Positions 1 to 64,000 of a stretch of 64,000 nucleotides of DNA are shown in pieces. The stretch covers positions 1 through 64,000 of the forward strand of contig CANRGA010000002.1 of the NCBI GenBank assembly GCA_947630055.1, in the 5' to 3' direction. The notes below the pieces were generated by a model. It worked only from the letters and a program-made list of their open reading frames with translations, was not told the DNA's origin and searched no databases. The position numbers and the translations under genes were made by a program. The first letter of the stretch is position 1. Each line of letters begins with the position of its first letter. The DNA comes from an uncultured Bacilli bacterium. GTDB taxonomy: Bacteria; Bacillota_I; Bacilli_A; RF39; UBA660.

Positions 1-38
1 TTTATATGTCGTATCATTGCACTTTATTTTATAAGATT

Positions 39-66
39 ATTATATAATACCCCCCCCGAGAGTCAA
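39..66 (-). promoter_or_regulatory. Promoter with G8 tract in spacer
   Basis: Reading on the minus strand there is TTGACT (66-61), a 16-nt spacer containing eight consecutive G, and TATAAT (44-39). It points left, out of the window, to an unseen gene. A homopolymeric G8 run is very unusual in this AT-rich sequence, and its length sets the -35/-10 distance. Confidence 0.6.
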
Positions 67-96
67 GATTTTTTGAAAATTTTTTTCAAACAAAAA

Positions 97-110
97 AGCA
101 CATATGTGCT
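97..110 (-). terminator. Rho-independent terminator of thiI
   Basis: The 14-bp palindrome AGCACATATGTGCT is followed on the minus strand by a T run, directly at the thiI stop codon. It closes the nifS-thiI unit. Confidence 0.7.
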
Positions 111-1294
111 TATAAATAATTTTGAAATTCATTCTCTTTTTCAGAAGTAATATTTATTACTTTATGATTTTTAACTGCTTCATAAATCATATCTTCATAA
201 TTAATTAATTTTTCATATTCTTCACATTTATTTTTATCCGGATTAATAATTGGATGATCTGGTACAAAAATAGTACAACAGTCTTCATAAGGTAAAATGG
301 ATGTATCATAAGTATCTATTTTTTTAGCTATATCAATTATCTCTAATTTATCAAAACACGCGACAGGACGAATTACTGGCATTTTAATTACTTCATTTAT
401 TGCACTCATACTAGTTAAAGTTTGACTAGCTACTTGACCAATGGACTCACCATTTACGATTACTTTAGCATTTACACGACTAGCAATAATGGCACTTATC
501 CGATACATCATTCTTCTCATTATTGTAATTAAATATTCATGCGGAATATTTTTATAAATTGCTTCTTGAATTTCTGTAAAATTAATTATATGTAATTTAA
601 TATCATTATTATAAATAGCTAATTTTTGAGCTAATTTTTTTACTTTATCTAAAGCAGCTTCACTAGTATGAGGAGGGCTTTCAAAATAAAGAGCTTCTAG
701 TTTAACTCCTCTTTTTATGGCAAGGAAACCTGCTACTGGCGAATCTATTCCTCCACTTAACATTAAAATACCTTTACCTAAAGATGAAACGGGATAGCCT
801 CCTAAACCTTTAATGCTATCAAAATAAATTAGTACTTCTTTTTCTCTTATTTCAATATTAATAATTATCTCTGGATTATTAACATCTACTTTTAAATTAG
901 AAATATTTTTTAAAATAAATGAACCAAACATTTTTCTTAAATCCATACTATTTACTGGATATTTTTTATCACTTCTTTTTACTTCAACTTTAAAAGTATT
1001 AAATTTTTTATCTTGAAGTAATGAAAGCAAATTATTATTAATATCATTTATTTCTTTTTCATTAAATTTATAAGCAATAACTATTTCATGAATACCAAAA
1101 ATATGTTGTAATTCATCTATTACTAATTCATAATTACCATCCGTTGGTTTAATAAACATTCTCCCAAAATCATAAGTAATTTCTACATTATTTAATCTCT
1201 TTTTTATAGTATCATTTAAAGTTTTAATAAAAAAATTACGATTATCTTTTTTGGTTGATAATTCGCCATACTTTAAAAAGATAATTTTTTCCAT
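110..1294 (-). CDS. thiI: tRNA 4-thiouridine synthase ThiI
   Basis: ThiI adenylates and thiolates U8 of tRNA and can feed sulfur to thiazole synthesis. The 394-residue product has an N-terminal ferredoxin-like/THUMP region (about 1-165) and a PP-loop ATPase with the motif SGGIDS at 179-184. A C-terminal segment carries PYEDCC, and no rhodanese domain follows, as in Bacillus ThiI. It starts four bases after the cysteine desulfurase stop; the ribosome binding site AGGTGA overlaps that stop. The desulfurase is the likely sulfur donor. The family assignment is secure. Confidence 0.95.
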   Translation of the reverse strand: MEKIIFLKYGELSTKKDNRNFFIKTLNDTIKKRLNNVEITYDFGRMFIKPTDGNYELVIDELQHIFGIHEIVIAYKFNEKEINDINNNLLSLLQDKKFNTFKVEVKRSDKKYPVNSMDLRKMFGSFILKNISNLKVDVNNPEIIINIEIREKEVLIYFDSIKGLGGYPVSSLGKGILMLSGGIDSPVAGFLAIKRGVKLEALYFESPPHTSEAALDKVKKLAQKLAIYNNDIKLHIINFTEIQEAIYKNIPHEYLITIMRRMMYRISAIIASRVNAKVIVNGESIGQVASQTLTSMSAINEVIKMPVIRPVACFDKLEIIDIAKKIDTYDTSILPYEDCCTIFVPDHPIINPDKNKCEEYEKLINYEDMIYEAVKNHKVINITSEKENEFQNYL

Positions 1295-1298
1295 CTAA

Positions 1299-2417
1299 TC
1301 ACCTGCCAATTAAATTATTAAGACCATTATATTCTAACTCAAATATTTCTAAAAATCTATTAATTTCTAAAACAGTAGTTAAATGGGATAAACTTATTCT
1401 AATGGTTGATTTACTTCTTTTTAAATCATTATAAATTGCCATAACACTACTAGAAAGTTCATTTGTTTTATTACAAGAAACATACACATCTTTTAAAGAT
1501 AAATTACTAGTCAACAATTCTGAATTAATACTATCAAAACTAATACTTAAAATATGGGGAATAGAATATTTTGTTTTATTTATTTTTATTCCTTCAATTG
1601 TTTCTAATTTAGTTATTATTCTTTCATTTAATAAATTTATATATCTTTCTCTTTTATCTAAATCTTTTATAGCTGATTTTAATGCTTCTTTCATACTAAC
1701 AATTAAAGGTAATGGTAAAGTTCCTGGTTTAATATTGTTTTTACTACCATATAAAAGAGGAGTTACTTTTACTTGACTACTCATATATAAAAGGCCAATT
1801 CCCTTAGGGCCATAAAATTTATGTGCTGATATACTGCCTAAATCGATATCGCGAAAATTAACAGTTGTTTTACCAATTGCTTGCGATAAATCAGAATGGA
1901 ATAAAGTTGCAGGATTTTCTTTTTTTATAATTTGCCGAAGCATTTTTAAAGGTTGTCTTACTCCCGTTTCATAATTAACAGCGCTGATAGATACTAAAAT
2001 AGTATCTTCTCTTATAAGTCTTTTTAGATCATCAAATTCTATTAAACCCTCACTATCATTATCTACATAACTTATTTCAAAGCCAATGCTTTCTAGATAT
2101 TCACAAATATTATAAATATCTGGGGTTTCTAATTTAGAAACAATAATATGTTTACCTTTTTTATGATTAGCAAGAGCTACCCCTATCAAAGCTAAATTAT
2201 TAGCTTCAGTTGCACCACTTGTATAAATTATTTCACTATCCATAATATGAAATATATCACTTATTTCTCTAGTTGTGCTATCAAGTATTTTTTTAGCATC
2301 TTCACCAAGTTTATTATTAGCATATATAGTGCCAAAATATTCTTTACTAATTTTTGTATATGTATCTAGAGCATCTAAAGAAATTGGACACGTATTACTA
2401 TAATCTAAATATATCAT
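1299..2417 (-). CDS. Cysteine desulfurase (NifS/IscS-like), ThiI partner
   Basis: This is a PLP-dependent class V aminotransferase fold that releases sulfur from cysteine as a persulfide. The PLP lysine lies in SAHKFYGPKGIG near residue 200, and a candidate catalytic cysteine is in VYVSCNKT near residue 315. At 372 aa it is a usual length for NifS. It is the first gene of a two-gene unit with thiI, which in Bacilli marks the desulfurase dedicated to tRNA thiolation. It is distinct from the SufS at 36551-37765. The stop is UGA, which supports the standard code. Confidence 0.9.
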   Translation of the reverse strand: MIYLDYSNTCPISLDALDTYTKISKEYFGTIYANNKLGEDAKKILDSTTREISDIFHIMDSEIIYTSGATEANNLALIGVALANHKKGKHIIVSKLETPDIYNICEYLESIGFEISYVDNDSEGLIEFDDLKRLIREDTILVSISAVNYETGVRQPLKMLRQIIKKENPATLFHSDLSQAIGKTTVNFRDIDLGSISAHKFYGPKGIGLLYMSSQVKVTPLLYGSKNNIKPGTLPLPLIVSMKEALKSAIKDLDKRERYINLLNERIITKLETIEGIKINKTKYSIPHILSISFDSINSELLTSNLSLKDVYVSCNKTNELSSSVMAIYNDLKRSKSTIRISLSHLTTVLEINRFLEIFELEYNGLNNLIGR

Positions 2418-2500
2418 ACTATCACTCCATTTTATATAACAAAATTATACCAAAAAAATACATTGAAGAAAAGATGCGATACTTAAATTAAAAAGAAGAG

Positions 2501-4216
2501 TTATTTATACTCTTCTAATAATCTTTTATGAATACCAGGTTCAATAACATTGATAGCATTAATAGCATTTTCTAAACTATTTTTAAAATTGCCTTTATAA
2601 AATAAATTTTCGGCTTTAGTAAGTCCTAGGTCAACTTCTCGATTAGAAACACGATATCTATTACCATAAACAATAGCTGTCTCTGCCATCTTAGCGGTTT
2701 TAACTGTCTCATTAATAGTATTATAAACTTTTAAAACTAAATCTCTAGCAGTATCAACTCTTAAATTCAATGTTTTAATAGATATTGGTCTTTTATCAAG
2801 TTCTTTAACCATCTCATTAATAGCAAGGGTTGCTTCTGATAATTCAATATAATAATTTTTTGGTATAACTGGAAGTTTATAACTTCTTACTTTTTCTTTT
2901 GCTTGGGTTAAAATATCTTTTATTTCATCAAGTTGATCTCTTGCTCTTAGTTCATCTTCTTTTAAACTACCTAATGTTCTTAAAGCAACATTTAATTTTT
3001 CTTCATTTTTCGTAAGTTTATTATTAAGTATTTCCATTTCATGATTAAGTCTAGAATAAGCAAGAGTTTTATTCCGCTCCATTTCTACTACATGATCATA
3101 TGATGACCTAATACTGGAAAATTCTTCTTTTATTTCCCCAATAACAGATACTTCATCATCAGATAAATCATAACTATATTTAATATCATCAATTTTACGA
3201 TATAATTCATTATTTATTTTTTCAAGTTTACTTACCTTTATTAAAATACTTCTTTTATAATCTTCATATAAAGTTTTAGTTAATTTTTCTTTATCAAAAT
3301 CATTATATAAAGAATCAAAATAATCAAGCATTGTTTTAAGTTCAAAAACAGAATCTACAACATTTAATACATTTAGTCTACTAAAAACATCTTGAATTTT
3401 TTTGTTAGCTTCTTCAATATTATATTCAATATTTAAATATTCTAAATTATAACCTTCTAATTTCATTTTATGATAAATACTATCAATATCAGCAACTTTT
3501 TTAGGAATTAAAACATTACCTAAATTAACAATTGTTTTTGTCTCACTAATAACTACTTTTAAATTGCCAATAATATCATCAATAGCTTTAACCATTTTAC
3601 TAACTTCTAAGTATTCATTTTTTTCCATTGCATCTTCAAAGGCACTAAATAATTTATCAACATTTTCAAATTGTAACTCTAAAGGTTTTTTAATTATTTC
3701 ATAATCTTTTTCATTAGCGTTATATAAACTTCTTATTTCTCTATAATCAGCTTTTAATTTAGTTATTGTTTCTCTATTTCTTTCTTCTGATAAAGTAATT
3801 TCTTTTATTTCATCTAATAAAAAATCTGCTTTAGTTTTTAAATAATTGATATTAAGTTCTACATCAAGTAACCCTTTTTTTAACTTAGGATAATCTTTTT
3901 CATTATAATCATTTTGAAGTTCAATAATCTCATCAGTTATTTTAGGTATTTCTTTATCTCTAATAGCCTCAAATCTTTTTACCCAATTTTTATATTTTTT
4001 CTTTAAATCAGCATTATTAACTAATATTTCTACTTTATTAAGTTCTGTTAAAATATTACTTGAAATAATTAAATTTTTTTCTCTTTCTAATTCATTTATT
4101 TCATCATTCAAAATTCTTTTATATCTTTTATCCATGAATACTAAAACAATTACAACTACAGCCATTGTAAAAATATAATAAGCAATTGCAATGAGTAAAA
4201 ATGTTTCTCTTGTCAT
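2501..4216 (-). CDS. ezrA: Septation ring formation regulator EzrA
   Basis: EzrA is a membrane-anchored spectrin-like protein that limits FtsZ ring assembly. The sequence has one N-terminal transmembrane segment (about residues 5-27) followed by some 540 residues of charged alpha-helical coiled coil, which matches the family's topology and length (571 aa against about 560). The N-terminus is outside and the long helical part is cytosolic in known EzrA. The gene has no close operon partner. Confidence 0.9.
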   Translation of the reverse strand: MTRETFLLIAIAYYIFTMAVVVIVLVFMDKRYKRILNDEINELEREKNLIISSNILTELNKVEILVNNADLKKKYKNWVKRFEAIRDKEIPKITDEIIELQNDYNEKDYPKLKKGLLDVELNINYLKTKADFLLDEIKEITLSEERNRETITKLKADYREIRSLYNANEKDYEIIKKPLELQFENVDKLFSAFEDAMEKNEYLEVSKMVKAIDDIIGNLKVVISETKTIVNLGNVLIPKKVADIDSIYHKMKLEGYNLEYLNIEYNIEEANKKIQDVFSRLNVLNVVDSVFELKTMLDYFDSLYNDFDKEKLTKTLYEDYKRSILIKVSKLEKINNELYRKIDDIKYSYDLSDDEVSVIGEIKEEFSSIRSSYDHVVEMERNKTLAYSRLNHEMEILNNKLTKNEEKLNVALRTLGSLKEDELRARDQLDEIKDILTQAKEKVRSYKLPVIPKNYYIELSEATLAINEMVKELDKRPISIKTLNLRVDTARDLVLKVYNTINETVKTAKMAETAIVYGNRYRVSNREVDLGLTKAENLFYKGNFKNSLENAINAINVIEPGIHKRLLEEYK

Positions 4217-4311
4217 TTAGTAATCACCTTACTATAAACATTTTACCATATATTTAATTATTTTAGAATACACGAATTGACAATTTTTTTAATTTTTTCA
4301 AATCCAGAACA

Positions 4312-4340
4312 AAAGGCCAATATTTTTTATATTAGCCTTT
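4312..4340 (-). terminator. Hairpin after yqeY
   Basis: A 12-bp stem with one mismatch (AAAGGCTAATAT pairing with ATATTGGCCTTT) overlaps the yqeY stop codon, and a short T-rich stretch follows on the minus strand. It probably ends the rpsU-yqeY transcript. Confidence 0.55.
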
Positions 4341-4776
4341 AATTATTAAGTTTATTTTTAACTAGAGCACTTACTTTACTCATATCAGCATTAGCTAAGT
4401 GTTCTGTTACAAATTTCATAACTTTTCCCATGTCTTTCATACTAGTTGGATTTAATTCTTGAAAAGCTTCAGCAATTGCTTTTTCTATTTCTTCATCGCT
4501 AGCTTCTTGTGGTAAATATTCATTAATAATTTCTATTTCATGTTTTAAATCATTAACTACTTCTTCTTTACCAAGTGCTTCGTACTCTTTAATTGAATCA
4601 TTTCTTTGTTTAACTTGTCTTTTCAAAACTGATATTACTACTTCATCAGTTAATTCTTTTTTATTATTAATTGATTCTAATTGTAAAGCACTTTTTAACA
4701 TTCTTAGAACAGACAATTTAAATTTATCACCGGATTTTAAAGCATTCATTAAATCGGTATTAATTTTTGCAAACAT
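4339..4776 (-). CDS. yqeY: GatB/YqeY domain protein
   Basis: The 145-residue protein matches the stand-alone YqeY family, which resembles the C-terminal tRNA-binding tail of amidotransferase subunit GatB. Recognisable features are the N-terminal KSGDKFKLSVLRMLKSAL and the central EIEIINEYLPQ motif. Its molecular role is not settled. It lies 14 bases downstream of rpsU, an arrangement that recurs in Firmicutes. Confidence 0.9.
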   Translation of the reverse strand: MFAKINTDLMNALKSGDKFKLSVLRMLKSALQLESINNKKELTDEVVISVLKRQVKQRNDSIKEYEALGKEEVVNDLKHEIEIINEYLPQEASDEEIEKAIAEAFQELNPTSMKDMGKVMKFVTEHLANADMSKVSALVKNKLNN

Positions 4777-4790
4777 TAATTTTTGCCTCC

Positions 4791-4976
4791 TTAATTATTA
4801 CGATTTCTCTTATGAGAATTTTTAATGCCTTCTTCTTTTTTGATTCTTCTTTCAACTCCTGGTTTAATATGAAATTTTTTCTTTTTAAGTTCTGAAGGGA
4901 CACCACTTCTAGCAACTTTTACTTTAAATTTTCTTAAAGCAGCATCAATATTGCCATTAACTACAACCTTTGTCAT
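4791..4976 (-). CDS. rpsU: 30S ribosomal protein S21
   Basis: A 61-residue, very basic protein with the S21 signatures near residues 8-32 (INAA-like start, FKVKVARSGVPSELKKKKF). It belongs to the small ribosomal subunit near the anti-Shine-Dalgarno end of 16S rRNA. The start has a strong GGGAGGG site. A near-consensus promoter lies at 5009-5037, so rpsU-yqeY is transcribed independently of the bacteriocin genes upstream. Confidence 0.95.
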   Translation of the reverse strand: MTKVVVNGNIDAALRKFKVKVARSGVPSELKKKKFHIKPGVERRIKKEEGIKNSHKRNRNN

Positions 4977-5008
4977 AATCGCCCTCCCTTCGCGTTTTTC
5001 TAAAAATT

Positions 5009-5037
5009 ATTATAACACCAAGCTAATGGTTTGACAA
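5009..5037 (-). promoter_or_regulatory. Promoter of rpsU-yqeY
   Basis: TTGTCA, a 17-nt spacer and TATAAT read on the minus strand, about 30 bases ahead of the rpsU ribosome binding site. Confidence 0.7.
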
Positions 5038-5061
5038 CTAAAAATAAACTAATTGTAAATG

Positions 5062-5223
5062 TTAATTCATTTTACAATACTTTTTTGATATAACTCTTCT
5101 AATTGAAGTCCCAAGAGCTCTTCCTAAATCAAAAATTGTATTCATCATATTAACCATTGCATCAATAATGGCACCACTAAGAGCACCACCCTTTACTTGC
5201 ATAAGTTCTTCATTACTTAACAT
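5062..5223 (-). CDS. Double-glycine-leader bacteriocin-like peptide, 53 aa
   Basis: The peptide begins MLSNEELMQVKGG, which fits the double-glycine leader consensus cut by C39 peptidases (LSxxEL..I.GG). The predicted mature part is 40 residues starting ALSGAIIDAMV; it is amphipathic, with GxxxG-like small residues and a basic tail containing one cysteine. A TAGGAGGAATT ribosome binding site precedes ATG. It follows a second peptide by 8 bases and lies behind a C39-type exporter, so it is a likely substrate, perhaps one half of a two-peptide class II bacteriocin. A signalling role is also possible. Confidence 0.8.
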   Translation of the reverse strand: MLSNEELMQVKGGALSGAIIDAMVNMMNTIFDLGRALGTSIRRVISKKYCKMN

Positions 5224-5231
5224 AATTCCTC

Positions 5232-5381
5232 CTACTTACATTTATTAGGATTTAAATATCCATCCCAAACACCTACTAAAAATGTTACCAACCCAGTGGC
5301 TATACCAGTTATCAATGCCGCAATATTAAAACTAATCGCGCCTCCTTTAACATTCATCATTTCTTCATTATTAAGTTCCAT
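5232..5381 (-). CDS. Double-glycine-leader bacteriocin-like peptide, 49 aa
   Basis: Leader MELNNEEMMNVKGG ends in the double-glycine cut site. The predicted 35-residue mature peptide starts AISFNIAALITG, has a hydrophobic glycine-rich core and ends in NPNKCK with one cysteine. Its AGGAGG site overlaps the stop codon of the accessory gene, so the two are translationally linked. It pairs with the peptide at 5062-5223. No immunity gene is obvious; the short membrane protein at 5396-5809 could fill that role. Confidence 0.8.
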   Translation of the reverse strand: MELNNEEMMNVKGGAISFNIAALITGIATGLVTFLVGVWDGYLNPNKCK

Positions 5382-5395
5382 TAATATTACCTCCT

Positions 5396-5809
5396 CTACT
5401 TAAATAATTCAAAAATAAATTTAATTAATTTTTCTTTATGATAATAAATTTCTACTTCTCCTACTTCATTATCATAAACATCACCATCTATAGTAAGATA
5501 TATATTTTGATAAATCTTATTATCTATTATTTCATATTCACCCATATTTTTTATCTTATAAGTTACTTTTTGCTTATTAAATATTAACTCTTTATTAGTT
5601 TTTAAAATATCTATTTTATCTTGTGAAAACTTTACATTTAACAAATTATTTTGATAAATACCATAACAATTATATTTTTTGCTTACTACTTTAAAATAAC
5701 TAAACGTTAAGATAACTACACCATTTATAATAATGAGTACAATTATAGTGAAAAGATGTTTTTGTGATAAATTTCTTAAACGATAATAATTAACTTGAAA
5801 GTAATTCAT
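5396..5809 (-). CDS. Short membrane accessory protein of the bacteriocin exporter
   Basis: A 137-residue protein with one transmembrane helix (about residues 21-40) and a beta-rich extracytoplasmic part. The N-terminus (YFQVNYYRLRNLSQKH before the helix) resembles the start of HlyD-like bacteriocin accessory proteins, but those are about 450 aa, so this would be a minimal or degenerate form. It overlaps the exporter gene by 20 bases and directly precedes the peptides. It could help export or give immunity; the sequence does not decide. Confidence 0.55.
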   Translation of the reverse strand: MNYFQVNYYRLRNLSQKHLFTIIVLIIINGVVILTFSYFKVVSKKYNCYGIYQNNLLNVKFSQDKIDILKTNKELIFNKQKVTYKIKNMGEYEIIDNKIYQNIYLTIDGDVYDNEVGEVEIYYHKEKLIKFIFELFK

Positions 5810-7850
5810 TTTTCTCTCCTAAATCTATAATGTGACTGAAATTGCGAGTTTGATTTTTATGAGATATATAAATAATGGTTTTATCATAAAAATATTTATT
5901 AATATTTTTAATAATTTTACTTTCTAAATCTTTATCTACTTCCGATAAGGCTTCATCTAAAATAATAATATTAACATTTTTAAGTAAACCTCTTGCTAAA
6001 ATTATGCGCTGTTTTTCACCACCAGAGATATTTTTCGCTGAAACTTCTACTAAAGAATCATAACGCATACTTTTCTTACTAACAATACTTTCAAGTTCAC
6101 AAATATTTGCAACATCTTGAAATAATTTATCTGGTACACTTCTTCCCATTAAAATATTATCTTTAATCGATCCCGTAAATAATTCTTCATTTTGGGAAAC
6201 ATATAAAATACTATTTCTAATACTTCCTAAACTTAAATCTTTAATATTACAATTATCAATTAATATTTCACCTTGATAATCATAATTCTCTTTATATAAA
6301 AGTTTACATATAGTACTTTTACCCGAACCAGATATACCATTTAATAAAGTATGTTCACCACTCTTTATATTAAAACTTAAATTATCTATAACATTGTTAT
6401 AATTATTATAAGAATAACTAACATTTTTAAAAGAAATATCTCCTTTAAGTAAATTACTATCATTATTTATTTCTTCTTCATCTAGATTAATAAATTCACT
6501 TATTTTCGTAAATGATGCTTTAACATAATTATACTTTGGTAAAATACTAATTATATTTTTAATCGGATCAATGAAATAAGCCAATATTAAATTAAATGTA
6601 AATAAATCTATTATCGTAAGATTACCATTTAATATGTTATAGAAGCCATAAGAATTAATAATAAATAAACACATCTCTAGTAAAAAATCCTTACCTAAAT
6701 TAGAAAGATTAAAAAAACTATTAAAATGATAATTATTAAATAGATATTTTGCTAAACTTTTCTCTAATTTAATTAATATATTATCAGTTATATTTAAATT
6801 CTTAATACTATCAAACATCGAAATATTTTCAATAGTTAAACTATTAAAATCGGTTTGATAATTAATATTCTCCAATACTTTTTTATAGATAATTTTACTT
6901 ATAATAATACTATAAATAGTATAAATTATAATACAAATGATTAGAATATAAGAGAGATTATGATTAATCATAAATAATATTACTATAGATATAATGGCCA
7001 TTAAAGAGTCTAAGAAACAAGAGATAAAGATATCCGAAAATAAACTTTTAATATTAGAAAGTTCACTTATTCTTGTTACTATTTCTCCTGTACTACGACT
7101 CTTAATGACTTTTGAAGGAAGATAAAATAAGTGTCTTAAAAATTCGGGATAAATGTATGTATCTACTAAGTTACTTAAATGATTTTCAAAATACTCGCGA
7201 ATATATAATGATAAAACTTTAAGTAAAGTTATAATCCCAAAGGAAACAACAAAACATTTTAATAAATAAAGATTATAATCAAGAAGATTACTTCCAGCTT
7301 TCAAATAATAACTACTTATTATAGAAAGTATTGTCCATACTAAACTAGTTAAAATTATTTTTATAATGAGAAACTTTTCCTTACTTATGATATTTAAAAA
7401 TAATTTAGAAATAGTTATGCCTTTAGCCATTTTAACAATATTATCTCTTGGATATACTAAAATAATATGTCCTGTAAATAATTTATTAAACTTATTTAAA
7501 GTCATCTTAATATTACCGATACCTGGATCCATTATGTAAACAGTATCATTAAGACATTCTTTAACAACGACAAAATGCTCTAAACCATTATCTAATTCCA
7601 TATGGGCAATTAATGGAAACTTAACGTCTCCATTAGTTAAGTCATGCGCCAAAATCCCCTTAGCATCAAATCCCCACTTCTTAAAAGCAGTAACCATTTG
7701 ATAAGCATTCGTACCATTACTATCAGTTAAGGTATCTTCTCTTAGTTTTTCTAAAGATATATAGCCACCATAATAGATGATTATCCACTGCATACAAGTA
7801 ACGCCACAATCTTTAAAATCATGCTGAATAATAGCTTTAGATTTTTTCAT
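5790..7850 (-). CDS. Peptidase-containing bacteriocin ABC exporter (PCAT)
   Basis: The protein cleaves double-glycine leaders and exports the mature peptide. From the chosen start it has a C39 peptidase domain (Gln9, Cys15 in QHDFKDCG, His92 in GLEHFVVV, Asp108 in MDPG). A membrane region of about six helices and a C-terminal ATPase with GISGSGKST, SGGEKQR and ILDEAL follow. ATG at 7850 is preferred over the in-frame codon at 7868 because a GGGAGG site sits between them; this gives 686 aa, slightly under the usual 700-720. All catalytic motifs are intact. Confidence 0.93.
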   Translation of the reverse strand: MKKSKAIIQHDFKDCGVTCMQWIIIYYGGYISLEKLREDTLTDSNGTNAYQMVTAFKKWGFDAKGILAHDLTNGDVKFPLIAHMELDNGLEHFVVVKECLNDTVYIMDPGIGNIKMTLNKFNKLFTGHIILVYPRDNIVKMAKGITISKLFLNIISKEKFLIIKIILTSLVWTILSIISSYYLKAGSNLLDYNLYLLKCFVVSFGIITLLKVLSLYIREYFENHLSNLVDTYIYPEFLRHLFYLPSKVIKSRSTGEIVTRISELSNIKSLFSDIFISCFLDSLMAIISIVILFMINHNLSYILIICIIIYTIYSIIISKIIYKKVLENINYQTDFNSLTIENISMFDSIKNLNITDNILIKLEKSLAKYLFNNYHFNSFFNLSNLGKDFLLEMCLFIINSYGFYNILNGNLTIIDLFTFNLILAYFIDPIKNIISILPKYNYVKASFTKISEFINLDEEEINNDSNLLKGDISFKNVSYSYNNYNNVIDNLSFNIKSGEHTLLNGISGSGKSTICKLLYKENYDYQGEILIDNCNIKDLSLGSIRNSILYVSQNEELFTGSIKDNILMGRSVPDKLFQDVANICELESIVSKKSMRYDSLVEVSAKNISGGEKQRIILARGLLKNVNIIILDEALSEVDKDLESKIIKNINKYFYDKTIIYISHKNQTRNFSHIIDLGEKNELLSS

Positions 7851-7931
7851 TATTTTTCCTCCCTTCACTTATATTATTAGCTTTTTTTCTTCGATTTCCT
7901 TTTTTTTCGCGAAAATTTATTTAAAAAATTT

Positions 7932-7958
7932 AAAAAAATCTCTATTCTAGAGATTTTT
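7932..7958 (-). terminator. Terminator after the 297-aa membrane protein gene
   Basis: The stem AAAAATCTCTA/TAGAGATTTTT has a three-base loop and ends in a T run on the minus strand. It separates the upstream gene from the bacteriocin operon. Confidence 0.75.
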
Positions 7959-7979
7959 AAATATAAAATTTTATTTTTT

Positions 7980-8873
7980 TTATTTATTAATGTTATAATC
8001 TTCGCCAGAAATATTATCTAAATTATAATCATTTAAAACTGGCATTTCTATTTTTTCTTCTTCTACTTCTTTTTTTAAAGTTGGTAATTCAATATCTAAG
8101 TCATCATTTTTAGCACTTTTTTCTTCCATTTTTGGTAACTCAATTGTTTCCTTTTCTGGAGCATATACAGAACTAAAAACTTCTTTGGGCTTAGAAACAG
8201 TTTCTTCTTTTGCTTCTTCTACTCCACTTATGATTTCATCAAAATTGAAATCAGGAACATCAGTAAGTTGAACAGATGGTGCTGGCATTTCTGGTTCAGG
8301 AGTTACAAATTGCGATTCAATATTATTTACAGCTGGTGTTTCATTCACTGGTTCATTAAATACTAATGGCTTTTCTTCTTCTTTATCTAATATAGGATTA
8401 ATAACAGGTTCTGGAATTTCACTAATACTAGGTTGCATATTATCACTAGCATTAATATTCAATTCTTCTTGTGGTAATACAGGCTCAGGTATTTCATCTA
8501 CTGCACTATTATTATTTACCTCTAAAGTTTCAGTATTAGTTACATCTGGTACATTTTCAACATTCATTTCTGGACTAATATTATTAATATTAGGTACTAT
8601 TATTGTATCATTTTCTAATTTTTCTTGAGTTAATGTTGGCGTTTCTGCAACTTCACTAGGTACTTCAACACTTGCTACATTATTTTCTTCTTTAAAAGCA
8701 TCTTGATTATTAATTTGTTGTAATTTCTTAGTCTCTTCTATTTCTCTTTTCTTTTGATCTTTTTTACCAAAAAATAATACAATTATAAATAATAGAACTA
8801 ATACCGCTATTGCTATCATTAAATATGTTCCAAAATATTCATAATTGTATAACTTATTTAAAAAATCTTCCAT
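7980..8873 (-). CDS. Membrane-anchored acidic, proline-rich protein
   Basis: I do not recognise a family. The protein has one N-terminal transmembrane helix (about residues 16-35), a short basic stretch (KKDQKKREIEE), then about 250 low-complexity residues rich in Glu, Pro, Val and Asn with repeated EIPEPV-like motifs. ATG at 8873 is preferred to an upstream in-frame codon at 8918 because it has an AAAGAGG site and matches the usual short pre-helix segment. The tail is probably cytoplasmic and disordered. Confidence 0.6.
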   Translation of the reverse strand: MEDFLNKLYNYEYFGTYLMIAIAVLVLLFIIVLFFGKKDQKKREIEETKKLQQINNQDAFKEENNVASVEVPSEVAETPTLTQEKLENDTIIVPNINNISPEMNVENVPDVTNTETLEVNNNSAVDEIPEPVLPQEELNINASDNMQPSISEIPEPVINPILDKEEEKPLVFNEPVNETPAVNNIESQFVTPEPEMPAPSVQLTDVPDFNFDEIISGVEEAKEETVSKPKEVFSSVYAPEKETIELPKMEEKSAKNDDLDIELPTLKKEVEEEKIEMPVLNDYNLDNISGEDYNINK

Positions 8874-9109
8874 AAAGTTATCACACCTCTTTATTCTAAC
8901 TATAATATAGATTATCACAAAATATTCATTATTGCAAGACTTAATAAAGATAAAAAATATCTGCTAATTTTTAAAAATTCACTTATTATTTTTCCCAATT
9001 CTAATTTTTTTTGTTATAATTTTAAACAAATTTAACTAAAAATATTGAACTTAAATTAAACATATGATAATTTAAATGTAGAAGTAAGGAAGTATAGGGT
9101 GGTTTTGAA

Positions 9110-10213
9110 ATGGCAAAATACAACTGGACAGTTGACACATTACAATTAAAAATTGAAGAATTAAGAAAAGCTTATGCTAGAGAAGAAAATGAAGATTTAA
9201 AAAATTTAATAGCGTATGATATCAATAATTTAGAAACTTGGATCGATGCCTTTTATGATACAGAAAAGTACGATATGGAAAAGTTTACTGATATATTTAA
9301 AGTATTTAAATCTGATATTACATCTCTAGCTTTTTTATGGAGTGATTATGAAGAATTTTACCGTGAAAGTAAAGATCCTAAAATTAGAGAGCATACCTTT
9401 CATCGTAGTAGTTTATCAAAAGATGATTTAATAACTTTAACTCATGATTTTTATAAATCTTTAAATAGATATTTCTTTGGTAATTTTATGAAAAATTTTC
9501 GTCATCGAAGAGATCATGTAGTATTTTTAAATGATCCTGATGATGTTTATTGTGGGGAAGCTATTTCTATTAAATATACTAATGAAGCTTTTTTAAGTAT
9601 TGGTAGATTCTTTACTATAGAAGATTATTTAACAACAATTCATGAATTTGCTCATGCCACTAGTTTTCAAATAAATCCTAATCATGTTGATTATGATAAA
9701 AGAGCTTTTTCAGAAACTATTGCTCTTTTTATGGAACTTCTAGCATCAGACTATTACTTAGAACAAACTAAAGACTATGATGCAAGTATTTATAAAATAA
9801 ATACCCATTTAGAATATATTGATAATGCTCAAGTAGTTAATTTAATTATTTATCTTATCAAAAAAGAACAACAATTAGGTCATGAATACACATCTACTAA
9901 AGAAATGAGACAACAACTTACGAAAGACTCATTTAGTGATGAAATATTTGATGATGCCTTTTTATTCTCTGGTATTGCTCATGAAGAATATTTAGCTAGT
10001 TATATGTATGCTATTGAACTTTATATGTTATATAAAGAAAATAAAGATAAAGCTTTAGATTTATTAAAAAGAATGATATTACTAGATGAAATGAATGAAG
10101 AAGAATATTACAGTAATATTAAAAAATTAGGAATAATTCCTAATTTTAGCTTACGTAGTTTTGAAAGAGATTTACAACAAGAAAGTATTAAGTTAGAAAG
10201 AGTTAGACATTAA
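9110..10213 (+). CDS. M3-family-like metallopeptidase (short form)
   Basis: The zinc motif HEFAH lies near residue 178 and a downstream glutamate in FSETIALFMELLASDYYL fits the third ligand, as in oligopeptidase F/M3 enzymes. At 367 aa it is much shorter than PepF (about 600), lacking most of the N-terminal helical part. It is probably a cytosolic oligopeptidase. The stop overlaps the convergent ffh stop by three bases, with no terminator between. It is the only plus-strand gene in the first 39 kb. Confidence 0.75.
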   Translation: MAKYNWTVDTLQLKIEELRKAYAREENEDLKNLIAYDINNLETWIDAFYDTEKYDMEKFTDIFKVFKSDITSLAFLWSDYEEFYRESKDPKIREHTFHRSSLSKDDLITLTHDFYKSLNRYFFGNFMKNFRHRRDHVVFLNDPDDVYCGEAISIKYTNEAFLSIGRFFTIEDYLTTIHEFAHATSFQINPNHVDYDKRAFSETIALFMELLASDYYLEQTKDYDASIYKINTHLEYIDNAQVVNLIIYLIKKEQQLGHEYTSTKEMRQQLTKDSFSDEIFDDAFLFSGIAHEEYLASYMYAIELYMLYKENKDKALDLLKRMILLDEMNEEEYYSNIKKLGIIPNFSLRSFERDLQQESIKLERVRH

Positions 10214-11517
10214 AATGGCATTTTCATTTTACCATTGCTCATACTTTTCATCATGCTCTTCATCATTTCAAATTGTTTAAGAAGTCTATTTACTTCTTCA
10301 ACAGATCGGCCACTTCCTTTAGCAATTCTTTGCTTACGAGTGGCTTTTAATATTTCTGGATGTCTTCTTTCATATGGCGTCATAGATAGGATTATAGCCT
10401 CTACATGAGCCATATCTTTTGGATTAATGGAAATATTATTTAATCCCATACTTCTTGCTTGCGGAAGCATTTTAATAATATTTTCAAGTGGTCCTAATTT
10501 TTTTATTTGTTTAAATGTAGTTAAGAAATCTTCTAAATCAAAAGTTCCCTTTTGCATTTTTTTCGCTTGTTCTTTAGCATCTTCTTCGGATACGATATCT
10601 TCTACTTTTTCAGCAATAGATAAAATATCACCCATATCTAAGATACGTTCAGCCATTCTAACTGGATAAAATTCACTTAAACCATCCATTTTTTCCGAAT
10701 CACCAACAAATTTTATTGGTACATTGGTAAGATGTCTTAAGGAAAGGGCTACTCCACCTTTAGTATTACCATCCATTTTGGTAAGAATACAACCAGTTAA
10801 TTTCAAAGCCTCATTAAAACCAGTAATAACATTAATAGCATCTTGACCCATCATCGCATCAATTACTAAAAGTATTTCATTAAAAGTAATATTTTCTTCT
10901 AAATCTTTTAACTCTTGCATTAATTTTTCATCTATTTGAAGTCTTCCAGCGGTATCAATAATAACATAATCTAAGTTATTATCTTTAGCATATTTAATAC
11001 CATCTGAAGCTATTTCTAAAACACTCTTTTTATCTTCCGTAAATACCGGAATATTCAAAGAAGCCCCAATTTCTTTTAATTGATCAATAGCAGCTGGTCT
11101 ATATATATCACAAGCTATAAGTAAAGGTTTACGATTATGTTTTTTTCTAAGTAAATTAGCAAGCTTCCCTGCCGTAGTTGTTTTACCACTACCTTGAAGA
11201 CCACAAAGCATAATAACAGCAAATTTTTCTTTAGTGTTAAGTGGTTCATATTCACCACCTAAAAGACTTACTAATTCATCTTTAACAATTTTAATAAAAA
11301 CTTCATCAGGTTTTAAACTTTTACCAACATCAACTCCTAAAGCCTTTTCTTTAACGGATGCGACAAATTCTTTCACCACATTATAGTTAACATCAGCTTC
11401 AAGTAAAGCCATTCTAATTTCCCTCATGGCATCATTAATATTATCTTCCGTTATTTTACCCATACCACGAATATTTTTAATGGCATTAGATATTCTATCA
11501 CCCATATATTCAAACAT
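10210..11517 (-). CDS. ffh: Signal recognition particle protein Ffh
   Basis: The 435-residue GTPase has the N domain, a G domain with GLQGSGKTTTAGKLA, DTAGRLQ and TKMDG, and a methionine-rich M domain that ends in MMKSMMKSMSNGKMKMPF. It binds the 4.5S/scRNA and signal peptides and docks on FtsY. It is the last gene of the ftsY-ylxM-ffh operon, two bases after ylxM. Confidence 0.97.
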   Translation of the reverse strand: MFEYMGDRISNAIKNIRGMGKITEDNINDAMREIRMALLEADVNYNVVKEFVASVKEKALGVDVGKSLKPDEVFIKIVKDELVSLLGGEYEPLNTKEKFAVIMLCGLQGSGKTTTAGKLANLLRKKHNRKPLLIACDIYRPAAIDQLKEIGASLNIPVFTEDKKSVLEIASDGIKYAKDNNLDYVIIDTAGRLQIDEKLMQELKDLEENITFNEILLVIDAMMGQDAINVITGFNEALKLTGCILTKMDGNTKGGVALSLRHLTNVPIKFVGDSEKMDGLSEFYPVRMAERILDMGDILSIAEKVEDIVSEEDAKEQAKKMQKGTFDLEDFLTTFKQIKKLGPLENIIKMLPQARSMGLNNISINPKDMAHVEAIILSMTPYERRHPEILKATRKQRIAKGSGRSVEEVNRLLKQFEMMKSMMKSMSNGKMKMPF

Positions 11518-11519
11518 AA

Positions 11520-11822
11520 CTATTCTCCTTTTAAAATATTTTCAATTTCTTCTTTAATTATTTTGATATCTTCTACTTCCAATAATTCTTTTAATTTAGT
11601 ATTTCTCTCATTTAATTTTAAAATACTTTCATAATTATCTAATTTTTGTTCCACATTTTTAATAATTATTCCTATTCTACTTTTAGAAACACGTTTTAAA
11701 TCTGCAATTTCTTGCATAGTCATATTTTCCCCATAATATAAATCAAATACTTCTCGATTATTTTCTTTTAATAAATCTTTATAAATTAAATATAAATTAT
11801 TATAGTAAAAAAACTTTTCCAT
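11520..11822 (-). CDS. ylxM: YlxM-family helix-turn-helix protein
   Basis: A 100-residue UPF0122/YlxM protein with a sigma-70 region-4-like helix-turn-helix (NREVFDLYYGENMTMQEIA, then VSKSRIGIIIKNVEQKL). It sits between ftsY and ffh with one-base overlap or two-base spacing, the position seen across Firmicutes, and is thought to act with the signal recognition particle. Confidence 0.9.
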   Translation of the reverse strand: MEKFFYYNNLYLIYKDLLKENNREVFDLYYGENMTMQEIADLKRVSKSRIGIIIKNVEQKLDNYESILKLNERNTKLKELLEVEDIKIIKEEIENILKGE

Positions 11823-12814
11823 TAAATCATATCCTTAAATAAACCATATATATAGTTTTCAATATCAAATGGTTTTAAATCAGTCATAGCCTCTCCTAAA
11901 CCAACAAACTTAACAGGTAGATTTACTTCTTCTTTAATAGCTAAAACTATTCCCCCTTTAGCAGTTCCATCAAGTTTAGTTAAAACTATGCCTGTTATAT
12001 CAGTTATTTCTTTAAAAGCCTTGGCTTGCATTATGCCATTTTGACCAGTTGAAGCATCAATTACAAGTAAAGTTTCTTGTGGAGCACCACTTATATGTGT
12101 TGCAATAACTTTATTTATTTTTTCTAATTCTTTCATTAAATTAACTTTATTTTGAAGTCTTCCGGCTGTATCTATTAAAACTATATCTACTTTTTTTTCT
12201 TTAGCCTCTACTAAGCCATCATAGATAACACTTGCTGGGTCACTACCTTCTTTACCATAAAATAAGCTTCCTGTTTTGGTTGCCCATATTTCTAATTGAG
12301 AAACAGCTCCAGCTCTAAATGTATCACCAGCGATCATCATTACTTTCTTACCTTCATTTAGATATTTATAAGCAAGTTTGGCAATTGTCGTAGTTTTACC
12401 AACACCATTTACCCCAACCATTAAAATAACAGTTGGACCATCTTCATTCATTTTAATTTTATCAGACAAAGATTCTCCTTCAACATAAATAACTAATAAT
12501 TCATCTACTATTACTTCATTTAGATATTTGGTATCAGTAAGATTCTCGTGTTTAACTCTGTCTCTTAATTTATCCATGAATTTCATAACAGTATTAACAC
12601 CAATATCAGCCATAATTAAAATGCTTTCTAATTCTTCAAAATACTCTTCTGATACTTTTGTATATTTAACACCCAAAATATTTAACTTTGAAATAAAGTT
12701 ATCTCTAGTCTTTTTTAATCCTTTATCATAATCTTGTAATTCTTCTAATTCCTCTTTATTTTTTATTTCTTCTTTTTTACTAACTAAGTTCTTTAATTTA
12801 TTAAATAAACCCAT
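11822..12814 (-). CDS. ftsY: Signal recognition particle receptor FtsY
   Basis: An SRP GTPase of 330 aa with VGVNGVGKTTTIAKLA, DTAGRLQNK and TKLDGTAKGG. The N-terminal acidic extension is short (about 30 residues), as in Gram-positive FtsY. It receives the ribosome-SRP complex at the membrane. First gene of the SRP operon. Confidence 0.97.
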   Translation of the reverse strand: MGLFNKLKNLVSKKEEIKNKEELEELQDYDKGLKKTRDNFISKLNILGVKYTKVSEEYFEELESILIMADIGVNTVMKFMDKLRDRVKHENLTDTKYLNEVIVDELLVIYVEGESLSDKIKMNEDGPTVILMVGVNGVGKTTTIAKLAYKYLNEGKKVMMIAGDTFRAGAVSQLEIWATKTGSLFYGKEGSDPASVIYDGLVEAKEKKVDIVLIDTAGRLQNKVNLMKELEKINKVIATHISGAPQETLLVIDASTGQNGIMQAKAFKEITDITGIVLTKLDGTAKGGIVLAIKEEVNLPVKFVGLGEAMTDLKPFDIENYIYGLFKDMI

Positions 12815-12918
12815 GTTGCATCACCACTTTAATAATATCAAATTTTTAAGATTTTTAAAACTATTTTACTAAATTATGTTTAATATATATCAATATTTCA
12901 AATTTTTAAAAAATAAAA

Positions 12919-12940
12919 AAAGAAGTATTTAAACTTCTTT
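12919..12940 (-). terminator. Terminator of the TasA-like gene
   Basis: An AAAGAAGT/ACTTCTTT stem with a 6-nt loop is followed on the minus strand by a run of T. Confidence 0.75.
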
Positions 12941-12962
12941 AATTATATAATTTAACTATTTA

Positions 12963-13667
12963 TTATTCTTTAACTGTATCGCAGCTAAATGCTGTTGTTT
13001 CAAGAGTTACTGTAAATGTCTTATTAGCTAATCTAGTTTGTTGTTCTTTATCAGAGTTAGCTAATGATAATGATGCTTGAAGCTCTTCAGTAACTGTTTC
13101 ACCAGTACCAGTTAATTTAAATTTAACTGTACCAGTTTTACCAGCTGTAGCTGCTGTTTGTAAATCTTTTAATTTAATAGCTGTTGCAAGATCACCATCT
13201 AAAGTAACATTAGCATCTTTGCCATATAACTTTAATACAGCTTTGTCATCACCATTTGTTTCATCTGCATCTGCCCATTCAATATTAGCACTACTATCAT
13301 CATAAGTTACTTTATAATTAGCAGTACATTCATATACTATTCCTGAGTCACCACCAGTAAGTGTTGCAGTACCAACAGTTAATTTTTCTTCAGACTCTTT
13401 AGCTGTTCCATCAGTACTTGCATAGTAAGTTTTACCTTGATTAGCTTTACTCATATTTTCAGCTGTTAAATTTAATTTTAATGTAGTATTTCCAGTTAAA
13501 GCAACACTACCAACATTAGCATTTTCTGTACTACCAGTAATTGTAGCTTTAGCATTACTTTCTGATGTAGCTTGAATTGCGAAGAATGCGAATGTAGCTC
13601 CTACTACAGCAACCAACAATGTAGCAACGGCAATAACAGTTAACAACATTGTGTTTTTCTTATCCAT
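12963..13667 (-). CDS. TasA/CalY-like secreted or anchored surface protein
   Basis: The 234-residue protein has a signal-like N-terminus (MDKKNTMLLTVIAVATLLVA) ending in TFAFFA, the pattern of SipW-processed TasA/camelysin proteins. A Thr/Ala/Gly-rich beta domain follows, with two or three cysteines. The gene is monocistronic. It has a near-perfect promoter, a strong GGAGGG site and its own terminator, and its codon choice is less AT-biased than its neighbours, so it is probably made in large amounts. A fibre or matrix role is inferred from the family resemblance. No SipW peptidase lies in the window. Confidence 0.65.
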   Translation of the reverse strand: MDKKNTMLLTVIAVATLLVAVVGATFAFFAIQATSESNAKATITGSTENANVGSVALTGNTTLKLNLTAENMSKANQGKTYYASTDGTAKESEEKLTVGTATLTGGDSGIVYECTANYKVTYDDSSANIEWADADETNGDDKAVLKLYGKDANVTLDGDLATAIKLKDLQTAATAGKTGTVKFKLTGTGETVTEELQASLSLANSDKEQQTRLANKTFTVTLETTAFSCDTVKE

Positions 13668-13728
13668 TACTACCCTCCTTCCATTTTAATAATATTTCCG
13701 AAATACTATTATCTATATTTCTAATTTA

Positions 13729-13757
13729 ATTCTACAAAAAAATAGTTTTAGTGTCAA
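13729..13757 (-). promoter_or_regulatory. Strong promoter of the TasA-like gene
   Basis: TTGACA, a 17-nt spacer and TAGAAT, followed by a leader of about 60 nt and a GGAGGG ribosome binding site. Confidence 0.75.
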
Positions 13758-13794
13758 TATTTTTAAGCAAAAAAATGAAAAAGAAGTGAAAATT

Positions 13795-15099
13795 TTATTT
13801 ATCACTTCTATTTTTAAATTGTAATATAATTGGCGTTCCAACCAAATCAAAAGCCTCTCTTATTTTGTTTTCTAAATATCTTTCATAACTAAAATGAACT
13901 AAATTTTTATTATTGACATTAAATGTAAACTTAGGTGGTTTACTACCTGTTTGGCTGACAAAATATATTTTTAATCTTTTGCCCTTATAAGAAGGTGGTT
14001 CATGCAAAGATACTGCATCAGTAATAACATCATTAAGTAAACTAGTCTTTATTTCTTGTTTGTTATTTTCATAAGCTTTTATCACTTCTGGCATTAAAGT
14101 ATGTAATCTCTTTTTAGTTAAAGCACTAGTAAATACAAAATTAATATAAGGAACAAATTTAAAATATACTTCTAATTCGGTTTTCCATTTTTTTATTTCC
14201 GTATCTGGATCTTTTATAGTATCCCATTTATTGACGCAAATAACTATACCTTTCCCAGCTTCCATAGCATAAGATAAAATATGTTTATCATGCTCAATAA
14301 TACCAGTAGAGGCATCTATTACTAAAATACAGACATCACTTCGGTCAATTGCTTTCATACTACGAAGTAAACTATATTTTTCGACTGTTTCATAAATTCG
14401 TCCTTTTTTACGCATACCAGCAGTATCAATAACAATATAATCTTTCTTATCATAAGTAAATCTCGTATCAACAGCATCTCTTGTGGTACCTGCTACTTCA
14501 CTAACTATAGCTCTATCTTCATTAAGTAAAGCATTAATTAAAGAAGATTTACCAACATTAGGTCTTCCGATAAAACAAAATTTTAAAATATCTTCATCTG
14601 GTTCTTCTGTCTCTTTAATATCTTTTGTAATTGTTTCCAAAAGTTCATTAAAACCTAAATTATGTTCTGCTGATACTGGTAAAATAGTTTCAAAGCCAAG
14701 TTCATAGTATGCATATATATTTTCTCGTCTCTTTTCATTATCAATTTTATTTACTAAAACAATAACATCTTTACCTGATTTTTTTAACATATTACGAACC
14801 TTTTTATCAGCTTCATTAATATTATCTAGACCATCTACTACAAAAAGTATAAGATCAGATTCATCTATAGCAAGTTCAGCTTGCATTATAATGTCTTTAT
14901 TAAAATTATCATCATCACCATGAATTCCACCAGTATCAATTAAATTAAATTTTTTATTCTTATATTCTACTATGCCATAAATACGATCTCTTGTAATTCC
15001 AGGCTCACTTAAAATAATAGACTTTTTTTCTTTGATAAGTCTATTAAATATACTACTTTTACCAACATTTGGCTTGCCTATTAAAGAGACTGTTTTCAT
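13795..15099 (-). CDS. der: Ribosome biogenesis GTPase Der (EngA)
   Basis: Two tandem GTPase domains with GKPNVGKSS and GRPNVGKSSL, the two switch motifs DTGG and DTAGM, NKID/NKWD base motifs and a C-terminal KH-like domain. It acts in 50S subunit assembly. ATG at 15099 is chosen because AGGAG lies eight bases upstream; an in-frame GTG at 15108 falls inside that site. It follows the prepilin gene by 21 bases. Confidence 0.97.
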   Translation of the reverse strand: MKTVSLIGKPNVGKSSIFNRLIKEKKSIILSEPGITRDRIYGIVEYKNKKFNLIDTGGIHGDDDNFNKDIIMQAELAIDESDLILFVVDGLDNINEADKKVRNMLKKSGKDVIVLVNKIDNEKRRENIYAYYELGFETILPVSAEHNLGFNELLETITKDIKETEEPDEDILKFCFIGRPNVGKSSLINALLNEDRAIVSEVAGTTRDAVDTRFTYDKKDYIVIDTAGMRKKGRIYETVEKYSLLRSMKAIDRSDVCILVIDASTGIIEHDKHILSYAMEAGKGIVICVNKWDTIKDPDTEIKKWKTELEVYFKFVPYINFVFTSALTKKRLHTLMPEVIKAYENNKQEIKTSLLNDVITDAVSLHEPPSYKGKRLKIYFVSQTGSKPPKFTFNVNNKNLVHFSYERYLENKIREAFDLVGTPIILQFKNRSDK

Positions 15100-15120
15100 A
15101 TTATACACTCCTAATTATAT

Positions 15121-15555
15121 TTAACTACAAGTAAGATTATTTTCTGTATCTACTTTAGCATTTATTCTTTTATTTTTATAATATATTATTACTTCTAATT
15201 TATCTAAATATTTATCATTATCACTTGGATCTGTAATACAACCAAAACCTTCAGACTCACTTGTTAGGCAAGTATTATCATTATCTTTATCTAAATAATC
15301 TGGTACTAAATTACTAACAATAAAACTTCGACATGGATATTCTTTATATCTTAAATTACTATCTATAATAGATGCTTTAATATCTTCTCCTAAAAGAGTC
15401 GCAGCTTGCTCTATTATAGTTACTTTTTTTTCTAACATATTATTTTTAATAATATTAGTAATTATTCCAATAGAAGGAATAGCAATAGCACTTATAATTC
15501 CAAGTAATACTATAACTCCTAAAAGTTCAATTAATGTAAAACCCTTATTATTCAT
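15121..15555 (-). CDS. Type IV prepilin-like protein
   Basis: The N-terminus MNNKGFTLIELLGVIVLLGI is a canonical prepilin peptidase site (cut after Gly, Phe at +1, Glu at +5) with a hydrophobic helix. The 144-residue protein has a ComGC/pseudopilin-like length and four C-terminal-half cysteines that could form disulfides. It is embedded between engB and der, apparently as one operon, with no other pilus or competence gene in the window. Its assembly partners must be elsewhere if it is functional. Confidence 0.85.
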   Translation of the reverse strand: MNNKGFTLIELLGVIVLLGIISAIAIPSIGIITNIIKNNMLEKKVTIIEQAATLLGEDIKASIIDSNLRYKEYPCRSFIVSNLVPDYLDKDNDNTCLTSESEGFGCITDPSDNDKYLDKLEVIIYYKNKRINAKVDTENNLTCS

Positions 15556-15565
15556 TTTATATCAC

Positions 15566-16159
15566 CTACTTTAAAAAACTAGCAATTATATCTAAAACTT
15601 CTCCTCTTCCTTTTTTAGTAATAGTAGAAAAAGGAATAAAGCTTTCATTTTCGCCTAATTTTAAAGTATCTTTAATTAATTTATCTTGTTTTACTCTTCC
15701 ATTTTTACTAACTTTATCATATTTAGTAGCTACCACAGATATATCTAAATTATAATATTTTAAAAAATTATACATTAAAATATCATCTTCAGTTGGTTTA
15801 TGACGATAATCAATAAGTAAAAAAACATGTTTTAAATTTTCTCTTGTTTGTAAATAATCTTCGATCATAATACCAAATTTCTTTTGCGTATCTTTAGATA
15901 CACTAGCATAACCATAACCTGGAACATCAACTAAATAAAAATTTTTATTAACTAAATAAAAATTTAAAGTTTGCGTTTTACCAGGTTTAGATGAAGTACG
16001 AGCAAAGTTTTTTCTTTCAATTAAGGTATTAATAAAACTACTCTTACCAACATTACTTCTACCTAAAAGTAAAAATTCACACTTATTACTTTCTGGATAT
16101 TGACTTACTCGAATTGCAATTATTGGTTCTTCAACAGATTCAATTTGCATAAATATCAC
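15566..16159 (-). CDS. engB: Ribosome biogenesis GTP-binding protein EngB/YsxC
   Basis: A 197-residue single-domain GTPase with GRSNVGKSSFINTL, the switch DVPGYGYA and TKYDK, matching YsxC. It acts in late 50S assembly. It is encoded 10 bases upstream of the prepilin and near der, forming a short GTPase operon. The start could be codon 1 or codon 4 (MQIES). Confidence 0.96.
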   Translation of the reverse strand: MIFMQIESVEEPIIAIRVSQYPESNKCEFLLLGRSNVGKSSFINTLIERKNFARTSSKPGKTQTLNFYLVNKNFYLVDVPGYGYASVSKDTQKKFGIMIEDYLQTRENLKHVFLLIDYRHKPTEDDILMYNFLKYYNLDISVVATKYDKVSKNGRVKQDKLIKDTLKLGENESFIPFSTITKKGRGEVLDIIASFLK

Positions 16160-16221
16160 CGCTTAAATTATATATTAAATTTTAATTATTTGCAAATTAG
16201 AAAAAAATAACCAACTAGCAA

Positions 16222-16875
16222 CTAATTGGTTATCTTTTCAAATTTATCTTTTGTAACACCACATACTGGACATACCCAGTCATCAGGTAAGTCATCAAAT
16301 TTAACTTCTTCTTTATCATCATCATAGATATGTCCACAAATAAGACAACGATATTTATTTCCACCACTTACATTACTTTCAATATAAGTTGGCGCTTTTT
16401 TAGGTGATTTACCTTTCATATTTTCCCCATAATATTTATAAGTTAATACCTCATCATCATTTAATACTTTAGTACTACTTACTCTAACTAAAAATATATC
16501 ATGAGTCTCAGCATCAACTATATTTATGATGTCACCAATTAAATAAGCACAAACACCTTCTTTAATTATTGGTAGATCATCTTCAATATCATATTTAATA
16601 TCTTTAAATTTATCAGTATCTTTTGATGAATAAAAGCCAAATGTACTAATTATATCTTTACTAATATTTTGCGAAAGTATAGATATAACTACTCTCTTAC
16701 TTTCTTTAATAATTTTATTAGTATAATTATCTTTATTAATACTAATTGCAATGATCGGATTTTCACTAGTTATTTGCGTTACTGTATTAACTATGCATCC
16801 CGCTTTAGTATCTTCATATTTACTACTTATGATATAAAGACCATAAGTTAATTTTCTAAATACATTCTTATCCAT
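16222..16875 (-). CDS. Flavin reductase-rubredoxin fusion
   Basis: The N-terminal 160 residues are a flavin reductase-like FMN-binding domain. The C-terminal 45 residues are a rubredoxin with [10 protein letters not shown] and [14 protein letters not shown], giving the four iron cysteines. This matches the high-molecular-weight rubredoxin (Hrb/flavoredoxin) type of anaerobes, which passes electrons from NAD(P)H or flavin to oxygen- or peroxide-reducing partners. It begins one base after the response regulator stop, so it belongs to the phosphorelay operon. Confidence 0.88.
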
Positions 16876-16876
16876 A

Positions 16877-17257
16877 TTAATAAGAACCCATATTAATTAT
16901 TTTTTCTACTTCTTCTCTAACATTTTCAAAAGTAAATGGTTTAGCTAGAACATCAACAATATCATAATTAAATGCTCTATCTATTCTTTCTTTTTGTACA
17001 TCACCAGTAATAATACATACTGGAATTCTTTTAAATAGATTATTTTCTTTAAAATAATCTAAAACAGCAAAGCCATCTACTTCAGGCATATTTAAATCAA
17101 GTAATAAGCCGACAATAGAATCATCAACATTATTTTTAATAGTATCAATAGCCTCTTTACCATTAAGTGCTACTAATACTTCATATTCGTCTTTAAAAGC
17201 CCTTTCTACAATATTACTAATTATTCTTGAATCATCTGCAACTAATATTTTTTTCAT
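16877..17257 (-). CDS. CheY-like single-domain response regulator
   Basis: A 126-residue receiver domain with the acidic pair Asp8-Asp9, phospho-acceptor Asp54 ([12 protein letters not shown]) and the C-terminal lysine in LAKPF. It has no output domain. It is encoded three bases after the HPt gene and is the likely end acceptor of that relay. Confidence 0.92.
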
Positions 17258-17260
17258 ATT

Positions 17261-17623
17261 CTATTCCTTTCCTAAATATTTATGAGCAAGTTCAGTATAT
17301 TTATTTATTTCTTTAACTAACTTATCATAAGTTTTATTTACTTCATCAATGTTATTAGCTTTACTAGCAAGTTCATGAGCATAAGCAATATCTACTAAAC
17401 TCATAAAACCTAGATACTTTGAATCGCTTTTTAAAGCATGAACTAATATCGCATAATCTTCCATATTTTGTTCATTTTTATACTTTTCAATATTGGGTAC
17501 TCTCGTTTTATTTTCCTCTAAAAATGTTTCTAATGTTTCATCATAAAATGCTAAGTCACCAAGTAAGGAAACAGCATACTCTAAATCAACTCCATTATTC
17601 TCTAAAATACTTACATCTTTCAT
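17261..17623 (-). CDS. Histidine phosphotransfer (HPt) protein
   Basis: A 120-residue all-helical protein whose VHALKSDSKYLG matches the HPt motif, with His62 as phospho-acceptor. It lies between a hybrid kinase and a stand-alone receiver and probably carries phosphate from one to the other. Confidence 0.85.
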   Translation of the reverse strand: MKDVSILENNGVDLEYAVSLLGDLAFYDETLETFLEENKTRVPNIEKYKNEQNMEDYAILVHALKSDSKYLGFMSLVDIAYAHELASKANNIDEVNKTYDKLVKEINKYTELAHKYLGKE

Positions 17624-17660
17624 TTTCTACCATCCTTATATTAAAATTATAACACACTAT

Positions 17661-19493
17661 TTACTTTTTTGCATTTAAATAAGTTGTTAAGACTCTTTCC
17701 AATTCTTTTTTATCAATTGGTTTTGAAATATAATCATTAAAACCTTCTTTTAAATAGTTTTCTTTCATACCCGCAATGGCATTAGCAGTAAGAGCAATTA
17801 CTGGTGTATCAAATCCTTCTATTTCTTGTAATTTTTTAAATGTTTCTACTCCGCTCATTTTCGGCATCATATCATCCATTAAAATCATATCGTATTTCTT
17901 GCCATCTTTAATATTCTTTAAACAGTCAAAACCACTAGAGACTTCTTCTGTTTCAATTTTATAAGATAGAAGAAGACGGGCTGCTACTTTTAAATTGATT
18001 AAATTATCATCAACAATTAATATTTTTTTGCCCTTTAAATTTACTTGCTTAGTTGGTTTTTCATCTTTAACTTCTTTAACAGTTTTAACTTTATTAACTA
18101 TTTTTTGATCAATTGCTACGGTAAAGTTAGAACCTTTACCATAAGTAGAATCAACGACAATTTTACCATGCATTAACTCAACTAGTTTTTTAGTAATAGC
18201 AAGACCTAAACCAGTTCCTTCAATGGTAATATTTTTCTCTAAATCTAATCTTTCAAATTTAGTAAATATCTTATCTAAATTTTCTTTCTTTATGCCAATA
18301 CCAGTATCTTTAACACTGATAATTAAACGACAAATATTATCTTTTTTAACTATATCAACATTTAATGTAATTGAACCTTTTTTAGTATATTTAACTGCAT
18401 TAGTTAAAAGGTTAACAGCAATTTGTTTAAGACGAACATAATCACCATTTAAATATTCTGGTAGGTCTTTCGCAATATTTACATTAAACTCTAAAGGCTT
18501 ATCCCCAATTCTTGCTTTAGTAAGTTTAACAAGTTCATCAAATACTTTAGCAGGCTCATATTCAACATTAATTATTTCTAATTTATTAGCTTCAATTTTA
18601 GATATATCTAATATGCCATTAACTATTTCTAGTAAGTTTTGGGATGCGGCCATAATATCACGAGCTTCATCCTTAATTGTATCAATATTTTTTTCTTCAA
18701 GTATTAATTGACTAAATCCATCAATAGCATTAAGTGGTGTCCTTATTTCATGGCTCATATTAGATAAGAACTCTGTTTTAGCATTATTAGCCTTTTCAGC
18801 TTGATCACGAGCTATATTTAATTGTTCTATCATTTTCGCATCTGGATTTTCAATAGTAAAGTACATAGTAAAACATATTAAAACTAAAACTACATCACTT
18901 AAATTGATGCCTGGAAATAAAATACTGCTAATTCCTGATAAAAGCATAAATAGCATAATAAAGTATATTACATAATAACGTTTATCCAAATATTTTCTAT
19001 TTAGTATCAAAATTATTACATTTATTACTTCAGTTAATGCCAACACGGTTTGAGTAATTATCGTCATACTTCCACTTATAGTAGTAACTCCATGAACAAG
19101 TTCAATATTTACATCTGTAAAGAAAATTATAAAACCATAAAAAATGTAAAATATTGCTAACAATACTTTTAAACTATCATCACTTATTTTAATTTTTTTG
19201 TTAATGGTTATAGTATAAGCTATAATTGAGCAAAAGAATATAATATATAATTCTGAAACGATTTTATTAACTATAGATATAAATGGCGCCAATTTTAACG
19301 TGTTTTCAAATCCCATAAAGTATGCATATAAATGTAATGACGTTGTTGCAAATGTAGAAATAACAGCGCATATAAGCATTATTTCATAATACTTATTTTC
19401 AGCAAATTTTACTTTTTCTTTTGAAAAATAAACTATAGCAATTATAGCCATAAAAATAAATGAAACTAATTGTAATTCAAATTCCGCTATCAT
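17661..19493 (-). CDS. Membrane hybrid sensor histidine kinase
   Basis: About seven transmembrane helices (residues 5-215) form the sensor. They are followed by a short coiled linker, a HisKA domain with His248 ([10 protein letters not shown]), and an ATPase with N box NAVKYT, G1 DTGIGI and G2 GTGLGLAI. A receiver domain with an [10 protein letters not shown] phosphorylation site ends the protein (about 490-610). The 7TM sensor is of the MASE/7TMR type and the ligand is unknown. First gene of a four-gene phosphorelay operon with HPt, CheY-like regulator and flavin reductase-rubredoxin. Confidence 0.93.
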
Positions 19494-19580
19494 CTAAATC
19501 ACTATTCTTTCTATTCTAAAAATATTGTAGCATTTTGTCTTATTAAATACAAGAAAAAAGCAAATATTTCTACTTGCTTT

Positions 19581-21059
19581 CTATTTTTTTCTAGTTCTTT
19601 GCTTCTTTTTGGGTTTTTGATATTCAAAATCTAAAATATTATTATCAGGATATAATTCTCTTATATTTTTATTGTATGTATTTTTCATAAATTGTTTAAA
19701 ATCATATTTTTTATCTTCTTCTCTTTTTAACAAAATTGGTGCCATAATACTAGCATTTTGTGGTGTAATTATAACATTATCAAAACTTGCTCTTACTTCT
19801 TCTGGTGACACTTCACTTTTATCAATAAATCCTGTTAATTCTTCATCCCAAACATCATTATACCATGGATGATGACAGTATTCTTCTCTTCTTTGAATCA
19901 TATAGTCTAAACGTGGATCTTTTCTTGAAGATAAATATTCTCTTGTAAGTGGGATACTATGTTCTTCTATTTGTTCATAATGCATTGTAGCTATTTTATC
20001 ACGTAACATTTCAATAGCTTCATGTTTATTCATACCATTAAATTCAATAGGTTCACCAGCCCTTACATAAACTTTATCTAATTCACTTGTAGTATAAGTT
20101 GATACAGGAACAACTTTTTTACCAGTTGCTTGCCATAATTCATATGGACTATAAAACATTTTTTCAACTAATTTGTTTTCAGTATTATTATATCTACCTT
20201 CAACATATGCTATAACACTAGTTCCACTATTTAAAAGACGTTCCATTTTTTTGATTGAATCTTTACGACTTTCCTTATCGCCACGATTTACATATATCAT
20301 ACCAGACAACCATAAACCATTTAATACAGGATTATGTTCTATTTGATCCGTAGATCCAATTAAAATAAATGCAGGTCTGTCTAAAGCAATAGTTAAAGAA
20401 TTAGTTTCTTCATCAAATAAATGATCAGGAACAAATATATATGATTCATCTTTATCAAGCTTTGGAAAACTTTCCACAACTGTTTCACGACGTGATGCAG
20501 ATTTTAACATATTTTGTAAAACCTTTAAGAAAGTTTTTCGCATTTTTAATCCTGTTTCGGTTACAAAATTTTCACTTGTTGAATATTTTACTCGTGATAA
20601 ATTTTTATTAATTGGTAAATTCCTTGGATTTTCTTCTAAAGATACCATTTCAGCTGGAGTTAATTCTCTTTTAAATATTAAATATTTTTCCATTAATGCC
20701 TTTTCTAAGTTTTTAACTTTTAAAATGTTAGAATTTATTTTGGCCTCTAATAAATCTAAATCTTTTTCAGTTTGAGATGTTAATATACTTTCATAAAATT
20801 CTTTAATTTGAATATTATCAATATGAGAAATTTCACTAATAACTCTCATTCTAAAATCAAGTATATTGTTAAAAGAAGTAGTAAATAGCACTTTTTTTCT
20901 TATAGATTTTTTTTTAGCATTAGCCATTTCGCCTATTTTATCAATAAAATTTGAAATTTCATTATATCTTATTTTTAATTTTTCCAATTCTTGTTCATAT
21001 TTTTCAACTAATGAAATAATCTTTAATTCTTTTTGTTTATATAATTCTTCTTCGCTCAT
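19581..21059 (-). CDS. PlsC-like acyltransferase domain protein, altered active site
   Basis: The central part resembles glycerolipid acyltransferases: GMIYVNRGD is like block II, AYVEGRYNNTEN corresponds to the EGTR block III, and KKVVPVSTYT to block IV. The block I HX4D catalytic pair is not visible at the expected position, where the sequence reads GSTDQIEHNP. About 170 helical residues precede the domain and a lysine-rich tail follows. ATG at 21059 has an AAAGTGAG site; an upstream GTG at 21083 is less likely. It may be a non-catalytic or divergent member. Confidence 0.65.
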   Translation of the reverse strand: MSEEELYKQKELKIISLVEKYEQELEKLKIRYNEISNFIDKIGEMANAKKKSIRKKVLFTTSFNNILDFRMRVISEISHIDNIQIKEFYESILTSQTEKDLDLLEAKINSNILKVKNLEKALMEKYLIFKRELTPAEMVSLEENPRNLPINKNLSRVKYSTSENFVTETGLKMRKTFLKVLQNMLKSASRRETVVESFPKLDKDESYIFVPDHLFDEETNSLTIALDRPAFILIGSTDQIEHNPVLNGLWLSGMIYVNRGDKESRKDSIKKMERLLNSGTSVIAYVEGRYNNTENKLVEKMFYSPYELWQATGKKVVPVSTYTTSELDKVYVRAGEPIEFNGMNKHEAIEMLRDKIATMHYEQIEEHSIPLTREYLSSRKDPRLDYMIQRREEYCHHPWYNDVWDEELTGFIDKSEVSPEEVRASFDNVIITPQNASIMAPILLKREEDKKYDFKQFMKNTYNKNIRELYPDNNILDFEYQKPKKKQRTRKK

Positions 21060-21150
21060 AAATACACTCACTTTCTTGTACACTTTTTATATTAAAACAA
21101 TATACAAGATATTACAAGCAAGTTTACATAAATTGTACACTACATTTCTC

Positions 21151-21810
21151 CTAATTTATTACTTTAACATTATTCATATATTCTATTTTATTATTTACTC
21201 TATCAACTACTAATACTCCATCATTAGAAATTGCATATATTTTTTTGCTTTTATCTTTAGCAACATTACTAAGTTTTTTTAAATAAAAATTATTATTAAT
21301 AGAATGAACATCAATATAAAATGGATCATTTATTAAGCCAAAGCCATCATAAAAGGAAAAGTATTTATAATAGTTATTTTTAGCGGTAATAAAATATCTT
21401 TTAAATTGTAAAACTGCTCCAGCTGATGAGCCAATTACTAAACCTTTAAAATATTTTAAATCATATAAACATTCTGTATCTTGTACTACCTTTTGATAAA
21501 ACATTTCAGGATTACCACCTGTAAGTACTATAACATCGCTAGTATTAATTAAATCTTTTATTTTGTTTTTACTATTCTTATAACAGTCTAAAACTTTAAT
21601 ATTATTTTCTTTATATCCTAAAGACAATAATACATTTATATATTTTAAATATCTTTTTGTATCTTTACCAAAATATTCATCTAAATTATTTGTCTCATTG
21701 GAAAAAGACCAAGGGATAATTAATACCTTAGCATCTTTTTTAACATACTTTTTTAAATATTCTTGATAATTAGATAAAGATTCAATATTACTACATAATA
21801 TACTTTTCAT
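21151..21810 (-). CDS. Peptidase S51 family protein (dipeptidase E-like)
   Basis: The nucleophile elbow GSSAGA and the preceding VLTGGNPEMF match the S51/PepE family of serine peptidases with a class-I glutaminase-like fold. A conserved DVHS lies near residue 168. It is a paralog of the protein at 33661-34347; both share LKRYFITAKNNYYKYF almost unchanged. The substrate is unknown. Confidence 0.8.
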   Translation of the reverse strand: MKSILCSNIESLSNYQEYLKKYVKKDAKVLIIPWSFSNETNNLDEYFGKDTKRYLKYINVLLSLGYKENNIKVLDCYKNSKNKIKDLINTSDVIVLTGGNPEMFYQKVVQDTECLYDLKYFKGLVIGSSAGAVLQFKRYFITAKNNYYKYFSFYDGFGLINDPFYIDVHSINNNFYLKKLSNVAKDKSKKIYAISNDGVLVVDRVNNKIEYMNNVKVIN

Positions 21811-21892
21811 AAAAAATAGTCCTTTTATTTATTTCCTAACTTAAATTCATAAACACTTTATAAATATGCTTTATAATCAATTTTATCAACAA

Positions 21893-22876
21893 TTATTTTC
21901 TAACTGTTCCTACTTTTAATTTCATAGCTTCATATTTTTGTTGTGCTAATTCTCTAGATCTAGCTATACCCTTATTTAAAATTTCATCTAATAATTCGCT
22001 ATTAACAATTTGCTCGTAGCGTTTTTGAATTTCTCCTATATGATTAGCAGTAATTTCAGCAACATATTTTTTTAACTCTCCATATCCTTTACCGTTAAAT
22101 TGACTAACTAAATCATCAATGGAACGATTTGTTAATGATGAAGCAATATTCAATAAATTGGAAATACCAGGTTGATTTTCCGGATCATATTTAATTTGAT
22201 TCAAACTATCTGTAGTAGCACGCATAATTTTAGAAACTATACTAGGAAGATCATCAAATAAACTAATAACTCCAGATGGATTATCTTCTGATTTACTCAT
22301 CTTTTTAGTTGGATTTTTTAAATCATATATCTTTGTTCCAGTTTTACTTAATAAGGGTTCCGGTAAATTAAATGTTTTGCCATATTTATTATTAAATCGT
22401 TCAGCAATATTTCTGGCGAGTTCTACATGTTGTTTTTGATCTATTCCCACCGGAACATAATCACAGTCACAATATAAAATATCAGCAGCCATTAAAATAG
22501 GATATGTTAATAAACCAACAGAAAAATTTGCATTTTGCTTACTTTTTTCTTTAAATTGTATCATTCTAGATGCTTCTCCATAATTAGTATTACATTCTAA
22601 TAGATAAGATATTGCTGGTATATATTCATTTTCAGATTGAATATATATTGTATTTTTTTGCGGATCAATTCCACAGGCAATGTACATTGCAATAAACTTT
22701 CTAATTCTTTCTTTTAGTTCAACTGGATCTTGATAAATAGTAAGTGCATGTAAATCAGCAACAAACAAAAATGAATCATATTCATCTTGCATATTTATCA
22801 TTTGTTTAATAGCACCGATATAATTACCTAAAGTTAAATCTCCTGTTGGCTTTAAACCTGTTAATATTCTTTTCAT
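21893..22876 (-). CDS. trpS: Tryptophanyl-tRNA synthetase
   Basis: A class I synthetase of 327 aa with the HIGH-like TGDLTLGNYIGA and the KMSKS motif in KKMSKSEDNP. It charges tRNA-Trp. Its own consensus promoter lies at 22900-22928; the leader is too short for a T-box. Confidence 0.97.
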   Translation of the reverse strand: MKRILTGLKPTGDLTLGNYIGAIKQMINMQDEYDSFLFVADLHALTIYQDPVELKERIRKFIAMYIACGIDPQKNTIYIQSENEYIPAISYLLECNTNYGEASRMIQFKEKSKQNANFSVGLLTYPILMAADILYCDCDYVPVGIDQKQHVELARNIAERFNNKYGKTFNLPEPLLSKTGTKIYDLKNPTKKMSKSEDNPSGVISLFDDLPSIVSKIMRATTDSLNQIKYDPENQPGISNLLNIASSLTNRSIDDLVSQFNGKGYGELKKYVAEITANHIGEIQKRYEQIVNSELLDEILNKGIARSRELAQQKYEAMKLKVGTVRK

Positions 22877-22899
22877 AATTTCACTCTTTTCTTTGTTTT

Positions 22900-22928
22900 A
22901 TTATAATAAACAGAATTATCTTTGTCAA
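22900..22928 (-). promoter_or_regulatory. Consensus promoter of trpS
   Basis: TTGACA, 17 nt and TATAAT: a perfect sigma-A consensus on the minus strand, directly ahead of trpS. Confidence 0.85.
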
Positions 22929-22950
22929 AAATCTATTATTTTGTTTTATT

Positions 22951-24285
22951 TTAGTTTTTTTGAAATTTTTTAATATCTCTAACTAATTCATTTATATATT
23001 TCTTACTATGAAATGGCATTATAATTATATGATATCGTTTGTTATTGATTTCAGCAAGTTGGTATTTCTTAATAATATATTTATGCAAATTTTCAAAAAC
23101 AAAAATATTAGAATTTTCAGTTTTTGAATATTTTAATAAATTTTTATCTAATTGGTTTTGAAAATAATTTACATTCTCTAAATATTTATTAGGCTCAGAT
23201 CGATTTAGAATTTTATTAACTCTGTAATATGTTGAAAACGGAAGCAAAGATCTAGAACCCAATATTGTATTATCGTTTTGACCAATATAAGTAATATAAT
23301 TGTTTTTTAAATTTTTCTTTTTCCAAAGAACAACGCCATTTACTAAAGCAGTTCCAATATATTTATGCAAACTAACAGAAATAGAATCAATATCTAATTT
23401 TTTAATTTTAACACATGGCGATTGTTTTTGATTTTTTGGAATACCACCATAAAATGCCGCATCTAAATGTACATAATATGGAATATCATTTTCTTTTAAA
23501 TATTTAATAATATATTCAACATTATCAATAGCCCCTATTTCTGTTGTTCCCCATGTAAGTAAAATGATTGCTGATTTTTTTCTTTCTTGCCAATTTTTCT
23601 TAATAGTTGTCAATAATTCTAAAGTATCAATTTTACCATTTGAATCACATTGAACTTTTATACTTTCTTTTCCTATTAAATCTATAAATTTTTGTATGCT
23701 ATAATGAGCACAACAAGAATAATAAAATACACTATTAGGCAAATTTAAAAATCCATTTTTTATTCCAAAAAAATTTCCTTCTGTACCACCAGATGTTATA
23801 TAGCCTTCATAATTTAAAGTACCTAACCCTAAATTTTTACAAATTTCTTCTACTATTTTATACTCCCATTCTTTAGAATCCATAGCATAATTACAATCAA
23901 TTTTTCTATTATAATTTTCTCCACAATTATTAGATAACGGCATTTTTATTTCTAGACACTTTAAAAATTCTTCTATACAATCAATATCCTCCATATTTGC
24001 AGGATACCCAAACAAATATTTTTTTAAATTATTTTGCTTTTTTAAAAATTCTTCAGCACTATTAATTGTATCCTTATCTTGCATATAAAATTTGTTTATT
24101 TGCTTTAAATTAAATCCCTTCTCTTTATAAGAATCATATAACAAAGCCATTTCACAATTTAATATATCTTTTCTAATCTTAAATTCTTTTTTCTTTAAAT
24201 TTGATATAATGGCCTTTAAATCACTTTTTTCATCTTTAGTAAGATTTTTATTAGTTTTTAGAACTTTGTTTAAAAAGTCGCTCAT
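22951..24285 (-). CDS. PLP-dependent group II decarboxylase (histidine decarboxylase-like)
   Basis: The fold-type I PLP enzyme has the aspartate motif HLDAAFYGG and the PLP lysine in SVSLHKYIG near residue 305. An active-site histidine lies upstream in YYSCCAHYS. Its length (444 aa) and motifs resemble histidine or related amino acid decarboxylases. The start is ATG at 24285; an in-frame GTG at 24297 overlaps the GAGAAAG site. It is the last gene of the rel/TrpD-like operon and overlaps the reductase gene. The substrate may be a pathway intermediate rather than histidine. Confidence 0.85.
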   Translation of the reverse strand: MSDFLNKVLKTNKNLTKDEKSDLKAIISNLKKKEFKIRKDILNCEMALLYDSYKEKGFNLKQINKFYMQDKDTINSAEEFLKKQNNLKKYLFGYPANMEDIDCIEEFLKCLEIKMPLSNNCGENYNRKIDCNYAMDSKEWEYKIVEEICKNLGLGTLNYEGYITSGGTEGNFFGIKNGFLNLPNSVFYYSCCAHYSIQKFIDLIGKESIKVQCDSNGKIDTLELLTTIKKNWQERKKSAIILLTWGTTEIGAIDNVEYIIKYLKENDIPYYVHLDAAFYGGIPKNQKQSPCVKIKKLDIDSISVSLHKYIGTALVNGVVLWKKKNLKNNYITYIGQNDNTILGSRSLLPFSTYYRVNKILNRSEPNKYLENVNYFQNQLDKNLLKYSKTENSNIFVFENLHKYIIKKYQLAEINNKRYHIIIMPFHSKKYINELVRDIKKFQKN

Positions 24286-24907
24286 TTTCTTTCTCACTTT
24301 CTAAATTGAAAACTTCATAAATATATTTATTATTAATCAGTTTGTAATTAACAACATTTAATTTCTTATAAAAATTAAATTCACTTAACATACTTAATGT
24401 ATTAGTAGGCATTAAAAATGGAAATTGTACAATTTTTAAAAGATTAATCATATCATGCTTTAAAAACATCTCTATTGTTTTTGCTCCCCCTTCTATTAAA
24501 ACCTTGCCTTTACATAATTCTTTAATTTTATTTATTATTTTTATTTCATCTGTTTCTTCAAATAAAATAACATTTACTCCCTTTTTTCTTAATTTTTTAA
24601 TATAATCTTTATTATTTTTTAATAACAAAACATATGTTAATTTAGGTTCATTTTGAAAAATATTACTATTTAAGTTTATATCAGCATATTTATCAATGAC
24701 TAATCTAATATTATTTTTTTTAGAGTTCAATAAATTAGGATTATCAATTTTTATGGTATTAGCCCCAACAATAATAGTTTTGTATTCATTTCTAATTTTT
24801 TTTCTTAATTCTAAAATATATTCATCAGAAAAATAATTAAATATGCTAGGAAAATTATTATCAAAAATTTTAAAATTTAAAGACATTGCAACAAAAACAT
24901 CAAACAT
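24251..24907 (-). CDS. RibD C-terminal/DHFR-like reductase
   Basis: The 218-residue protein matches the RibD-C reductase family: VGANTIKIDNP near residue 45, VLIEGGAKTIEMFL near 150 and LPFLMP-like strands. Stand-alone members in archaea and fungi reduce a ribosylamino group to a ribitylamino group with NADPH. The start is ATG at 24907 with a GGAGGAG site. It overlaps both neighbours, which shows tight translational coupling with the TrpD-like and decarboxylase genes. No other riboflavin gene lies here, so a different substrate is likely. Confidence 0.8.
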   Translation of the reverse strand: MFDVFVAMSLNFKIFDNNFPSIFNYFSDEYILELRKKIRNEYKTIIVGANTIKIDNPNLLNSKKNNIRLVIDKYADINLNSNIFQNEPKLTYVLLLKNNKDYIKKLRKKGVNVILFEETDEIKIINKIKELCKGKVLIEGGAKTIEMFLKHDMINLLKIVQFPFLMPTNTLSMLSEFNFYKKLNVVNYKLINNKYIYEVFNLESEKENERLFKQSSKN

Positions 24908-25970
24908 GATATACTCCTCCACTTAACGATATAACATCTTGCAATTTTTTTAAAGCTAATCCACTATCAATTGCTTGCTTTGCATATTCAATTCCTTCTT
25001 GGATGTTTTTAGCTAATCCTGAAATATATATCAAAGCACCTGCATTTAGCAAAATAATATCTCTTTTTGCTCCAAGTTCTTTTTGAGATAATATATCAAT
25101 AAAAATTTTAGAATTTTCTTTAACATTTTTTCCTTCTTGGATATCTTCTTTTTTAGATAATGGAATTCCAAATTGTAATGGATTAATTTCATATGTAATA
25201 ATTTTTTTGTTTTTTATTTCCGTAATTTTGGTAATTCCAATATTAGATATTTCATCAAAATTATTTCCATTATCATCGTGGCCAGATACTATCATAGAAT
25301 TGTCAAAACCTAATTCAATTAATAATTTCGCTGTTTTTTCTGTCTCATCTGATGCCAAGCCAAATAATACTCTATCAAAACTTACACCACTTGCAATTGG
25401 TAAAATATAACTTAAAGGATGAACGAAAAAAAACTTTCCCATATATTCTTTATTCATTTTTGGAAAATATGGTTCAACATCACAAAAGCCAAAATTCAAT
25501 TCATTAATACTTTTTTCTACTATTTTTAAATCATTTTGTAAAACATTATATCCCAATTGCTCGAAAACATCTGTTGTTCCCGCAACACTTGCTTCTGATC
25601 TTGAACCATTTTTCAATACTTTAACTCCTGCTGCCGCTGCAACTATAGAAGATATAGAACTTATATTAAAAGTTTTTACATCATCTTTTCCACTTCCTAT
25701 AATACCACATAGTGGCTCTTTAAACTTCCTTTTTATTTTTAATTCTTTTCTATCATAATTTAAAACACAATCCATTAATCCAGCAATTTCGTCTATGGTT
25801 GGGCGTTTAGTTTCAAGTGCTGCAAAAAAAGCTCCAAAACAACTATCATTTGCAATTCCAAATTCATGATCTAATAAATATTTTAAACAAATAAACGCTT
25901 CCTTTCGTGTAATATTATTGCCTTTTATAACATTTCTTAATTTTTCAGTAAAATAATCTTTTTTATTCAT
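24900..25970 (-). CDS. Anthranilate phosphoribosyltransferase-like protein (TrpD family)
   Basis: The PRPP-binding glycine loop reads GIIGSGKDDVKTFNIS (usually GTGGD...TFNIS), and KNGSRSEASVAGTTDVFEQLG carries the conserved acceptor-site pattern. The 356 residues fit a full glycosyltransferase-family-3 enzyme. No other tryptophan synthesis gene is nearby, and the GTGGD change suggests a different aromatic amine or heterocycle acceptor. It overlaps the nucleotidyltransferase gene upstream and the reductase downstream. Confidence 0.82.
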   Translation of the reverse strand: MNKKDYFTEKLRNVIKGNNITRKEAFICLKYLLDHEFGIANDSCFGAFFAALETKRPTIDEIAGLMDCVLNYDRKELKIKRKFKEPLCGIIGSGKDDVKTFNISSISSIVAAAAGVKVLKNGSRSEASVAGTTDVFEQLGYNVLQNDLKIVEKSINELNFGFCDVEPYFPKMNKEYMGKFFFVHPLSYILPIASGVSFDRVLFGLASDETEKTAKLLIELGFDNSMIVSGHDDNGNNFDEISNIGITKITEIKNKKIITYEINPLQFGIPLSKKEDIQEGKNVKENSKIFIDILSQKELGAKRDIILLNAGALIYISGLAKNIQEGIEYAKQAIDSGLALKKLQDVISLSGGVYHV

Positions 25971-26898
25971 ATAAATCAAACCTTTCTTTTAGTCCGCTCC
26001 AAAAAGATAAAATTATTATTTTTTCTCCTGAATTTAAATCTTCGTAAGCCTTTCCTTTAATATATACTTTTTCTCCAACTTTTGCTTGATTAATACCATA
26101 ATGATTATATATTTCAATTTTATATTCTACACCATTATCATCTATACCTTTATAAATAGATGGCACTATGCATGAATAATAATCATTTGAAATCGTTAAT
26201 ATTCCCTCATAATTTTTAATGAATTTTATCTGTCTATTTAAATCAATATAACCATCTTTTTCCATTAAAGGTACACAAACTATACTAAATTGCGTATCAT
26301 CTGTAAATCCATAAAATCTTCTTTTAAATTGTTTTAAAGCCAAATTTAAATTTTTACCAAATCCACATTCCATTCTATCTTTAATATATTTCATTGATTC
26401 CTCTTTAGAAAAAAGTCTAATATTTTGATTAGATTTATTAATTGTAAAAAAACTTTTTTGAATTTTTTTAGCATTTTCAATCCCATAAACCAAAATATCT
26501 ATATCTGAATTTTCTTTATATTTATTCAATAATAAAGAACCTTCAACACCAATAAATTTTTGATTTATATCAAAATATTTAGAAATAAAATAAACTATAT
26601 CATAAATCTTTTTGTTAAAATCATAGTTAAGTGTTTTTTTATCTAATTCCTGTAAAAATTTTGTAGGACTATAAAATTTAAATATATCTTTTTCAGAAAC
26701 TAAATAAACTTTTTCATCTAATCCTTTTTGAATTTTTAGATATTTTTTTAATATATTGTTTTTATAATCGAACCATTCAGTATATTTTTTTCCTTTATAA
26801 TTATTAATATATTTTGGAAAGCATAAATATTCATCATTTATTTTATTTATCGCAAACCAAATTATATTATCTTTCGTTTTTAAAAAGCATGGCACCAT
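25963..26898 (-). CDS. Nucleotidyltransferase-fold protein with extra domain
   Basis: A polymerase-beta-like nucleotidyltransferase core is visible at about 110-150: GVEGSLLLNKYKENSDIDIL gives the GS and DxD motifs. About 100 residues precede it and a C-terminal beta-rich segment (about 215-305, possibly OB-like) follows. I do not recognise a characterised family. It starts at ATG 26898 with a GGAGGAG site, 14 bases after rel. It may add or transfer a nucleotide in the pathway encoded downstream. Confidence 0.65.
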   Translation of the reverse strand: MVPCFLKTKDNIIWFAINKINDEYLCFPKYINNYKGKKYTEWFDYKNNILKKYLKIQKGLDEKVYLVSEKDIFKFYSPTKFLQELDKKTLNYDFNKKIYDIVYFISKYFDINQKFIGVEGSLLLNKYKENSDIDILVYGIENAKKIQKSFFTINKSNQNIRLFSKEESMKYIKDRMECGFGKNLNLALKQFKRRFYGFTDDTQFSIVCVPLMEKDGYIDLNRQIKFIKNYEGILTISNDYYSCIVPSIYKGIDDNGVEYKIEIYNHYGINQAKVGEKVYIKGKAYEDLNSGEKIIILSFWSGLKERFDLYE

Positions 26899-26912
26899 AT
26901 TTTATTCTCCTC

Positions 26913-28349
26913 CTATTTTTTATTAAATTCTCTTATTCTTTTTTTAGCATAACTAGTAAATGCTATATGTTCCCATTCATCTCTTGGGCCAAAAGATAAT
27001 TTATCTGTTATTATTTTGATTCTATCTTTATTTTGAAGTTGATAATCAATTGGCACATATTCACCATTAACCATTGCAGCCACCATTGTATTTCCTATAT
27101 CTGTATGAACTTTATAAGCAAAATCGATTGGCGTTGATCCTTTTGGCATTTCTAATATCTCACCTTTAGGAGTATAAACATATATTTTATCGGCAAATAG
27201 TTCATTTTTTACTTGAGTTACAAACTCTCTATTATCACCAAATATAGCATTTATTTCCGTTAATGATTTAAAAAATTGATATTTGCTTTTTAACTCATCT
27301 TGCATAACATTTCTCGCATTACCTTTTTCGATATCCCAATATGTTGGAAGACCAAAAGATGCAACTTTATCCATATCAAAAGTTCTTATCTGCGTTTGCA
27401 CCAACCTATCATTTGGGCCAAAAACTGTCGTATGTAAACTTCGATACATATTGGTTTTAGGATTACATATATAATCTTTAAACTTACTATTTATCGGATG
27501 GTATTCTTTATGAATAAAATATAAAGTTCGATAACAATTTTCAACTTCATCTACCATTATCTTTAAGGCAAATAAATCATGAATATCTGATAATTTATAA
27601 CCTTCATTTAATTTTTTATATATGCCGTATATATTTTTAGTTCTAATTTTTATTTCATTTGGAATATTTTGATCATTTAAAATAGTTTGTATTTTGTTAA
27701 GCATTTCATATAAAAATGTATTACTATCATTTTCAATATCTAATTTCTTTTCAGCGATTTTTTTATACATATCTGGTTTTAAATATTTTAGTGATAAATC
27801 TTCTAGTTCATTCTTAATTCGATAAGCCCCAATATAATAAGCAAGAGGAACAAATATTTCCATTGTCTCTAAAGCATTTTCTTTTTGTTTAAATTCTGAT
27901 TTAAATTGCAAAGTTCTCATATTATGCAATCTATCAGCAAGTTTTATGATAATTATTCGGACATCATCAGTTATTCCCGTAATTATTTTTCTGGTATTTG
28001 CTAAATTTTGTTCTTGTTTACTAGAAAAATTCATTTTAGAAAGTTTTGTTACCCCATCAACTAATTTAGCTACTTCTTTATTAAAGTTTTCAACAATATC
28101 TTCTTTCGTAAAATCAGTATCCTCTAAAGTATCATGAAGAAGTCCTGCACATATTGTATCTCTATCAGCATGCATTTCTGCTAAAATATAGGCAACATTT
28201 AAAGGATGAATAATATAGCTTTCGCCGCTCTGCCTAAATTGACCATCATGTAGTTTTTCCGCTAGTTGATAAGCTTTAGTTATAATTTCTACTTCTTCTG
28301 GATTATATTCTTTCACTAAATTAATTAAATCAGTAAATGTAATATTCAT
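26913..28349 (-). CDS. Short RelA/SpoT-family (p)ppGpp synthetase/hydrolase
   Basis: The protein has an HD hydrolase domain (HPLNVAYIL and LLHDTLEDT), a synthetase domain (FKDYICNPKTNMYRSLHTTV) and a TGS domain (VYTPKGEILEMPKGSTPIDF). It then stops: the zinc-finger and ACT regulatory domains of long Rel proteins are absent (478 aa against about 730). Both catalytic centres look intact. ATG at 28349 is chosen for its GGAGGTGG site; an in-frame upstream extension runs into the attenuator. It heads the operon with the TrpD-like pathway genes. Confidence 0.88.
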   Translation of the reverse strand: MNITFTDLINLVKEYNPEEVEIITKAYQLAEKLHDGQFRQSGESYIIHPLNVAYILAEMHADRDTICAGLLHDTLEDTDFTKEDIVENFNKEVAKLVDGVTKLSKMNFSSKQEQNLANTRKIITGITDDVRIIIIKLADRLHNMRTLQFKSEFKQKENALETMEIFVPLAYYIGAYRIKNELEDLSLKYLKPDMYKKIAEKKLDIENDSNTFLYEMLNKIQTILNDQNIPNEIKIRTKNIYGIYKKLNEGYKLSDIHDLFALKIMVDEVENCYRTLYFIHKEYHPINSKFKDYICNPKTNMYRSLHTTVFGPNDRLVQTQIRTFDMDKVASFGLPTYWDIEKGNARNVMQDELKSKYQFFKSLTEINAIFGDNREFVTQVKNELFADKIYVYTPKGEILEMPKGSTPIDFAYKVHTDIGNTMVAAMVNGEYVPIDYQLQNKDRIKIITDKLSFGPRDEWEHIAFTSYAKKRIREFNKK

Positions 28350-28372
28350 TAATACCACCTCCAAATAAAAAA

Positions 28373-28400
28373 CAGCAACAGCCACAAAGGCTAATTGCTG
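28373..28400 (-). promoter_or_regulatory. Attenuator hairpin upstream of rel
   Basis: On the minus strand a CAGCAAttaGCC/GGCtgTTGCTG-type stem with a five-base loop is followed by GTTTTTTATTT, a factor-independent terminator. It lies between the leader-peptide gene and the rel ribosome binding site. The leader stop codon sits in the 5' arm, so a ribosome ending there would block the hairpin. Confidence 0.7.
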
Positions 28401-28498
28401 ATTACTTCATTATTCATAAGAAAGCATAAACATTCACTTGTTTTTAAAATGTTTAATTTGCTAATGACTAAATTATTTTTAAGGATATTACTATTCAT
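28391..28498 (-). CDS. 35-residue leader peptide of the rel operon
   Basis: The ORF starts at ATG 28498 behind a GGGGAG site and ends with TAG at 28391-28393 inside the terminator stem. The peptide begins MNSNILKNNLVISKLNIL and contains five Leu, two Cys and many Asn and Ser, with no hydrophobic signal. The promoter at 28531-28559, the good ribosome binding site and the overlap with the hairpin indicate a regulatory upstream ORF. Whether it senses amino-acid supply or ribosome inhibition cannot be read from the sequence. Confidence 0.65.
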   Translation of the reverse strand: MNSNILKNNLVISKLNILKTSECLCFLMNNEVISN

Positions 28499-28530
28499 AC
28501 TGCATCTCCCCTTCAAATAAATTTAGTAAT

Positions 28531-28559
28531 AATTTACATCTTTTTAAAATGAATGTCAA
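28531..28559 (-). promoter_or_regulatory. Promoter of the leader peptide-rel operon
   Basis: TTGACA, 17 nt and TAAATT on the minus strand. The same -35/-10 pair occurs before sufU and before the queuosine-salvage gene. Confidence 0.7.
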
Positions 28560-28577
28560 TAGTTTTTTTGCTAATTT

Positions 28578-29120
28578 TTATAATTCTATACTATCAATTA
28601 TTTTATCTTCTATATCATAAATAGTAAATTTCTTATTTTCGTATATCATATATGTAGGTTTATTATTATTTCTAGGTAAAGATATTGATCCAACATTAAT
28701 GTATATCATATCTTTTTCTTTTTTTATATAAGGTATGTGTTCATGACCATATACGAGTATTCCTTTTCTATTAAATTTTCTGTTATTTGTTAAACTATAT
28801 TCATTTCCATGAGTTAAATAGATATCTAAGCCATCGACATGGATTAATGCTAAATTATTACAAATAGGAAAATCACTTGCCTTGATATCAACATCAGTAT
28901 CGCAATTACCTTTTAAACAAATAATTTTATCAGAATATTTAGTTAAGATATCTTTAACATTCATACTATTAATTTCATATTTTTTATTATATGTTGGTCC
29001 AGCATAATATAAATCTCCAAGTACAACTAATTTATCTATTTGTTTATTTTCCATAATATTTTCTATTTTCTTTAAATTAACATCAATACCATGAATATCT
29101 GATATAAATAATATTTTCAT
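28578..29120 (-). CDS. YfcE-type metallophosphoesterase
   Basis: All family metal ligands are present: SDIHG, GDLYYAG, GNCDTD, LTHGN and GHEH, ending with NVGSISLPR. The 180-residue length fits YfcE/MJ0936 phosphodiesterases. It is the last gene of a run with two NUDIX hydrolases and a NADAR protein, which suggests clean-up of nucleotide derivatives. Confidence 0.9.
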   Translation of the reverse strand: MKILFISDIHGIDVNLKKIENIMENKQIDKLVVLGDLYYAGPTYNKKYEINSMNVKDILTKYSDKIICLKGNCDTDVDIKASDFPICNNLALIHVDGLDIYLTHGNEYSLTNNRKFNRKGILVYGHEHIPYIKKEKDMIYINVGSISLPRNNNKPTYMIYENKKFTIYDIEDKIIDSIEL

Positions 29121-29139
29121 GTGTAAACCTCCCTAATAA

Positions 29140-29676
29140 TTAATCTCCATATGTTTTTAAAAATTCATCCCAAATTAATATCATATCATCTAAAGCTGAA
29201 TTATTTTCTTTAGTAGTTTTTTTATTCTCAATTAAAATGTCTTTTAAATCATTTATTTTTATATACTGACATTCATAATTTTGAATAATTTCATTAGAAT
29301 CTAATTGGCGTTTAGAATTATCATATTTAGAATCACAATAAACTATATAATAAAATATTTCTACTAATCTATTTTTACCACTATTATGATAATTTTTACA
29401 ATAATATTTTATTGAGTAAAATTTTTTAATCTTTTTTACATCAATTGTTATGCCAGTTTCTTCTAATATTTCTCTTTTTAAACCATCTTCTAAAGTTTCT
29501 CCTTCTTCTAGATGTCCACCGGGAAATTCATAATGTTTTAAACCATTAGAATAACACATTAATACTTCCTTATTTGAATTAATAAGTATAGCTCTTGCTC
29601 TAGTTGTTTTTTCATCAATATCTTCTAATTTTAAATTATCATAATTATATAATATTTCTTTCATTTTAATCATCAT
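29140..29676 (-). CDS. NUDIX hydrolase
   Basis: The NUDIX box is complete (GGHLEEGETLEDGLKREILE, then ETGI). The 178-residue protein would hydrolyse a nucleoside-diphosphate-linked compound. The substrate is unknown. It lies 15 bases after a second NUDIX gene; ATG codons at 29676 and 29664 are both possible starts. Confidence 0.88.
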   Translation of the reverse strand: MMIKMKEILYNYDNLKLEDIDEKTTRARAILINSNKEVLMCYSNGLKHYEFPGGHLEEGETLEDGLKREILEETGITIDVKKIKKFYSIKYYCKNYHNSGKNRLVEIFYYIVYCDSKYDNSKRQLDSNEIIQNYECQYIKINDLKDILIENKKTTKENNSALDDMILIWDEFLKTYGD

Positions 29677-29691
29677 CTTTCTTAATTATTT

Positions 29692-30165
29692 TTATTCTTC
29701 TTCTATATAATGAAAACTATCTTCATTATTAATTATTATTTCTTTTATTTTATTTGGTACTAAATTATAGTTTTTTAAATTATTTTTATCTATCCATTCT
29801 AAATGATGATAAATAATACTATTATGATCTTGTTCACATTTTCCCAAATTTATTTTATTAATATCTGAATTATCTAAATTTATAATATAATACATATCTA
29901 TTTCATGAGTTCTCTCTTGTTTTCTATTAATAAAGAAATTTTCTATGGTACCAACATATTTACAATCATCTATAATAAAATCTAGTTCTTCTTTAATTTC
30001 TCTTTTTAAAGCATCTTCTGATGTTTCTCCTAAAGAAACATATCCACCAGGTAAACAATATTTATCTGTATTATATTTTTCAATTAAAACCTTGTTAGTA
30101 GTCTCTATTATTGCAGATACTCTGTACTTAAATTTTATATCTTCATCCTTTATTTTTATATCCAT
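29692..30165 (-). CDS. NUDIX hydrolase
   Basis: A 157-residue protein with the box GGYVSLGETSEDALKREIKE followed by ELDF. The rest is a typical NUDIX alpha/beta fold, with a RKQERTHEIDMYY substrate-side segment. It lies directly downstream of the NADAR gene and may process NAD- or ADP-ribose-type products, by inference from context only. Confidence 0.88.
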   Translation of the reverse strand: MDIKIKDEDIKFKYRVSAIIETTNKVLIEKYNTDKYCLPGGYVSLGETSEDALKREIKEELDFIIDDCKYVGTIENFFINRKQERTHEIDMYYIINLDNSDINKINLGKCEQDHNSIIYHHLEWIDKNNLKNYNLVPNKIKEIIINNEDSFHYIEEE

Positions 30166-30177
30166 AACATTATCTTT

Positions 30178-30792
30178 CTATTTATCATTTTTTATTAAAA
30201 AATCATGTAAACAATTAAGCATAAATTCAAATTCATATCTTGTAAATACAGTTTCTTTTTTTGATTCTTTACCAATTATATGAATTATTGGCAAAGGACA
30301 ATTTTTAATTGCATTACGATAAAAATTATTTTGAATAGCACTAATATATAATTCATCAATTAATAAATCATACTCTAAAGAATCTCTCTTAATTTTCTTA
30401 CCTTTAAAATATATAAAACCATCTTCTTGCCAATTATAATTAGTAGCATCTTTTAAAACTAAGGCTTCTTTACCACTATAGTTAAAAAGTTTTTTTTGCA
30501 TTTTTATATCAGGAAATTTAATTGCTTGAAAAAAAGATTCAATAGAATGTAAATGATAGCCTTTAAATTTAAAATCATAAGGAAAAAGATTAGATAATAA
30601 TTTGGAATAAGTTCCTTTTAAAGAATAACTAACATTAATCCATTTTTCACTTTCGCAAGCTGAGCCATTTTCATCTTGCACTAAAATTCCATCACAATAA
30701 ATTTTTTCACCTTTTTTAACTACTGGTAATTCTTTAAATTTATAATTCTTTTTAAACTTTCTAAATTCTTCTAATTCTTTTTTATAACTCAT
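30178..30792 (-). CDS. NADAR/YbiA-like protein
   Basis: The segment HSIESFFQAIKFPD, the later YISAIQNNFYRNAI and the C-terminal IIHIIGK-type strand fit the NADAR (NAD and ADP-ribose) superfamily. Members include YbiA-type N-glycosidases and proteins that remove ADP-ribose from guanine. At 204 aa it has an N-terminal extension of about 50 residues. Two NUDIX genes and a phosphoesterase follow at 12-19-base spacing, a plausible ADP-ribose/N-glycoside metabolism unit. Confidence 0.7.
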   Translation of the reverse strand: MSYKKELEEFRKFKKNYKFKELPVVKKGEKIYCDGILVQDENGSACESEKWINVSYSLKGTYSKLLSNLFPYDFKFKGYHLHSIESFFQAIKFPDIKMQKKLFNYSGKEALVLKDATNYNWQEDGFIYFKGKKIKRDSLEYDLLIDELYISAIQNNFYRNAIKNCPLPIIHIIGKESKKETVFTRYEFEFMLNCLHDFLIKNDK

Positions 30793-30846
30793 TTTATAAT
30801 ACCTTCTTATTTTAAACTCAAATTTTAAATCACAATATTGATAAAT

Positions 30847-31191
30847 TTATCTAATAATAATAGATTCAAAATATTGTTCTTGAAATTCTGTCATTGCTTT
30901 AATAGCATCATCAGAATATTCTTTACCATCTTTAGACACTACTAATTTATCATCATCGTCATTAGTTCTATGGATTATAGCTATTACTTTACCATTACTT
31001 TCTTCTACTGGTTCAAATTCACCAACTAAATAAGCATCTAACTCTTCCCCATCACCACTTATTGTATTTGGGATGAAGCCATAATTTAACATATACATAA
31101 ATCCATGCTTGGGATGTCTTGAACCTAATTGCCTATCAATTTTTATGATTACTTCTTTTCCTAAAAAATCTTTAGCATTTACTTTTTCCAT
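30847..31191 (-). CDS. Short inorganic pyrophosphatase-like protein
   Basis: The NYGFIPNT motif, DGEELDAY (compare DGDPLD) and DDDDKLVV correspond to family I pyrophosphatase active-site strands. At 114 aa it lacks about a third of the usual 170-180 residues and one aspartate is replaced by glutamate. The start is ATG at 31191 with GGAGG. It may hydrolyse pyrophosphate or a related substrate; activity is uncertain. It lies 14 bases after a membrane protein gene. Confidence 0.7.
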   Translation of the reverse strand: MEKVNAKDFLGKEVIIKIDRQLGSRHPKHGFMYMLNYGFIPNTISGDGEELDAYLVGEFEPVEESNGKVIAIIHRTNDDDDKLVVSKDGKEYSDDAIKAMTEFQEQYFESIIIR

Positions 31192-31205
31192 AGCTACCTC
31201 CAAAC

Positions 31206-31760
31206 TTATTCTTTAAAATCTATTACTTCACTACTACCATCTAAATGAATAACTTTATTATTTTTTATCTCAAAAACATTATTAAGATCTTGATAATTAT
31301 CTATTACATTAGTATTTAATAAATCATAATATTCTTCATAGTTAAATAACCCAATAGTATTATTTTCTTTTAAAAAGATAACATAAGTATTATATTTTGT
31401 ATCTACTTTATACATCTTTTTAATATCACTATCTAGTTTAACTCTAAAACCTTTTAATTTATAATTGTTAATAAATATATCAAAATATATTGCTTGGGTA
31501 TAAATAGTATTTAATCTTTCTTTTAAACTACTTGTAGCATCTAATCTACTTATCTCATCAGTTTTAAGTGGTACGATATAAGACACTCCATCACTTAATA
31601 AATATATATTTACATAATCAAATTTAATAGTATCTACTATTTTTAAAGGATCTTCTTCTTTTTCTATTTCTTTAGGTTCATATAATTTATCATAGGCGAT
31701 ATATCCTACTAGTAAAAGAATAATTATTATTAAAATAATGGATAACTTATTTATTTTCAT
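31206..31760 (-). CDS. Single-pass membrane protein, unknown
   Basis: I do not recognise the family. The 184-residue protein has one N-terminal transmembrane helix (about 6-23), a short acidic linker (KEIEKEEDP) and an extracytoplasmic alpha/beta domain of about 150 residues that resembles GerMN-type folds weakly. It overlaps the sufU 3' end by 14 bases, so it is translated with it. Confidence 0.5.
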   Translation of the reverse strand: MKINKLSIILIIIILLLVGYIAYDKLYEPKEIEKEEDPLKIVDTIKFDYVNIYLLSDGVSYIVPLKTDEISRLDATSSLKERLNTIYTQAIYFDIFINNYKLKGFRVKLDSDIKKMYKVDTKYNTYVIFLKENNTIGLFNYEEYYDLLNTNVIDNYQDLNNVFEIKNNKVIHLDGSSEVIDFKE

Positions 31761-32175
31761 ATTCTTCTATAGCTTTCAATATTCCTTTATATGGTAATAG
31801 TGCACAATTTTTGCGATTATTCTGTTTATATATATCTTGAAAAGCAAGTCCTTCATTAAGAATACTCTCATTATATTCTTCTTCATTACACATATGATAA
31901 AAATTATTAATATAATCTTTAGCATCCTTAATACTTTTACCAATTAAATTTTTAATCATAATAGATGTTGAGGCGGTTGAAATAGCGCATGCTTCTCCCA
32001 TAAATTTAATATCTTTTATAGTATCATTTTCAAATAATATTTTTATATCTAAATTATCAATACAATTAGGATTTTTAGTATTAACTAATTTATAATTATC
32101 ATTATTTGTTTCTTCTTTATTAATTGGATTTTGAAAATGTTCTAATATAATTTCTCTACTTAAATCTTTATCCAT
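31747..32175 (-). CDS. sufU: SufU-type Fe-S assembly/sulfur acceptor protein
   Basis: The three zinc/sulfur cysteines are in NPNCID, GEACAIS and KNCALLP, as in SufU/IscU-like proteins. SufU accepts persulfide from SufS. The 142 aa are a usual length. Its promoter lies at 32195-32223. It is separated from sufS by the 4-kb island 32287-36460, although these genes are normally adjacent. Confidence 0.9.
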   Translation of the reverse strand: MDKDLSREIILEHFQNPINKEETNNDNYKLVNTKNPNCIDNLDIKILFENDTIKDIKFMGEACAISTASTSIMIKNLIGKSIKDAKDYINNFYHMCNEEEYNESILNEGLAFQDIYKQNNRKNCALLPYKGILKAIEEYENK

Positions 32176-32193
32176 AATTACTCATCTCATCCC

Positions 32194-32287
32194 TAATTTA
32201 ACGCATAAATAAAAATGTGTCAATAAAAAGAAGATTTTGTTAACTTTCTTCTTTCTTATAATTGTATTCATTCATATATTACGAATT
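32194..32287 (-). repeat. Repeat R1: promoter plus relic 3' gene end
   Basis: About 94 bp are nearly identical to 35828-35921, with small indels. The part nearest sufU is a promoter (TTGACA-17 nt-TAAATT at 32223-32195). The other part is a decayed copy of the 3' end of the gene at 35873-36133 (reading LNEYN then KKES and a stop). Confidence 0.85.
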
Positions 32288-32952
32288 TATTTTCTTTTTA
32301 ACTTTCTTGATTGTGTTTCATATAGTAAATTTAAATTATCTAAACAGTCCCAAGCCTTTAACAATAAACTTCTATCATTTTCTTTTTGCGTTAACTCATT
32401 ATACTTATTAAAAATATATTTATAATCACTAGCTGGATATGTTATAGAAGCTAGAAAATGAATTGATGCTATTACTTGCATTCCATTTTCATATTTTTGG
32501 CTAAATGGAACAATTAAGTAAAAAAAGTTTTCCAATGTTTTAATATCACTTTGATAAAAATATTTAAGTAATTTTAATCTTTGAATTTCACTTTTACTCA
32601 AATATTGAATAGATTCTGATATTTGATTGGAATCCATATATTTAAGCAATTGCTTATAGTCATATTCTTCAGCATAAGTATCATAAAAGTTTTTAACTTG
32701 TATTACATTCTTATCAATTTCTTGTAATTCCGCCTGTAAAGGTCTAGAATATGGACCATTAAAATCCCACACAAATCCATATACATCCATATATTTAATA
32801 AGCGCTTGAATTAAATACATCATATACATCATATTTTGGTGTTCCAATTTTATGTTTCCAATAAGTTTTTTTTGACTATTAGGATTATAATCTTTTTGAT
32901 ATGTTTCTTTATATAAAACTAAAAGTCTTTCTTTACTAAAATCTAAATTCAT
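32287..32952 (-). CDS. Hypothetical protein with GPYS motif
   Basis: No firm family. The 221-residue protein is helical with MMYMMYLIQALIKY followed by FVWDFNGPYSRPLQAELQEI. A tryptophan/GPYS pattern like this occurs in YwgA-like and SocA/Panacea-like antitoxin domains, but the match is weak. Its stop codon lies exactly at the edge of repeat R1 and its start follows a duplicated sufS tail, so it appears to be an inserted cassette. Confidence 0.5.
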   Translation of the reverse strand: MNLDFSKERLLVLYKETYQKDYNPNSQKKLIGNIKLEHQNMMYMMYLIQALIKYMDVYGFVWDFNGPYSRPLQAELQEIDKNVIQVKNFYDTYAEEYDYKQLLKYMDSNQISESIQYLSKSEIQRLKLLKYFYQSDIKTLENFFYLIVPFSQKYENGMQVIASIHFLASITYPASDYKYIFNKYNELTQKENDRSLLLKAWDCLDNLNLLYETQSRKLKRK

Positions 32953-33041
32953 TTATTTTGCCCCCACACATATATATTAACATTTTCATTAATAAAAATC
33001 TATTATTTTAGTCTTAATAATTAAAAATTGTTACTAAATAT

Positions 33042-33172
33042 AAAAAGAAGTATCGCTACTTCTTATATCATTTCTTTCATAATCTTATCTTTATCTTTTA
33101 AAAGTTCAACTAAATTATCAATTTCTGATTCAGTATTATAAAAATATAAACTAACTCGAATTGAATTAGCAA
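33042..33172 (-). pseudogene. Duplicated sufS 3' end (repeat B1)
   Basis: 131 bp match 36530-36660 with no gaps and only a few mismatches. They contain the last 37 codons of sufS and its terminator hairpin. The copy stops abruptly at 33172, where a relic of the sufU start follows. It is a scar of tandem duplication. Confidence 0.92.
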
Positions 33173-33175
33173 TCA

Positions 33176-33231
33176 CTACTTAAATCTTTATCATTAATTT
33201 AAATACATAATTAAAAAATGTATCAATAAAA
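33176..33231 (-). pseudogene. Relic of sufU start and promoter (repeat C2)
   Basis: Seventeen bases (33176-33192) equal the first codons of sufU (32156-32172). The bases after them are a diverged copy of the sufU leader and promoter (32194-32226). The order sufU head joined to sufS tail is the junction expected from a tandem duplication followed by deletion. Confidence 0.75.
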
Positions 33232-33654
33232 TTATATATTTGACAATTTATCTTTTATAAATTCATCTAAATATTCTGAATCTTTTGTAACCCATTTATA
33301 GTTACAATGTTCATCACTTAATTTAACATTTATTTTTGTACTATCCACATTAATAATAAAATCAATTTCTAAATCATGCACTAAGAGGCCATTTTTTTCC
33401 TTAACTTCATCATAATAATGCGTAATTATTGGATCAAATTCATCAGTGAATCCTATCTCTTCTCTAAGTTCTCTTTTTAAACCTTCTTTTAAAGTTTCGC
33501 CATTTTCTAAATGACCACCAGGAAATTCCCACGCTCCTGGATACAATTCATCATTTTCATTTCTTTTTACTATTAAAAGTAAATCATTACTTTTAAAATT
33601 CCTGTCAATACAATTCTTGTTTCCATAAATCTTTATTCCTCCTAACATTAACAA
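33232..33654 (-). CDS. NUDIX hydrolase with abnormal 5' end
   Basis: The box GGHLENGETLKEGLKRELRE followed by EIGF is complete and the fold is whole. The start is unclear: in-frame TTG and ATG codons (33654, 33648) lie upstream of a strong GGAGG site. The ATG properly behind that site is out of frame, and in frame only an ATT follows it. A rare start or a small frameshift in the 5' end would explain this. It follows an S51 peptidase gene. Confidence 0.75.
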   Translation of the reverse strand: MLMLGGIKIYGNKNCIDRNFKSNDLLLIVKRNENDELYPGAWEFPGGHLENGETLKEGLKRELREEIGFTDEFDPIITHYYDEVKEKNGLLVHDLEIDFIINVDSTKINVKLSDEHCNYKWVTKDSEYLDEFIKDKLSNI

Positions 33655-33660
33655 TATAAT

Positions 33661-34347
33661 TTAACTTTCTTTTGGCAAAAATGTACTAACATTTCCCAAT
33701 ATTTTTAAATCTCTTGTTTCACGATTATATATCATAGCGCCATCATTATAAATAGCATAAACTTTTTTACCTTTTTCATTTGCTATCTTTTGTAGTTTAT
33801 TTAAATAATATTTATTATTAATTGAATGGACATCAAAGTAAAAAGGATCATCTAATACACCAAAGCCATCATAAAAAGCAAAATATTTATAGTAGTTATT
33901 TTTAGCAGTTATAAAATATCTTTTTAATTGTAATTCAGCTCCAGCACTAGCCCCAATAATAATTCCTTTATAATGCTTAATATTATATAAAAGTTCTGTT
34001 TCTTGCACTACTTTACTATATAACATTTCCGGATTACCACCGGTTAAAACTAAAATATCACTATCATCAATTATTCTTTTAAATTGGGGAATATTATCTT
34101 TATCATAACAATTTAAGATTGTAATGTTTTCTTCTTTCAACCCTAAATTAATTAAAGAATCTACATATTTGTTATATCTTCTTTCATCTTTTTTAAACCA
34201 TTTATTATTAAATGTTTCATAATCTATTTCTGTTGGAAAAGTCCATGCAATTATTACTGCCTTATAATTATCTTTAATTATTTTCTTTAAATCTTTATCA
34301 ACTAATTTCATTCCTTTTTCGTAATCACTTAATAAAATGCTATACAT
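33661..34347 (-). CDS. Peptidase S51 family protein, paralog
   Basis: The nucleophile motif GASAGAE and the VLTGGNPEMLY strand mark an S51/PepE-like serine peptidase of 228 aa. It is clearly paralogous to 21151-21810, with the same LKRYFITAKNNYYKYF and FDVHSINN blocks. It sits in a four-gene unit with a queuosine-salvage protein and two NUDIX hydrolases. Confidence 0.8.
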   Translation of the reverse strand: MYSILLSDYEKGMKLVDKDLKKIIKDNYKAVIIAWTFPTEIDYETFNNKWFKKDERRYNKYVDSLINLGLKEENITILNCYDKDNIPQFKRIIDDSDILVLTGGNPEMLYSKVVQETELLYNIKHYKGIIIGASAGAELQLKRYFITAKNNYYKYFAFYDGFGVLDDPFYFDVHSINNKYYLNKLQKIANEKGKKVYAIYNDGAMIYNRETRDLKILGNVSTFLPKES

Positions 34348-34366
34348 ATCTATAACAACCTCTTTT

Positions 34367-34858
34367 CTATTCTTTTATTATATAGTTTTTAAATATATAA
34401 GCATGAGATTCAAGAAAATTACCATCATTTATTATTTTTTCTATTTCATCTTTACTTAAAAAATTAATAGATTCTACTTCACTTACTTGCAATTTAACAT
34501 TATTTAAATTTAAACTAACAATATCTAATTCATAAACATTAAAGATACAATTTTTATTTGGATATTTAAAAGTAGTAATGTATTTTATTTTTTTATCATC
34601 TACCCTTAGGCCAAGTTCTTCATCAAGTTCTCTTACAATAGTGGTAAATCCATCTTCACCATGAATAACATGTCCACCAGTTGAAGAATATTTACTTCCT
34701 TTTTCTTTAGAAGTTTTTTGAATTAAATATTTATCTTCTTCATTTTTAATAAAAATTACTGATAGCATAATATTTTTACCATCAGGTATTTTTTCATCTC
34801 TTGGAATTGTTTCATTTAAAAGTTTACCATTATCATCATATAAATCTAATATTTCCAT
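34367..34858 (-). CDS. NUDIX hydrolase (IDI-like N-terminus)
   Basis: The box GGHVIHGEDGFTTIVRELDE followed by ELGL fits the NUDIX consensus. The N-terminus (EILDLYDDNGKLL, then IPRDEKIPDG) resembles the isopentenyl-diphosphate isomerase/YfcD subgroup. It begins 12 bases after the queuosine-salvage gene; the substrate is unknown. Confidence 0.85.
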   Translation of the reverse strand: MEILDLYDDNGKLLNETIPRDEKIPDGKNIMLSVIFIKNEEDKYLIQKTSKEKGSKYSSTGGHVIHGEDGFTTIVRELDEELGLRVDDKKIKYITTFKYPNKNCIFNVYELDIVSLNLNNVKLQVSEVESINFLSKDEIEKIINDGNFLESHAYIFKNYIIKE

Positions 34859-34870
34859 TATAATTCCACC

Positions 34871-35797
34871 TTAATAATAAATAGTTATCGTATGATGAGC
34901 ATTAGATTTTTTAGTTTGCTTTTTACCCATCCGCCAAATTAAATTATCAAGTTCAACTGAATTAATTAAAATACCTTTTTCATGTAATTTTTCTTTAATT
35001 AATTCAATTACATATAACATATTAGCTCTAATTTCAATTTCCATATTACTATCATGTAGTATCTCTTCTTCATTATCAACTTTTTCTGATAAAATATTAT
35101 TATATTCTAAAATATCATGATCTCTAAATGTTCTTGGAATACCATAATCAGCACATCCACTTAAATTATTTACATTTTTAATATTTTTTCTAATAGTATC
35201 AGATAAATAATATAAGTCATTAACAAGTAAAGTTGCTCTTTTATTAAAATAAATTATTTCTCCTTTATATAATGATTTATCATCAAAACTAATAAATTTA
35301 CTAGTAATAAATTTTAATAATTCTTGATCACTATTTATCTTAAATAATTCAGTAAAAAAGTTAGAATCATTATGTATTACATTTACTACTTCTTTAAAAT
35401 TATTGAATCTATTTTCAATTAAAGGTATTTCTCCTTCTACTGGGATAAATATTTTCTTAAAGTCTTCATATTTTAAATTATATAAATAATTAATATCTAA
35501 AAAGTCTTTATTATTTTCTACTTCTTTAATTACACTATAAAATAAAGCATTAGAGCCGCTTAATATATCATTATGATATTCTATTTTCCATTTAGGTTTT
35601 GCCCAAAAACAAAAATTCATTGATTCAATTAAAAATGCTAATATAATCCATTCTCTTTCAGTTAAATCTAAATTAACTTCTTTACTCCAATGTTTGTAAT
35701 TTAACGCACCTAAATTATTAATAAACTCATCTAACTTAGTATAATTAATTTTAACATATGTACTATTATCCACCACAAATTTAAATTTTTCTTTCAT
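34871..35797 (-). CDS. Queuosine salvage protein Qng1 (DUF2419)
   Basis: Several blocks fit the DUF2419/Qng1 family: FCFWAKPKW, YFNKRATLLVNDLYY, CADYGIPRTFRDHDIL, IEIRANMLYVIELI and the C-terminal LDNLIWRMGKK. The last block precedes AHHTITIYY. Qng1 hydrolyses queuosine 5'-monophosphate to release queuine for tRNA modification. At 308 aa it is near the usual length. Its promoter is in repeat R2. No queuosine transporter or tRNA-guanine transglycosylase is seen nearby. Confidence 0.85.
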   Translation of the reverse strand: MKEKFKFVVDNSTYVKINYTKLDEFINNLGALNYKHWSKEVNLDLTEREWIILAFLIESMNFCFWAKPKWKIEYHNDILSGSNALFYSVIKEVENNKDFLDINYLYNLKYEDFKKIFIPVEGEIPLIENRFNNFKEVVNVIHNDSNFFTELFKINSDQELLKFITSKFISFDDKSLYKGEIIYFNKRATLLVNDLYYLSDTIRKNIKNVNNLSGCADYGIPRTFRDHDILEYNNILSEKVDNEEEILHDSNMEIEIRANMLYVIELIKEKLHEKGILINSVELDNLIWRMGKKQTKKSNAHHTITIYY

Positions 35798-35827
35798 TTT
35801 TCGCCCCTACAACTCATAATTCAATTT

Positions 35828-35921
35828 TAATTTAACGCATAAATAAAAATGTGTCAATAAAAAAGAAGATTTTTAACTTTCTTCTTTCTTAACATTGTAT
35901 TCATTCAATATATTACGAGTT
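35828..35921 (-). repeat. Repeat R2: terminator plus promoter module
   Basis: Nearly identical to 32194-32287. It covers the 3' end of the gene at 35873-36133, a GAAGA/TCTTC hairpin with a T run, and a promoter (TTGACA at 35857-35852, 17 nt, TAAATT at 35834-35829) that drives the Qng1 gene. Confidence 0.85.
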
Positions 35922-36133
35922 TCTTTATAAAATAATGGTAATAATTTAGTAATTAACTCATTATTATCTAACTCGACTAATTCACTATTATCTTCATAAC
36001 AAAATAAAATATCTTTCAAATTATTTACATTTATTAAATAATAATAATTTATTTCTTCATATAATACTTTACTTGCTACTACATATTTATTAGTACCATC
36101 TAGTGTAATTATATCTCTTATATTTATATTCAT
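35873..36133 (-). CDS. Small hypothetical protein, 86 aa
   Basis: No recognised family. It is an acidic alpha/beta protein with an N-terminal strand-rich half (NKYVVASKVLYEEINYYYLI) and a helical C-terminus. The gene is intact here, while only its 3' end survives at 32234-32287. Confidence 0.55.
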   Translation of the reverse strand: MNINIRDIITLDGTNKYVVASKVLYEEINYYYLINVNNLKDILFCYEDNSELVELDNNELITKLLPLFYKETRNILNEYNVKKEES

Positions 36134-36156
36134 ATAAGTTTCCCCTTTATACTATA

Positions 36157-36450
36157 TTATCTACTTCTAGATTGATTTTCTTCTGGATATTTAAATTCAT
36201 CAATTTTTTGTTGCCATTTATTTTTATCAACTATTAATTCCATTAAATTAGTTAAATTTAATGAAGCCCCTAAAGAATTTAAAATAATAAACATAATTTC
36301 CATAACATTTTTATTTGGCACACTTGACAATAATGAAATAATTGTTATTTCAATAGAAAGTGCTGCAACATCTAAATATTTCATAACATTACAACGCTTT
36401 TTTTCTTTCACATATACATCTATCATTGTTACCTTATGTCTTTTTTCCAT
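36157..36450 (-). CDS. Small membrane protein, unknown
   Basis: A 97-residue protein with two predicted hydrophobic helices (about 25-42 and 50-68), a basic N-terminus and a charged C-terminus. ATG at 36450 has an AAGGGGG site. It lies downstream of the sufS terminator and 23 bases before the 86-aa gene. The function is unknown. Confidence 0.5.
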   Translation of the reverse strand: MEKRHKVTMIDVYVKEKKRCNVMKYLDVAALSIEITIISLLSSVPNKNVMEIMFIILNSLGASLNLTNLMELIVDKNKWQQKIDEFKYPEENQSRSR

Positions 36451-36529
36451 CACAATTCCCCCTTACGAGTTGTTATCATAGCATACTTTACACTTTTTGT
36501 CAATCTATTCATCAAAAAAGAATTCATCA

Positions 36530-36660
36530 AAAAAGAAGTATCGCTACTTCTTATATCATTTCTTTCATTATTTTATCTTTATCTTTTAAAAGTTCAACTA
36601 AATTATCAATTTCTGATTCCGTATTATAAAAATATAAACTAACGCGAATTGAATTAGCAA
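36530..36660 (-). repeat. Repeat B2 (source of the sufS tail copy)
   Basis: The native 3' end of sufS and its terminator, repeated at 33042-33172 with few mismatches. Confidence 0.9.
36533..36552 (-). terminator. sufS terminator
   Basis: The stem AAGAAGTA/TACTTCTT with a four-base loop is followed by TTTTTT on the minus strand. A copy lies at 33045-33064. Confidence 0.75.
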
Positions 36661-37765
36661 CTCCTACGACATCTTTAGTAAGTTTAGCACAGTGATTACC
36701 TGCTCTTACACAAATACCATATTTATTTAAATAATAAGCAACATCTTCCGCAAATAAACCTTCAACATTAAAGGCTACTATTCCGGAATCGGCTTCTAAA
36801 TTTAAAATATCAATATGTGGAATAGTTACTAATTTTTCAATTAAATATTTTCTTAAATTGTGTTCATATTCGGCTATTTTATCCATTCCAATTTTTTCTA
36901 AATATTTAATGGCTTCCCCAAAACCAATAACGCCAGCAATGTTTGGTGTCCCTGCTTCAAGTCTTGTGGGAATTTCTTTTAAAACCATTTCAGCTGGAGT
37001 ATCAAATGATTCATTCATCCCACCACCTAAATTTACTGGTTCAATATTTTCCATTAATTCATATTTAGCATATAAAACACCAACGCCAGTAGGTCCTAAC
37101 ATTTTATGGGCAGAAAATGCTAGAAAATCGATATCCAGATCACTAACATCAGTTTTTAAATGTGGAACACTTTGCGCCCCATCAACTACGACAAAAATAT
37201 CTCTTTCATGAGCAAATTTCGTAATTTCTTTAATTGGTCTAATATCCCCAATTACATTAGTTATATATGCTAAACTTATTACTTTAGTTTTAGGTGTTAC
37301 TACTTTTTTTAAATTATCTAAAGTAACAAAATAATTATCATCTAAAGGTAAATATTTAATAAATGATCCAGTTTCACCAGCAAGTCTAAACCAAGGCATT
37401 ACATTAGAGGCATGTTCTGTTTTCGTAATAATTATTTCATCCCCTGCTTCAAGTAATCCGGCAAAAAAACCATTAACAATTAAATTTAAACTATCAGTTG
37501 TACCACTGGTAAAAACTATTTCTTCTTTTCTTTTGGCCCCAATAAAATCACGAACTAAATCTCTCGTATTTTCATATTCTAAATCGACTTTAAAAGAAAT
37601 ATCATAATCTCCCCTATGAGCATTAGCACTATAATTTTCATAATAATCAACTTGTTTATCGATAACACTTTTAGGTTTTAAACTAGTTGCCCCATTATCT
37701 AAATAAATTATGTCTTGATTTAGCATGGGAAAATCTTCTCTATGCACCCTTTTCACCTCTTTCAT
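36551..37765 (-). CDS. sufS: Cysteine desulfurase SufS
   Basis: A SufS-type PLP enzyme of about 404 aa. It has YLDNGATSLKPKSV at the N-terminus, the PLP lysine in FSAHKMLGPTGVG near residue 225, and the catalytic cysteine in the loop RAGNHCAKL near 365. It hands persulfide sulfur to SufU. ATG at 37765 overlaps the SufB/D-like gene; a GTG at 37747 behind AGAGGTG is an alternative start. It follows sufC and the SufB/D-like gene in one operon. Confidence 0.94.
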   Translation of the reverse strand: MKEVKRVHREDFPMLNQDIIYLDNGATSLKPKSVIDKQVDYYENYSANAHRGDYDISFKVDLEYENTRDLVRDFIGAKRKEEIVFTSGTTDSLNLIVNGFFAGLLEAGDEIIITKTEHASNVMPWFRLAGETGSFIKYLPLDDNYFVTLDNLKKVVTPKTKVISLAYITNVIGDIRPIKEITKFAHERDIFVVVDGAQSVPHLKTDVSDLDIDFLAFSAHKMLGPTGVGVLYAKYELMENIEPVNLGGGMNESFDTPAEMVLKEIPTRLEAGTPNIAGVIGFGEAIKYLEKIGMDKIAEYEHNLRKYLIEKLVTIPHIDILNLEADSGIVAFNVEGLFAEDVAYYLNKYGICVRAGNHCAKLTKDVVGVANSIRVSLYFYNTESEIDNLVELLKDKDKIMKEMI

Positions 37766-38405
37766 CTAAACTCTTTATATAATTGTCCATATTACTATAA
37801 ATAAAACCATTAAGTAATAAATCTTTCGCATCTTTATTACTTATTCCTTTACTAAGTAGATAGTTAATTGCATCTTTATCTAAACTACCAATAGTAGTTA
37901 AATGATTAGCTTCTACTTCATTACTTAAAACAATAATATTTGGTTCAATATGGACAAATCCCCCATTATTTATTCCTTTTATATCTTCTACCGCGATATT
38001 ATTAATTGTATCTTTGGCAACATTAACATTAATAATAATTTTACTATTTCCAATATTGCTTACACATCTAGTATTTATAATAGATTCATTATTATTACCA
38101 TCTAAATAATTATTAATAACTATATTACTATCGCTATCATTAGTATAAGACATATTAAAATTAATTTTAGAATTGTTAACTTGATTAATATTAACATCTA
38201 AATTATTATGCCATATTTTATTAAAAATATAAATTTTTAAATTACTATTATCTTGCATTATAATATCTAATTTATTTAAATTTTCATTTATTAAATAAAT
38301 AGTTACATTACTTTTTATATTAACAACTAAATCTTTCGAATTTACTTTTAATGTATATTCGCCATTTTTTAAATCTATAATATCACTCACTAATAATTTA
38401 TTCAT
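37740..38405 (-). CDS. Short SufB/SufD-like scaffold protein
   Basis: The C-terminal part has the SufB/D signature (EANHLTTIGSLDKDAINYLL, then SKGISNKDAKDLLLNGF), and the middle is a beta-helix rich in Asn and Ile. At about 221 aa it is half the length of SufB or SufD (about 430-470) and lacks the N-terminal helical domain. It lies between sufC and sufS. No second SufB/D protein is in the window. ATG at 38405 is favoured over a GTG at 38420. Confidence 0.82.
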   Translation of the reverse strand: MNKLLVSDIIDLKNGEYTLKVNSKDLVVNIKSNVTIYLINENLNKLDIIMQDNSNLKIYIFNKIWHNNLDVNINQVNNSKINFNMSYTNDSDSNIVINNYLDGNNNESIINTRCVSNIGNSKIIINVNVAKDTINNIAVEDIKGINNGGFVHIEPNIIVLSNEVEANHLTTIGSLDKDAINYLLSKGISNKDAKDLLLNGFIYSNMDNYIKSLDERGEKGA

Positions 38406-38420
38406 TTTTCTAATTCCCAC

Positions 38421-39170
38421 TTATAACAAATGCTCATTATTAATAGCATTTATATTTTTAAAGCCCGTTTCTAAAACAGTATTAGCAAGACTTTTATCTC
38501 CTTCTTTAACTATTTTACCATTATCTAAAACGTGAACAATAAAATTATCAAAGGTATTAATTAAAGTACTAGAGTGCGTAATAATTAAAATAGCTGGATT
38601 ATACTCTTCATAATATTTTTTTATGCGACTTGCTACTAATTTAATAGCATCAACATCTAATCCTGAATCTATTTCATCTAAAATGATAAATGATGGTTTT
38701 AAAATCCACATATGTAAAAGTTCTATTTTTTTCCTTTCACCACCAGAACAGCCAACATTTATTTCGCGGTGAATAAAACTTTTATCAAGTTCAAGTAATT
38801 CACAAGCACTCTCTAATTCTTTATTAAAAGCAAAAATATCTACTGGTTTACCAGTTTTTTCACTTAAAGCAATGCGAAGCATCTCGGCATTAGTAACGCC
38901 TTCAATTTGGGTTGGTGTTTGATTAAGTAAATAAATGCCTAACTTGGCTCTTTCATATATACTTAAATTTGTAATATCTTTACCATTATATTTGATAGAT
39001 CCTTTTATTTTATAAGTATCATCACCCATAATAGTTTTAGCAATACTACTTTTACCTACACCATTTTTACCCATTAAAACGTGGATTTCACCGGCATTAA
39101 TTTTAAGGTTTAAATTATTAAATAAAACTTTATCATTTATATATAAATTTACGTCAGTTAATTCTAACAT
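38421..39170 (-). CDS. sufC: Fe-S cluster assembly ATPase SufC
   Basis: An ABC-type ATPase with GKNGVGKSS, the signature SGGERKKIELL and ILDEIDSGLD. Its 249 residues fit SufC, which forms the scaffold complex with SufB/D. ATG at 39170 is chosen because of its AGGTGG site. First gene of the suf operon. Confidence 0.96.
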   Translation of the reverse strand: MLELTDVNLYINDKVLFNNLNLKINAGEIHVLMGKNGVGKSSIAKTIMGDDTYKIKGSIKYNGKDITNLSIYERAKLGIYLLNQTPTQIEGVTNAEMLRIALSEKTGKPVDIFAFNKELESACELLELDKSFIHREINVGCSGGERKKIELLHMWILKPSFIILDEIDSGLDVDAIKLVASRIKKYYEEYNPAILIITHSSTLINTFDNFIVHVLDNGKIVKEGDKSLANTVLETGFKNINAINNEHLL

Positions 39171-39262
39171 GAAAACCACCTACGAGATAGATTATACCAC
39201 ATTTTCTTAAATATATAAAATATGGAAAAATTTTTAATTATATGTCTTGTTTTGACTTGTTT

Positions 39263-39301
39263 TGTCGAATGTGTAGACAAATAAAAAAATCTATTTATAA
39301 T
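39263..39301 (+). promoter_or_regulatory. Promoter with operator-like inverted repeat
   Basis: TAGACA (39274-39279), a 16-nt spacer and TATAAT (39296-39301). The inverted repeat TTTGTC-9 nt-GACAAA overlaps the -35 box and could be a repressor site for the accessory pair downstream. Confidence 0.55.
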
Positions 39302-39317
39302 AGATGCTCGTAGAAGT

Positions 39318-39422
39318 ATGAATGGAAATGTCATAAATTTGCTGGAGGTTTCCAAAGAGTTAATGAACGAAAAAACTTTTGAACAAAGCCTTATTATTAA
39401 TTATTTAACTGTTGGCATGTAA
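39318..39422 (+). CDS. Possible 34-residue ORF
   Basis: The ORF begins MNGNVINLLEVSKELMNE shortly after the promoter. It has no clear ribosome binding site of its own and no known family. It may be a leader peptide or the truncated start of a lost gene. Confidence 0.25.
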   Translation: MNGNVINLLEVSKELMNEKTFEQSLIINYLTVGM

Positions 39423-39486
39423 GTATCAAAGATAATGAATAACAATTCGGCAGACACATCTGCAAAATTAAAAAGGAGGAATTAAA

Positions 39487-40509
39487 ATGTTAGTAACTGA
39501 AGTGAAAAATTTTAAAAATATCGTAGAACAGATAAAGCAAGAGATAAATAAAACAAAGTATGAAATTTTTAAAAATGCTAATATGAATTTATTAAAATTA
39601 TATTATAATATTGGAAAAACAATTAATGAAAATTCTAGTTGGGGTAATAAATTTATTGATGAATTAGCAATAGAACTTAAATTGACATTTCCAAATATTA
39701 AAGGTTTCTCTGTACGAAATTTAAAAAATATGAAAAAATATTATATTGAATGTTCTAAAAGTGAAAAAGTGCAGACATCGTCTGCACAAATTCCTTGGTC
39801 ACATAATATGCTTATTTTAGACAAAATTGAAGATAATATTCAAAGAGTTTGGTATATGGAACAAACATTAATTAATGGTTGGAGTTATGATGTATTAGCA
39901 TTTCAAATAAAAAGCAAATTGTATGAAAGGCAAGTTCTTGGAGACAAGCCAAATAATTTTTATGAAACTCTACCTAAACCTCAAAGTGAATTAGCAAGAG
40001 ATATGATGAAAGATCCTTTTATTCTCAATTTAACTGGATTAAAACAAAACTACATTGAAACTGAATTGGAACAAGCTATGGTTGAAAAAATAAAAACTGT
40101 ATTATTAGAATTAGGAAATGGATTTAGTTTTGTTGGAAATCAATATAAATTAGAAGTTGGAAACAAAGAATATTTTATCGATTTATTATTTTATCATACT
40201 AAACTTCATTGTTATGTTGTAGTTGAACTAAAAAACACTGAATTTAAACCCGAATATATAGGAAAAGTTAATTTTTACTTATCGGCAATAGATGATTTAG
40301 CCAAAGATAAACAAGATAATCCAAGTATAAAATTAATACTTTGTCGAGATAAAGATAAAATTTCGGTTGAATATGCTTTAAAAAATATAAATAAGCCAAT
40401 TGGAGTTAGTTCATATGAATTATCTGAATATCTACCACCTGAAATCTTAAAAGAATTACCAACTGAAGAAGAATTAAATTTACATATTGATTTAGAAAAT
40501 AATAGATAG
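39487..40509 (+). CDS. DUF1016/YhcG-family PD-(D/E)XK nuclease-like protein
   Basis: The N-terminal helical DUF1016 half (SVRNLKNMKKYY and PWSHNMLILDK) is followed by a nuclease-like fold with FIDLLFYH and VVVELKN, the latter fitting the D...ExK core. The 340-residue length matches YhcG proteins, which often accompany restriction or defence loci. A perfect 8-bp palindrome lies inside the gene at 39769-39787, between the two halves. It probably forms one transcript with the BRO gene 18 bases downstream. Confidence 0.85.
   Translation: MLVTEVKNFKNIVEQIKQEINKTKYEIFKNANMNLLKLYYNIGKTINENSSWGNKFIDELAIELKLTFPNIKGFSVRNLKNMKKYYIECSKSEKVQTSSAQIPWSHNMLILDKIEDNIQRVWYMEQTLINGWSYDVLAFQIKSKLYERQVLGDKPNNFYETLPKPQSELARDMMKDPFILNLTGLKQNYIETELEQAMVEKIKTVLLELGNGFSFVGNQYKLEVGNKEYFIDLLFYHTKLHCYVVVELKNTEFKPEYIGKVNFYLSAIDDLAKDKQDNPSIKLILCRDKDKISVEYALKNINKPIGVSSYELSEYLPPEILKELPTEEELNLHIDLENNR
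39769..39787 (+). repeat. Palindrome inside the DUF1016 gene
   Basis: GTGCAGAC-ATC-GTCTGCAC is a perfect 8-bp inverted repeat with a 3-nt loop. It encodes a short Ser/Thr/Gln linker in frame. Confidence 0.8.
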
Positions 40510-40527
40510 AAATGGAGATTAGAAATT

Positions 40528-41385
40528 ATGGAAGAAAAATTAGAAACAGTATCAAATTTATTTGAAGGAAAAGAAATTAGAAGCATTTGGGATAGTCAAA
40601 GTGAGGAATACTATTTTAGTGTTGTTGATGTTATAAGTGCTTTAACTGGTAGTGAAAGGCCAAGAAAATATTGGAATGACTTAAAGATGAAATTAACCCA
40701 AGAAGGAAGTCAGTTGTCCGAAAAAATCGGACAACTCAAAATGAAATCTAAAAAAGATGGAAAGAGTTATTTAACAGATGTTTTAGATACTAAAGGAATA
40801 CTAAGACTAATCGAATCAGTTTCAAGCCCTAAAGCGGAACCATTTAAAATTTGGCTTGCTAAAGTTGGAAGTGAAAGAATAGATGAAGTATTTGACCCAG
40901 AAGTTGCTATTAATAGGGCTATAAATCTTTATAGAAAAAAGGGATTCGATGATGTCTGGATAGAAAAAAGATTAAAAAGTATTTTAGATCGTAATAAACT
41001 AACTGATGTTTGGAAAGAGAATGGTATTAAAAAACCTCTTGAATATGCAATTCTTACTAATGAAATATATAAAACTTGGTCAGGTATGAAATCTCAAGAA
41101 TATAAAAGTTTTAAAGGAATTAGAAAAGAAAGTTTAAGAGATAATATGAATGATTTAGAAGTTCTTTTAACTGATATAGGTGAAACTGCAACTAGAGAAC
41201 TTGCGAAAGAACACAAGCCTTATGGATTAAAGCAAAACAGAGAAATTGCTAAACGTGGCGGACAAATTGCTAAAAATACCCGTGATGATTTAGAAAAAGA
41301 ATTAGGAAAATCGATTGTTACACCTAATAACAATCTAAATATTAAATATCTTGATGAAAATAAAGAAATAGAAAATAAATGTTAA
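40528..41385 (+). CDS. BRO-N domain, phage antirepressor-like protein
   Basis: The N-terminal 110 residues match the BRO-N/antirepressor fold (IRSIWDSQSEEYYFSVVDVI, then RPRKYWNDLK and LRLIESVSSPKAEPFKIWLA). The C-terminal half is helical and basic, with KEHKPYGLKQNREIAKRGG. Such proteins come from phages and mobile elements and may bind DNA. The 10-bp perfect palindrome at 40712-40736 lies in a variable linker of the BRO domain. It pairs with the DUF1016 gene. Confidence 0.85.
   Translation: MEEKLETVSNLFEGKEIRSIWDSQSEEYYFSVVDVISALTGSERPRKYWNDLKMKLTQEGSQLSEKIGQLKMKSKKDGKSYLTDVLDTKGILRLIESVSSPKAEPFKIWLAKVGSERIDEVFDPEVAINRAINLYRKKGFDDVWIEKRLKSILDRNKLTDVWKENGIKKPLEYAILTNEIYKTWSGMKSQEYKSFKGIRKESLRDNMNDLEVLLTDIGETATRELAKEHKPYGLKQNREIAKRGGQIAKNTRDDLEKELGKSIVTPNNNLNIKYLDENKEIENKC
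40712..40736 (+). repeat. Palindrome inside the BRO gene
   Basis: AGTTGTCCGA and TCGGACAACT are perfect 10-bp arms around five A. The coding frame is kept. Confidence 0.85.
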
Positions 41386-41410
41386 AAAAAAGAACTAGCT
41401 TAACTAATTC

Positions 41411-41968
41411 TTATAGACCTTCTTCAAGATACATATCAAATAATTCTTTAAAACGATTATAATGAACAACTTCTCTTTGTCTTAACCATAAAAGTGGTCC
41501 TAAAACATCAGGGTCATCAGTTAAATCAATTAAATTTTCATAAACCGCCCTAGCCTTTTGTTCAGCTGCCATATCTTCCATTAAATCAGCTTTAGGGTCC
41601 CCGGTTGTTGAGAAGTAAGATACTGTAAATGGAACTCCATTAGCATCCGTTGGATATAAACCTTTCTTGTGTTCTGCATAATGACTATCAAGTCCCGCAG
41701 CTTTAATTTCTTCTGGAGTTGCATCTTTCATTAATTGATAAATCATGGTTGCAATCATTTCAAGATGAGCTAGTTCCTCTGTTCCAATATCGGTTAGTAA
41801 AGCTTTACCCCTATTATCTGGCATTGTATATCTTTGATTTAAATAACGAAGAGCAGCCGCAAGTTCACTTTGACTTCCTCCATATTGAGTTACTAAAAGT
41901 TTAGCCATCCTTAAATCTTTTTTCTTAATATTTATTGGATATTGTAATCTCTTTTCATAAGCCCACAT
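41411..41968 (-). CDS. cotJC: Spore coat protein CotJC (manganese-catalase-like)
   Basis: The 185-residue protein has the manganese catalase four-helix fold with metal-ligand patterns TEELAHLEMIA and AAEQKARAVYE and REVVHYNRF. CotJC is an inner spore coat component in Bacillus and clostridia. ATG at 41968 has a GGGAGA site. The stop of cotJB lies next to it, so the genes are coupled. Confidence 0.92.
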   Translation of the reverse strand: MWAYEKRLQYPINIKKKDLRMAKLLVTQYGGSQSELAAALRYLNQRYTMPDNRGKALLTDIGTEELAHLEMIATMIYQLMKDATPEEIKAAGLDSHYAEHKKGLYPTDANGVPFTVSYFSTTGDPKADLMEDMAAEQKARAVYENLIDLTDDPDVLGPLLWLRQREVVHYNRFKELFDMYLEEGL

Positions 41969-41969
41969 A

Positions 41970-42434
41970 CTACATCTCCCATGGCCATTTATCTTGTTCC
42001 CAAGCATATGGAGTTTTCATATTATCAGTGCTTGAAACATTAATAGGACCATATCTCCTTTCATAATTTTGAATTAACTCATTTGCCATCTTCCGATACT
42101 TACTAAATAATTCCAAGGCTTCTTTATCATTTGGAAAATTATCTAAATATAAACTTAAATCATGAGCTGCAAATGAAATTTGCCCAAGATTCAACATTAC
42201 TTCTTCTTGTTCACTATTAACCTTTATTTTATATGGAGTATAGTTCTTATACTGATTATACAAGTTTTTAAACATATTACCTCTTGTATATCCTTCATAA
42301 GGAGTATATAAAGATAACTTGTTACTTGTTTCTGATTCATTATAATTATCTAGGCTAAGTGGACCATTATTCATATTAGAATTGCCTTTAAAATTTGTAA
42401 AATAATCGATTTCATCAAACATATTATAATTCAT
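41970..42434 (-). CDS. cotJB: CotJB-domain protein with N-terminal extension
   Basis: The C-terminal 85 residues match CotJB: LNLGQISFAAHDLSLYLDNF, then a YERRYGPINV block and ending DKWPWEM. About 70 Asn-rich residues precede them and may replace the missing CotJA. ATG at 42434 lies behind GAGGGAGG. It forms an operon with cotJC. Confidence 0.85.
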   Translation of the reverse strand: MNYNMFDEIDYFTNFKGNSNMNNGPLSLDNYNESETSNKLSLYTPYEGYTRGNMFKNLYNQYKNYTPYKIKVNSEQEEVMLNLGQISFAAHDLSLYLDNFPNDKEALELFSKYRKMANELIQNYERRYGPINVSSTDNMKTPYAWEQDKWPWEM

Positions 42435-42495
42435 GTTTTCCTCCCTCAATATAATTTATTAATATAAAAAAAATAGTTATATGATAAATAACTAT

Positions 42496-42822
42496 TTAAC
42501 TTAATATTTTTATATCTTTTATATCATCAATTTTAATTATTTCATTATTCATTGTAATAATATGATTATTAACAACTCCGGCAATTTGACATTCGATTTC
42601 AGCATCATCCTTAATAAGTTTTACTTTCGTATTGAAAATATAACTATTTTGATTAATTAATTCTTTAATTTTTTCATGAACACTTAAATTATCATAATTT
42701 TTGTTTTTAATTTCTTTAGGAATTACTTTCTCATCCCTATCTTCTTTCAAACTATCAAATACCTCTTTATTATTATGAACTTTTTTTAACTCTGTTTGAT
42801 ATATTTTAGGTAATTTTTTCAA
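42496..42822 (-). CDS. Small basic protein of the cotJ operon, unknown
   Basis: The 108-residue protein has a charged, helical N-terminal half and a C-terminal beta-rich segment (FNTKVKLIKDDAEIECQIAG, then MNNEIIKIDDIKDIKI) that looks like a small SH3/Sm-like barrel. No family is recognised. It lies upstream of cotJB on the same strand; a coat role is inferred only from position. Confidence 0.5.
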   Translation of the reverse strand: MKKLPKIYQTELKKVHNNKEVFDSLKEDRDEKVIPKEIKNKNYDNLSVHEKIKELINQNSYIFNTKVKLIKDDAEIECQIAGVVNNHIITMNNEIIKIDDIKDIKILS

Positions 42823-42887
42823 TTTATCACTCCCATTTAATTCTATGTTATTTGTATATATTTATTAATTTTTTTCATAATAATAAT

Positions 42888-44003
42888 ATGAAAGCAAATA
42901 GAACAAGTTTAAATATAATAATTTCGATTATTATTTTTATGATTATAAGTATTTTATCTATTTATACAACTAGAGTTTTTTTGAAAGACTCTATGTCCTC
43001 TTTATATTTAAAACAATTATTATTTTATATAGTAGGAATAATTGTTAGTATTTTTATTACTTATAAAGGGTTTAATCTATTTAAAAGATATCATTATTTA
43101 ATATATATTGGTATTAATGTTTTACTTTTAAGTTTATTATTATTTGGTGTTGATGTTAATGGTAGCAAATGTTGGCTATTTATTGGACCATTTAGTTTTC
43201 AACCAAGTGAACTTATGAAAATTAGTTTAATTATAACGCTTGCTAGTCTCGTTTATAAATTTAAAATGAAACGTGATAAAACCATGAAAGCCGAATTTAT
43301 TTTAATTTTAAAACTTTTAATTCTAACCTCCATTCCTGCTCTTCTAACCTTTTTAGAACCTGATACCGGGGTTGTTATTATTTATTTTTTAATTTTATTA
43401 ACTTTACTTATATTTGCTAATATTAATAAAAAATGGTATATAATTGGAAGTTTAATTTTAGTATCAATTTTAGGAACTTTCTTTTATCTTTATTTTTTTA
43501 ACAGAGATTTATTTTTGAATATTGTTGGAGAAAACATTTTTTACAGGTTAGATCGAGTTTTTAACTGGGCTAATAGTAGTGGTTTTCAACTTGAAAATAG
43601 TTTGATTGCGATGGGATCTAGTGGAATTACAGGATTTGGGTTTAATCAAAATCCTATTTATTTTCCTGAGCCTCAAACGGATTTTATTTTTACAACATAT
43701 ACAGCAAATTTTGGTTTTTTAGGGGCTTTATTTTTAATATTAATTATTATTATTTTTGATTCTTCTATTTTAAGACTAGCTGCTAAAAAGATTAAATTAA
43801 TTGATAAATATATTATTATAGGCATATTTATTATGCTATTTTATGGACAAGTTCAAAATATTGCTATGACAATTGGGCTTTTACCAATTACCGGAATCCC
43901 TCTTCCTTTTGTAAGTTATGGAGGATCTAGCCTAGTTTCTTATTTATTTATTGTAGGCATTCTTTTAAATATTAACAAGGAACGCCTTAAATACAGGAAT
44001 TAA
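42888..44003 (+). CDS. FtsW/RodA/SpoVE-family peptidoglycan glycosyltransferase
   Basis: A polytopic protein of about ten membrane helices with SEDS motifs: WLFIGPFSFQPSELMKIS, EPDTGVVIIY and the C-terminal GIPLPFVSYGGSSL. SEDS proteins polymerise lipid II into glycan strands. Which of division, elongation or spore cortex synthesis it serves is not clear; the CotJ neighbours make SpoVE-like use possible. ATG at 42888 is taken as the start. Confidence 0.9.
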   Translation: MKANRTSLNIIISIIIFMIISILSIYTTRVFLKDSMSSLYLKQLLFYIVGIIVSIFITYKGFNLFKRYHYLIYIGINVLLLSLLLFGVDVNGSKCWLFIGPFSFQPSELMKISLIITLASLVYKFKMKRDKTMKAEFILILKLLILTSIPALLTFLEPDTGVVIIYFLILLTLLIFANINKKWYIIGSLILVSILGTFFYLYFFNRDLFLNIVGENIFYRLDRVFNWANSSGFQLENSLIAMGSSGITGFGFNQNPIYFPEPQTDFIFTTYTANFGFLGALFLILIIIIFDSSILRLAAKKIKLIDKYIIIGIFIMLFYGQVQNIAMTIGLLPITGIPLPFVSYGGSSLVSYLFIVGILLNINKERLKYRN

Positions 44004-44028
44004 ATACTTTGAATTATCATAAAATATC

Positions 44029-45405
44029 ATGGTGATTTATTTGCAAAAAGTAATAATTAATCCAGTTTATGGTGGAATAGAATCAGGAGTTGTTTTTGGA
44101 AATATCATTGAAAAAGATTTTAATTTGGAAATTTCTAAGAAAATCTATGATAATTTAAAAAAACTTGGTGTTGATGTTTATTTAGTTCGGGATGATGATA
44201 GAACTTTAAGTGATGAAGAACGTCTTCAAATTGTAAATAGTTTTTTAGATAATAACGATGAAGTTATCACTTTATCAAATATGCTTGCAAGTGGAAATGA
44301 TGCTGGGGCTGAAATTATCTATGCACTTCGAAATGATGATGATTTAGCACGAGAAATTAGTAATTATATTGAAAGTGCTGGTCAAGATATTTTAAAATAT
44401 TATCAGTTACGAAATCCTAGTGATACTGCTCTTGATTATTATAGTATTATAAGAGATGTTCCAAGTTTTGTTGAAAGTATTATTGTAAGTTATGGTTACC
44501 CTTCTAATAGTTATGATAATAGTTTTTTAATTAATAATATTGATGCACTTGCTAAAGCAACCTCTGATGCTATCTATGATTACTTAAAACGAATTAATAT
44601 TTATGTTGTCGAGCCCGGCGACTCTTTATATAAAATTGCTGAAAAGTTTAATACAACAGTTGATGAAATAAAAGAATTAAATGGACTAACTAGTAATAAT
44701 TTAGATGTTGGAGATGAACTTTTAATTCCAAAGCCTAAATATCCAAATAATGATAATAATACAGGTAATAATTTCTTTAATTATACTGTTGAATTTGGAG
44801 ATACTTTGTATTCCATTGCTCGAGAATATAATACTACTGTTAATGTTTTAAAAGAAATCAATAATTTAAATAGTAATATTTTGCAAGTTGGACAAGTTTT
44901 AAAAATTCCAACGAGAATTACTAATGAAGATACAAGTAATTATATTATTTATACTGTAAAATCCGGTGACTCTTTATATAAAATTGCCAGTACTTATGGA
45001 GTTACAGTTGATGAAATTAAAAATTTAAATGGTTTAAGTAGTAATCTAATTTCAATTGGTCAAGTATTGAAAATTCCATCTACTACTAATAATAATCAAA
45101 CTAATTATTTAACTTATATAGTAAAATCTGGTGACTCTTTATATAAGATTGCTAATCTTTATTCAACAAGTGTTGATGAAATTAAAAATTTAAATAATTT
45201 AACAAGCAATAATTTATCAATTGGCCAAGTTTTAAAAATTCCAACATCTTCTTCTAATTATATTAGTTATACAGTAAAATCTGGAGACTCTTTATATAAA
45301 ATTGCCAATTCATATAATACAACAGTTTCTAAAATTAAAGAATTAAATAATCTCCAATCAAATAATCTTTCTATTGGTCAAGTTTTAAAAATACCTATAA
45401 CTTAA
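44029..45405 (+). CDS. Amidase_3-like protein without zinc histidines, five LysM domains
   Basis: Residues 5-190 align with N-acetylmuramoyl-L-alanine amidases. The GHGG motif reads PVYGG and the SIHAN motif reads TLSNML, so both zinc histidines are lost, while EKDFNL and VESIIVSYGYPSN are kept. Five LysM domains follow (about 192-458; YVVEPGDSLYKIAEKF is the first). It probably binds peptidoglycan without cutting it. No signal peptide is seen, as in LysM coat proteins such as SafA. A TTG at 44041 is an alternative start. Confidence 0.85.
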   Translation: MVIYLQKVIINPVYGGIESGVVFGNIIEKDFNLEISKKIYDNLKKLGVDVYLVRDDDRTLSDEERLQIVNSFLDNNDEVITLSNMLASGNDAGAEIIYALRNDDDLAREISNYIESAGQDILKYYQLRNPSDTALDYYSIIRDVPSFVESIIVSYGYPSNSYDNSFLINNIDALAKATSDAIYDYLKRINIYVVEPGDSLYKIAEKFNTTVDEIKELNGLTSNNLDVGDELLIPKPKYPNNDNNTGNNFFNYTVEFGDTLYSIAREYNTTVNVLKEINNLNSNILQVGQVLKIPTRITNEDTSNYIIYTVKSGDSLYKIASTYGVTVDEIKNLNGLSSNLISIGQVLKIPSTTNNNQTNYLTYIVKSGDSLYKIANLYSTSVDEIKNLNNLTSNNLSIGQVLKIPTSSSNYISYTVKSGDSLYKIANSYNTTVSKIKELNNLQSNNLSIGQVLKIPIT

Positions 45406-45432
45406 AAAATTACTAATCGCTTAGTAATTTTT
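45405..45432. terminator. Bidirectional terminator
   Basis: A perfect 12-bp stem AAAAATTACTAA/TTAGTAATTTTT with a 4-base loop between two convergent genes. Confidence 0.9.
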
Positions 45433-45435
45433 AGT

Positions 45436-45972
45436 TTATTTTTTTATTAATTTCTTTTCACTAGACATATTTTCAATTACTATATCTTTAAAATCTATTC
45501 CAGCATCTAAAAAAGCTTTATAATATAATCTTAAATCTCCAAGTTTCGTATCCCAAATAAATGTTCCTTCTTTAATACTTTCATTTTCGTTATAAACTTC
45601 ATAGACATTATTATGCCAAGAAGTATCTTCTTTAATTCTTACCAAATAAGATTTGCCATTTAGAAAAATTATTCTTATAACATCATCACGACTAGCTACA
45701 TTTCCTAAATATTCAACAGCACATACTTGTGATGACATACCTGGTAATTCATTACAAGTATTTTCTAAAAAGTTTTTTAATTCTTCTTCTGTTTGAAAGA
45801 AAATACCTTTACTACTAGACGTATCACTTATTCCATATAAACGCTTCCGAGGTTTAGGAATTACTTTTAAAGGATTTTCTTTTTTTGGAATATACATAAT
45901 ATCTTGAGATTTCTTTTTTCTAGTTTCAACTGCTTTAATTAATTCTTGTGAAAATATTTCTTTAGTACTCAT
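45436..45972 (-). CDS. Hypothetical protein, 178 aa
   Basis: No family recognised. The N-terminus is basic and proline-rich; a folded alpha/beta part from residue 65 contains two cysteines and VIRIIFLNGKSYLVRIKED. ATG at 45972 follows an AGGAGTG site. A promoter lies at 45991-46019, so the gene is transcribed alone. Confidence 0.55.
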   Translation of the reverse strand: MSTKEIFSQELIKAVETRKKKSQDIMYIPKKENPLKVIPKPRKRLYGISDTSSSKGIFFQTEEELKNFLENTCNELPGMSSQVCAVEYLGNVASRDDVIRIIFLNGKSYLVRIKEDTSWHNNVYEVYNENESIKEGTFIWDTKLGDLRLYYKAFLDAGIDFKDIVIENMSSEKKLIKK

Positions 45973-46326
45973 TGTATCACTCCTCATGGTAATATATCAA
46001 AGTTAGATTAAAATGTAAACTAATTTGACTATATTTGACATATTATTCAAAATAGTCCTTAATTTTAAAATGATATAACGCATAACTTGATAATGATTAT
46101 TTTGGAAAAATGTTAAATTATTAGATATAATCGTTTAATTTTTGACGAAAGACTATAACTAGAAAAAAATCATGAAAAATTTGGTTTGTTGTTTAATTTA
46201 GATTATATCTTGTCATACAATCATTCTTCAATTGTAACAAGTATTTACTTTACACCTTGTGACATTATTAAATACTTTTCTTGTAAGACACGTTCCAAAT
46301 ATATCAACTTTTATCATTTACATTCA
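45973..46326. other. 354-bp intergenic region
   Basis: Apart from the promoter at 45991-46019 I see no gene, RNA or repeat in it. It is AT-rich with scattered stop codons in all frames and could be decayed coding sequence. Confidence 0.5.
45991..46019 (-). promoter_or_regulatory. Promoter of the 178-aa protein gene
   Basis: TTTACA, 17 nt and TATATT on the minus strand. Confidence 0.5.
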
Positions 46327-46863
46327 CTACATTTCGTATTCATAAAGAACAGAATTTTTTGGATTAAATGATAAAAAATCTGTGTTTTCATCATAACCTA
46401 CTAAATTAAAATGAAGTGTTTTTATAAAACTACCATGTGAAATTATCAAAATGTTTTTATTTGGATATTCTCTTTTGATTTTATCCAAAAATTTTTTTGC
46501 TCTTAATAAACAATCTTGTAAACTTTCTATATTGTGGGAATTATCATTTAATTTATAATTCCATTGTTTTTCAATTAAATCAAAATTAATTGATTTTCCT
46601 TCATAATCACCAAAACCTCTTTCAACAATCATAGAATCATAAATTATTTTTACTTTATTGCCAACTAATATATCAGCAGTTTGTCTAGCTCTTTTCAAAG
46701 GCGAGCAAAAACAAATGTCAATTTTACTTAAATCTAATTTTCCTGCTAATTCTTTGGCTTGTTCAATCCCCTCTTCACTTAATTCAATATCTGTAGTTCC
46801 CTGTAACAATTCTTTAACATTCCAATCTGTTTTACCATGTCTAACAATATATATTTTACTCAT
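46327..46863 (-). CDS. Histidine phosphatase (phosphoglycerate mutase-like)
   Basis: The phospho-histidine motif VRHGKTDWN lies at the N-terminus, the second histidine in ISHGSFI near residue 146, and ERGFGDYEG in between. The 178-residue enzyme is of the CobC/GpmB-like branch and hydrolyses small phosphate esters. The exact substrate is unknown. Confidence 0.9.
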   Translation of the reverse strand: MSKIYIVRHGKTDWNVKELLQGTTDIELSEEGIEQAKELAGKLDLSKIDICFCSPLKRARQTADILVGNKVKIIYDSMIVERGFGDYEGKSINFDLIEKQWNYKLNDNSHNIESLQDCLLRAKKFLDKIKREYPNKNILIISHGSFIKTLHFNLVGYDENTDFLSFNPKNSVLYEYEM

Positions 46864-46939
46864 TACTCTCCTCTTTTAACCCAGTTAGGCGTTTTCATTT
46901 TTACAATTGCATTTTTGTATTTTTTTAATTTTGTTAAAC

Positions 46940-49081
46940 TTATTCTAAAAATAAACTCAATGATACTTTTTCTTTTTCTTTATTAATATCAATTACATAT
47001 ACATCAACTATATCTCCAACACTTAAAACATCACTTGGATTTTTAATATAGTTTTTAGACATTTTAGAAATATGGATCAAGCCATCATTATGAAGTCCTA
47101 TATCAACAAAAGCTCCAAAATCAACAACATTTCTAACAGTTCCTTGTAATTTATCATGAATTTTTAAATTATCAATTGTTAAGATATCACTTCTTAAAAT
47201 TGGTTTTTCGATGTTATCTCTTGGATCACGATTTGGCTTTTCAAGAGATTTAATAATATCATCAAAAGTATATTTATCAATTCCTAAATCTTCTTTATAA
47301 GTAATATTTTTTAATTTCTCACTTAATTCTTTCGTTCCAAGTTCTGAAACATTTGAATTAACTTCGTCTAATATTTTTAAAGCATCATTATAATTATCAG
47401 GATGAATATCGGTTTTATCAAGTGGGTTCTCTCCGTCAACTACTCTTAAGAATCCAATTGCTTGTTCATAGATTTTATCACTCATACCTTTAATTTTCTT
47501 TATCTCTTCCCGACTTTTAATCTTTCCAACTTTTTCTTTATAAGCAATGATATTATTAATTACATTCTTTTTTAAACCTGATACATAAGAAAGAATTGAA
47601 GATGAAGCATTATTAATATTAACTCCTACTTGATTAACAATTTTAGAAACTGTAAAATCAAGAGATTCTGATAAGTCTTTAACTGGTACATCATGTTGGT
47701 ATAACCCAACTCCAATGCTTTTAGGGTCAATTTTTACTAATTCGGATAAACTATCTTGCAAACGTCTTGCAAGGCTTATTGCACTTCTTTTTTCAACCGT
47801 TAAATCAGGAAACTCGGCAATTCCTAATTTGCTTGCTGAATAAACACTAGCCCCAGCCTCATTTACAATTATATATTCAAGTTTTCTATCTAATTTTTTA
47901 ATTAAATTAGCTGTAAATTCTTCGTTTTCTCGGCTTGCTGTTCCATTTCCAATTGCAATTATAGAAACATTATGTTTATTGATTAAATCCGTAATTATTT
48001 TTTCACTTTCAAGTATCTTATTATGGGGAGGTGCAGGATAAATTACTGCAACATCTAAAACACTTCCGTTAGGAGCAACAACTGCAACCTTAGTTCCCGT
48101 TCTATAACCTGGGTCAAGTGCTAAAACTGTCTTATCTTTAATAGGTGGTGTTAATAATAAATGTTCTAGATTTTGACTAAAGTTCTTAATAGCACTTTGA
48201 TTTGCAATATCCGTAATATTACTTCTAATTTCCCTTTCAATACTTGGTAGTATTAATCTATCTAAACTATCTTTAATAGCATTTTTAACAATATCAGCAC
48301 TTTTTGATTCTTTATTTTTAATTACTTTCGTTTCTAAATAGTTTTCTAAAGCGCTTTCATCATAATCAAAGGAAACCGTAATTACCTTTTCATGTTCAGC
48401 CCGGTTAATTGCAAGAACGCGATGAGGTTTAATACCTTTAACTTTTTCATTATAATCATAATACATTTCATATACTTTATCAGTATCCGGATTATTCTTT
48501 TTAACTTTCGTTTTTATAATTGCTTCTCTCTCAATATAACTTCTAATATATTTTCTAAATTTGGCATCATCACTTATCATTTCAGCAATTATGTAACTAG
48601 CGCCCATTATAGCATCTTCTTTAGTTTTAACATTTTCATTTAAATATTTTAAAGCTTCAGCATCAATATCCGTATTATCAAACTTCATAATTATTTTAGC
48701 AAGTGGTTCAAGTCCATTTTTAATTGCTTCACTGGCCTTTGTTTTCTTCTTTTCTTTATATGGTAAATACAAGTCTTCAACATCAACTAACTTTGTACAC
48801 TTTAATATTTCGTCCTTAAGTTCAGGCGTCATCATATCTTTTTCTTCAATTAACCTAATAACATCAAGCTTTCGATTATATAAATTTTCTTGATATTTAT
48901 AAGTTGTTTCAATAGCTCTAATTTTTTCTTCATCTAAAGCTCCTGTTACCTCTTTTCGGTATCTTGCAATAAAAGGAATGGTATTTCCTTCACTTAGTAA
49001 CTTAATTACAGCTTCAATCTGCTTTTTACTAATATTTAATTCTGTTTCTAAAATTTTAATTATATCTTCATTTATTTCCAT
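46940..49081 (-). CDS. tex: RNA-binding transcription accessory protein Tex
   Basis: The 713-residue protein follows the Tex order: N-terminal helical domain (IPFIARYRKEVTGALDEEKI), YqgF nuclease-like domain (ALDPGYRTGTKVAVV), helix-hairpin-helix region and a C-terminal S1 domain (GTVRNVVDFGAFVDIGLHND). Tex binds RNA and acts in transcription and ribosome-associated processes. Confidence 0.97.
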   Translation of the reverse strand: MEINEDIIKILETELNISKKQIEAVIKLLSEGNTIPFIARYRKEVTGALDEEKIRAIETTYKYQENLYNRKLDVIRLIEEKDMMTPELKDEILKCTKLVDVEDLYLPYKEKKKTKASEAIKNGLEPLAKIIMKFDNTDIDAEALKYLNENVKTKEDAIMGASYIIAEMISDDAKFRKYIRSYIEREAIIKTKVKKNNPDTDKVYEMYYDYNEKVKGIKPHRVLAINRAEHEKVITVSFDYDESALENYLETKVIKNKESKSADIVKNAIKDSLDRLILPSIEREIRSNITDIANQSAIKNFSQNLEHLLLTPPIKDKTVLALDPGYRTGTKVAVVAPNGSVLDVAVIYPAPPHNKILESEKIITDLINKHNVSIIAIGNGTASRENEEFTANLIKKLDRKLEYIIVNEAGASVYSASKLGIAEFPDLTVEKRSAISLARRLQDSLSELVKIDPKSIGVGLYQHDVPVKDLSESLDFTVSKIVNQVGVNINNASSSILSYVSGLKKNVINNIIAYKEKVGKIKSREEIKKIKGMSDKIYEQAIGFLRVVDGENPLDKTDIHPDNYNDALKILDEVNSNVSELGTKELSEKLKNITYKEDLGIDKYTFDDIIKSLEKPNRDPRDNIEKPILRSDILTIDNLKIHDKLQGTVRNVVDFGAFVDIGLHNDGLIHISKMSKNYIKNPSDVLSVGDIVDVYVIDINKEKEKVSLSLFLE

Positions 49082-49124
49082 AATCTAACCTCACTTAAAT
49101 ATTATAAAGAAAAAGCGTCTAAAA

Positions 49125-49151
49125 AAGCAAGTCTTTTTATTCAACTTGCTT
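49125..49151 (-). terminator. Terminator after the PH-domain-like gene
   Basis: AAGCAAGT/ACTTGCTT stem whose loop holds the stop codon, followed by T6 on the minus strand. Confidence 0.6.
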
Positions 49152-49577
49152 ATTTTTATTATTTTTCACACGATTCATATAAGTTGAGATAGCTGTTTCT
49201 ACTTCTCTTAATGACTTTTTACTTAAATTAGATATAATTACTTTTTCTTTAGCAGTATCAATTATTACTTTTCCAAATAACATTCCTGAGTCAACTTTTA
49301 AATCATTAAATAAATCAGGCGTTACGGAAGTTAAGAAATATCCAAATACTACTCGTTTGGTTGCAATCATTATTCTTTCATTAGTAAGTGCTACAACACA
49401 ACTTGAAAATATTTCACGATTGGAAAACCCTTTTTGGCCACAGAAAACATAAAATATTTTCTCATCTGGATTAAGATGCTTATTTATAACTTCACTATGG
49501 CTTTTTAACCTAAACGCAACCGTTCCAAAATATTTTCTTCTAAATCTTAAAGCTAAATTATATACCTTATTCTTCAT
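49137..49577 (-). CDS. YokE-like PH-domain protein
   Basis: The 146-residue protein resembles short bacterial PH-domain proteins: NPDEKIFYVFCG, VALTNERIMIATK and VIIDTAKEKVIISNLSKK are typical strands. Its role is unknown. The ATG overlaps the stop of the thioredoxin-like gene (TAATG), showing translational coupling. Confidence 0.6.
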   Translation of the reverse strand: MKNKVYNLALRFRRKYFGTVAFRLKSHSEVINKHLNPDEKIFYVFCGQKGFSNREIFSSCVVALTNERIMIATKRVVFGYFLTSVTPDLFNDLKVDSGMLFGKVIIDTAKEKVIISNLSKKSLREVETAISTYMNRVKNNKNKQVE

Positions 49578-50269
49578 TAAATAAACCCATTATTTTTAAA
49601 TAAAGTCTTAAGTTCAGATTCTTCTACATATTGATATATTCCATCAACAATTTTACCATCTTTAACAATTATTGTATTAGGAGTTCCCCAACCATCTTTA
49701 TATTCTTCTGATGATGCCATGAACTTTTTACCAGCTTCTGAATAAACAGCATAACCATCACTACCATAAACTATATTTCCATCTTCATCATGTTCAATAA
49801 AATTAGTTGTATCTAAATAATGAAGAGTTAAGTTATATTTACTAGCAAGTCTTGTAATAATTGGAGTCTCCATTTGACAAAAACTGCAATCTGGTTTTGC
49901 AACATAAATAATTCTTGCTTCACTATCATTCATATATTCTAAATATTTATCAACATCAATATAAGTAAATTCGTAAGGCCCAGTATTTTTTCCATAACTA
50001 TTAGAAGACCATGAAGCAAAACCTAAAACTAGTCCAACAACCAAAACTACTAAAATTCCTTTAAATATTTTATCTCTTGATATCTTTTCTTTTTTGTCAT
50101 TATTTCTTTTTTCTTTAGCCTTGGTTTCTTTAACTTCTTCCTTAACTTCTTTCTTAGTTGTTTCTTCTTTTTTATCTTTTTCTTTAACTTTCACTTCTTC
50201 TTTTACTTCTTTTTTTGTCTCTTTTTTAACTTCTTTAACATTTTTCTTTTTCGTATTTTTCTTTTCCAT
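49577..50269 (-). CDS. Membrane-anchored thioredoxin-fold protein
   Basis: A Lys/Glu-rich cytoplasmic segment (1-67) precedes one transmembrane helix (about 69-87) and an extracytoplasmic thioredoxin domain with CSFC in AKPDCSFCQME and the cis-proline in WGTPNTII. The sequence around the active site resembles PedC/BrcD-type accessory proteins. It may reduce or form disulfides in secreted proteins. Two promoters lie upstream. Confidence 0.75.
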   Translation of the reverse strand: MEKKNTKKKNVKEVKKETKKEVKEEVKVKEKDKKEETTKKEVKEEVKETKAKEKRNNDKKEKISRDKIFKGILVVLVVGLVLGFASWSSNSYGKNTGPYEFTYIDVDKYLEYMNDSEARIIYVAKPDCSFCQMETPIITRLASKYNLTLHYLDTTNFIEHDEDGNIVYGSDGYAVYSEAGKKFMASSEEYKDGWGTPNTIIVKDGKIVDGIYQYVEESELKTLFKNNGFI

Positions 50270-50294
50270 AATAAAATCCTTTCTTTATATTAAG

Positions 50295-50323
50295 ATTATA
50301 CCACTAAACTAAATAAATTACAA
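50295..50323 (-). promoter_or_regulatory. Proximal promoter of the thioredoxin-like gene
   Basis: TTGTAA, 17 nt and TATAAT on the minus strand. Confidence 0.6.
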
Positions 50324-50364
50324 ATTTTTGATGTAAACTTCTTTAATTTTTTTTTAAAGAACAT
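50296..50364 (-). CDS. Possible 22-residue cationic peptide
   Basis: A GAAGG site lies seven bases before ATG. The peptide starts MFFKKKLKKFTSKICNLFS, basic then hydrophobic. It is downstream of the consensus promoter 50450-50478. Expression is not shown; it could also be chance in AT-rich DNA. Confidence 0.3.
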   Translation of the reverse strand: MFFKKKLKKFTSKICNLFSLVV

Positions 50365-50449
50365 TTTTAAACCTTCATAACTTCAATTAATAACTATTTA
50401 GTTTTATGTTATCTATATAAATTTACCCCCTTTAATAAAAATCGCCATT

Positions 50450-50478
50450 ATTGTATCATATTTTGTAGTTTTTGTCAA
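50450..50478 (-). promoter_or_regulatory. Distal promoter upstream of the thioredoxin-like gene
   Basis: TTGACA, 17 nt and TACAAT on the minus strand, giving a leader of about 170 nt before the thioredoxin-like gene. Confidence 0.65.
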
Positions 50479-50486
50479 ATAAAAAC

Positions 50487-51269
50487 TCATATTTTATACT
50501 TAATATTATTATTTAAACAATATTCTTCTATTTCTATTTTTAAATTATCAAAATAGGTATTATCATTTAATAAATATATTTTAGCATAATCAAGATATAA
50601 ATCTTTATAATTATCATTTATAAATTTTAATACTTTTCTTCTTGCATCATCTCTTAATTTTAAAAACTCAAAATGATATTCGCATGCAAAATCTTTCGTT
50701 TTTTCAATTATTTTCTTATAATCAGTTAAATAAGGAAGAAATGGTGAAATATTTAAAATTGTATAAATTTTATTTTTCTTTAATTCTTTTAAAGTATCTA
50801 ATCTTTCACTAATTGGACTTTCTTTTTCTAAACACTCTCGTAAATTATCATCAAGAGTATTAATTGACATAACAACTTTAACATTTTTAAATTCTTTAAT
50901 TAGATCTAAATCTCTTAAAATTAATTTATTTCTAGTTGCAATTATTAAATTAAAATCAAATTTAACTAATTGACTTAAGATATTTCTAGTTATCATGTAT
51001 TGTTCTTCATATTTATTATAACAATCAGTTGTTGAAGACATTAAATAAGTTTTATTTCTAACGCTTACACTTCGTAGTTTATAACCAGTAATTTTAACAT
51101 CTAAAAATTCTCCCCATTCTTCATCATGACTACTTAAATTTTTCATAAAAGTCGCATAACAAAACATACATCCATTAGGACATCCAACATAAGAATTAAC
51201 AACAAAATCAATTCCTTCAATATTTGATTTAGCAATAAACCGATTAACATTTATTTCTTTAATTTTCAT
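50487..51269 (-). CDS. SPL-family radical SAM protein
   Basis: The iron-sulfur motif GCPNGCMFCYATF (CxxxCxxC) lies near residue 35, followed by a TIM-barrel with SSTTDCYNKYEEQ and NISPFLPYLTD. This fits the spore-photoproduct-lyase-like radical SAM group. It is shorter (about 260 aa) than true SplB (about 340), so the substrate is uncertain. ATG at 51269 is preferred to a GTG at 51278. Confidence 0.8.
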   Translation of the reverse strand: MKIKEINVNRFIAKSNIEGIDFVVNSYVGCPNGCMFCYATFMKNLSSHDEEWGEFLDVKITGYKLRSVSVRNKTYLMSSTTDCYNKYEEQYMITRNILSQLVKFDFNLIIATRNKLILRDLDLIKEFKNVKVVMSINTLDDNLRECLEKESPISERLDTLKELKKNKIYTILNISPFLPYLTDYKKIIEKTKDFACEYHFEFLKLRDDARRKVLKFINDNYKDLYLDYAKIYLLNDNTYFDNLKIEIEEYCLNNNIKYKI

Positions 51270-51335
51270 AATTACCACATATTAATTATAGCATTAATTT
51301 CATTTAAACTTTTATTTATTCAATAATCTTGATAA

Positions 51336-52361
51336 TTATTCTGGGACAATATTTTTAACTATTTTTATTTTTCTTAAAATAACCGTAATTAAAATTGCAA
51401 GAGGTATAACAACAAATGGTCCTAATAACCTATAAAGAAGTGATGTATTTAAAATATTTATTTTTTTAAGTAAAATCATCAATACATCCATAATAAAGAA
51501 ATGAATTAAATAAATACTAAAAGTATATTTACTTAAGAAATTAACTTCTTTTAAAATTCTTTTCATAATTTTATTACCATAGTCTTTAAAGAAAACAAAT
51601 ATACCTGTTGCATAAAGAATTGAGGGAACATTTGTATATCCCTTGAAGGTTTGAATAATCTCGCCTTCCTTAATTGATAAATAATAAGTTCCAATTATAT
51701 GCATTAATAAACCTACTATAGCTAATATATAAATAGTTATTTTTAATTTTTTACTTAGTTCATATCTATCTAATAAATATCCTATAATTGGATAAATTAA
51801 ATAACCATTTATAACTGTTAAAGTTAAAGGCCAAACAGAATTAATACCTAAAACATTTTTTAAAAAGGGAATTAAGGAATTTAAGATAAAACCTAAAATA
51901 GCTAAATAACTAAATAATTTCTTTCTATCTTGTTTTTTCACAGAAGAATATAAAGGAATTGACATATAAATAATAAATAAAGGTATAAAAAACCAATAAA
52001 TATTAACAATCTCCGTATTAATAATTCCATTTATTATATCTTTAAATCCATGTTTAATATCATGAACTAATATCATGTAAATAAGACCAATTAAACTCCA
52101 AATAAGAAACGGAATTAAAGTTTTTTGAACCCGTTTTTTTAAATATTCTTTATCACTATAACGATCTTTATAATCAATTAAAGTAACCCCGGTTATCATA
52201 TAAAATATTGGAACTGCAAAATAAAAGATTGATTCAATTATATTAGCACTAGCCCAATAAGAATCGTAACTAAACTTCCAAAAACATGTATTAGTATGCA
52301 AAAAAACTACCGCAATCATTGAAATTACACTTAATAAAGTTATATAAGATTTTTTTTTCAT
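51336..52361 (-). CDS. Acyltransferase 3 family membrane protein
   Basis: A polytopic protein with about ten helices; the N-terminal helix with VVFLHTNTCFWKF holds the conserved histidine and FYFAVPIFYMITGV follows. The family O-acetylates cell-wall or surface glycans. ATG at 52361 has an AGAGGAG site. Confidence 0.88.
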   Translation of the reverse strand: MKKKSYITLLSVISMIAVVFLHTNTCFWKFSYDSYWASANIIESIFYFAVPIFYMITGVTLIDYKDRYSDKEYLKKRVQKTLIPFLIWSLIGLIYMILVHDIKHGFKDIINGIINTEIVNIYWFFIPLFIIYMSIPLYSSVKKQDRKKLFSYLAILGFILNSLIPFLKNVLGINSVWPLTLTVINGYLIYPIIGYLLDRYELSKKLKITIYILAIVGLLMHIIGTYYLSIKEGEIIQTFKGYTNVPSILYATGIFVFFKDYGNKIMKRILKEVNFLSKYTFSIYLIHFFIMDVLMILLKKINILNTSLLYRLLGPFVVIPLAILITVILRKIKIVKNIVPE

Positions 52362-52410
52362 AAAGACTCCTCTTTTAAATTCTATCAAATATTTAACTAT
52401 TAAGCAAGAA

Positions 52411-52432
52411 AAAAAGTGCCCTTAAGACACTA
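52411..52432 (-). terminator. Probable terminator after the Cys-rich protein gene
   Basis: An imperfect AGTG(TC)/(GG)CACT hairpin followed by T7 on the minus strand. Confidence 0.5.
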
Positions 52433-52972
52433 TTTAACTTTAACTTTTTCTTCTCTATTGTCATAACTTACTGAATATAAATATCTCCTATATAACATCA
52501 TAACCATTTTTTTGTATTCATTGAATGCTTCATCCATCATATTCTTATCAACTAAATAAGATACTTTATTTAAAATTGGCATTAATAAATTAGGAAGTTC
52601 TAAATCTCTATCTTTAAGTAATTGAGCCCCAAGAAATGGTCCATAAATGTTATATAACTCAACATCTTTCTTATATTCATCTTTAGTTTCAAGATAGTTA
52701 ATTAATACTCCAATATTAGAAAATGGTTTTTCATCGATTTTTTCTCCAAGCATCATTCCAACTGTTGATGAAACCCACCATCTTAAAAACTTCTCAATAT
52801 CACTTTCTCTTCTATTTACATATTGTTGTTTACTACACCTATCATTAATTGGATAATAACTACCATATTTAGTACAATAACATTTAAGTCCTTTCGAATC
52901 ATTTAATCTACAATGCGCACAATAACCACAATCTTTTTCACTTGGCATATATTCATAATGCACTCTTGACAT
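52430..52972 (-). CDS. Hypothetical protein with cysteine-rich N-terminus
   Basis: The first 46 residues contain six cysteines (CGYCAHC, KCYC, RCSK), a likely zinc or Fe-S site. The remainder is helical. No family is recognised. The 180-aa protein has no signal peptide, so it is probably cytosolic. Confidence 0.55.
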   Translation of the reverse strand: MSRVHYEYMPSEKDCGYCAHCRLNDSKGLKCYCTKYGSYYPINDRCSKQQYVNRRESDIEKFLRWWVSSTVGMMLGEKIDEKPFSNIGVLINYLETKDEYKKDVELYNIYGPFLGAQLLKDRDLELPNLLMPILNKVSYLVDKNMMDEAFNEYKKMVMMLYRRYLYSVSYDNREEKVKVK

Positions 52973-53015
52973 AATCTTCCCCCCTTAATCGCCATATATT
53001 ATATCATACTTTTAA

Positions 53016-53936
53016 TTAAATTGCAAATTTTTTATTAATCCACTCGATTCCCATTATATTAACATGACTTTTAATAAGTAAATAAATTTCATATAATAAA
53101 TACTCATAATCACTTTGATAATTAGTAATCCTTAAAATATTTTCTTCTTTTATCTTATCAACAATTACTAAATCATATATATCAAAATAATAACTTGGAA
53201 ATAACATTCTTATATAAAAATAAATATAATCAACATCACTCATTCTAATTTTCTTTAAATAATTTATTATTTCTAAAACATCTAATTTCTTTTCAAAAAA
53301 ACATGACTTTATATATTCAGCTAAATCTCTAATTCTATAATCAATTATTAAATTTAAAGGATTATAAAACTCCATTATATTAGTACTTGCTAATACTCTT
53401 TTATGACTAACACTTATATTTTTATTATCAATATTTAAAAGTTTTAAATAACTAATTGCATTTTCAGTTAATCCAATATAATAATAAATAGAATTATAAA
53501 TTAATTTATACTTATGCATTAAATGTTTAATTGAATATTCAATATTATCTATTTTATTACTCCATAACATTATCCAATTAGTTCTATTTAAAATATTAGG
53601 TATATTATTAACAACTCTTCCAAAGTTTACAACATTATTAATATTAATTAAAGTTTTATTATAAGAATTAAGTAATACTAAAACATAATAATAATTACCA
53701 TACTTTGTTATAATACTTGAATATCTATTTAAAATTATTTTATTTATATGATAATTATTATAAAGCATATAAGTATTAAGTTTAAATAAATCATCTATTT
53801 TATTTAGATCATCATTATATCTATACAAACAAAAAGCATTATTTAAGTAATTGAAATAGTAATTATGATTTTGCATATTAATTCTATCAGTTATTATAAA
53901 GTAATAGTAATTAAGTAAATCTTTCAAGAGTATCAC
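53016..53936 (-). CDS. CotS/YutH-like spore coat kinase-fold protein
   Basis: Segments such as TNWIMLWSNKIDNIEYSIKH, YYIGLTENAISYLKLLN and NPLNLIIDYRIRDLAEYIK resemble YutH/CotS-type coat proteins with an aminoglycoside-phosphotransferase-like fold. The catalytic aspartates are not clear, and N- and C-lobes are rich in Tyr and Asn. With cotJB/cotJC in the window this supports sporulation-related content. The family call is moderate. Confidence 0.6.
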   Translation of the reverse strand: MILLKDLLNYYYFIITDRINMQNHNYYFNYLNNAFCLYRYNDDLNKIDDLFKLNTYMLYNNYHINKIILNRYSSIITKYGNYYYVLVLLNSYNKTLININNVVNFGRVVNNIPNILNRTNWIMLWSNKIDNIEYSIKHLMHKYKLIYNSIYYYIGLTENAISYLKLLNIDNKNISVSHKRVLASTNIMEFYNPLNLIIDYRIRDLAEYIKSCFFEKKLDVLEIINYLKKIRMSDVDYIYFYIRMLFPSYYFDIYDLVIVDKIKEENILRITNYQSDYEYLLYEIYLLIKSHVNIMGIEWINKKFAI

Positions 53937-53998
53937 CTATTTAATTTTATTTATTTATTGTTAAAAGTATGTTATAATACCTAACGGATGGTGAGATT

Positions 53999-54232
53999 AT
54001 GAAAGAAAAAGTTGAGAAAGTTTTAGATGAACTTCGTCCTTATATTATGGATGATGGTGGTGATATTGAGTTTGTAAAATATGAAGATGGAGTTTGTTAT
54101 TTAAAATTTTTAGGTCATTGTGCAAGTTGTCCTATGAAATTAATGACTTTAGATGAATTATTTAAAGAAACTTTAATTAGTGAAATTGAAGAAATAACTG
54201 ATGTTACTTTAATAAGTGATATTGATGAATAA
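53999..54232 (+). CDS. NifU C-terminal domain (Nfu-type) protein
   Basis: A 77-residue stand-alone Nfu domain with the cluster-binding CxxC in HCASCPMK. It carries Fe-S clusters to target proteins and complements the SUF genes in the window. Confidence 0.93.
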   Translation: MKEKVEKVLDELRPYIMDDGGDIEFVKYEDGVCYLKFLGHCASCPMKLMTLDELFKETLISEIEEITDVTLISDIDE

Positions 54233-54252
54233 TGTTAATAATATGTAAAATA

Positions 54253-54293
54253 ACTAAGAAAATAATTATTTTTAATCTCTTCTTAGTTTTTTT
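54253..54293 (+). terminator. Terminator after nfu
   Basis: ACTAAGAA/TTCTTAGT stem with a long AT-rich loop, then T7. Confidence 0.55.
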
Positions 54294-54319
54294 ATGTTAA
54301 AATTATATTGGTGAGATTA

Positions 54320-55009
54320 ATGAAAGATAGAATTAAAAAAATTATATTATTTGTTGGTTTATTTATTTTATTTTTATATAGTGATTTATTTTATTTAGTA
54401 CCTCTTAAACTTTTAAAGTTTGATTTAACGAAATTAACTTCCAGAGAGCAGTTAATTGGTTCTAATATTAGTTCTTTAATAGTATTAATTATTATTTTTA
54501 TAATTTATCATAAGTATTTAATAAGTAAATTTAAAGATTATAAGAAGAATTTTAGTGAATATTTTGATTTTGGAATGAAAATTTGGTTTATAGGAATAAT
54601 AGGAATGGTGATTAGTAATTTATTAATATCTAATTTAACTCCTTTACAAGAAGCAACAAATGAAGCCTTAGTTGATAATATGTTAAAAAAAGCCCCTTTA
54701 GAAACTTTTATAAGTGCAAGTTTCTTAGCTCCTTTTATTGAAGAGATGATATTTAGAAAATCCTTAGGTGATATGTTTAAAAATAAGAAAGTTATGGTTA
54801 TTGCCAGTGGTTTAGTTTTTGGTCTTTTACATGTTGTATTTAGTTTTAATACCCCTCTTGACTTTTTATATGTTATTCCTTATGGCTTTTTAGGGGGAGC
54901 ATTTGCATATATCGTTGCTAAAAAAGATAATGTTTTAATTCCTATTTCCTTCCATTTTATTCATAATAGTGTTCTAACACTCTTCTCGATTATTTTAATG
55001 GGGTTTTAA
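54320..55009 (+). CDS. CPBP-family intramembrane protease
   Basis: Six or more membrane helices with the motifs EEMIFRKSLG, GLLHVVFSFN and HFIHNSVLT, which give the glutamate pair and two histidines of CPBP (CAAX-like) proteases. ATG at 54320 has a GGTGAG site; an upstream in-frame TTG is not needed. The stop abuts the next gene start, so they form an operon. Confidence 0.9.
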   Translation: MKDRIKKIILFVGLFILFLYSDLFYLVPLKLLKFDLTKLTSREQLIGSNISSLIVLIIIFIIYHKYLISKFKDYKKNFSEYFDFGMKIWFIGIIGMVISNLLISNLTPLQEATNEALVDNMLKKAPLETFISASFLAPFIEEMIFRKSLGDMFKNKKVMVIASGLVFGLLHVVFSFNTPLDFLYVIPYGFLGGAFAYIVAKKDNVLIPISFHFIHNSVLTLFSIILMGF

Positions 55010-55858
55010 ATGGAAACAAGGGAAGAACGTAATAAAATTATAAGAAGCGAAATAAAAAAAGAAGAACGAGAAAAGGCAACAAAAATAATTGTTAAAGTTA
55101 CAACAATTATTTTAAGTTTTATTCTCATCGTTCTTTGTTATGGAATGTTTATTGGGGCTAAAGTTATAAATGTCAAAGAGTATAAAATAACGAGTTCTAA
55201 GATTCCCTCTAGTTATCATGGTATTAAAGTAGTTCAGTTAAGTGATCTACTTCTTAATAGTTTAACTAAAAATGATTTAACTAATTTAAAAAAGGAAATT
55301 AACTCTCTAAAACCTGATATTTTAGTTTTTACTGGTAATTTAAAAAGAAATGATTATTCTTTAGATAAAGAAGATATTAATAACTTAGAAGATTTTTTTC
55401 AAGGGTTAACTTCAACTATTGCCAGGTTTTCTGTTATGGGGAGTAATGATGATGACACATTCCAAGTTATTATGGAAAACTCAAACTTTGAAATTTTAAA
55501 TAATGATGAGAAAATCTTATATTATAAAGATAATGAACCAATTAAATTTATTGGTTATAACACGAATGACATAAAAGAAATTACTAATGATGACAATTAT
55601 TATACAATTTGTATCCTTAGTAATCCTGATAAATTTGAAAATAGTAATTGTGATTTAGCTTTAGCCAGCGACACCTTAGGTGGTGAAATTAAAATTCCTA
55701 TTTTTAATACTCAAATATTTAATAACCATAAGTATAATAAAGATTATTATAAAATTAATAATACTGATCTTTATATTTCAAATGGAATTGGTAATAATAA
55801 TAACATAAGATTATTTAACCATCCAAGTATTACTTTATTTCGCTTAACTACTTATTAA
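55010..55858 (+). CDS. Metallophosphoesterase-like pseudoenzyme
   Basis: After one transmembrane helix (about 28-48) the protein follows the YkuE/YaeI fold, but the metal ligands are gone. SDxH is SDLLLN, GD is TGNL, GNHD is GSNDD, the single His motif is LSNPDKF, and GHTHGGQ is LASDTLGGE. The fold-supporting ISNGIG remains. It is probably a catalytically dead, membrane-anchored protein. It follows the CPBP protease without a gap. Confidence 0.82.
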   Translation: METREERNKIIRSEIKKEEREKATKIIVKVTTIILSFILIVLCYGMFIGAKVINVKEYKITSSKIPSSYHGIKVVQLSDLLLNSLTKNDLTNLKKEINSLKPDILVFTGNLKRNDYSLDKEDINNLEDFFQGLTSTIARFSVMGSNDDDTFQVIMENSNFEILNNDEKILYYKDNEPIKFIGYNTNDIKEITNDDNYYTICILSNPDKFENSNCDLALASDTLGGEIKIPIFNTQIFNNHKYNKDYYKINNTDLYISNGIGNNNNIRLFNHPSITLFRLTTY

Positions 55859-55907
55859 AGGAACTGTCAAATAATTAAATAGTTAATTATTCAACAGCCC
55901 CTTTTTT
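55857..55907. terminator. Bidirectional terminator
   Basis: A long interrupted stem (AAAGG, CTGT and AATAATTAA pairing with TTAATTATT, ACAG and CCTTT), followed by T7 on the plus strand. It lies between convergent genes. Confidence 0.9.
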
Positions 55908-58900
55908 TAATCATCATCCTCTTTATTATCGTAAGATAATAAATCCTTAATATCTTTTTCAGTTAACTTACTAAACATATTAGCTTCCCCGCTTGAATCA
56001 AGTAGTTTATCGCTTAATAACTTTTTCTTACTTTGTAAATCTAATATCTTCTCTTCAATTGTACCTTTACTTACTAAATGAACAACTTGCACAACATTCT
56101 TTTGACCAATTCTATGGGCTCTATCTGTTGCTTGATTTTCAGCCTGAGGGTTCCACCATAAATCAAGATGAATAACAACATCAGCACTGGTTAAATTTAA
56201 TCCCGTACCTCCTGCTTTTAACATAATAAAGAACACATTCGTATTATCAGAATTAAACTTATCAACCATTTCCATTCGTTTTTTACTTGAAACACTACCA
56301 TCAATTGTATAAGAGGTAATACCAATTTTATCAAGTTCTGATTTCGCAAGTTCAAGTCCCGTTTTAAAACTTGTAAAGACAAGCATCTTATGCCCGTTTT
56401 CCACCATCTCAGAAACAACTTTAACAAACTCATCAAGTTTTCCACTTCCCCCTTTATAATCTTTATATAAAATCCGAGGGTCAATTACTATCTGTCTTAA
56501 CTTGGTTAATAATTGTAAAATTAAAAATCTTGCCTTTGTTATTCCCCCACTTGCCATAATCTCATTCATCTCTTGATTTACTTTCTCAAGTTCTGCTAAA
56601 TAAATCTTCTTTTGCTCTTTCGTTAAATCAACATAAATATTATTTTCAATTTTATCAGGCAAATCTTTAATTACATCTTTCTTTCTTCTTCTCATAATAA
56701 ATGGTGAAACTAACTTATTTAAATTATTAATCTTATCATCATCTTCATTAATATCTCTTATCTTATATTTCCTATCAAAGGTTTGTAAATTTGCTAAGAA
56801 CCCTGGCATGATAAAATCAAATATACTCCAAAGTTCTAATAAAGAATTTTCAATTGGGGTTCCTGTTAAAGCAATCTTCGTGTTTGCTTTAATACTTTTA
56901 ACTGTCTTAGTAACTTCCGTGTTAACATTCTTTATATTTTGAGCTTCATCTATAATCATTGTTTTAAAATTCATAGTCTCATATATTTCTTTATCTTCTC
57001 TTAATAATCCATAAGTTGTAATTAAGACATTATCTTGACTATCCTCTAAATCCATTCTTCTTTTAGCTCTAACTCCAGATATTACTTTATATTTAATATC
57101 TTTTCCAAACTTTTGAAACTCATTTTCCCAGTTATATGCAAGAGACGTTGGAGCAACTATTAAAAACTTATAATCCTTGTTTTCTTTTAATAACTCTTTA
57201 ATATAATAAATTGTTTGAATAGATTTACCAAGTCCCATCTCATCTGCAAGTATTCCTCCAAACCCTGTCTTATCTATATTATAAAGCCATTTAACTCCAT
57301 CTACTTGATATTCTCTTAATAACTCTTTATCACTTTTACTTAAATCAACATCACTATCTTTATATTTATTAAATTTATCGATTAAATCATCAAATAAATT
57401 ATTAGTTTCAATTATATGATATTTAGTATTCTTTAAACTATCTAAATAAATAGCTCTATATTTAGGAATTACTCCATTACCCTTCTTAATATCATTTTTA
57501 GATAAATCCATCTCTTCTGTTAATTTCTCTAATTCTTCTAAATCTTTATTATCTAAATCAATAATATCTCCTGATTTTAATCTATAATATTTCTTATTAT
57601 TTTTAATTGATTCTAAAACATTAACTATTTCATCTTCTTTAATATTTCCTAAATCAAATGAAAAACTTAAAATATTATCCATTCCAATTGAAAAAGTACT
57701 CTTAATATTATTATTTTTAATAACTTGAATTTTCTTTAACTTCTCACTTGTATAAGTTTCATACTTTTCAGTTAAACTAATTAAATCATTATCTAAGAAG
57801 TTACCTATATTATCTATATCTTCTAAATAAATATTAGTATCACTTACTATAAAATTACATTTAACTAAATCATCTAAGACACTAACCTCATATTCTACAT
57901 CTCTTAAAACATTACTATTTTTATCAAAATAATCTATTTCTATATCATCATATAAAAACTTTAAATTACAAATAACTAAGTCTTTATATAAATCAAAATA
58001 TAATTTAGCTTTAATACTACTACTAACTTTAATATCATCAATCTTACTATCAATTATAATTTTATCTTTAACAATAGGTAATAAACTATCTACAAAATCA
58101 TTTTTATCATTATTACCAAACATTAATTCATCTATTCTATCTTCAATTAATTCATTTATTAAACTTGCTTTATTCTTATCTAAATGATATAAATTATCTT
58201 CTATTTGAATATATTCATAATCACTAGTAACAATTCTAATATCATCTCTTATATTTAATTTTAATTTATAATTTCCATTTTCTAAATTTAATCTTGTTTC
58301 AAAAGGAAATTCATTATTAATATTTCTAATAGTATTATAATTTAAACTAAACTTTCTATCTTTTAATAAAAATAATAATCTTTTAATATTATAACTACCA
58401 ATTAAATAATCTGAACTAAAATAATAATTATTACCATCAAGATTCATAATTAAAAAATCAATTATTTCTCGATTTTCATCACCTATATAACAAGTATCAG
58501 GATTATATTCAAAATTTTTTCCAAAACTATATGTAGTTTTATCTTTAATTGCTCTTAAAAAATTCTTTAGTTTACTTCCCTTAGCCGTATATAGTTTATT
58601 AGTTCCAACTCTTAAACATACATCCATAGTATTTCTATTAATATCTCTATTACTATTATCACAATTTAATTCATATTCTATTTTAACTTCTTCTTTAACA
58701 CTTCTTTTACTAGTTTTATTCCCAAGTATCTTTTTAAATAATTCTTTAGTATAATTTGCTCTTTCTTTATCACTTAATTTAACTCTAAATATTTGTTCGT
58801 AATAAAAATAAATAGAAGCTGCTAAATGTTTACAACTTTTAGTTTCTCTAAATTGAGGACAATCACAATTAAGATTTAATATCTCATTAGTATCTTTATT

Positions 58901-59110
58901 AATATATAATTCACAATCATATATTCTACTAGTTCTTTCTGATTCAACAGGAACATCTAATCTAATAAGATTAGGATTTTCTCTATTATATCTAATAGTC
59001 CCTTTTCCAATATATCCCGGATAATATCTTCTTCCTTTTTGATAATCATCATATTTTAAATATTTCATTATTAATTTTTGTTTTTCATTTTCTGATACTT
59101 TTACTTCCAT
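55907..59110 (-). CDS. SWIM-domain SNF2-family helicase
   Basis: A SWIM zinc finger (CDCPQFRETKSCKHLAAS) lies near residue 80. It is followed by a long Asn-rich beta region and a SNF2 ATPase with ADEMGLGKSIQT, a DEAQ-type Walker B, TGTPIENS and the C-terminal motif QATDRAHRIGQ. At about 1067 aa it matches Firmicute SWIM-SNF2 proteins, thought to remodel DNA-protein complexes. ATG at 59110 has an AGGAAGTG site. Confidence 0.93.
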   Translation of the reverse strand: MEVKVSENEKQKLIMKYLKYDDYQKGRRYYPGYIGKGTIRYNRENPNLIRLDVPVESERTSRIYDCELYINKDTNEILNLNCDCPQFRETKSCKHLAASIYFYYEQIFRVKLSDKERANYTKELFKKILGNKTSKRSVKEEVKIEYELNCDNSNRDINRNTMDVCLRVGTNKLYTAKGSKLKNFLRAIKDKTTYSFGKNFEYNPDTCYIGDENREIIDFLIMNLDGNNYYFSSDYLIGSYNIKRLLFLLKDRKFSLNYNTIRNINNEFPFETRLNLENGNYKLKLNIRDDIRIVTSDYEYIQIEDNLYHLDKNKASLINELIEDRIDELMFGNNDKNDFVDSLLPIVKDKIIIDSKIDDIKVSSSIKAKLYFDLYKDLVICNLKFLYDDIEIDYFDKNSNVLRDVEYEVSVLDDLVKCNFIVSDTNIYLEDIDNIGNFLDNDLISLTEKYETYTSEKLKKIQVIKNNNIKSTFSIGMDNILSFSFDLGNIKEDEIVNVLESIKNNKKYYRLKSGDIIDLDNKDLEELEKLTEEMDLSKNDIKKGNGVIPKYRAIYLDSLKNTKYHIIETNNLFDDLIDKFNKYKDSDVDLSKSDKELLREYQVDGVKWLYNIDKTGFGGILADEMGLGKSIQTIYYIKELLKENKDYKFLIVAPTSLAYNWENEFQKFGKDIKYKVISGVRAKRRMDLEDSQDNVLITTYGLLREDKEIYETMNFKTMIIDEAQNIKNVNTEVTKTVKSIKANTKIALTGTPIENSLLELWSIFDFIMPGFLANLQTFDRKYKIRDINEDDDKINNLNKLVSPFIMRRRKKDVIKDLPDKIENNIYVDLTKEQKKIYLAELEKVNQEMNEIMASGGITKARFLILQLLTKLRQIVIDPRILYKDYKGGSGKLDEFVKVVSEMVENGHKMLVFTSFKTGLELAKSELDKIGITSYTIDGSVSSKKRMEMVDKFNSDNTNVFFIMLKAGGTGLNLTSADVVIHLDLWWNPQAENQATDRAHRIGQKNVVQVVHLVSKGTIEEKILDLQSKKKLLSDKLLDSSGEANMFSKLTEKDIKDLLSYDNKEDDD

Positions 59111-59139
59111 ACAAACACTTCCTAACACAAACATATATT

Positions 59140-59168
59140 ATTATAATATATAGACATTCTAATAGCAA
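59140..59168 (-). promoter_or_regulatory. Promoter of the SNF2 gene
   Basis: TTGCTA, 17 nt and TATAAT on the minus strand. Confidence 0.65.
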
Positions 59169-59188
59169 GAAAAAAATTAATTTAATAG

Positions 59189-59209
59189 AAAAAAACTACT
59201 TAAAAGTAG
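59189..59209 (-). terminator. Terminator of the surface-protein transcript
   Basis: CTACTT/AAGTAG stem with a 2-base loop and seven T on the minus strand. Confidence 0.65.
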
Positions 59210-59370
59210 CAAATCAAATATATTTCAATATTTATAAACATATATAGTTCTAAACTTAAGTACGTATACCTAAGTTATCTATATTTCCCTTCTGATTAAA
59301 TCAAGGATAGGATTGTCCTTTACTCGTACAAATTAAAACCTTAATCTTAATATTCAAGATATAAAGGGCT

Positions 59371-59476
59371 GGCGCGCGCCGTTGTTGCTGTTATTGACGT
59401 TGTTGTTCGTAATAGTCCCCGTCGTATTCCAATTAGCAGCATTCTCAGAATTGTTAGAGGAGGGCGACAAAAGCCA
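59371..59476 (-). repeat. Noncoding copy of the surface-protein 3' end (candidate template repeat)
   Basis: This 106-bp segment aligns without gaps to 59782-59887. In the coding sense it is rich in AAC/AAT codons and would read SNNSENAANWNTTG, then NNNVNNSNNGAR, but it lacks a start and is followed by a stop. There are 28 mismatches, 17 of them at its 31 adenines. The ends are invariant: GGCGCGCGCC on one side and 23 bases at the other. Confidence 0.85.
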
Positions 59477-59540
59477 AGGCGACTCAATTTAAATTATCCT
59501 ACCCATTTTTTTAGAAATAGTTGCTTTGCTACTTTTAAGT

Positions 59541-59695
59541 ATCCATGTTAATTTGCTTTAACATGGATTTTTCAAAATAATCGTCGCTCGCCTTAACGGC
59601 GAGATTAATCAATTGCAGTATCTTACTTTTTTTCTTTTTGTAACTTTTATGGTTCAATACCCTGTCTCCTGCGGACTTTGCCTCCGCAAGGAGAC
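59541..59695. repeat. Three stem-loops between the two copies
   Basis: 59541-59568 has perfect 11-bp arms. 59587-59603 pairs CTCGCC with GGCGAG. 59664-59695 is a GC-rich stem of 12 pairs with one bulge that touches the surface-protein stop codon. GC-rich stems are rare elsewhere in this window. Confidence 0.8.
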
Positions 59696-61288
59696 TTAAT
59701 TGCCCAGTTTCACAACAAATGGACTTAGCACATTCCCTTCACCAGCCTCAATTCTTGCTTGGGATTTCAGATTAAGGACTGGGCGCGCGCCGTTGCTGCT
59801 GCCATTGACGCCATTGCCGCTCACAAGGCCGTCCGAATCCCAGTGAGCAGCACGCTGAGAGTGGTCAGAGGAGGGCGACAAAAGCCATTCGTAATCATTA
59901 TGATTTGCTGTTTTTTGTAGCCAACTTGCCTTTACATTACTATTACTACTGTTTAAATTCAAGGTCCAACTACAACTATTTGATGCATATCTTACATCAC
60001 TTGGATACATTAAGGCTATATTTCCAATTTCATTTCCATTCCATGTTGCTTGATTTCCTTCCCTTATTTCTCCTCCACTACAACTTCCACTACATGTTGT
60101 ATCTCCTCTTTCGTATGTATAATTTGTTATTGTATCTTTTTGATAATTAAAATTTCCTAAATAATATGTTGTATTTTCTATCATACTTTTAGCATTTTGA
60201 CTTAAGTAACTCATATAACCATCGCTTGGCTCTTTTGTATCTTTATCACTTCCGGCATTTAACCAATATTGGAGTCCTGCTGTTGCCCAATCATTATTGT
60301 AGCCTGTTTTATTGTTCCAATATACATAATCACCACTACTATTTGTAGATTGAATTTTATAAGTTGTTCCATTTGCTTCAAAGGTTACAGGATACATATC
60401 TCTTGATAAAACATTATTTCTTACTATCTTTATATGTTCTTGTCCTTCTTCATCTTTAAATATTCCTAGTATTCTCCATATTTCACAAGTACTAGCACTA
60501 GGTTCTTTATTGTCTTCACAATTGAAATAAATATAATTATCTACATCTGGTCCAACATAACGGTATTCTCTTATTTCTTCTCCATCGTTTCCTTGATATA
60601 GAGTTCCTTCTGTATTTATGGCTACTAAGCCTCCTTTTGTTTTAAAACTAGTACATGTATTTGTTACATTAGTTACTACTTTTTCTTTTAAAGTATCAGT
60701 AGCACTTGGTTTTTCTACATCATTATAAGCATATAAATTAACTTTAAAACTAAAAGTTTGATTAGTTGTATTTTGAGTATAACTCTCGTCTATCCAAACA
60801 TAAATACGATATTTATCTTCAAATGTATTAGATTTAGATTGACTATAAATTACTTTACCATTAGAAGAATTAGGATAAGTTGTTTTAGATAAAGAATTAT
60901 ATACTGTTGGAGCTTTAATTTCTTCATTATTATCATCCGTTAAATAAACTTTAATAAAACTAGAATCTAAAGTATTTCTTGAATCTTCTTCTAAATAGAT
61001 TTCATAAGTTACTAACTCTTTAGGTGTTGAATTATTACCCTTTACTGTAAAATCAATATAACCTAATTTATTTAAATTAGTTTTAGCAAAGTTATCACTT
61101 ATTGGATAAGCATAAGTTAAATTAATAGTATTATCACCACTAACAAACTCAGCACTTATATTATTACTTGTTAAAGTAAATGCTTTAGCTGATTTAGAAT
61201 AGAGAAAGAAAGCATAAGTTGAACCTATAAGGGTTATTAAAAGAGCTATTATGCTTACTATTAAAACATTTCTTTTTTTATTATTCAT
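59696..61288 (-). CDS. Surface protein with TasA-like N-terminus and variable C-terminal domain
   Basis: A signal/anchor helix (about 8-27, ending STYAFFLYSKS) starts a TasA-like beta domain (to about 190). Residues 205-530 form a second domain with cysteine pairs, tryptophan-rich blocks and the ending WLLSPSS, then NGARPVLNLKS, the pattern of DUF6273/C-type-lectin-fold domains. Such folds are common targets of diversity-generating retroelements. The 106 bp encoding the last loops are duplicated downstream. ATG at 61288 has an AAGGGTGA site. It follows the 182-aa protein gene closely. Confidence 0.75.
   Translation of the reverse strand: MNNKKRNVLIVSIIALLITLIGSTYAFFLYSKSAKAFTLTSNNISAEFVSGDNTINLTYAYPISDNFAKTNLNKLGYIDFTVKGNNSTPKELVTYEIYLEEDSRNTLDSSFIKVYLTDDNNEEIKAPTVYNSLSKTTYPNSSNGKVIYSQSKSNTFEDKYRIYVWIDESYTQNTTNQTFSFKVNLYAYNDVEKPSATDTLKEKVVTNVTNTCTSFKTKGGLVAINTEGTLYQGNDGEEIREYRYVGPDVDNYIYFNCEDNKEPSASTCEIWRILGIFKDEEGQEHIKIVRNNVLSRDMYPVTFEANGTTYKIQSTNSSGDYVYWNNKTGYNNDWATAGLQYWLNAGSDKDTKEPSDGYMSYLSQNAKSMIENTTYYLGNFNYQKDTITNYTYERGDTTCSGSCSGGEIREGNQATWNGNEIGNIALMYPSDVRYASNSCSWTLNLNSSNSNVKASWLQKTANHNDYEWLLSPSSDHSQRAAHWDSDGLVSGNGVNGSSNGARPVLNLKSQARIEAGEGNVLSPFVVKLGN
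59782..59887 (-). repeat. Variable-repeat-like segment in the surface gene
   Basis: The in-gene copy encodes LLSPSSDHSQRAAHWDSD, then GLVSGNGVNGSSNGAR. Only 1 of its 15 coding-sense adenines lies at a mismatch to the distal copy, an asymmetry expected if changes went from A in the template to other bases here. Confidence 0.8.
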
Positions 61289-61293
61289 GATTA

Positions 61294-61842
61294 TCACCCT
61301 TGATTACTATTTACTACTACTCTTGCTTTATAAGTTTTATTCATATAACTACTTGGAGTATCTTCTGCTAACCAAGCCTTAACTTTATATAAAACTGTAT
61401 CCGATACTTTTAAAGTTTCAAGTTTATCAATATAATTATCTTGTTTTAATAATTTAGTTTTACTATAAAGACCATTATTTTTACTTACTTGATAATTTAT
61501 ATAACTTGGAAAATCTAAATCATCATCACTTATAGTATCTATATAAATATCATAGTTAGCATCAACATTACCTGTATTCTTAATTCTAAATACTAATTCT
61601 TTATCTGTATTATCTTTACCAGTTGGATAAGCATTTTCAATTACTAATGTATTTGTGTCCCTTTCAACAAAAGTAACTTCTAATGTACCTACATTAATAA
61701 CATAACTATTCTTACTATATTTATTAGTTATTAAAATAGCATAACTAGCACTTAATAAAGTAATAAGAACTAACATAATCGTAAATAAAGGTAAAAATTT
61801 TAAAAATGGTTTATTAAATTCAAATTTAATTTTTTTCTTCAT
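61294..61842 (-). CDS. TasA/camelysin-like anchored protein
   Basis: A membrane helix (about 15-33, LLSASYAILITNKYS) is followed by a beta domain with VINVGTLEVTFVERD and FRIKNTGNVDANYDIYID, typical of TasA-like proteins. It has 182 aa from ATG 61842 with AGGAGG. The stop overlaps the upstream region of the next surface gene, so the two are co-translated. A matrix or fibre role is inferred. Confidence 0.7.
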   Translation of the reverse strand: MKKKIKFEFNKPFLKFLPLFTIMLVLITLLSASYAILITNKYSKNSYVINVGTLEVTFVERDTNTLVIENAYPTGKDNTDKELVFRIKNTGNVDANYDIYIDTISDDDLDFPSYINYQVSKNNGLYSKTKLLKQDNYIDKLETLKVSDTVLYKVKAWLAEDTPSSYMNKTYKARVVVNSNQG

Positions 61843-61887
61843 ATGTCCTCCTATAATAATTCTAACAAAATATTTATAAATTTGCAA

Positions 61888-64000
61888 CTATTTTACAGTA
61901 AGTTCTACTCTTAATCTTTTATCATCAATTCTTTTAAATTCATATTTATTAGTATTTATATCATTAAAGTTAGTATATGATACATCAATTAATTCTCCAT
62001 AATAAGATTTATTATTAGAAGTTGTTTTTAAAATAATTGCATAAGTTCCTTTAGGAAGATTTAAATTAATATCTTTTTTAAACCATGCTCTGGTTTTATC
62101 TTTATTATCAGATACTGCTAATTTTACTTGATATGGTCCATTATCAATATAAGATAAATCATAAGAATATCTTTGATAATTTTTAGTATTTTCAAATATT
62201 ATTTCTCTTTTAATAGTATCATTTTTAGAATAACTTTCTAATATACTATGACTAGTTCCCATTATTTCTAAAGTATCATTTTCAACCGATAACTCTGTAA
62301 AGAAATTATACATTGGATCTAGAGTATTTGGAACATCATAACTAATTAGGCCACTTGCTCTAACTGCTAATATAATTGGAGAGCCAGAGTAACTATAGTC
62401 AATATCAAAGGCATAACCATGAGTATTTGTTTTTACTCTTCTTGGCATTTCTTGATAAGCAATATTAGTAAAGTATGTTTTAGCATAGTTTCCCGTATCT
62501 TTATTGTAGGCTACAATTTCTATTTTGTAATTACCATCAGGTAAACTTGCTAAATTAATATTACCTTTAAACCAACCACCTTGATAGTTATAAGTTTTAT
62601 CATCACCTAAACTACTTACATCATATGGGTAGTTTTCATATTTATCCATTTTAAATGTATAAGATTTATTAGTATTTTCATCTGTAAAAATTAATTCATG
62701 AGTTATATTAATATTATTTTCTTGTTTAACTCCTAAGAAACCACTGAAAGTGAAGGTATCATTATTAGTTTGTTTGATACTATCATAGATAAATAAACTT
62801 TTGGCTTCTTTGTATTCTTTAACTGTAACTTTAATTGTTTTAGTTGTTTTTAAGCCTTTGGAGTCTACTACTTCATAAGTTACTTCATAAGTTCCTGGTT
62901 TAGTTACATTAACGGTGTTTTTAGTAACTTTAATATTTTTAGTTAAATCACCATCTTCACTATCAAAAGCTGTAACTTTATCTAAAGGATTAAAAGTATC
63001 ATTTAAGTAAATTGCTTTATCAGAAGCCGTTATACTTGGGGCTTTATTTAATTTATCGGTTGTATATGATAAAGTGCCTACTGATGATGAGATATTAGTA
63101 TTAATCCAAGCTAGGGTGTTATCAACTCCATAGTAAATTTGTAACCAAGTATCATTGTTATAAGTTGTTTTATCAGTAATAACTGTATATGTATCTGTAT
63201 AAATTGCACCTAGTACATCCTTGCCTGGAGTTTTATAAACATTTAAATAACTACCTTCTTTTATTAAACTAACTTTTAAAATATCTTTATCTGAAAATGT
63301 TAAGTTAGAAGCACTTATCCATCTTCTTTGATTTTTACCGTAATCGGTTGTAACTAAGTAAGATACTACTTTCTCGTTTTCTTTGGCTTCCATGAAAACA
63401 GTTATTAAATTACCTTTTTTAATTTTTTTATCACTTGCAATTGTTAAACTAGGATTATTATAAGTACTAGTATCATTTGTAATTAATCCAACTTTTGGTG
63501 TATAAGTTTTATTAGTTGTATACTCTTCAAATTTATAATTATTATAGTTATTAATATCTTTTGGATTATTTAATTTATTATTAGTAGAATTATTAATTTT
63601 TTTAACAAATGAAGAATGGATATAAACATAATTATTATCCCAATTATAATAATTAGTTTTAGAACAACTTTGAATAGAAGTTCTGGTGCTATTTAAATTA
63701 GCATCTGACATTACTTTATACCAAATGTCACTATCGCCTACTTTTTCTCCTTTTACTTCTTCAAGAATAACTAAAGGAACGTTTTTTGTTTTATACATAA
63801 AAGGACTAGGACTAGTTGTATTAGGGTTGCTTCTTGCATATACATCATAATAAAGAAGTAAGCCTAATTGATAATAGTTATAATCTAAATAACCATTCTT
63901 TTTATCAAATTGATAGTAATAGTTAGCAGCTTTCTCTCCCCAATAAGCATCACTTGCATAGGCAATGTTCATGCCACTTGTTTTATTACCTAAGTTAGAA
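61888..64000 (-). CDS. Secreted glucosaminidase-type cell-wall protein (5' end outside window)
   Basis: Partial: the reading frame is open to the window edge. The first visible residues (SNLGNKTSGMNIAYASDAYW, then GEKAANYYYQFD) are the C-terminal part of a glucosaminidase domain. SH3-like repeats, an Ig-like DUF5011 domain (VTAFDSEDGDLTKNIKV) and two beta-sandwich repeats of similar design follow. It would cut or bind peptidoglycan outside the cell. First gene of the surface cluster. Confidence 0.8.
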   Translation of the reverse strand, partial: SNLGNKTSGMNIAYASDAYWGEKAANYYYQFDKKNGYLDYNYYQLGLLLYYDVYARSNPNTTSPSPFMYKTKNVPLVILEEVKGEKVGDSDIWYKVMSDANLNSTRTSIQSCSKTNYYNWDNNYVYIHSSFVKKINNSTNNKLNNPKDINNYNNYKFEEYTTNKTYTPKVGLITNDTSTYNNPSLTIASDKKIKKGNLITVFMEAKENEKVVSYLVTTDYGKNQRRWISASNLTFSDKDILKVSLIKEGSYLNVYKTPGKDVLGAIYTDTYTVITDKTTYNNDTWLQIYYGVDNTLAWINTNISSSVGTLSYTTDKLNKAPSITASDKAIYLNDTFNPLDKVTAFDSEDGDLTKNIKVTKNTVNVTKPGTYEVTYEVVDSKGLKTTKTIKVTVKEYKEAKSLFIYDSIKQTNNDTFTFSGFLGVKQENNINITHELIFTDENTNKSYTFKMDKYENYPYDVSSLGDDKTYNYQGGWFKGNINLASLPDGNYKIEIVAYNKDTGNYAKTYFTNIAYQEMPRRVKTNTHGYAFDIDYSYSGSPIILAVRASGLISYDVPNTLDPMYNFFTELSVENDTLEIMGTSHSILESYSKNDTIKREIIFENTKNYQRYSYDLSYIDNGPYQVKLAVSDNKDKTRAWFKKDINLNLPKGTYAIILKTTSNNKSYYGELIDVSYTNFNDINTNKYEFKRIDDKRLRVELTVK

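Follow-up and report, generated by a model that had tools for sequence, protein, structure and literature searches.

The diversity-generating retroelement (DGR) of Bordetella phage BPP-1 holds all of its parts (Mtd, Avd, the template repeat TR, the spacer sp and the reverse transcriptase bRT) at one locus, with the variable repeat (VR) at the 3′ end of the target, an initiation-of-mutagenic-homing (IMH) end shared by the two repeats, a stem-loop behind VR, a structured spacer after TR, and changes focused on adenines (PMC3240598, PMC12875486). In Thiohalocapsa PB-PSB1, incomplete DGR loci and remote targets occur in a genome with intact DGRs, and diversification in trans by the incomplete loci was inferred from perfect matches at non-adenine sites (PMC10907252). 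Treponema denticola DGRs have targets remote from the core, and leftover targets are found in isolates without the core (PMC4891356). VR lies in a DUF6273-type target domain in the DGRs of gut phage nd12 and of Faecalibacterium prophages (PMC10743442, PMC11792537), and a large survey makes mention of DGRs with more than one TR (PMC6642488). A limited look at the open-access literature yielded no description of many scattered template-plus-spacer elements that lack a reverse transcriptase (RT).

The locus analysed here lies in a 64,000-nucleotide stretch of DNA, called the window, from contig C2 of an uncultured Bacilli bacterium (assembly GCA_947630055.1; lineage RF39, UBA660). It shares with BPP-1 the position of VR, an IMH-like shared end, the stem-loop behind VR, the structured spacer and the adenine focus, but here the RT and Avd genes are on other contigs, and the hairpin stands about 90 bases from the VR end. 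As in Thiohalocapsa, an incomplete DGR locus and a target remote from the RT occur in a genome that also has intact DGRs; there, trans VRs match TR perfectly, whereas VR and the adjacent TR of the window differ at 11 non-adenine sites, and relatives carry up to 13 TR-sp elements per one RT. In T. denticola it is the target that is remote from the core, whereas here TR and sp are away from the RT as well. The nd12 and Faecalibacterium DGRs are phage-borne, whereas the target gene of the window had no relative in a scan of viral contigs, on which ground a phage origin of this gene was set aside. We read the locus as an RT-less VR/TR/sp cassette of a DGR that acts across loci, running on the minus strand throughout, and place the probability of this reading at about 0.85.

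The repeat pair

The two repeats (Table 1) are 106 bp long, align without gaps and differ at 28 sites, and the sequence-only reading had both their coordinates and their counts exactly right: in the coding sense, mismatches fall on 17 of the 31 adenines of TR and on 11 of its 75 other bases, while in VR, the gene copy, a single one of 15 adenines is mismatched. The adenine bias is strong by Fisher's test (P 5e-5) and by permutation (P 4e-5, or 8e-5 with shuffling confined to codon positions), and the permutations, including the shuffle within codon positions, rule out chance or composition as its source. TR adenines occupy codon position 1 (18) or position 2 (13) and never position 3; all 17 adenine mismatches are at positions 1 or 2, and 7 of the 11 non-adenine mismatches are at position 3. 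A DGR template repeat has just this pattern of adenines and codon positions, and the pattern lies beyond chance.

Table 1. Features of the cassette and its surroundings (window coordinates)
Feature	Position	Strand	Remarks
SNF2-like helicase (motifs by eye), unrelated neighbour	55907..59134	minus	ORF; placed where accessory, Avd and RT genes sit in a complete DGR
sp RNA element downstream of TR	59237..59373	minus	as between TR and accessory/RT genes in relatives
Template repeat (TR)	59371..59476	minus	31 adenines, confined to the first two codon positions; reads as runs of Asn codons
Stem-loop ATCCATGTTAA/TTAACATGGAT	59541..59568	not assigned	between VR and TR; inverted repeat
Stem-loop CTCGCC/GGCGAG	59587..59603	not assigned	between VR and TR; read from sequence
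Stem-loop GTCTCCTTGCGGAGGCAAAGTCCGCAGGAGAC, candidate homing hairpin	59664..59695	minus	directly behind target stop codon
Target gene, 533 aa surface-type protein	59696..61297	minus	ORF; N-terminal hydrophobic segment
GGCGCGCGCC, IMH-like 3′ end of VR	59782..59791	minus	identical sequence ends TR
Variable repeat (VR)	59782..59887	minus	codons for WLLSPSSDHSQRAAHWDSDGLVSGNGVNGSSNGAR; covers predicted beta-hairpin

The GC-rich end that had been called invariant is so, closing both copies at their 3′ end in the coding sense, and its position is that of the GGTTCGCC-type sequence that closes the TRs and VRs of relatives. The three stem-loops reported between the copies are likewise present. Hairpins similar to the one behind the target stop codon stand behind the VR genes of two DGRs in the same genome (contigs C43 and C28) and of a relative (G019:C42). 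Searches of the whole own genome, both blastn-type and with an adenine-tolerant pattern, returned no further copy of the repeat and no other VR for the window TR; a 24-base match on contig C15 was discarded as being at chance level (E 1.3).

The target protein and its neighbours

The target protein has relatives within the family and in the metagenome-assembled genome of an uncultured Bacilli bacterium. Pfam, NCBIfam and PDB sequence searches with the target itself gave nothing useful; its C-terminal domain is related to DUF6273-type proteins, and some of the aligned relatives match PF19789 (DUF6273). An AlphaFold2 model of residues 195–533, built on an alignment of 23 relatives, reached a pLDDT of 85.5 and places VR across a beta-hairpin with strands 288–292 and 298–302 (model numbering). 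Foldseek searches with this model matched DUF6273 phage proteins, and 9qa6 was the sole significant match in the PDB. Published work on the DUF6273-type DGR targets of gut phages describes them as resembling C-type lectins and as having a beta-hairpin that is hypermutated (PMC10743442); in Faecalibacterium prophages the VRs lie at the end of DUF6273 (PMC11792537). The C-type lectin fold suggested beforehand is thus plausible by way of the DUF6273-like relatives (PMC10743442), while no lectin structure was matched directly; we regard a lectin fold of the domain as likely.

The helicase-like gene begins about 100 bases beyond the spacer element, on the same strand. Directly upstream of the target, also on the same strand, two more genes for secreted or surface-type proteins occupy positions 61294–63999, which suggests that these genes and the target form a surface-protein cluster.

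Reverse transcriptases in the same genome

The assembly (1.19 Mb in 60 contigs) is a fragmented metagenome bin with a completeness of about 90%, which leaves room for a further RT or TR outside it. No RT is present on window contig C2. A search of the genome for DGR-type RTs, which had been proposed as a check, found three, on contigs C43, C28 and C3, each adjoining an Avd-like and a MutS_I-like gene (that of C28 identified by its likeness to the C43 counterpart); the expectation that RT and Avd-like genes would be encoded elsewhere was therefore borne out on other contigs of the same assembly, and the lack of any RT, named beforehand as a ground for refutation, is not what is seen. All three Avd proteins match the NCBIfam Avd model below its cut-off, and of the two scanned against the Pfam bAvd model, C3 scored above the cut-off and C43 below. 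The solved structure that best matches the C43 RT is the reverse transcriptase 8ub7, with group II and retron enzymes ranking lower, and the best phage match to this RT is in gut phage nd12 (37% identity).

The C43 and C28 RTs are 69% identical to each other and belong to the clade that we modelled, hereafter the clade RT. The local TR-VR pair of C43 has no non-adenine mismatch. C28 at first sight lacks a TR, a possibility rejected since the TR is carried by C30, a contig with an overlap of exactly 77 bases to C28; this TR differs from the C28 VR at 1 non-adenine site over 65 bases. Both of these DGRs have a second small gene behind the RT (L007 5650–5940, L008 925–1212); just one of these two small genes gave a MutS_I match, weak and below the cut-off. 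The C3 system is built otherwise: its target is FGE-like, and between this target and the genes for accessory protein, Avd and RT stand four TR-sp-like units in tandem. These units (G000:C3:14499–16390, equal to L009 6499–8390) measure about 0.5 kb each; the first fits its VR without a non-adenine mismatch and the other three nearly so. Four TR-sp units are likewise present in each of the relatives L043 and L047.

The spacer RNA element

Loci of the C43/C28-clade RT were taken from 15 relatives in the genus to define the spacer. At these loci the stretch between TR and the accessory gene is conserved, with 36 base pairs, 24 of which show compensated changes. A covariance model (R1) was built from 23 copies, 22 from relatives and one from own contig C43, with the window excluded. 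Run against the 64-kb window, R1 gave one match (67.1 bits, E 5.8e-11; next 12.9 bits), which starts at the very end of the TR copy and is independent evidence from the adenine bias. The window sp retains 32 of the 36 pairs, 13 of them through two-sided change, and hence this RNA was long under selection. Across 34 sp elements, pairing holds in 97.9% of cells versus 82.6% for shuffled and ~45% for slid structures, figures that favour structure because the alignment was itself fitted to it. The window sp is only 50–64% identical to other elements, and 54% to the sp of C43, so that its recognition by the C43 or C28 RT remains inferential. Three sp elements of this kind were found in the own genome, one of which fits the window VR.

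The features of a DGR are accordingly present in the window as changes concentrated at TR adenines, a VR at the 3′ end of a protein gene with adenines at amino-acid-changing positions, an IMH-like shared 3′ end with a stem-loop behind VR, and a structured spacer RNA behind TR; RT and Avd are present in the genome (C43, C28, C3), and an RT at the locus is absent. That all local parts stand in order except Avd and RT supports a DGR-like way of working and an RT-less DGR satellite, not a complete DGR. The sp match and the RT and Avd-like genes of the assembly lend support to the original proposal that the two repeats are a template/variable pair, either served by an RT and Avd encoded elsewhere or left as a relic.

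Template elements across the genus

RT-less TR-sp elements are common in the genus. In 38 genomes the sp model detected 80 elements, distributed over 18 genomes, and the clade RT was found at 17 loci in 16 genomes. Contig extent was checked for 47 elements away from a clade RT, and behind 41 of them the assembled sequence runs on for at least 3 kb without a clade RT; the fetched element loci were also checked for RT by tblastn. Elements outnumber the clade RT 13 to 1 in G008, 12 to 1 in G031 and 6 to 1 in G023. The assemblies are fragmented metagenome bins in which the contigs of one bin may mix organisms, though the clade RT occurs in 16 of the 38 genomes. A TATAAT-like box and a GGTAATCTTGA-like leader were seen by eye ahead of TR in many elements.

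RT-less loci with a VR beside TR, as in the window, occur at G019:C42, G016:C90, G016:C30 and G031:C19; at G031:C19 the downstream sequence is short. Four VRs of G019, on four contigs, agree with a single TR sequence at every non-adenine site in the stretches compared, and one of the two copies of this TR has no adjacent RT. Other VRs in relatives, compared with the best TR of the same genome, mostly show 0–5 non-adenine mismatches of about 48 sites, and some show 7–13; the window pair, with 11 of 75, ranks high in this range.

Six genomes (G008, G031, G037, G003, G023 and G027) have 6–13 dispersed TR-sp elements each with one or no clade RT, many of these elements without a well-matching VR nearby, and their templates differ from one another at non-adenine bases too. 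In G037 (94% complete), 11 TR-sp elements were counted and no clade RT was found. Certain templates, G008:C4:53245 among them, look partly mutated at sites that are adenine in their sister templates, as though templates, too, were rewritten at times. Mosaic VRs composed from two templates were considered for the relatives; single cases were suggestive, and a position-shuffled null did not support them (P 0.41, 0.06, 0.63). At L051 (G017:C21), the clade RT gene is split by an insert of about 3.4 kb (1228–1890 and 5291–5782).

Probable drift of the template and alternative explanations

The relative L062, 55–61% identical to the target in the C-terminal part, provides an outgroup VR for the 11 non-adenine differences: it has the base of the window VR at 7 of them, that of TR at 1, and a base found in neither copy at the other 3, so it is mostly TR that has changed. 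The caution that the adjacent copy may not be the exact current template proved well placed. Seven of the 11 mismatches fall within one 14-base stretch (repeat positions 56–69) and could reflect one or two small events. The cassette was likely written in the past, its TR having drifted since it last wrote VR, and rewriting of this pair has probably stopped or become rare; an idle or decaying state at present appears more likely than a highly active one. The sequence of a single genome agrees equally with idleness, rare use and lost use.

A complete DGR that lost its accessory, Avd and RT genes, in which retrohoming has ceased and TR and VR decay each on its own, is a serious possibility to which we give somewhat less than an even chance: such a relic would explain the 11 non-adenine mismatches, 7 of them apparently changes in TR, the lack of another VR or TR for the pair in the genome, and the unrelated gene in the place of the RT. 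It fits less well with a spacer in which 32 of 36 pairs persist, 13 of them changed on both sides, a mark of long selection on the RNA, with the presence of RTs in the genome, and with a genus in which most TR-sp elements are not near an RT. Diversification in trans today by the C43 or C28 RT accords with the pattern of trans service in G019, G016 and others, and the exact or nearly exact pairs of C43 and C28 make these RTs look recently active; yet we hold it doubtful, for TR and VR of the window are out of register at non-adenine bases, and recent rewriting would erase such differences.

In a further account, VR is written by another TR, missing from the assembly, and the adjacent TR is a diverged sister template. 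Multi-TR loci are common, and G008:C11 and G008:C18 each have beside a TR a VR that has a better fit to some other template or a good fit to none, but the own genome has only the three sp elements of this family that were found, one of them fitting the window VR, and we consider this account improbable. An ordinary partial duplication of the gene, its mismatch bias a product of chance, would leave two copies 300 bp apart behind the gene, as observed; it is scarcely credible against a bias of P about 4e-5 and adenines confined to codon positions 1 and 2, and it is refuted by the sp element, an RNA element of E 6e-11 exactly at the repeat end.

Proposed mechanism and significance

Under the preferred reading of an RT-less cassette served from other loci, the TR-sp RNA would be bound through sp by an RT-Avd complex encoded elsewhere, reverse transcription of TR would introduce errors at its adenines, and VR would be replaced by the cDNA, anchored at GGCGCGCGCC. 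The C43 and C28 systems are the candidate enzymes, as their clade carries this sp type; recognition of the window sp by them is presumed. For this genus of gut bacteria as a whole, we lean towards a multi-template, multi-target network acting in trans, in which a single DGR RT is fed by many dispersed TR-sp elements, beside a target or alone, and writes many chromosomal targets, the window cassette being one such satellite.

DGR surveys begin at the RT and then seek adjacent repeats, whereas an sp covariance model reveals templates with no RT in reach; in this one genus it brought out 80 template elements, against 17 loci of the clade RT. Should these templates act in trans, a genome of about 1.2 Mb would keep many targets under targeted hypermutation with one enzyme.
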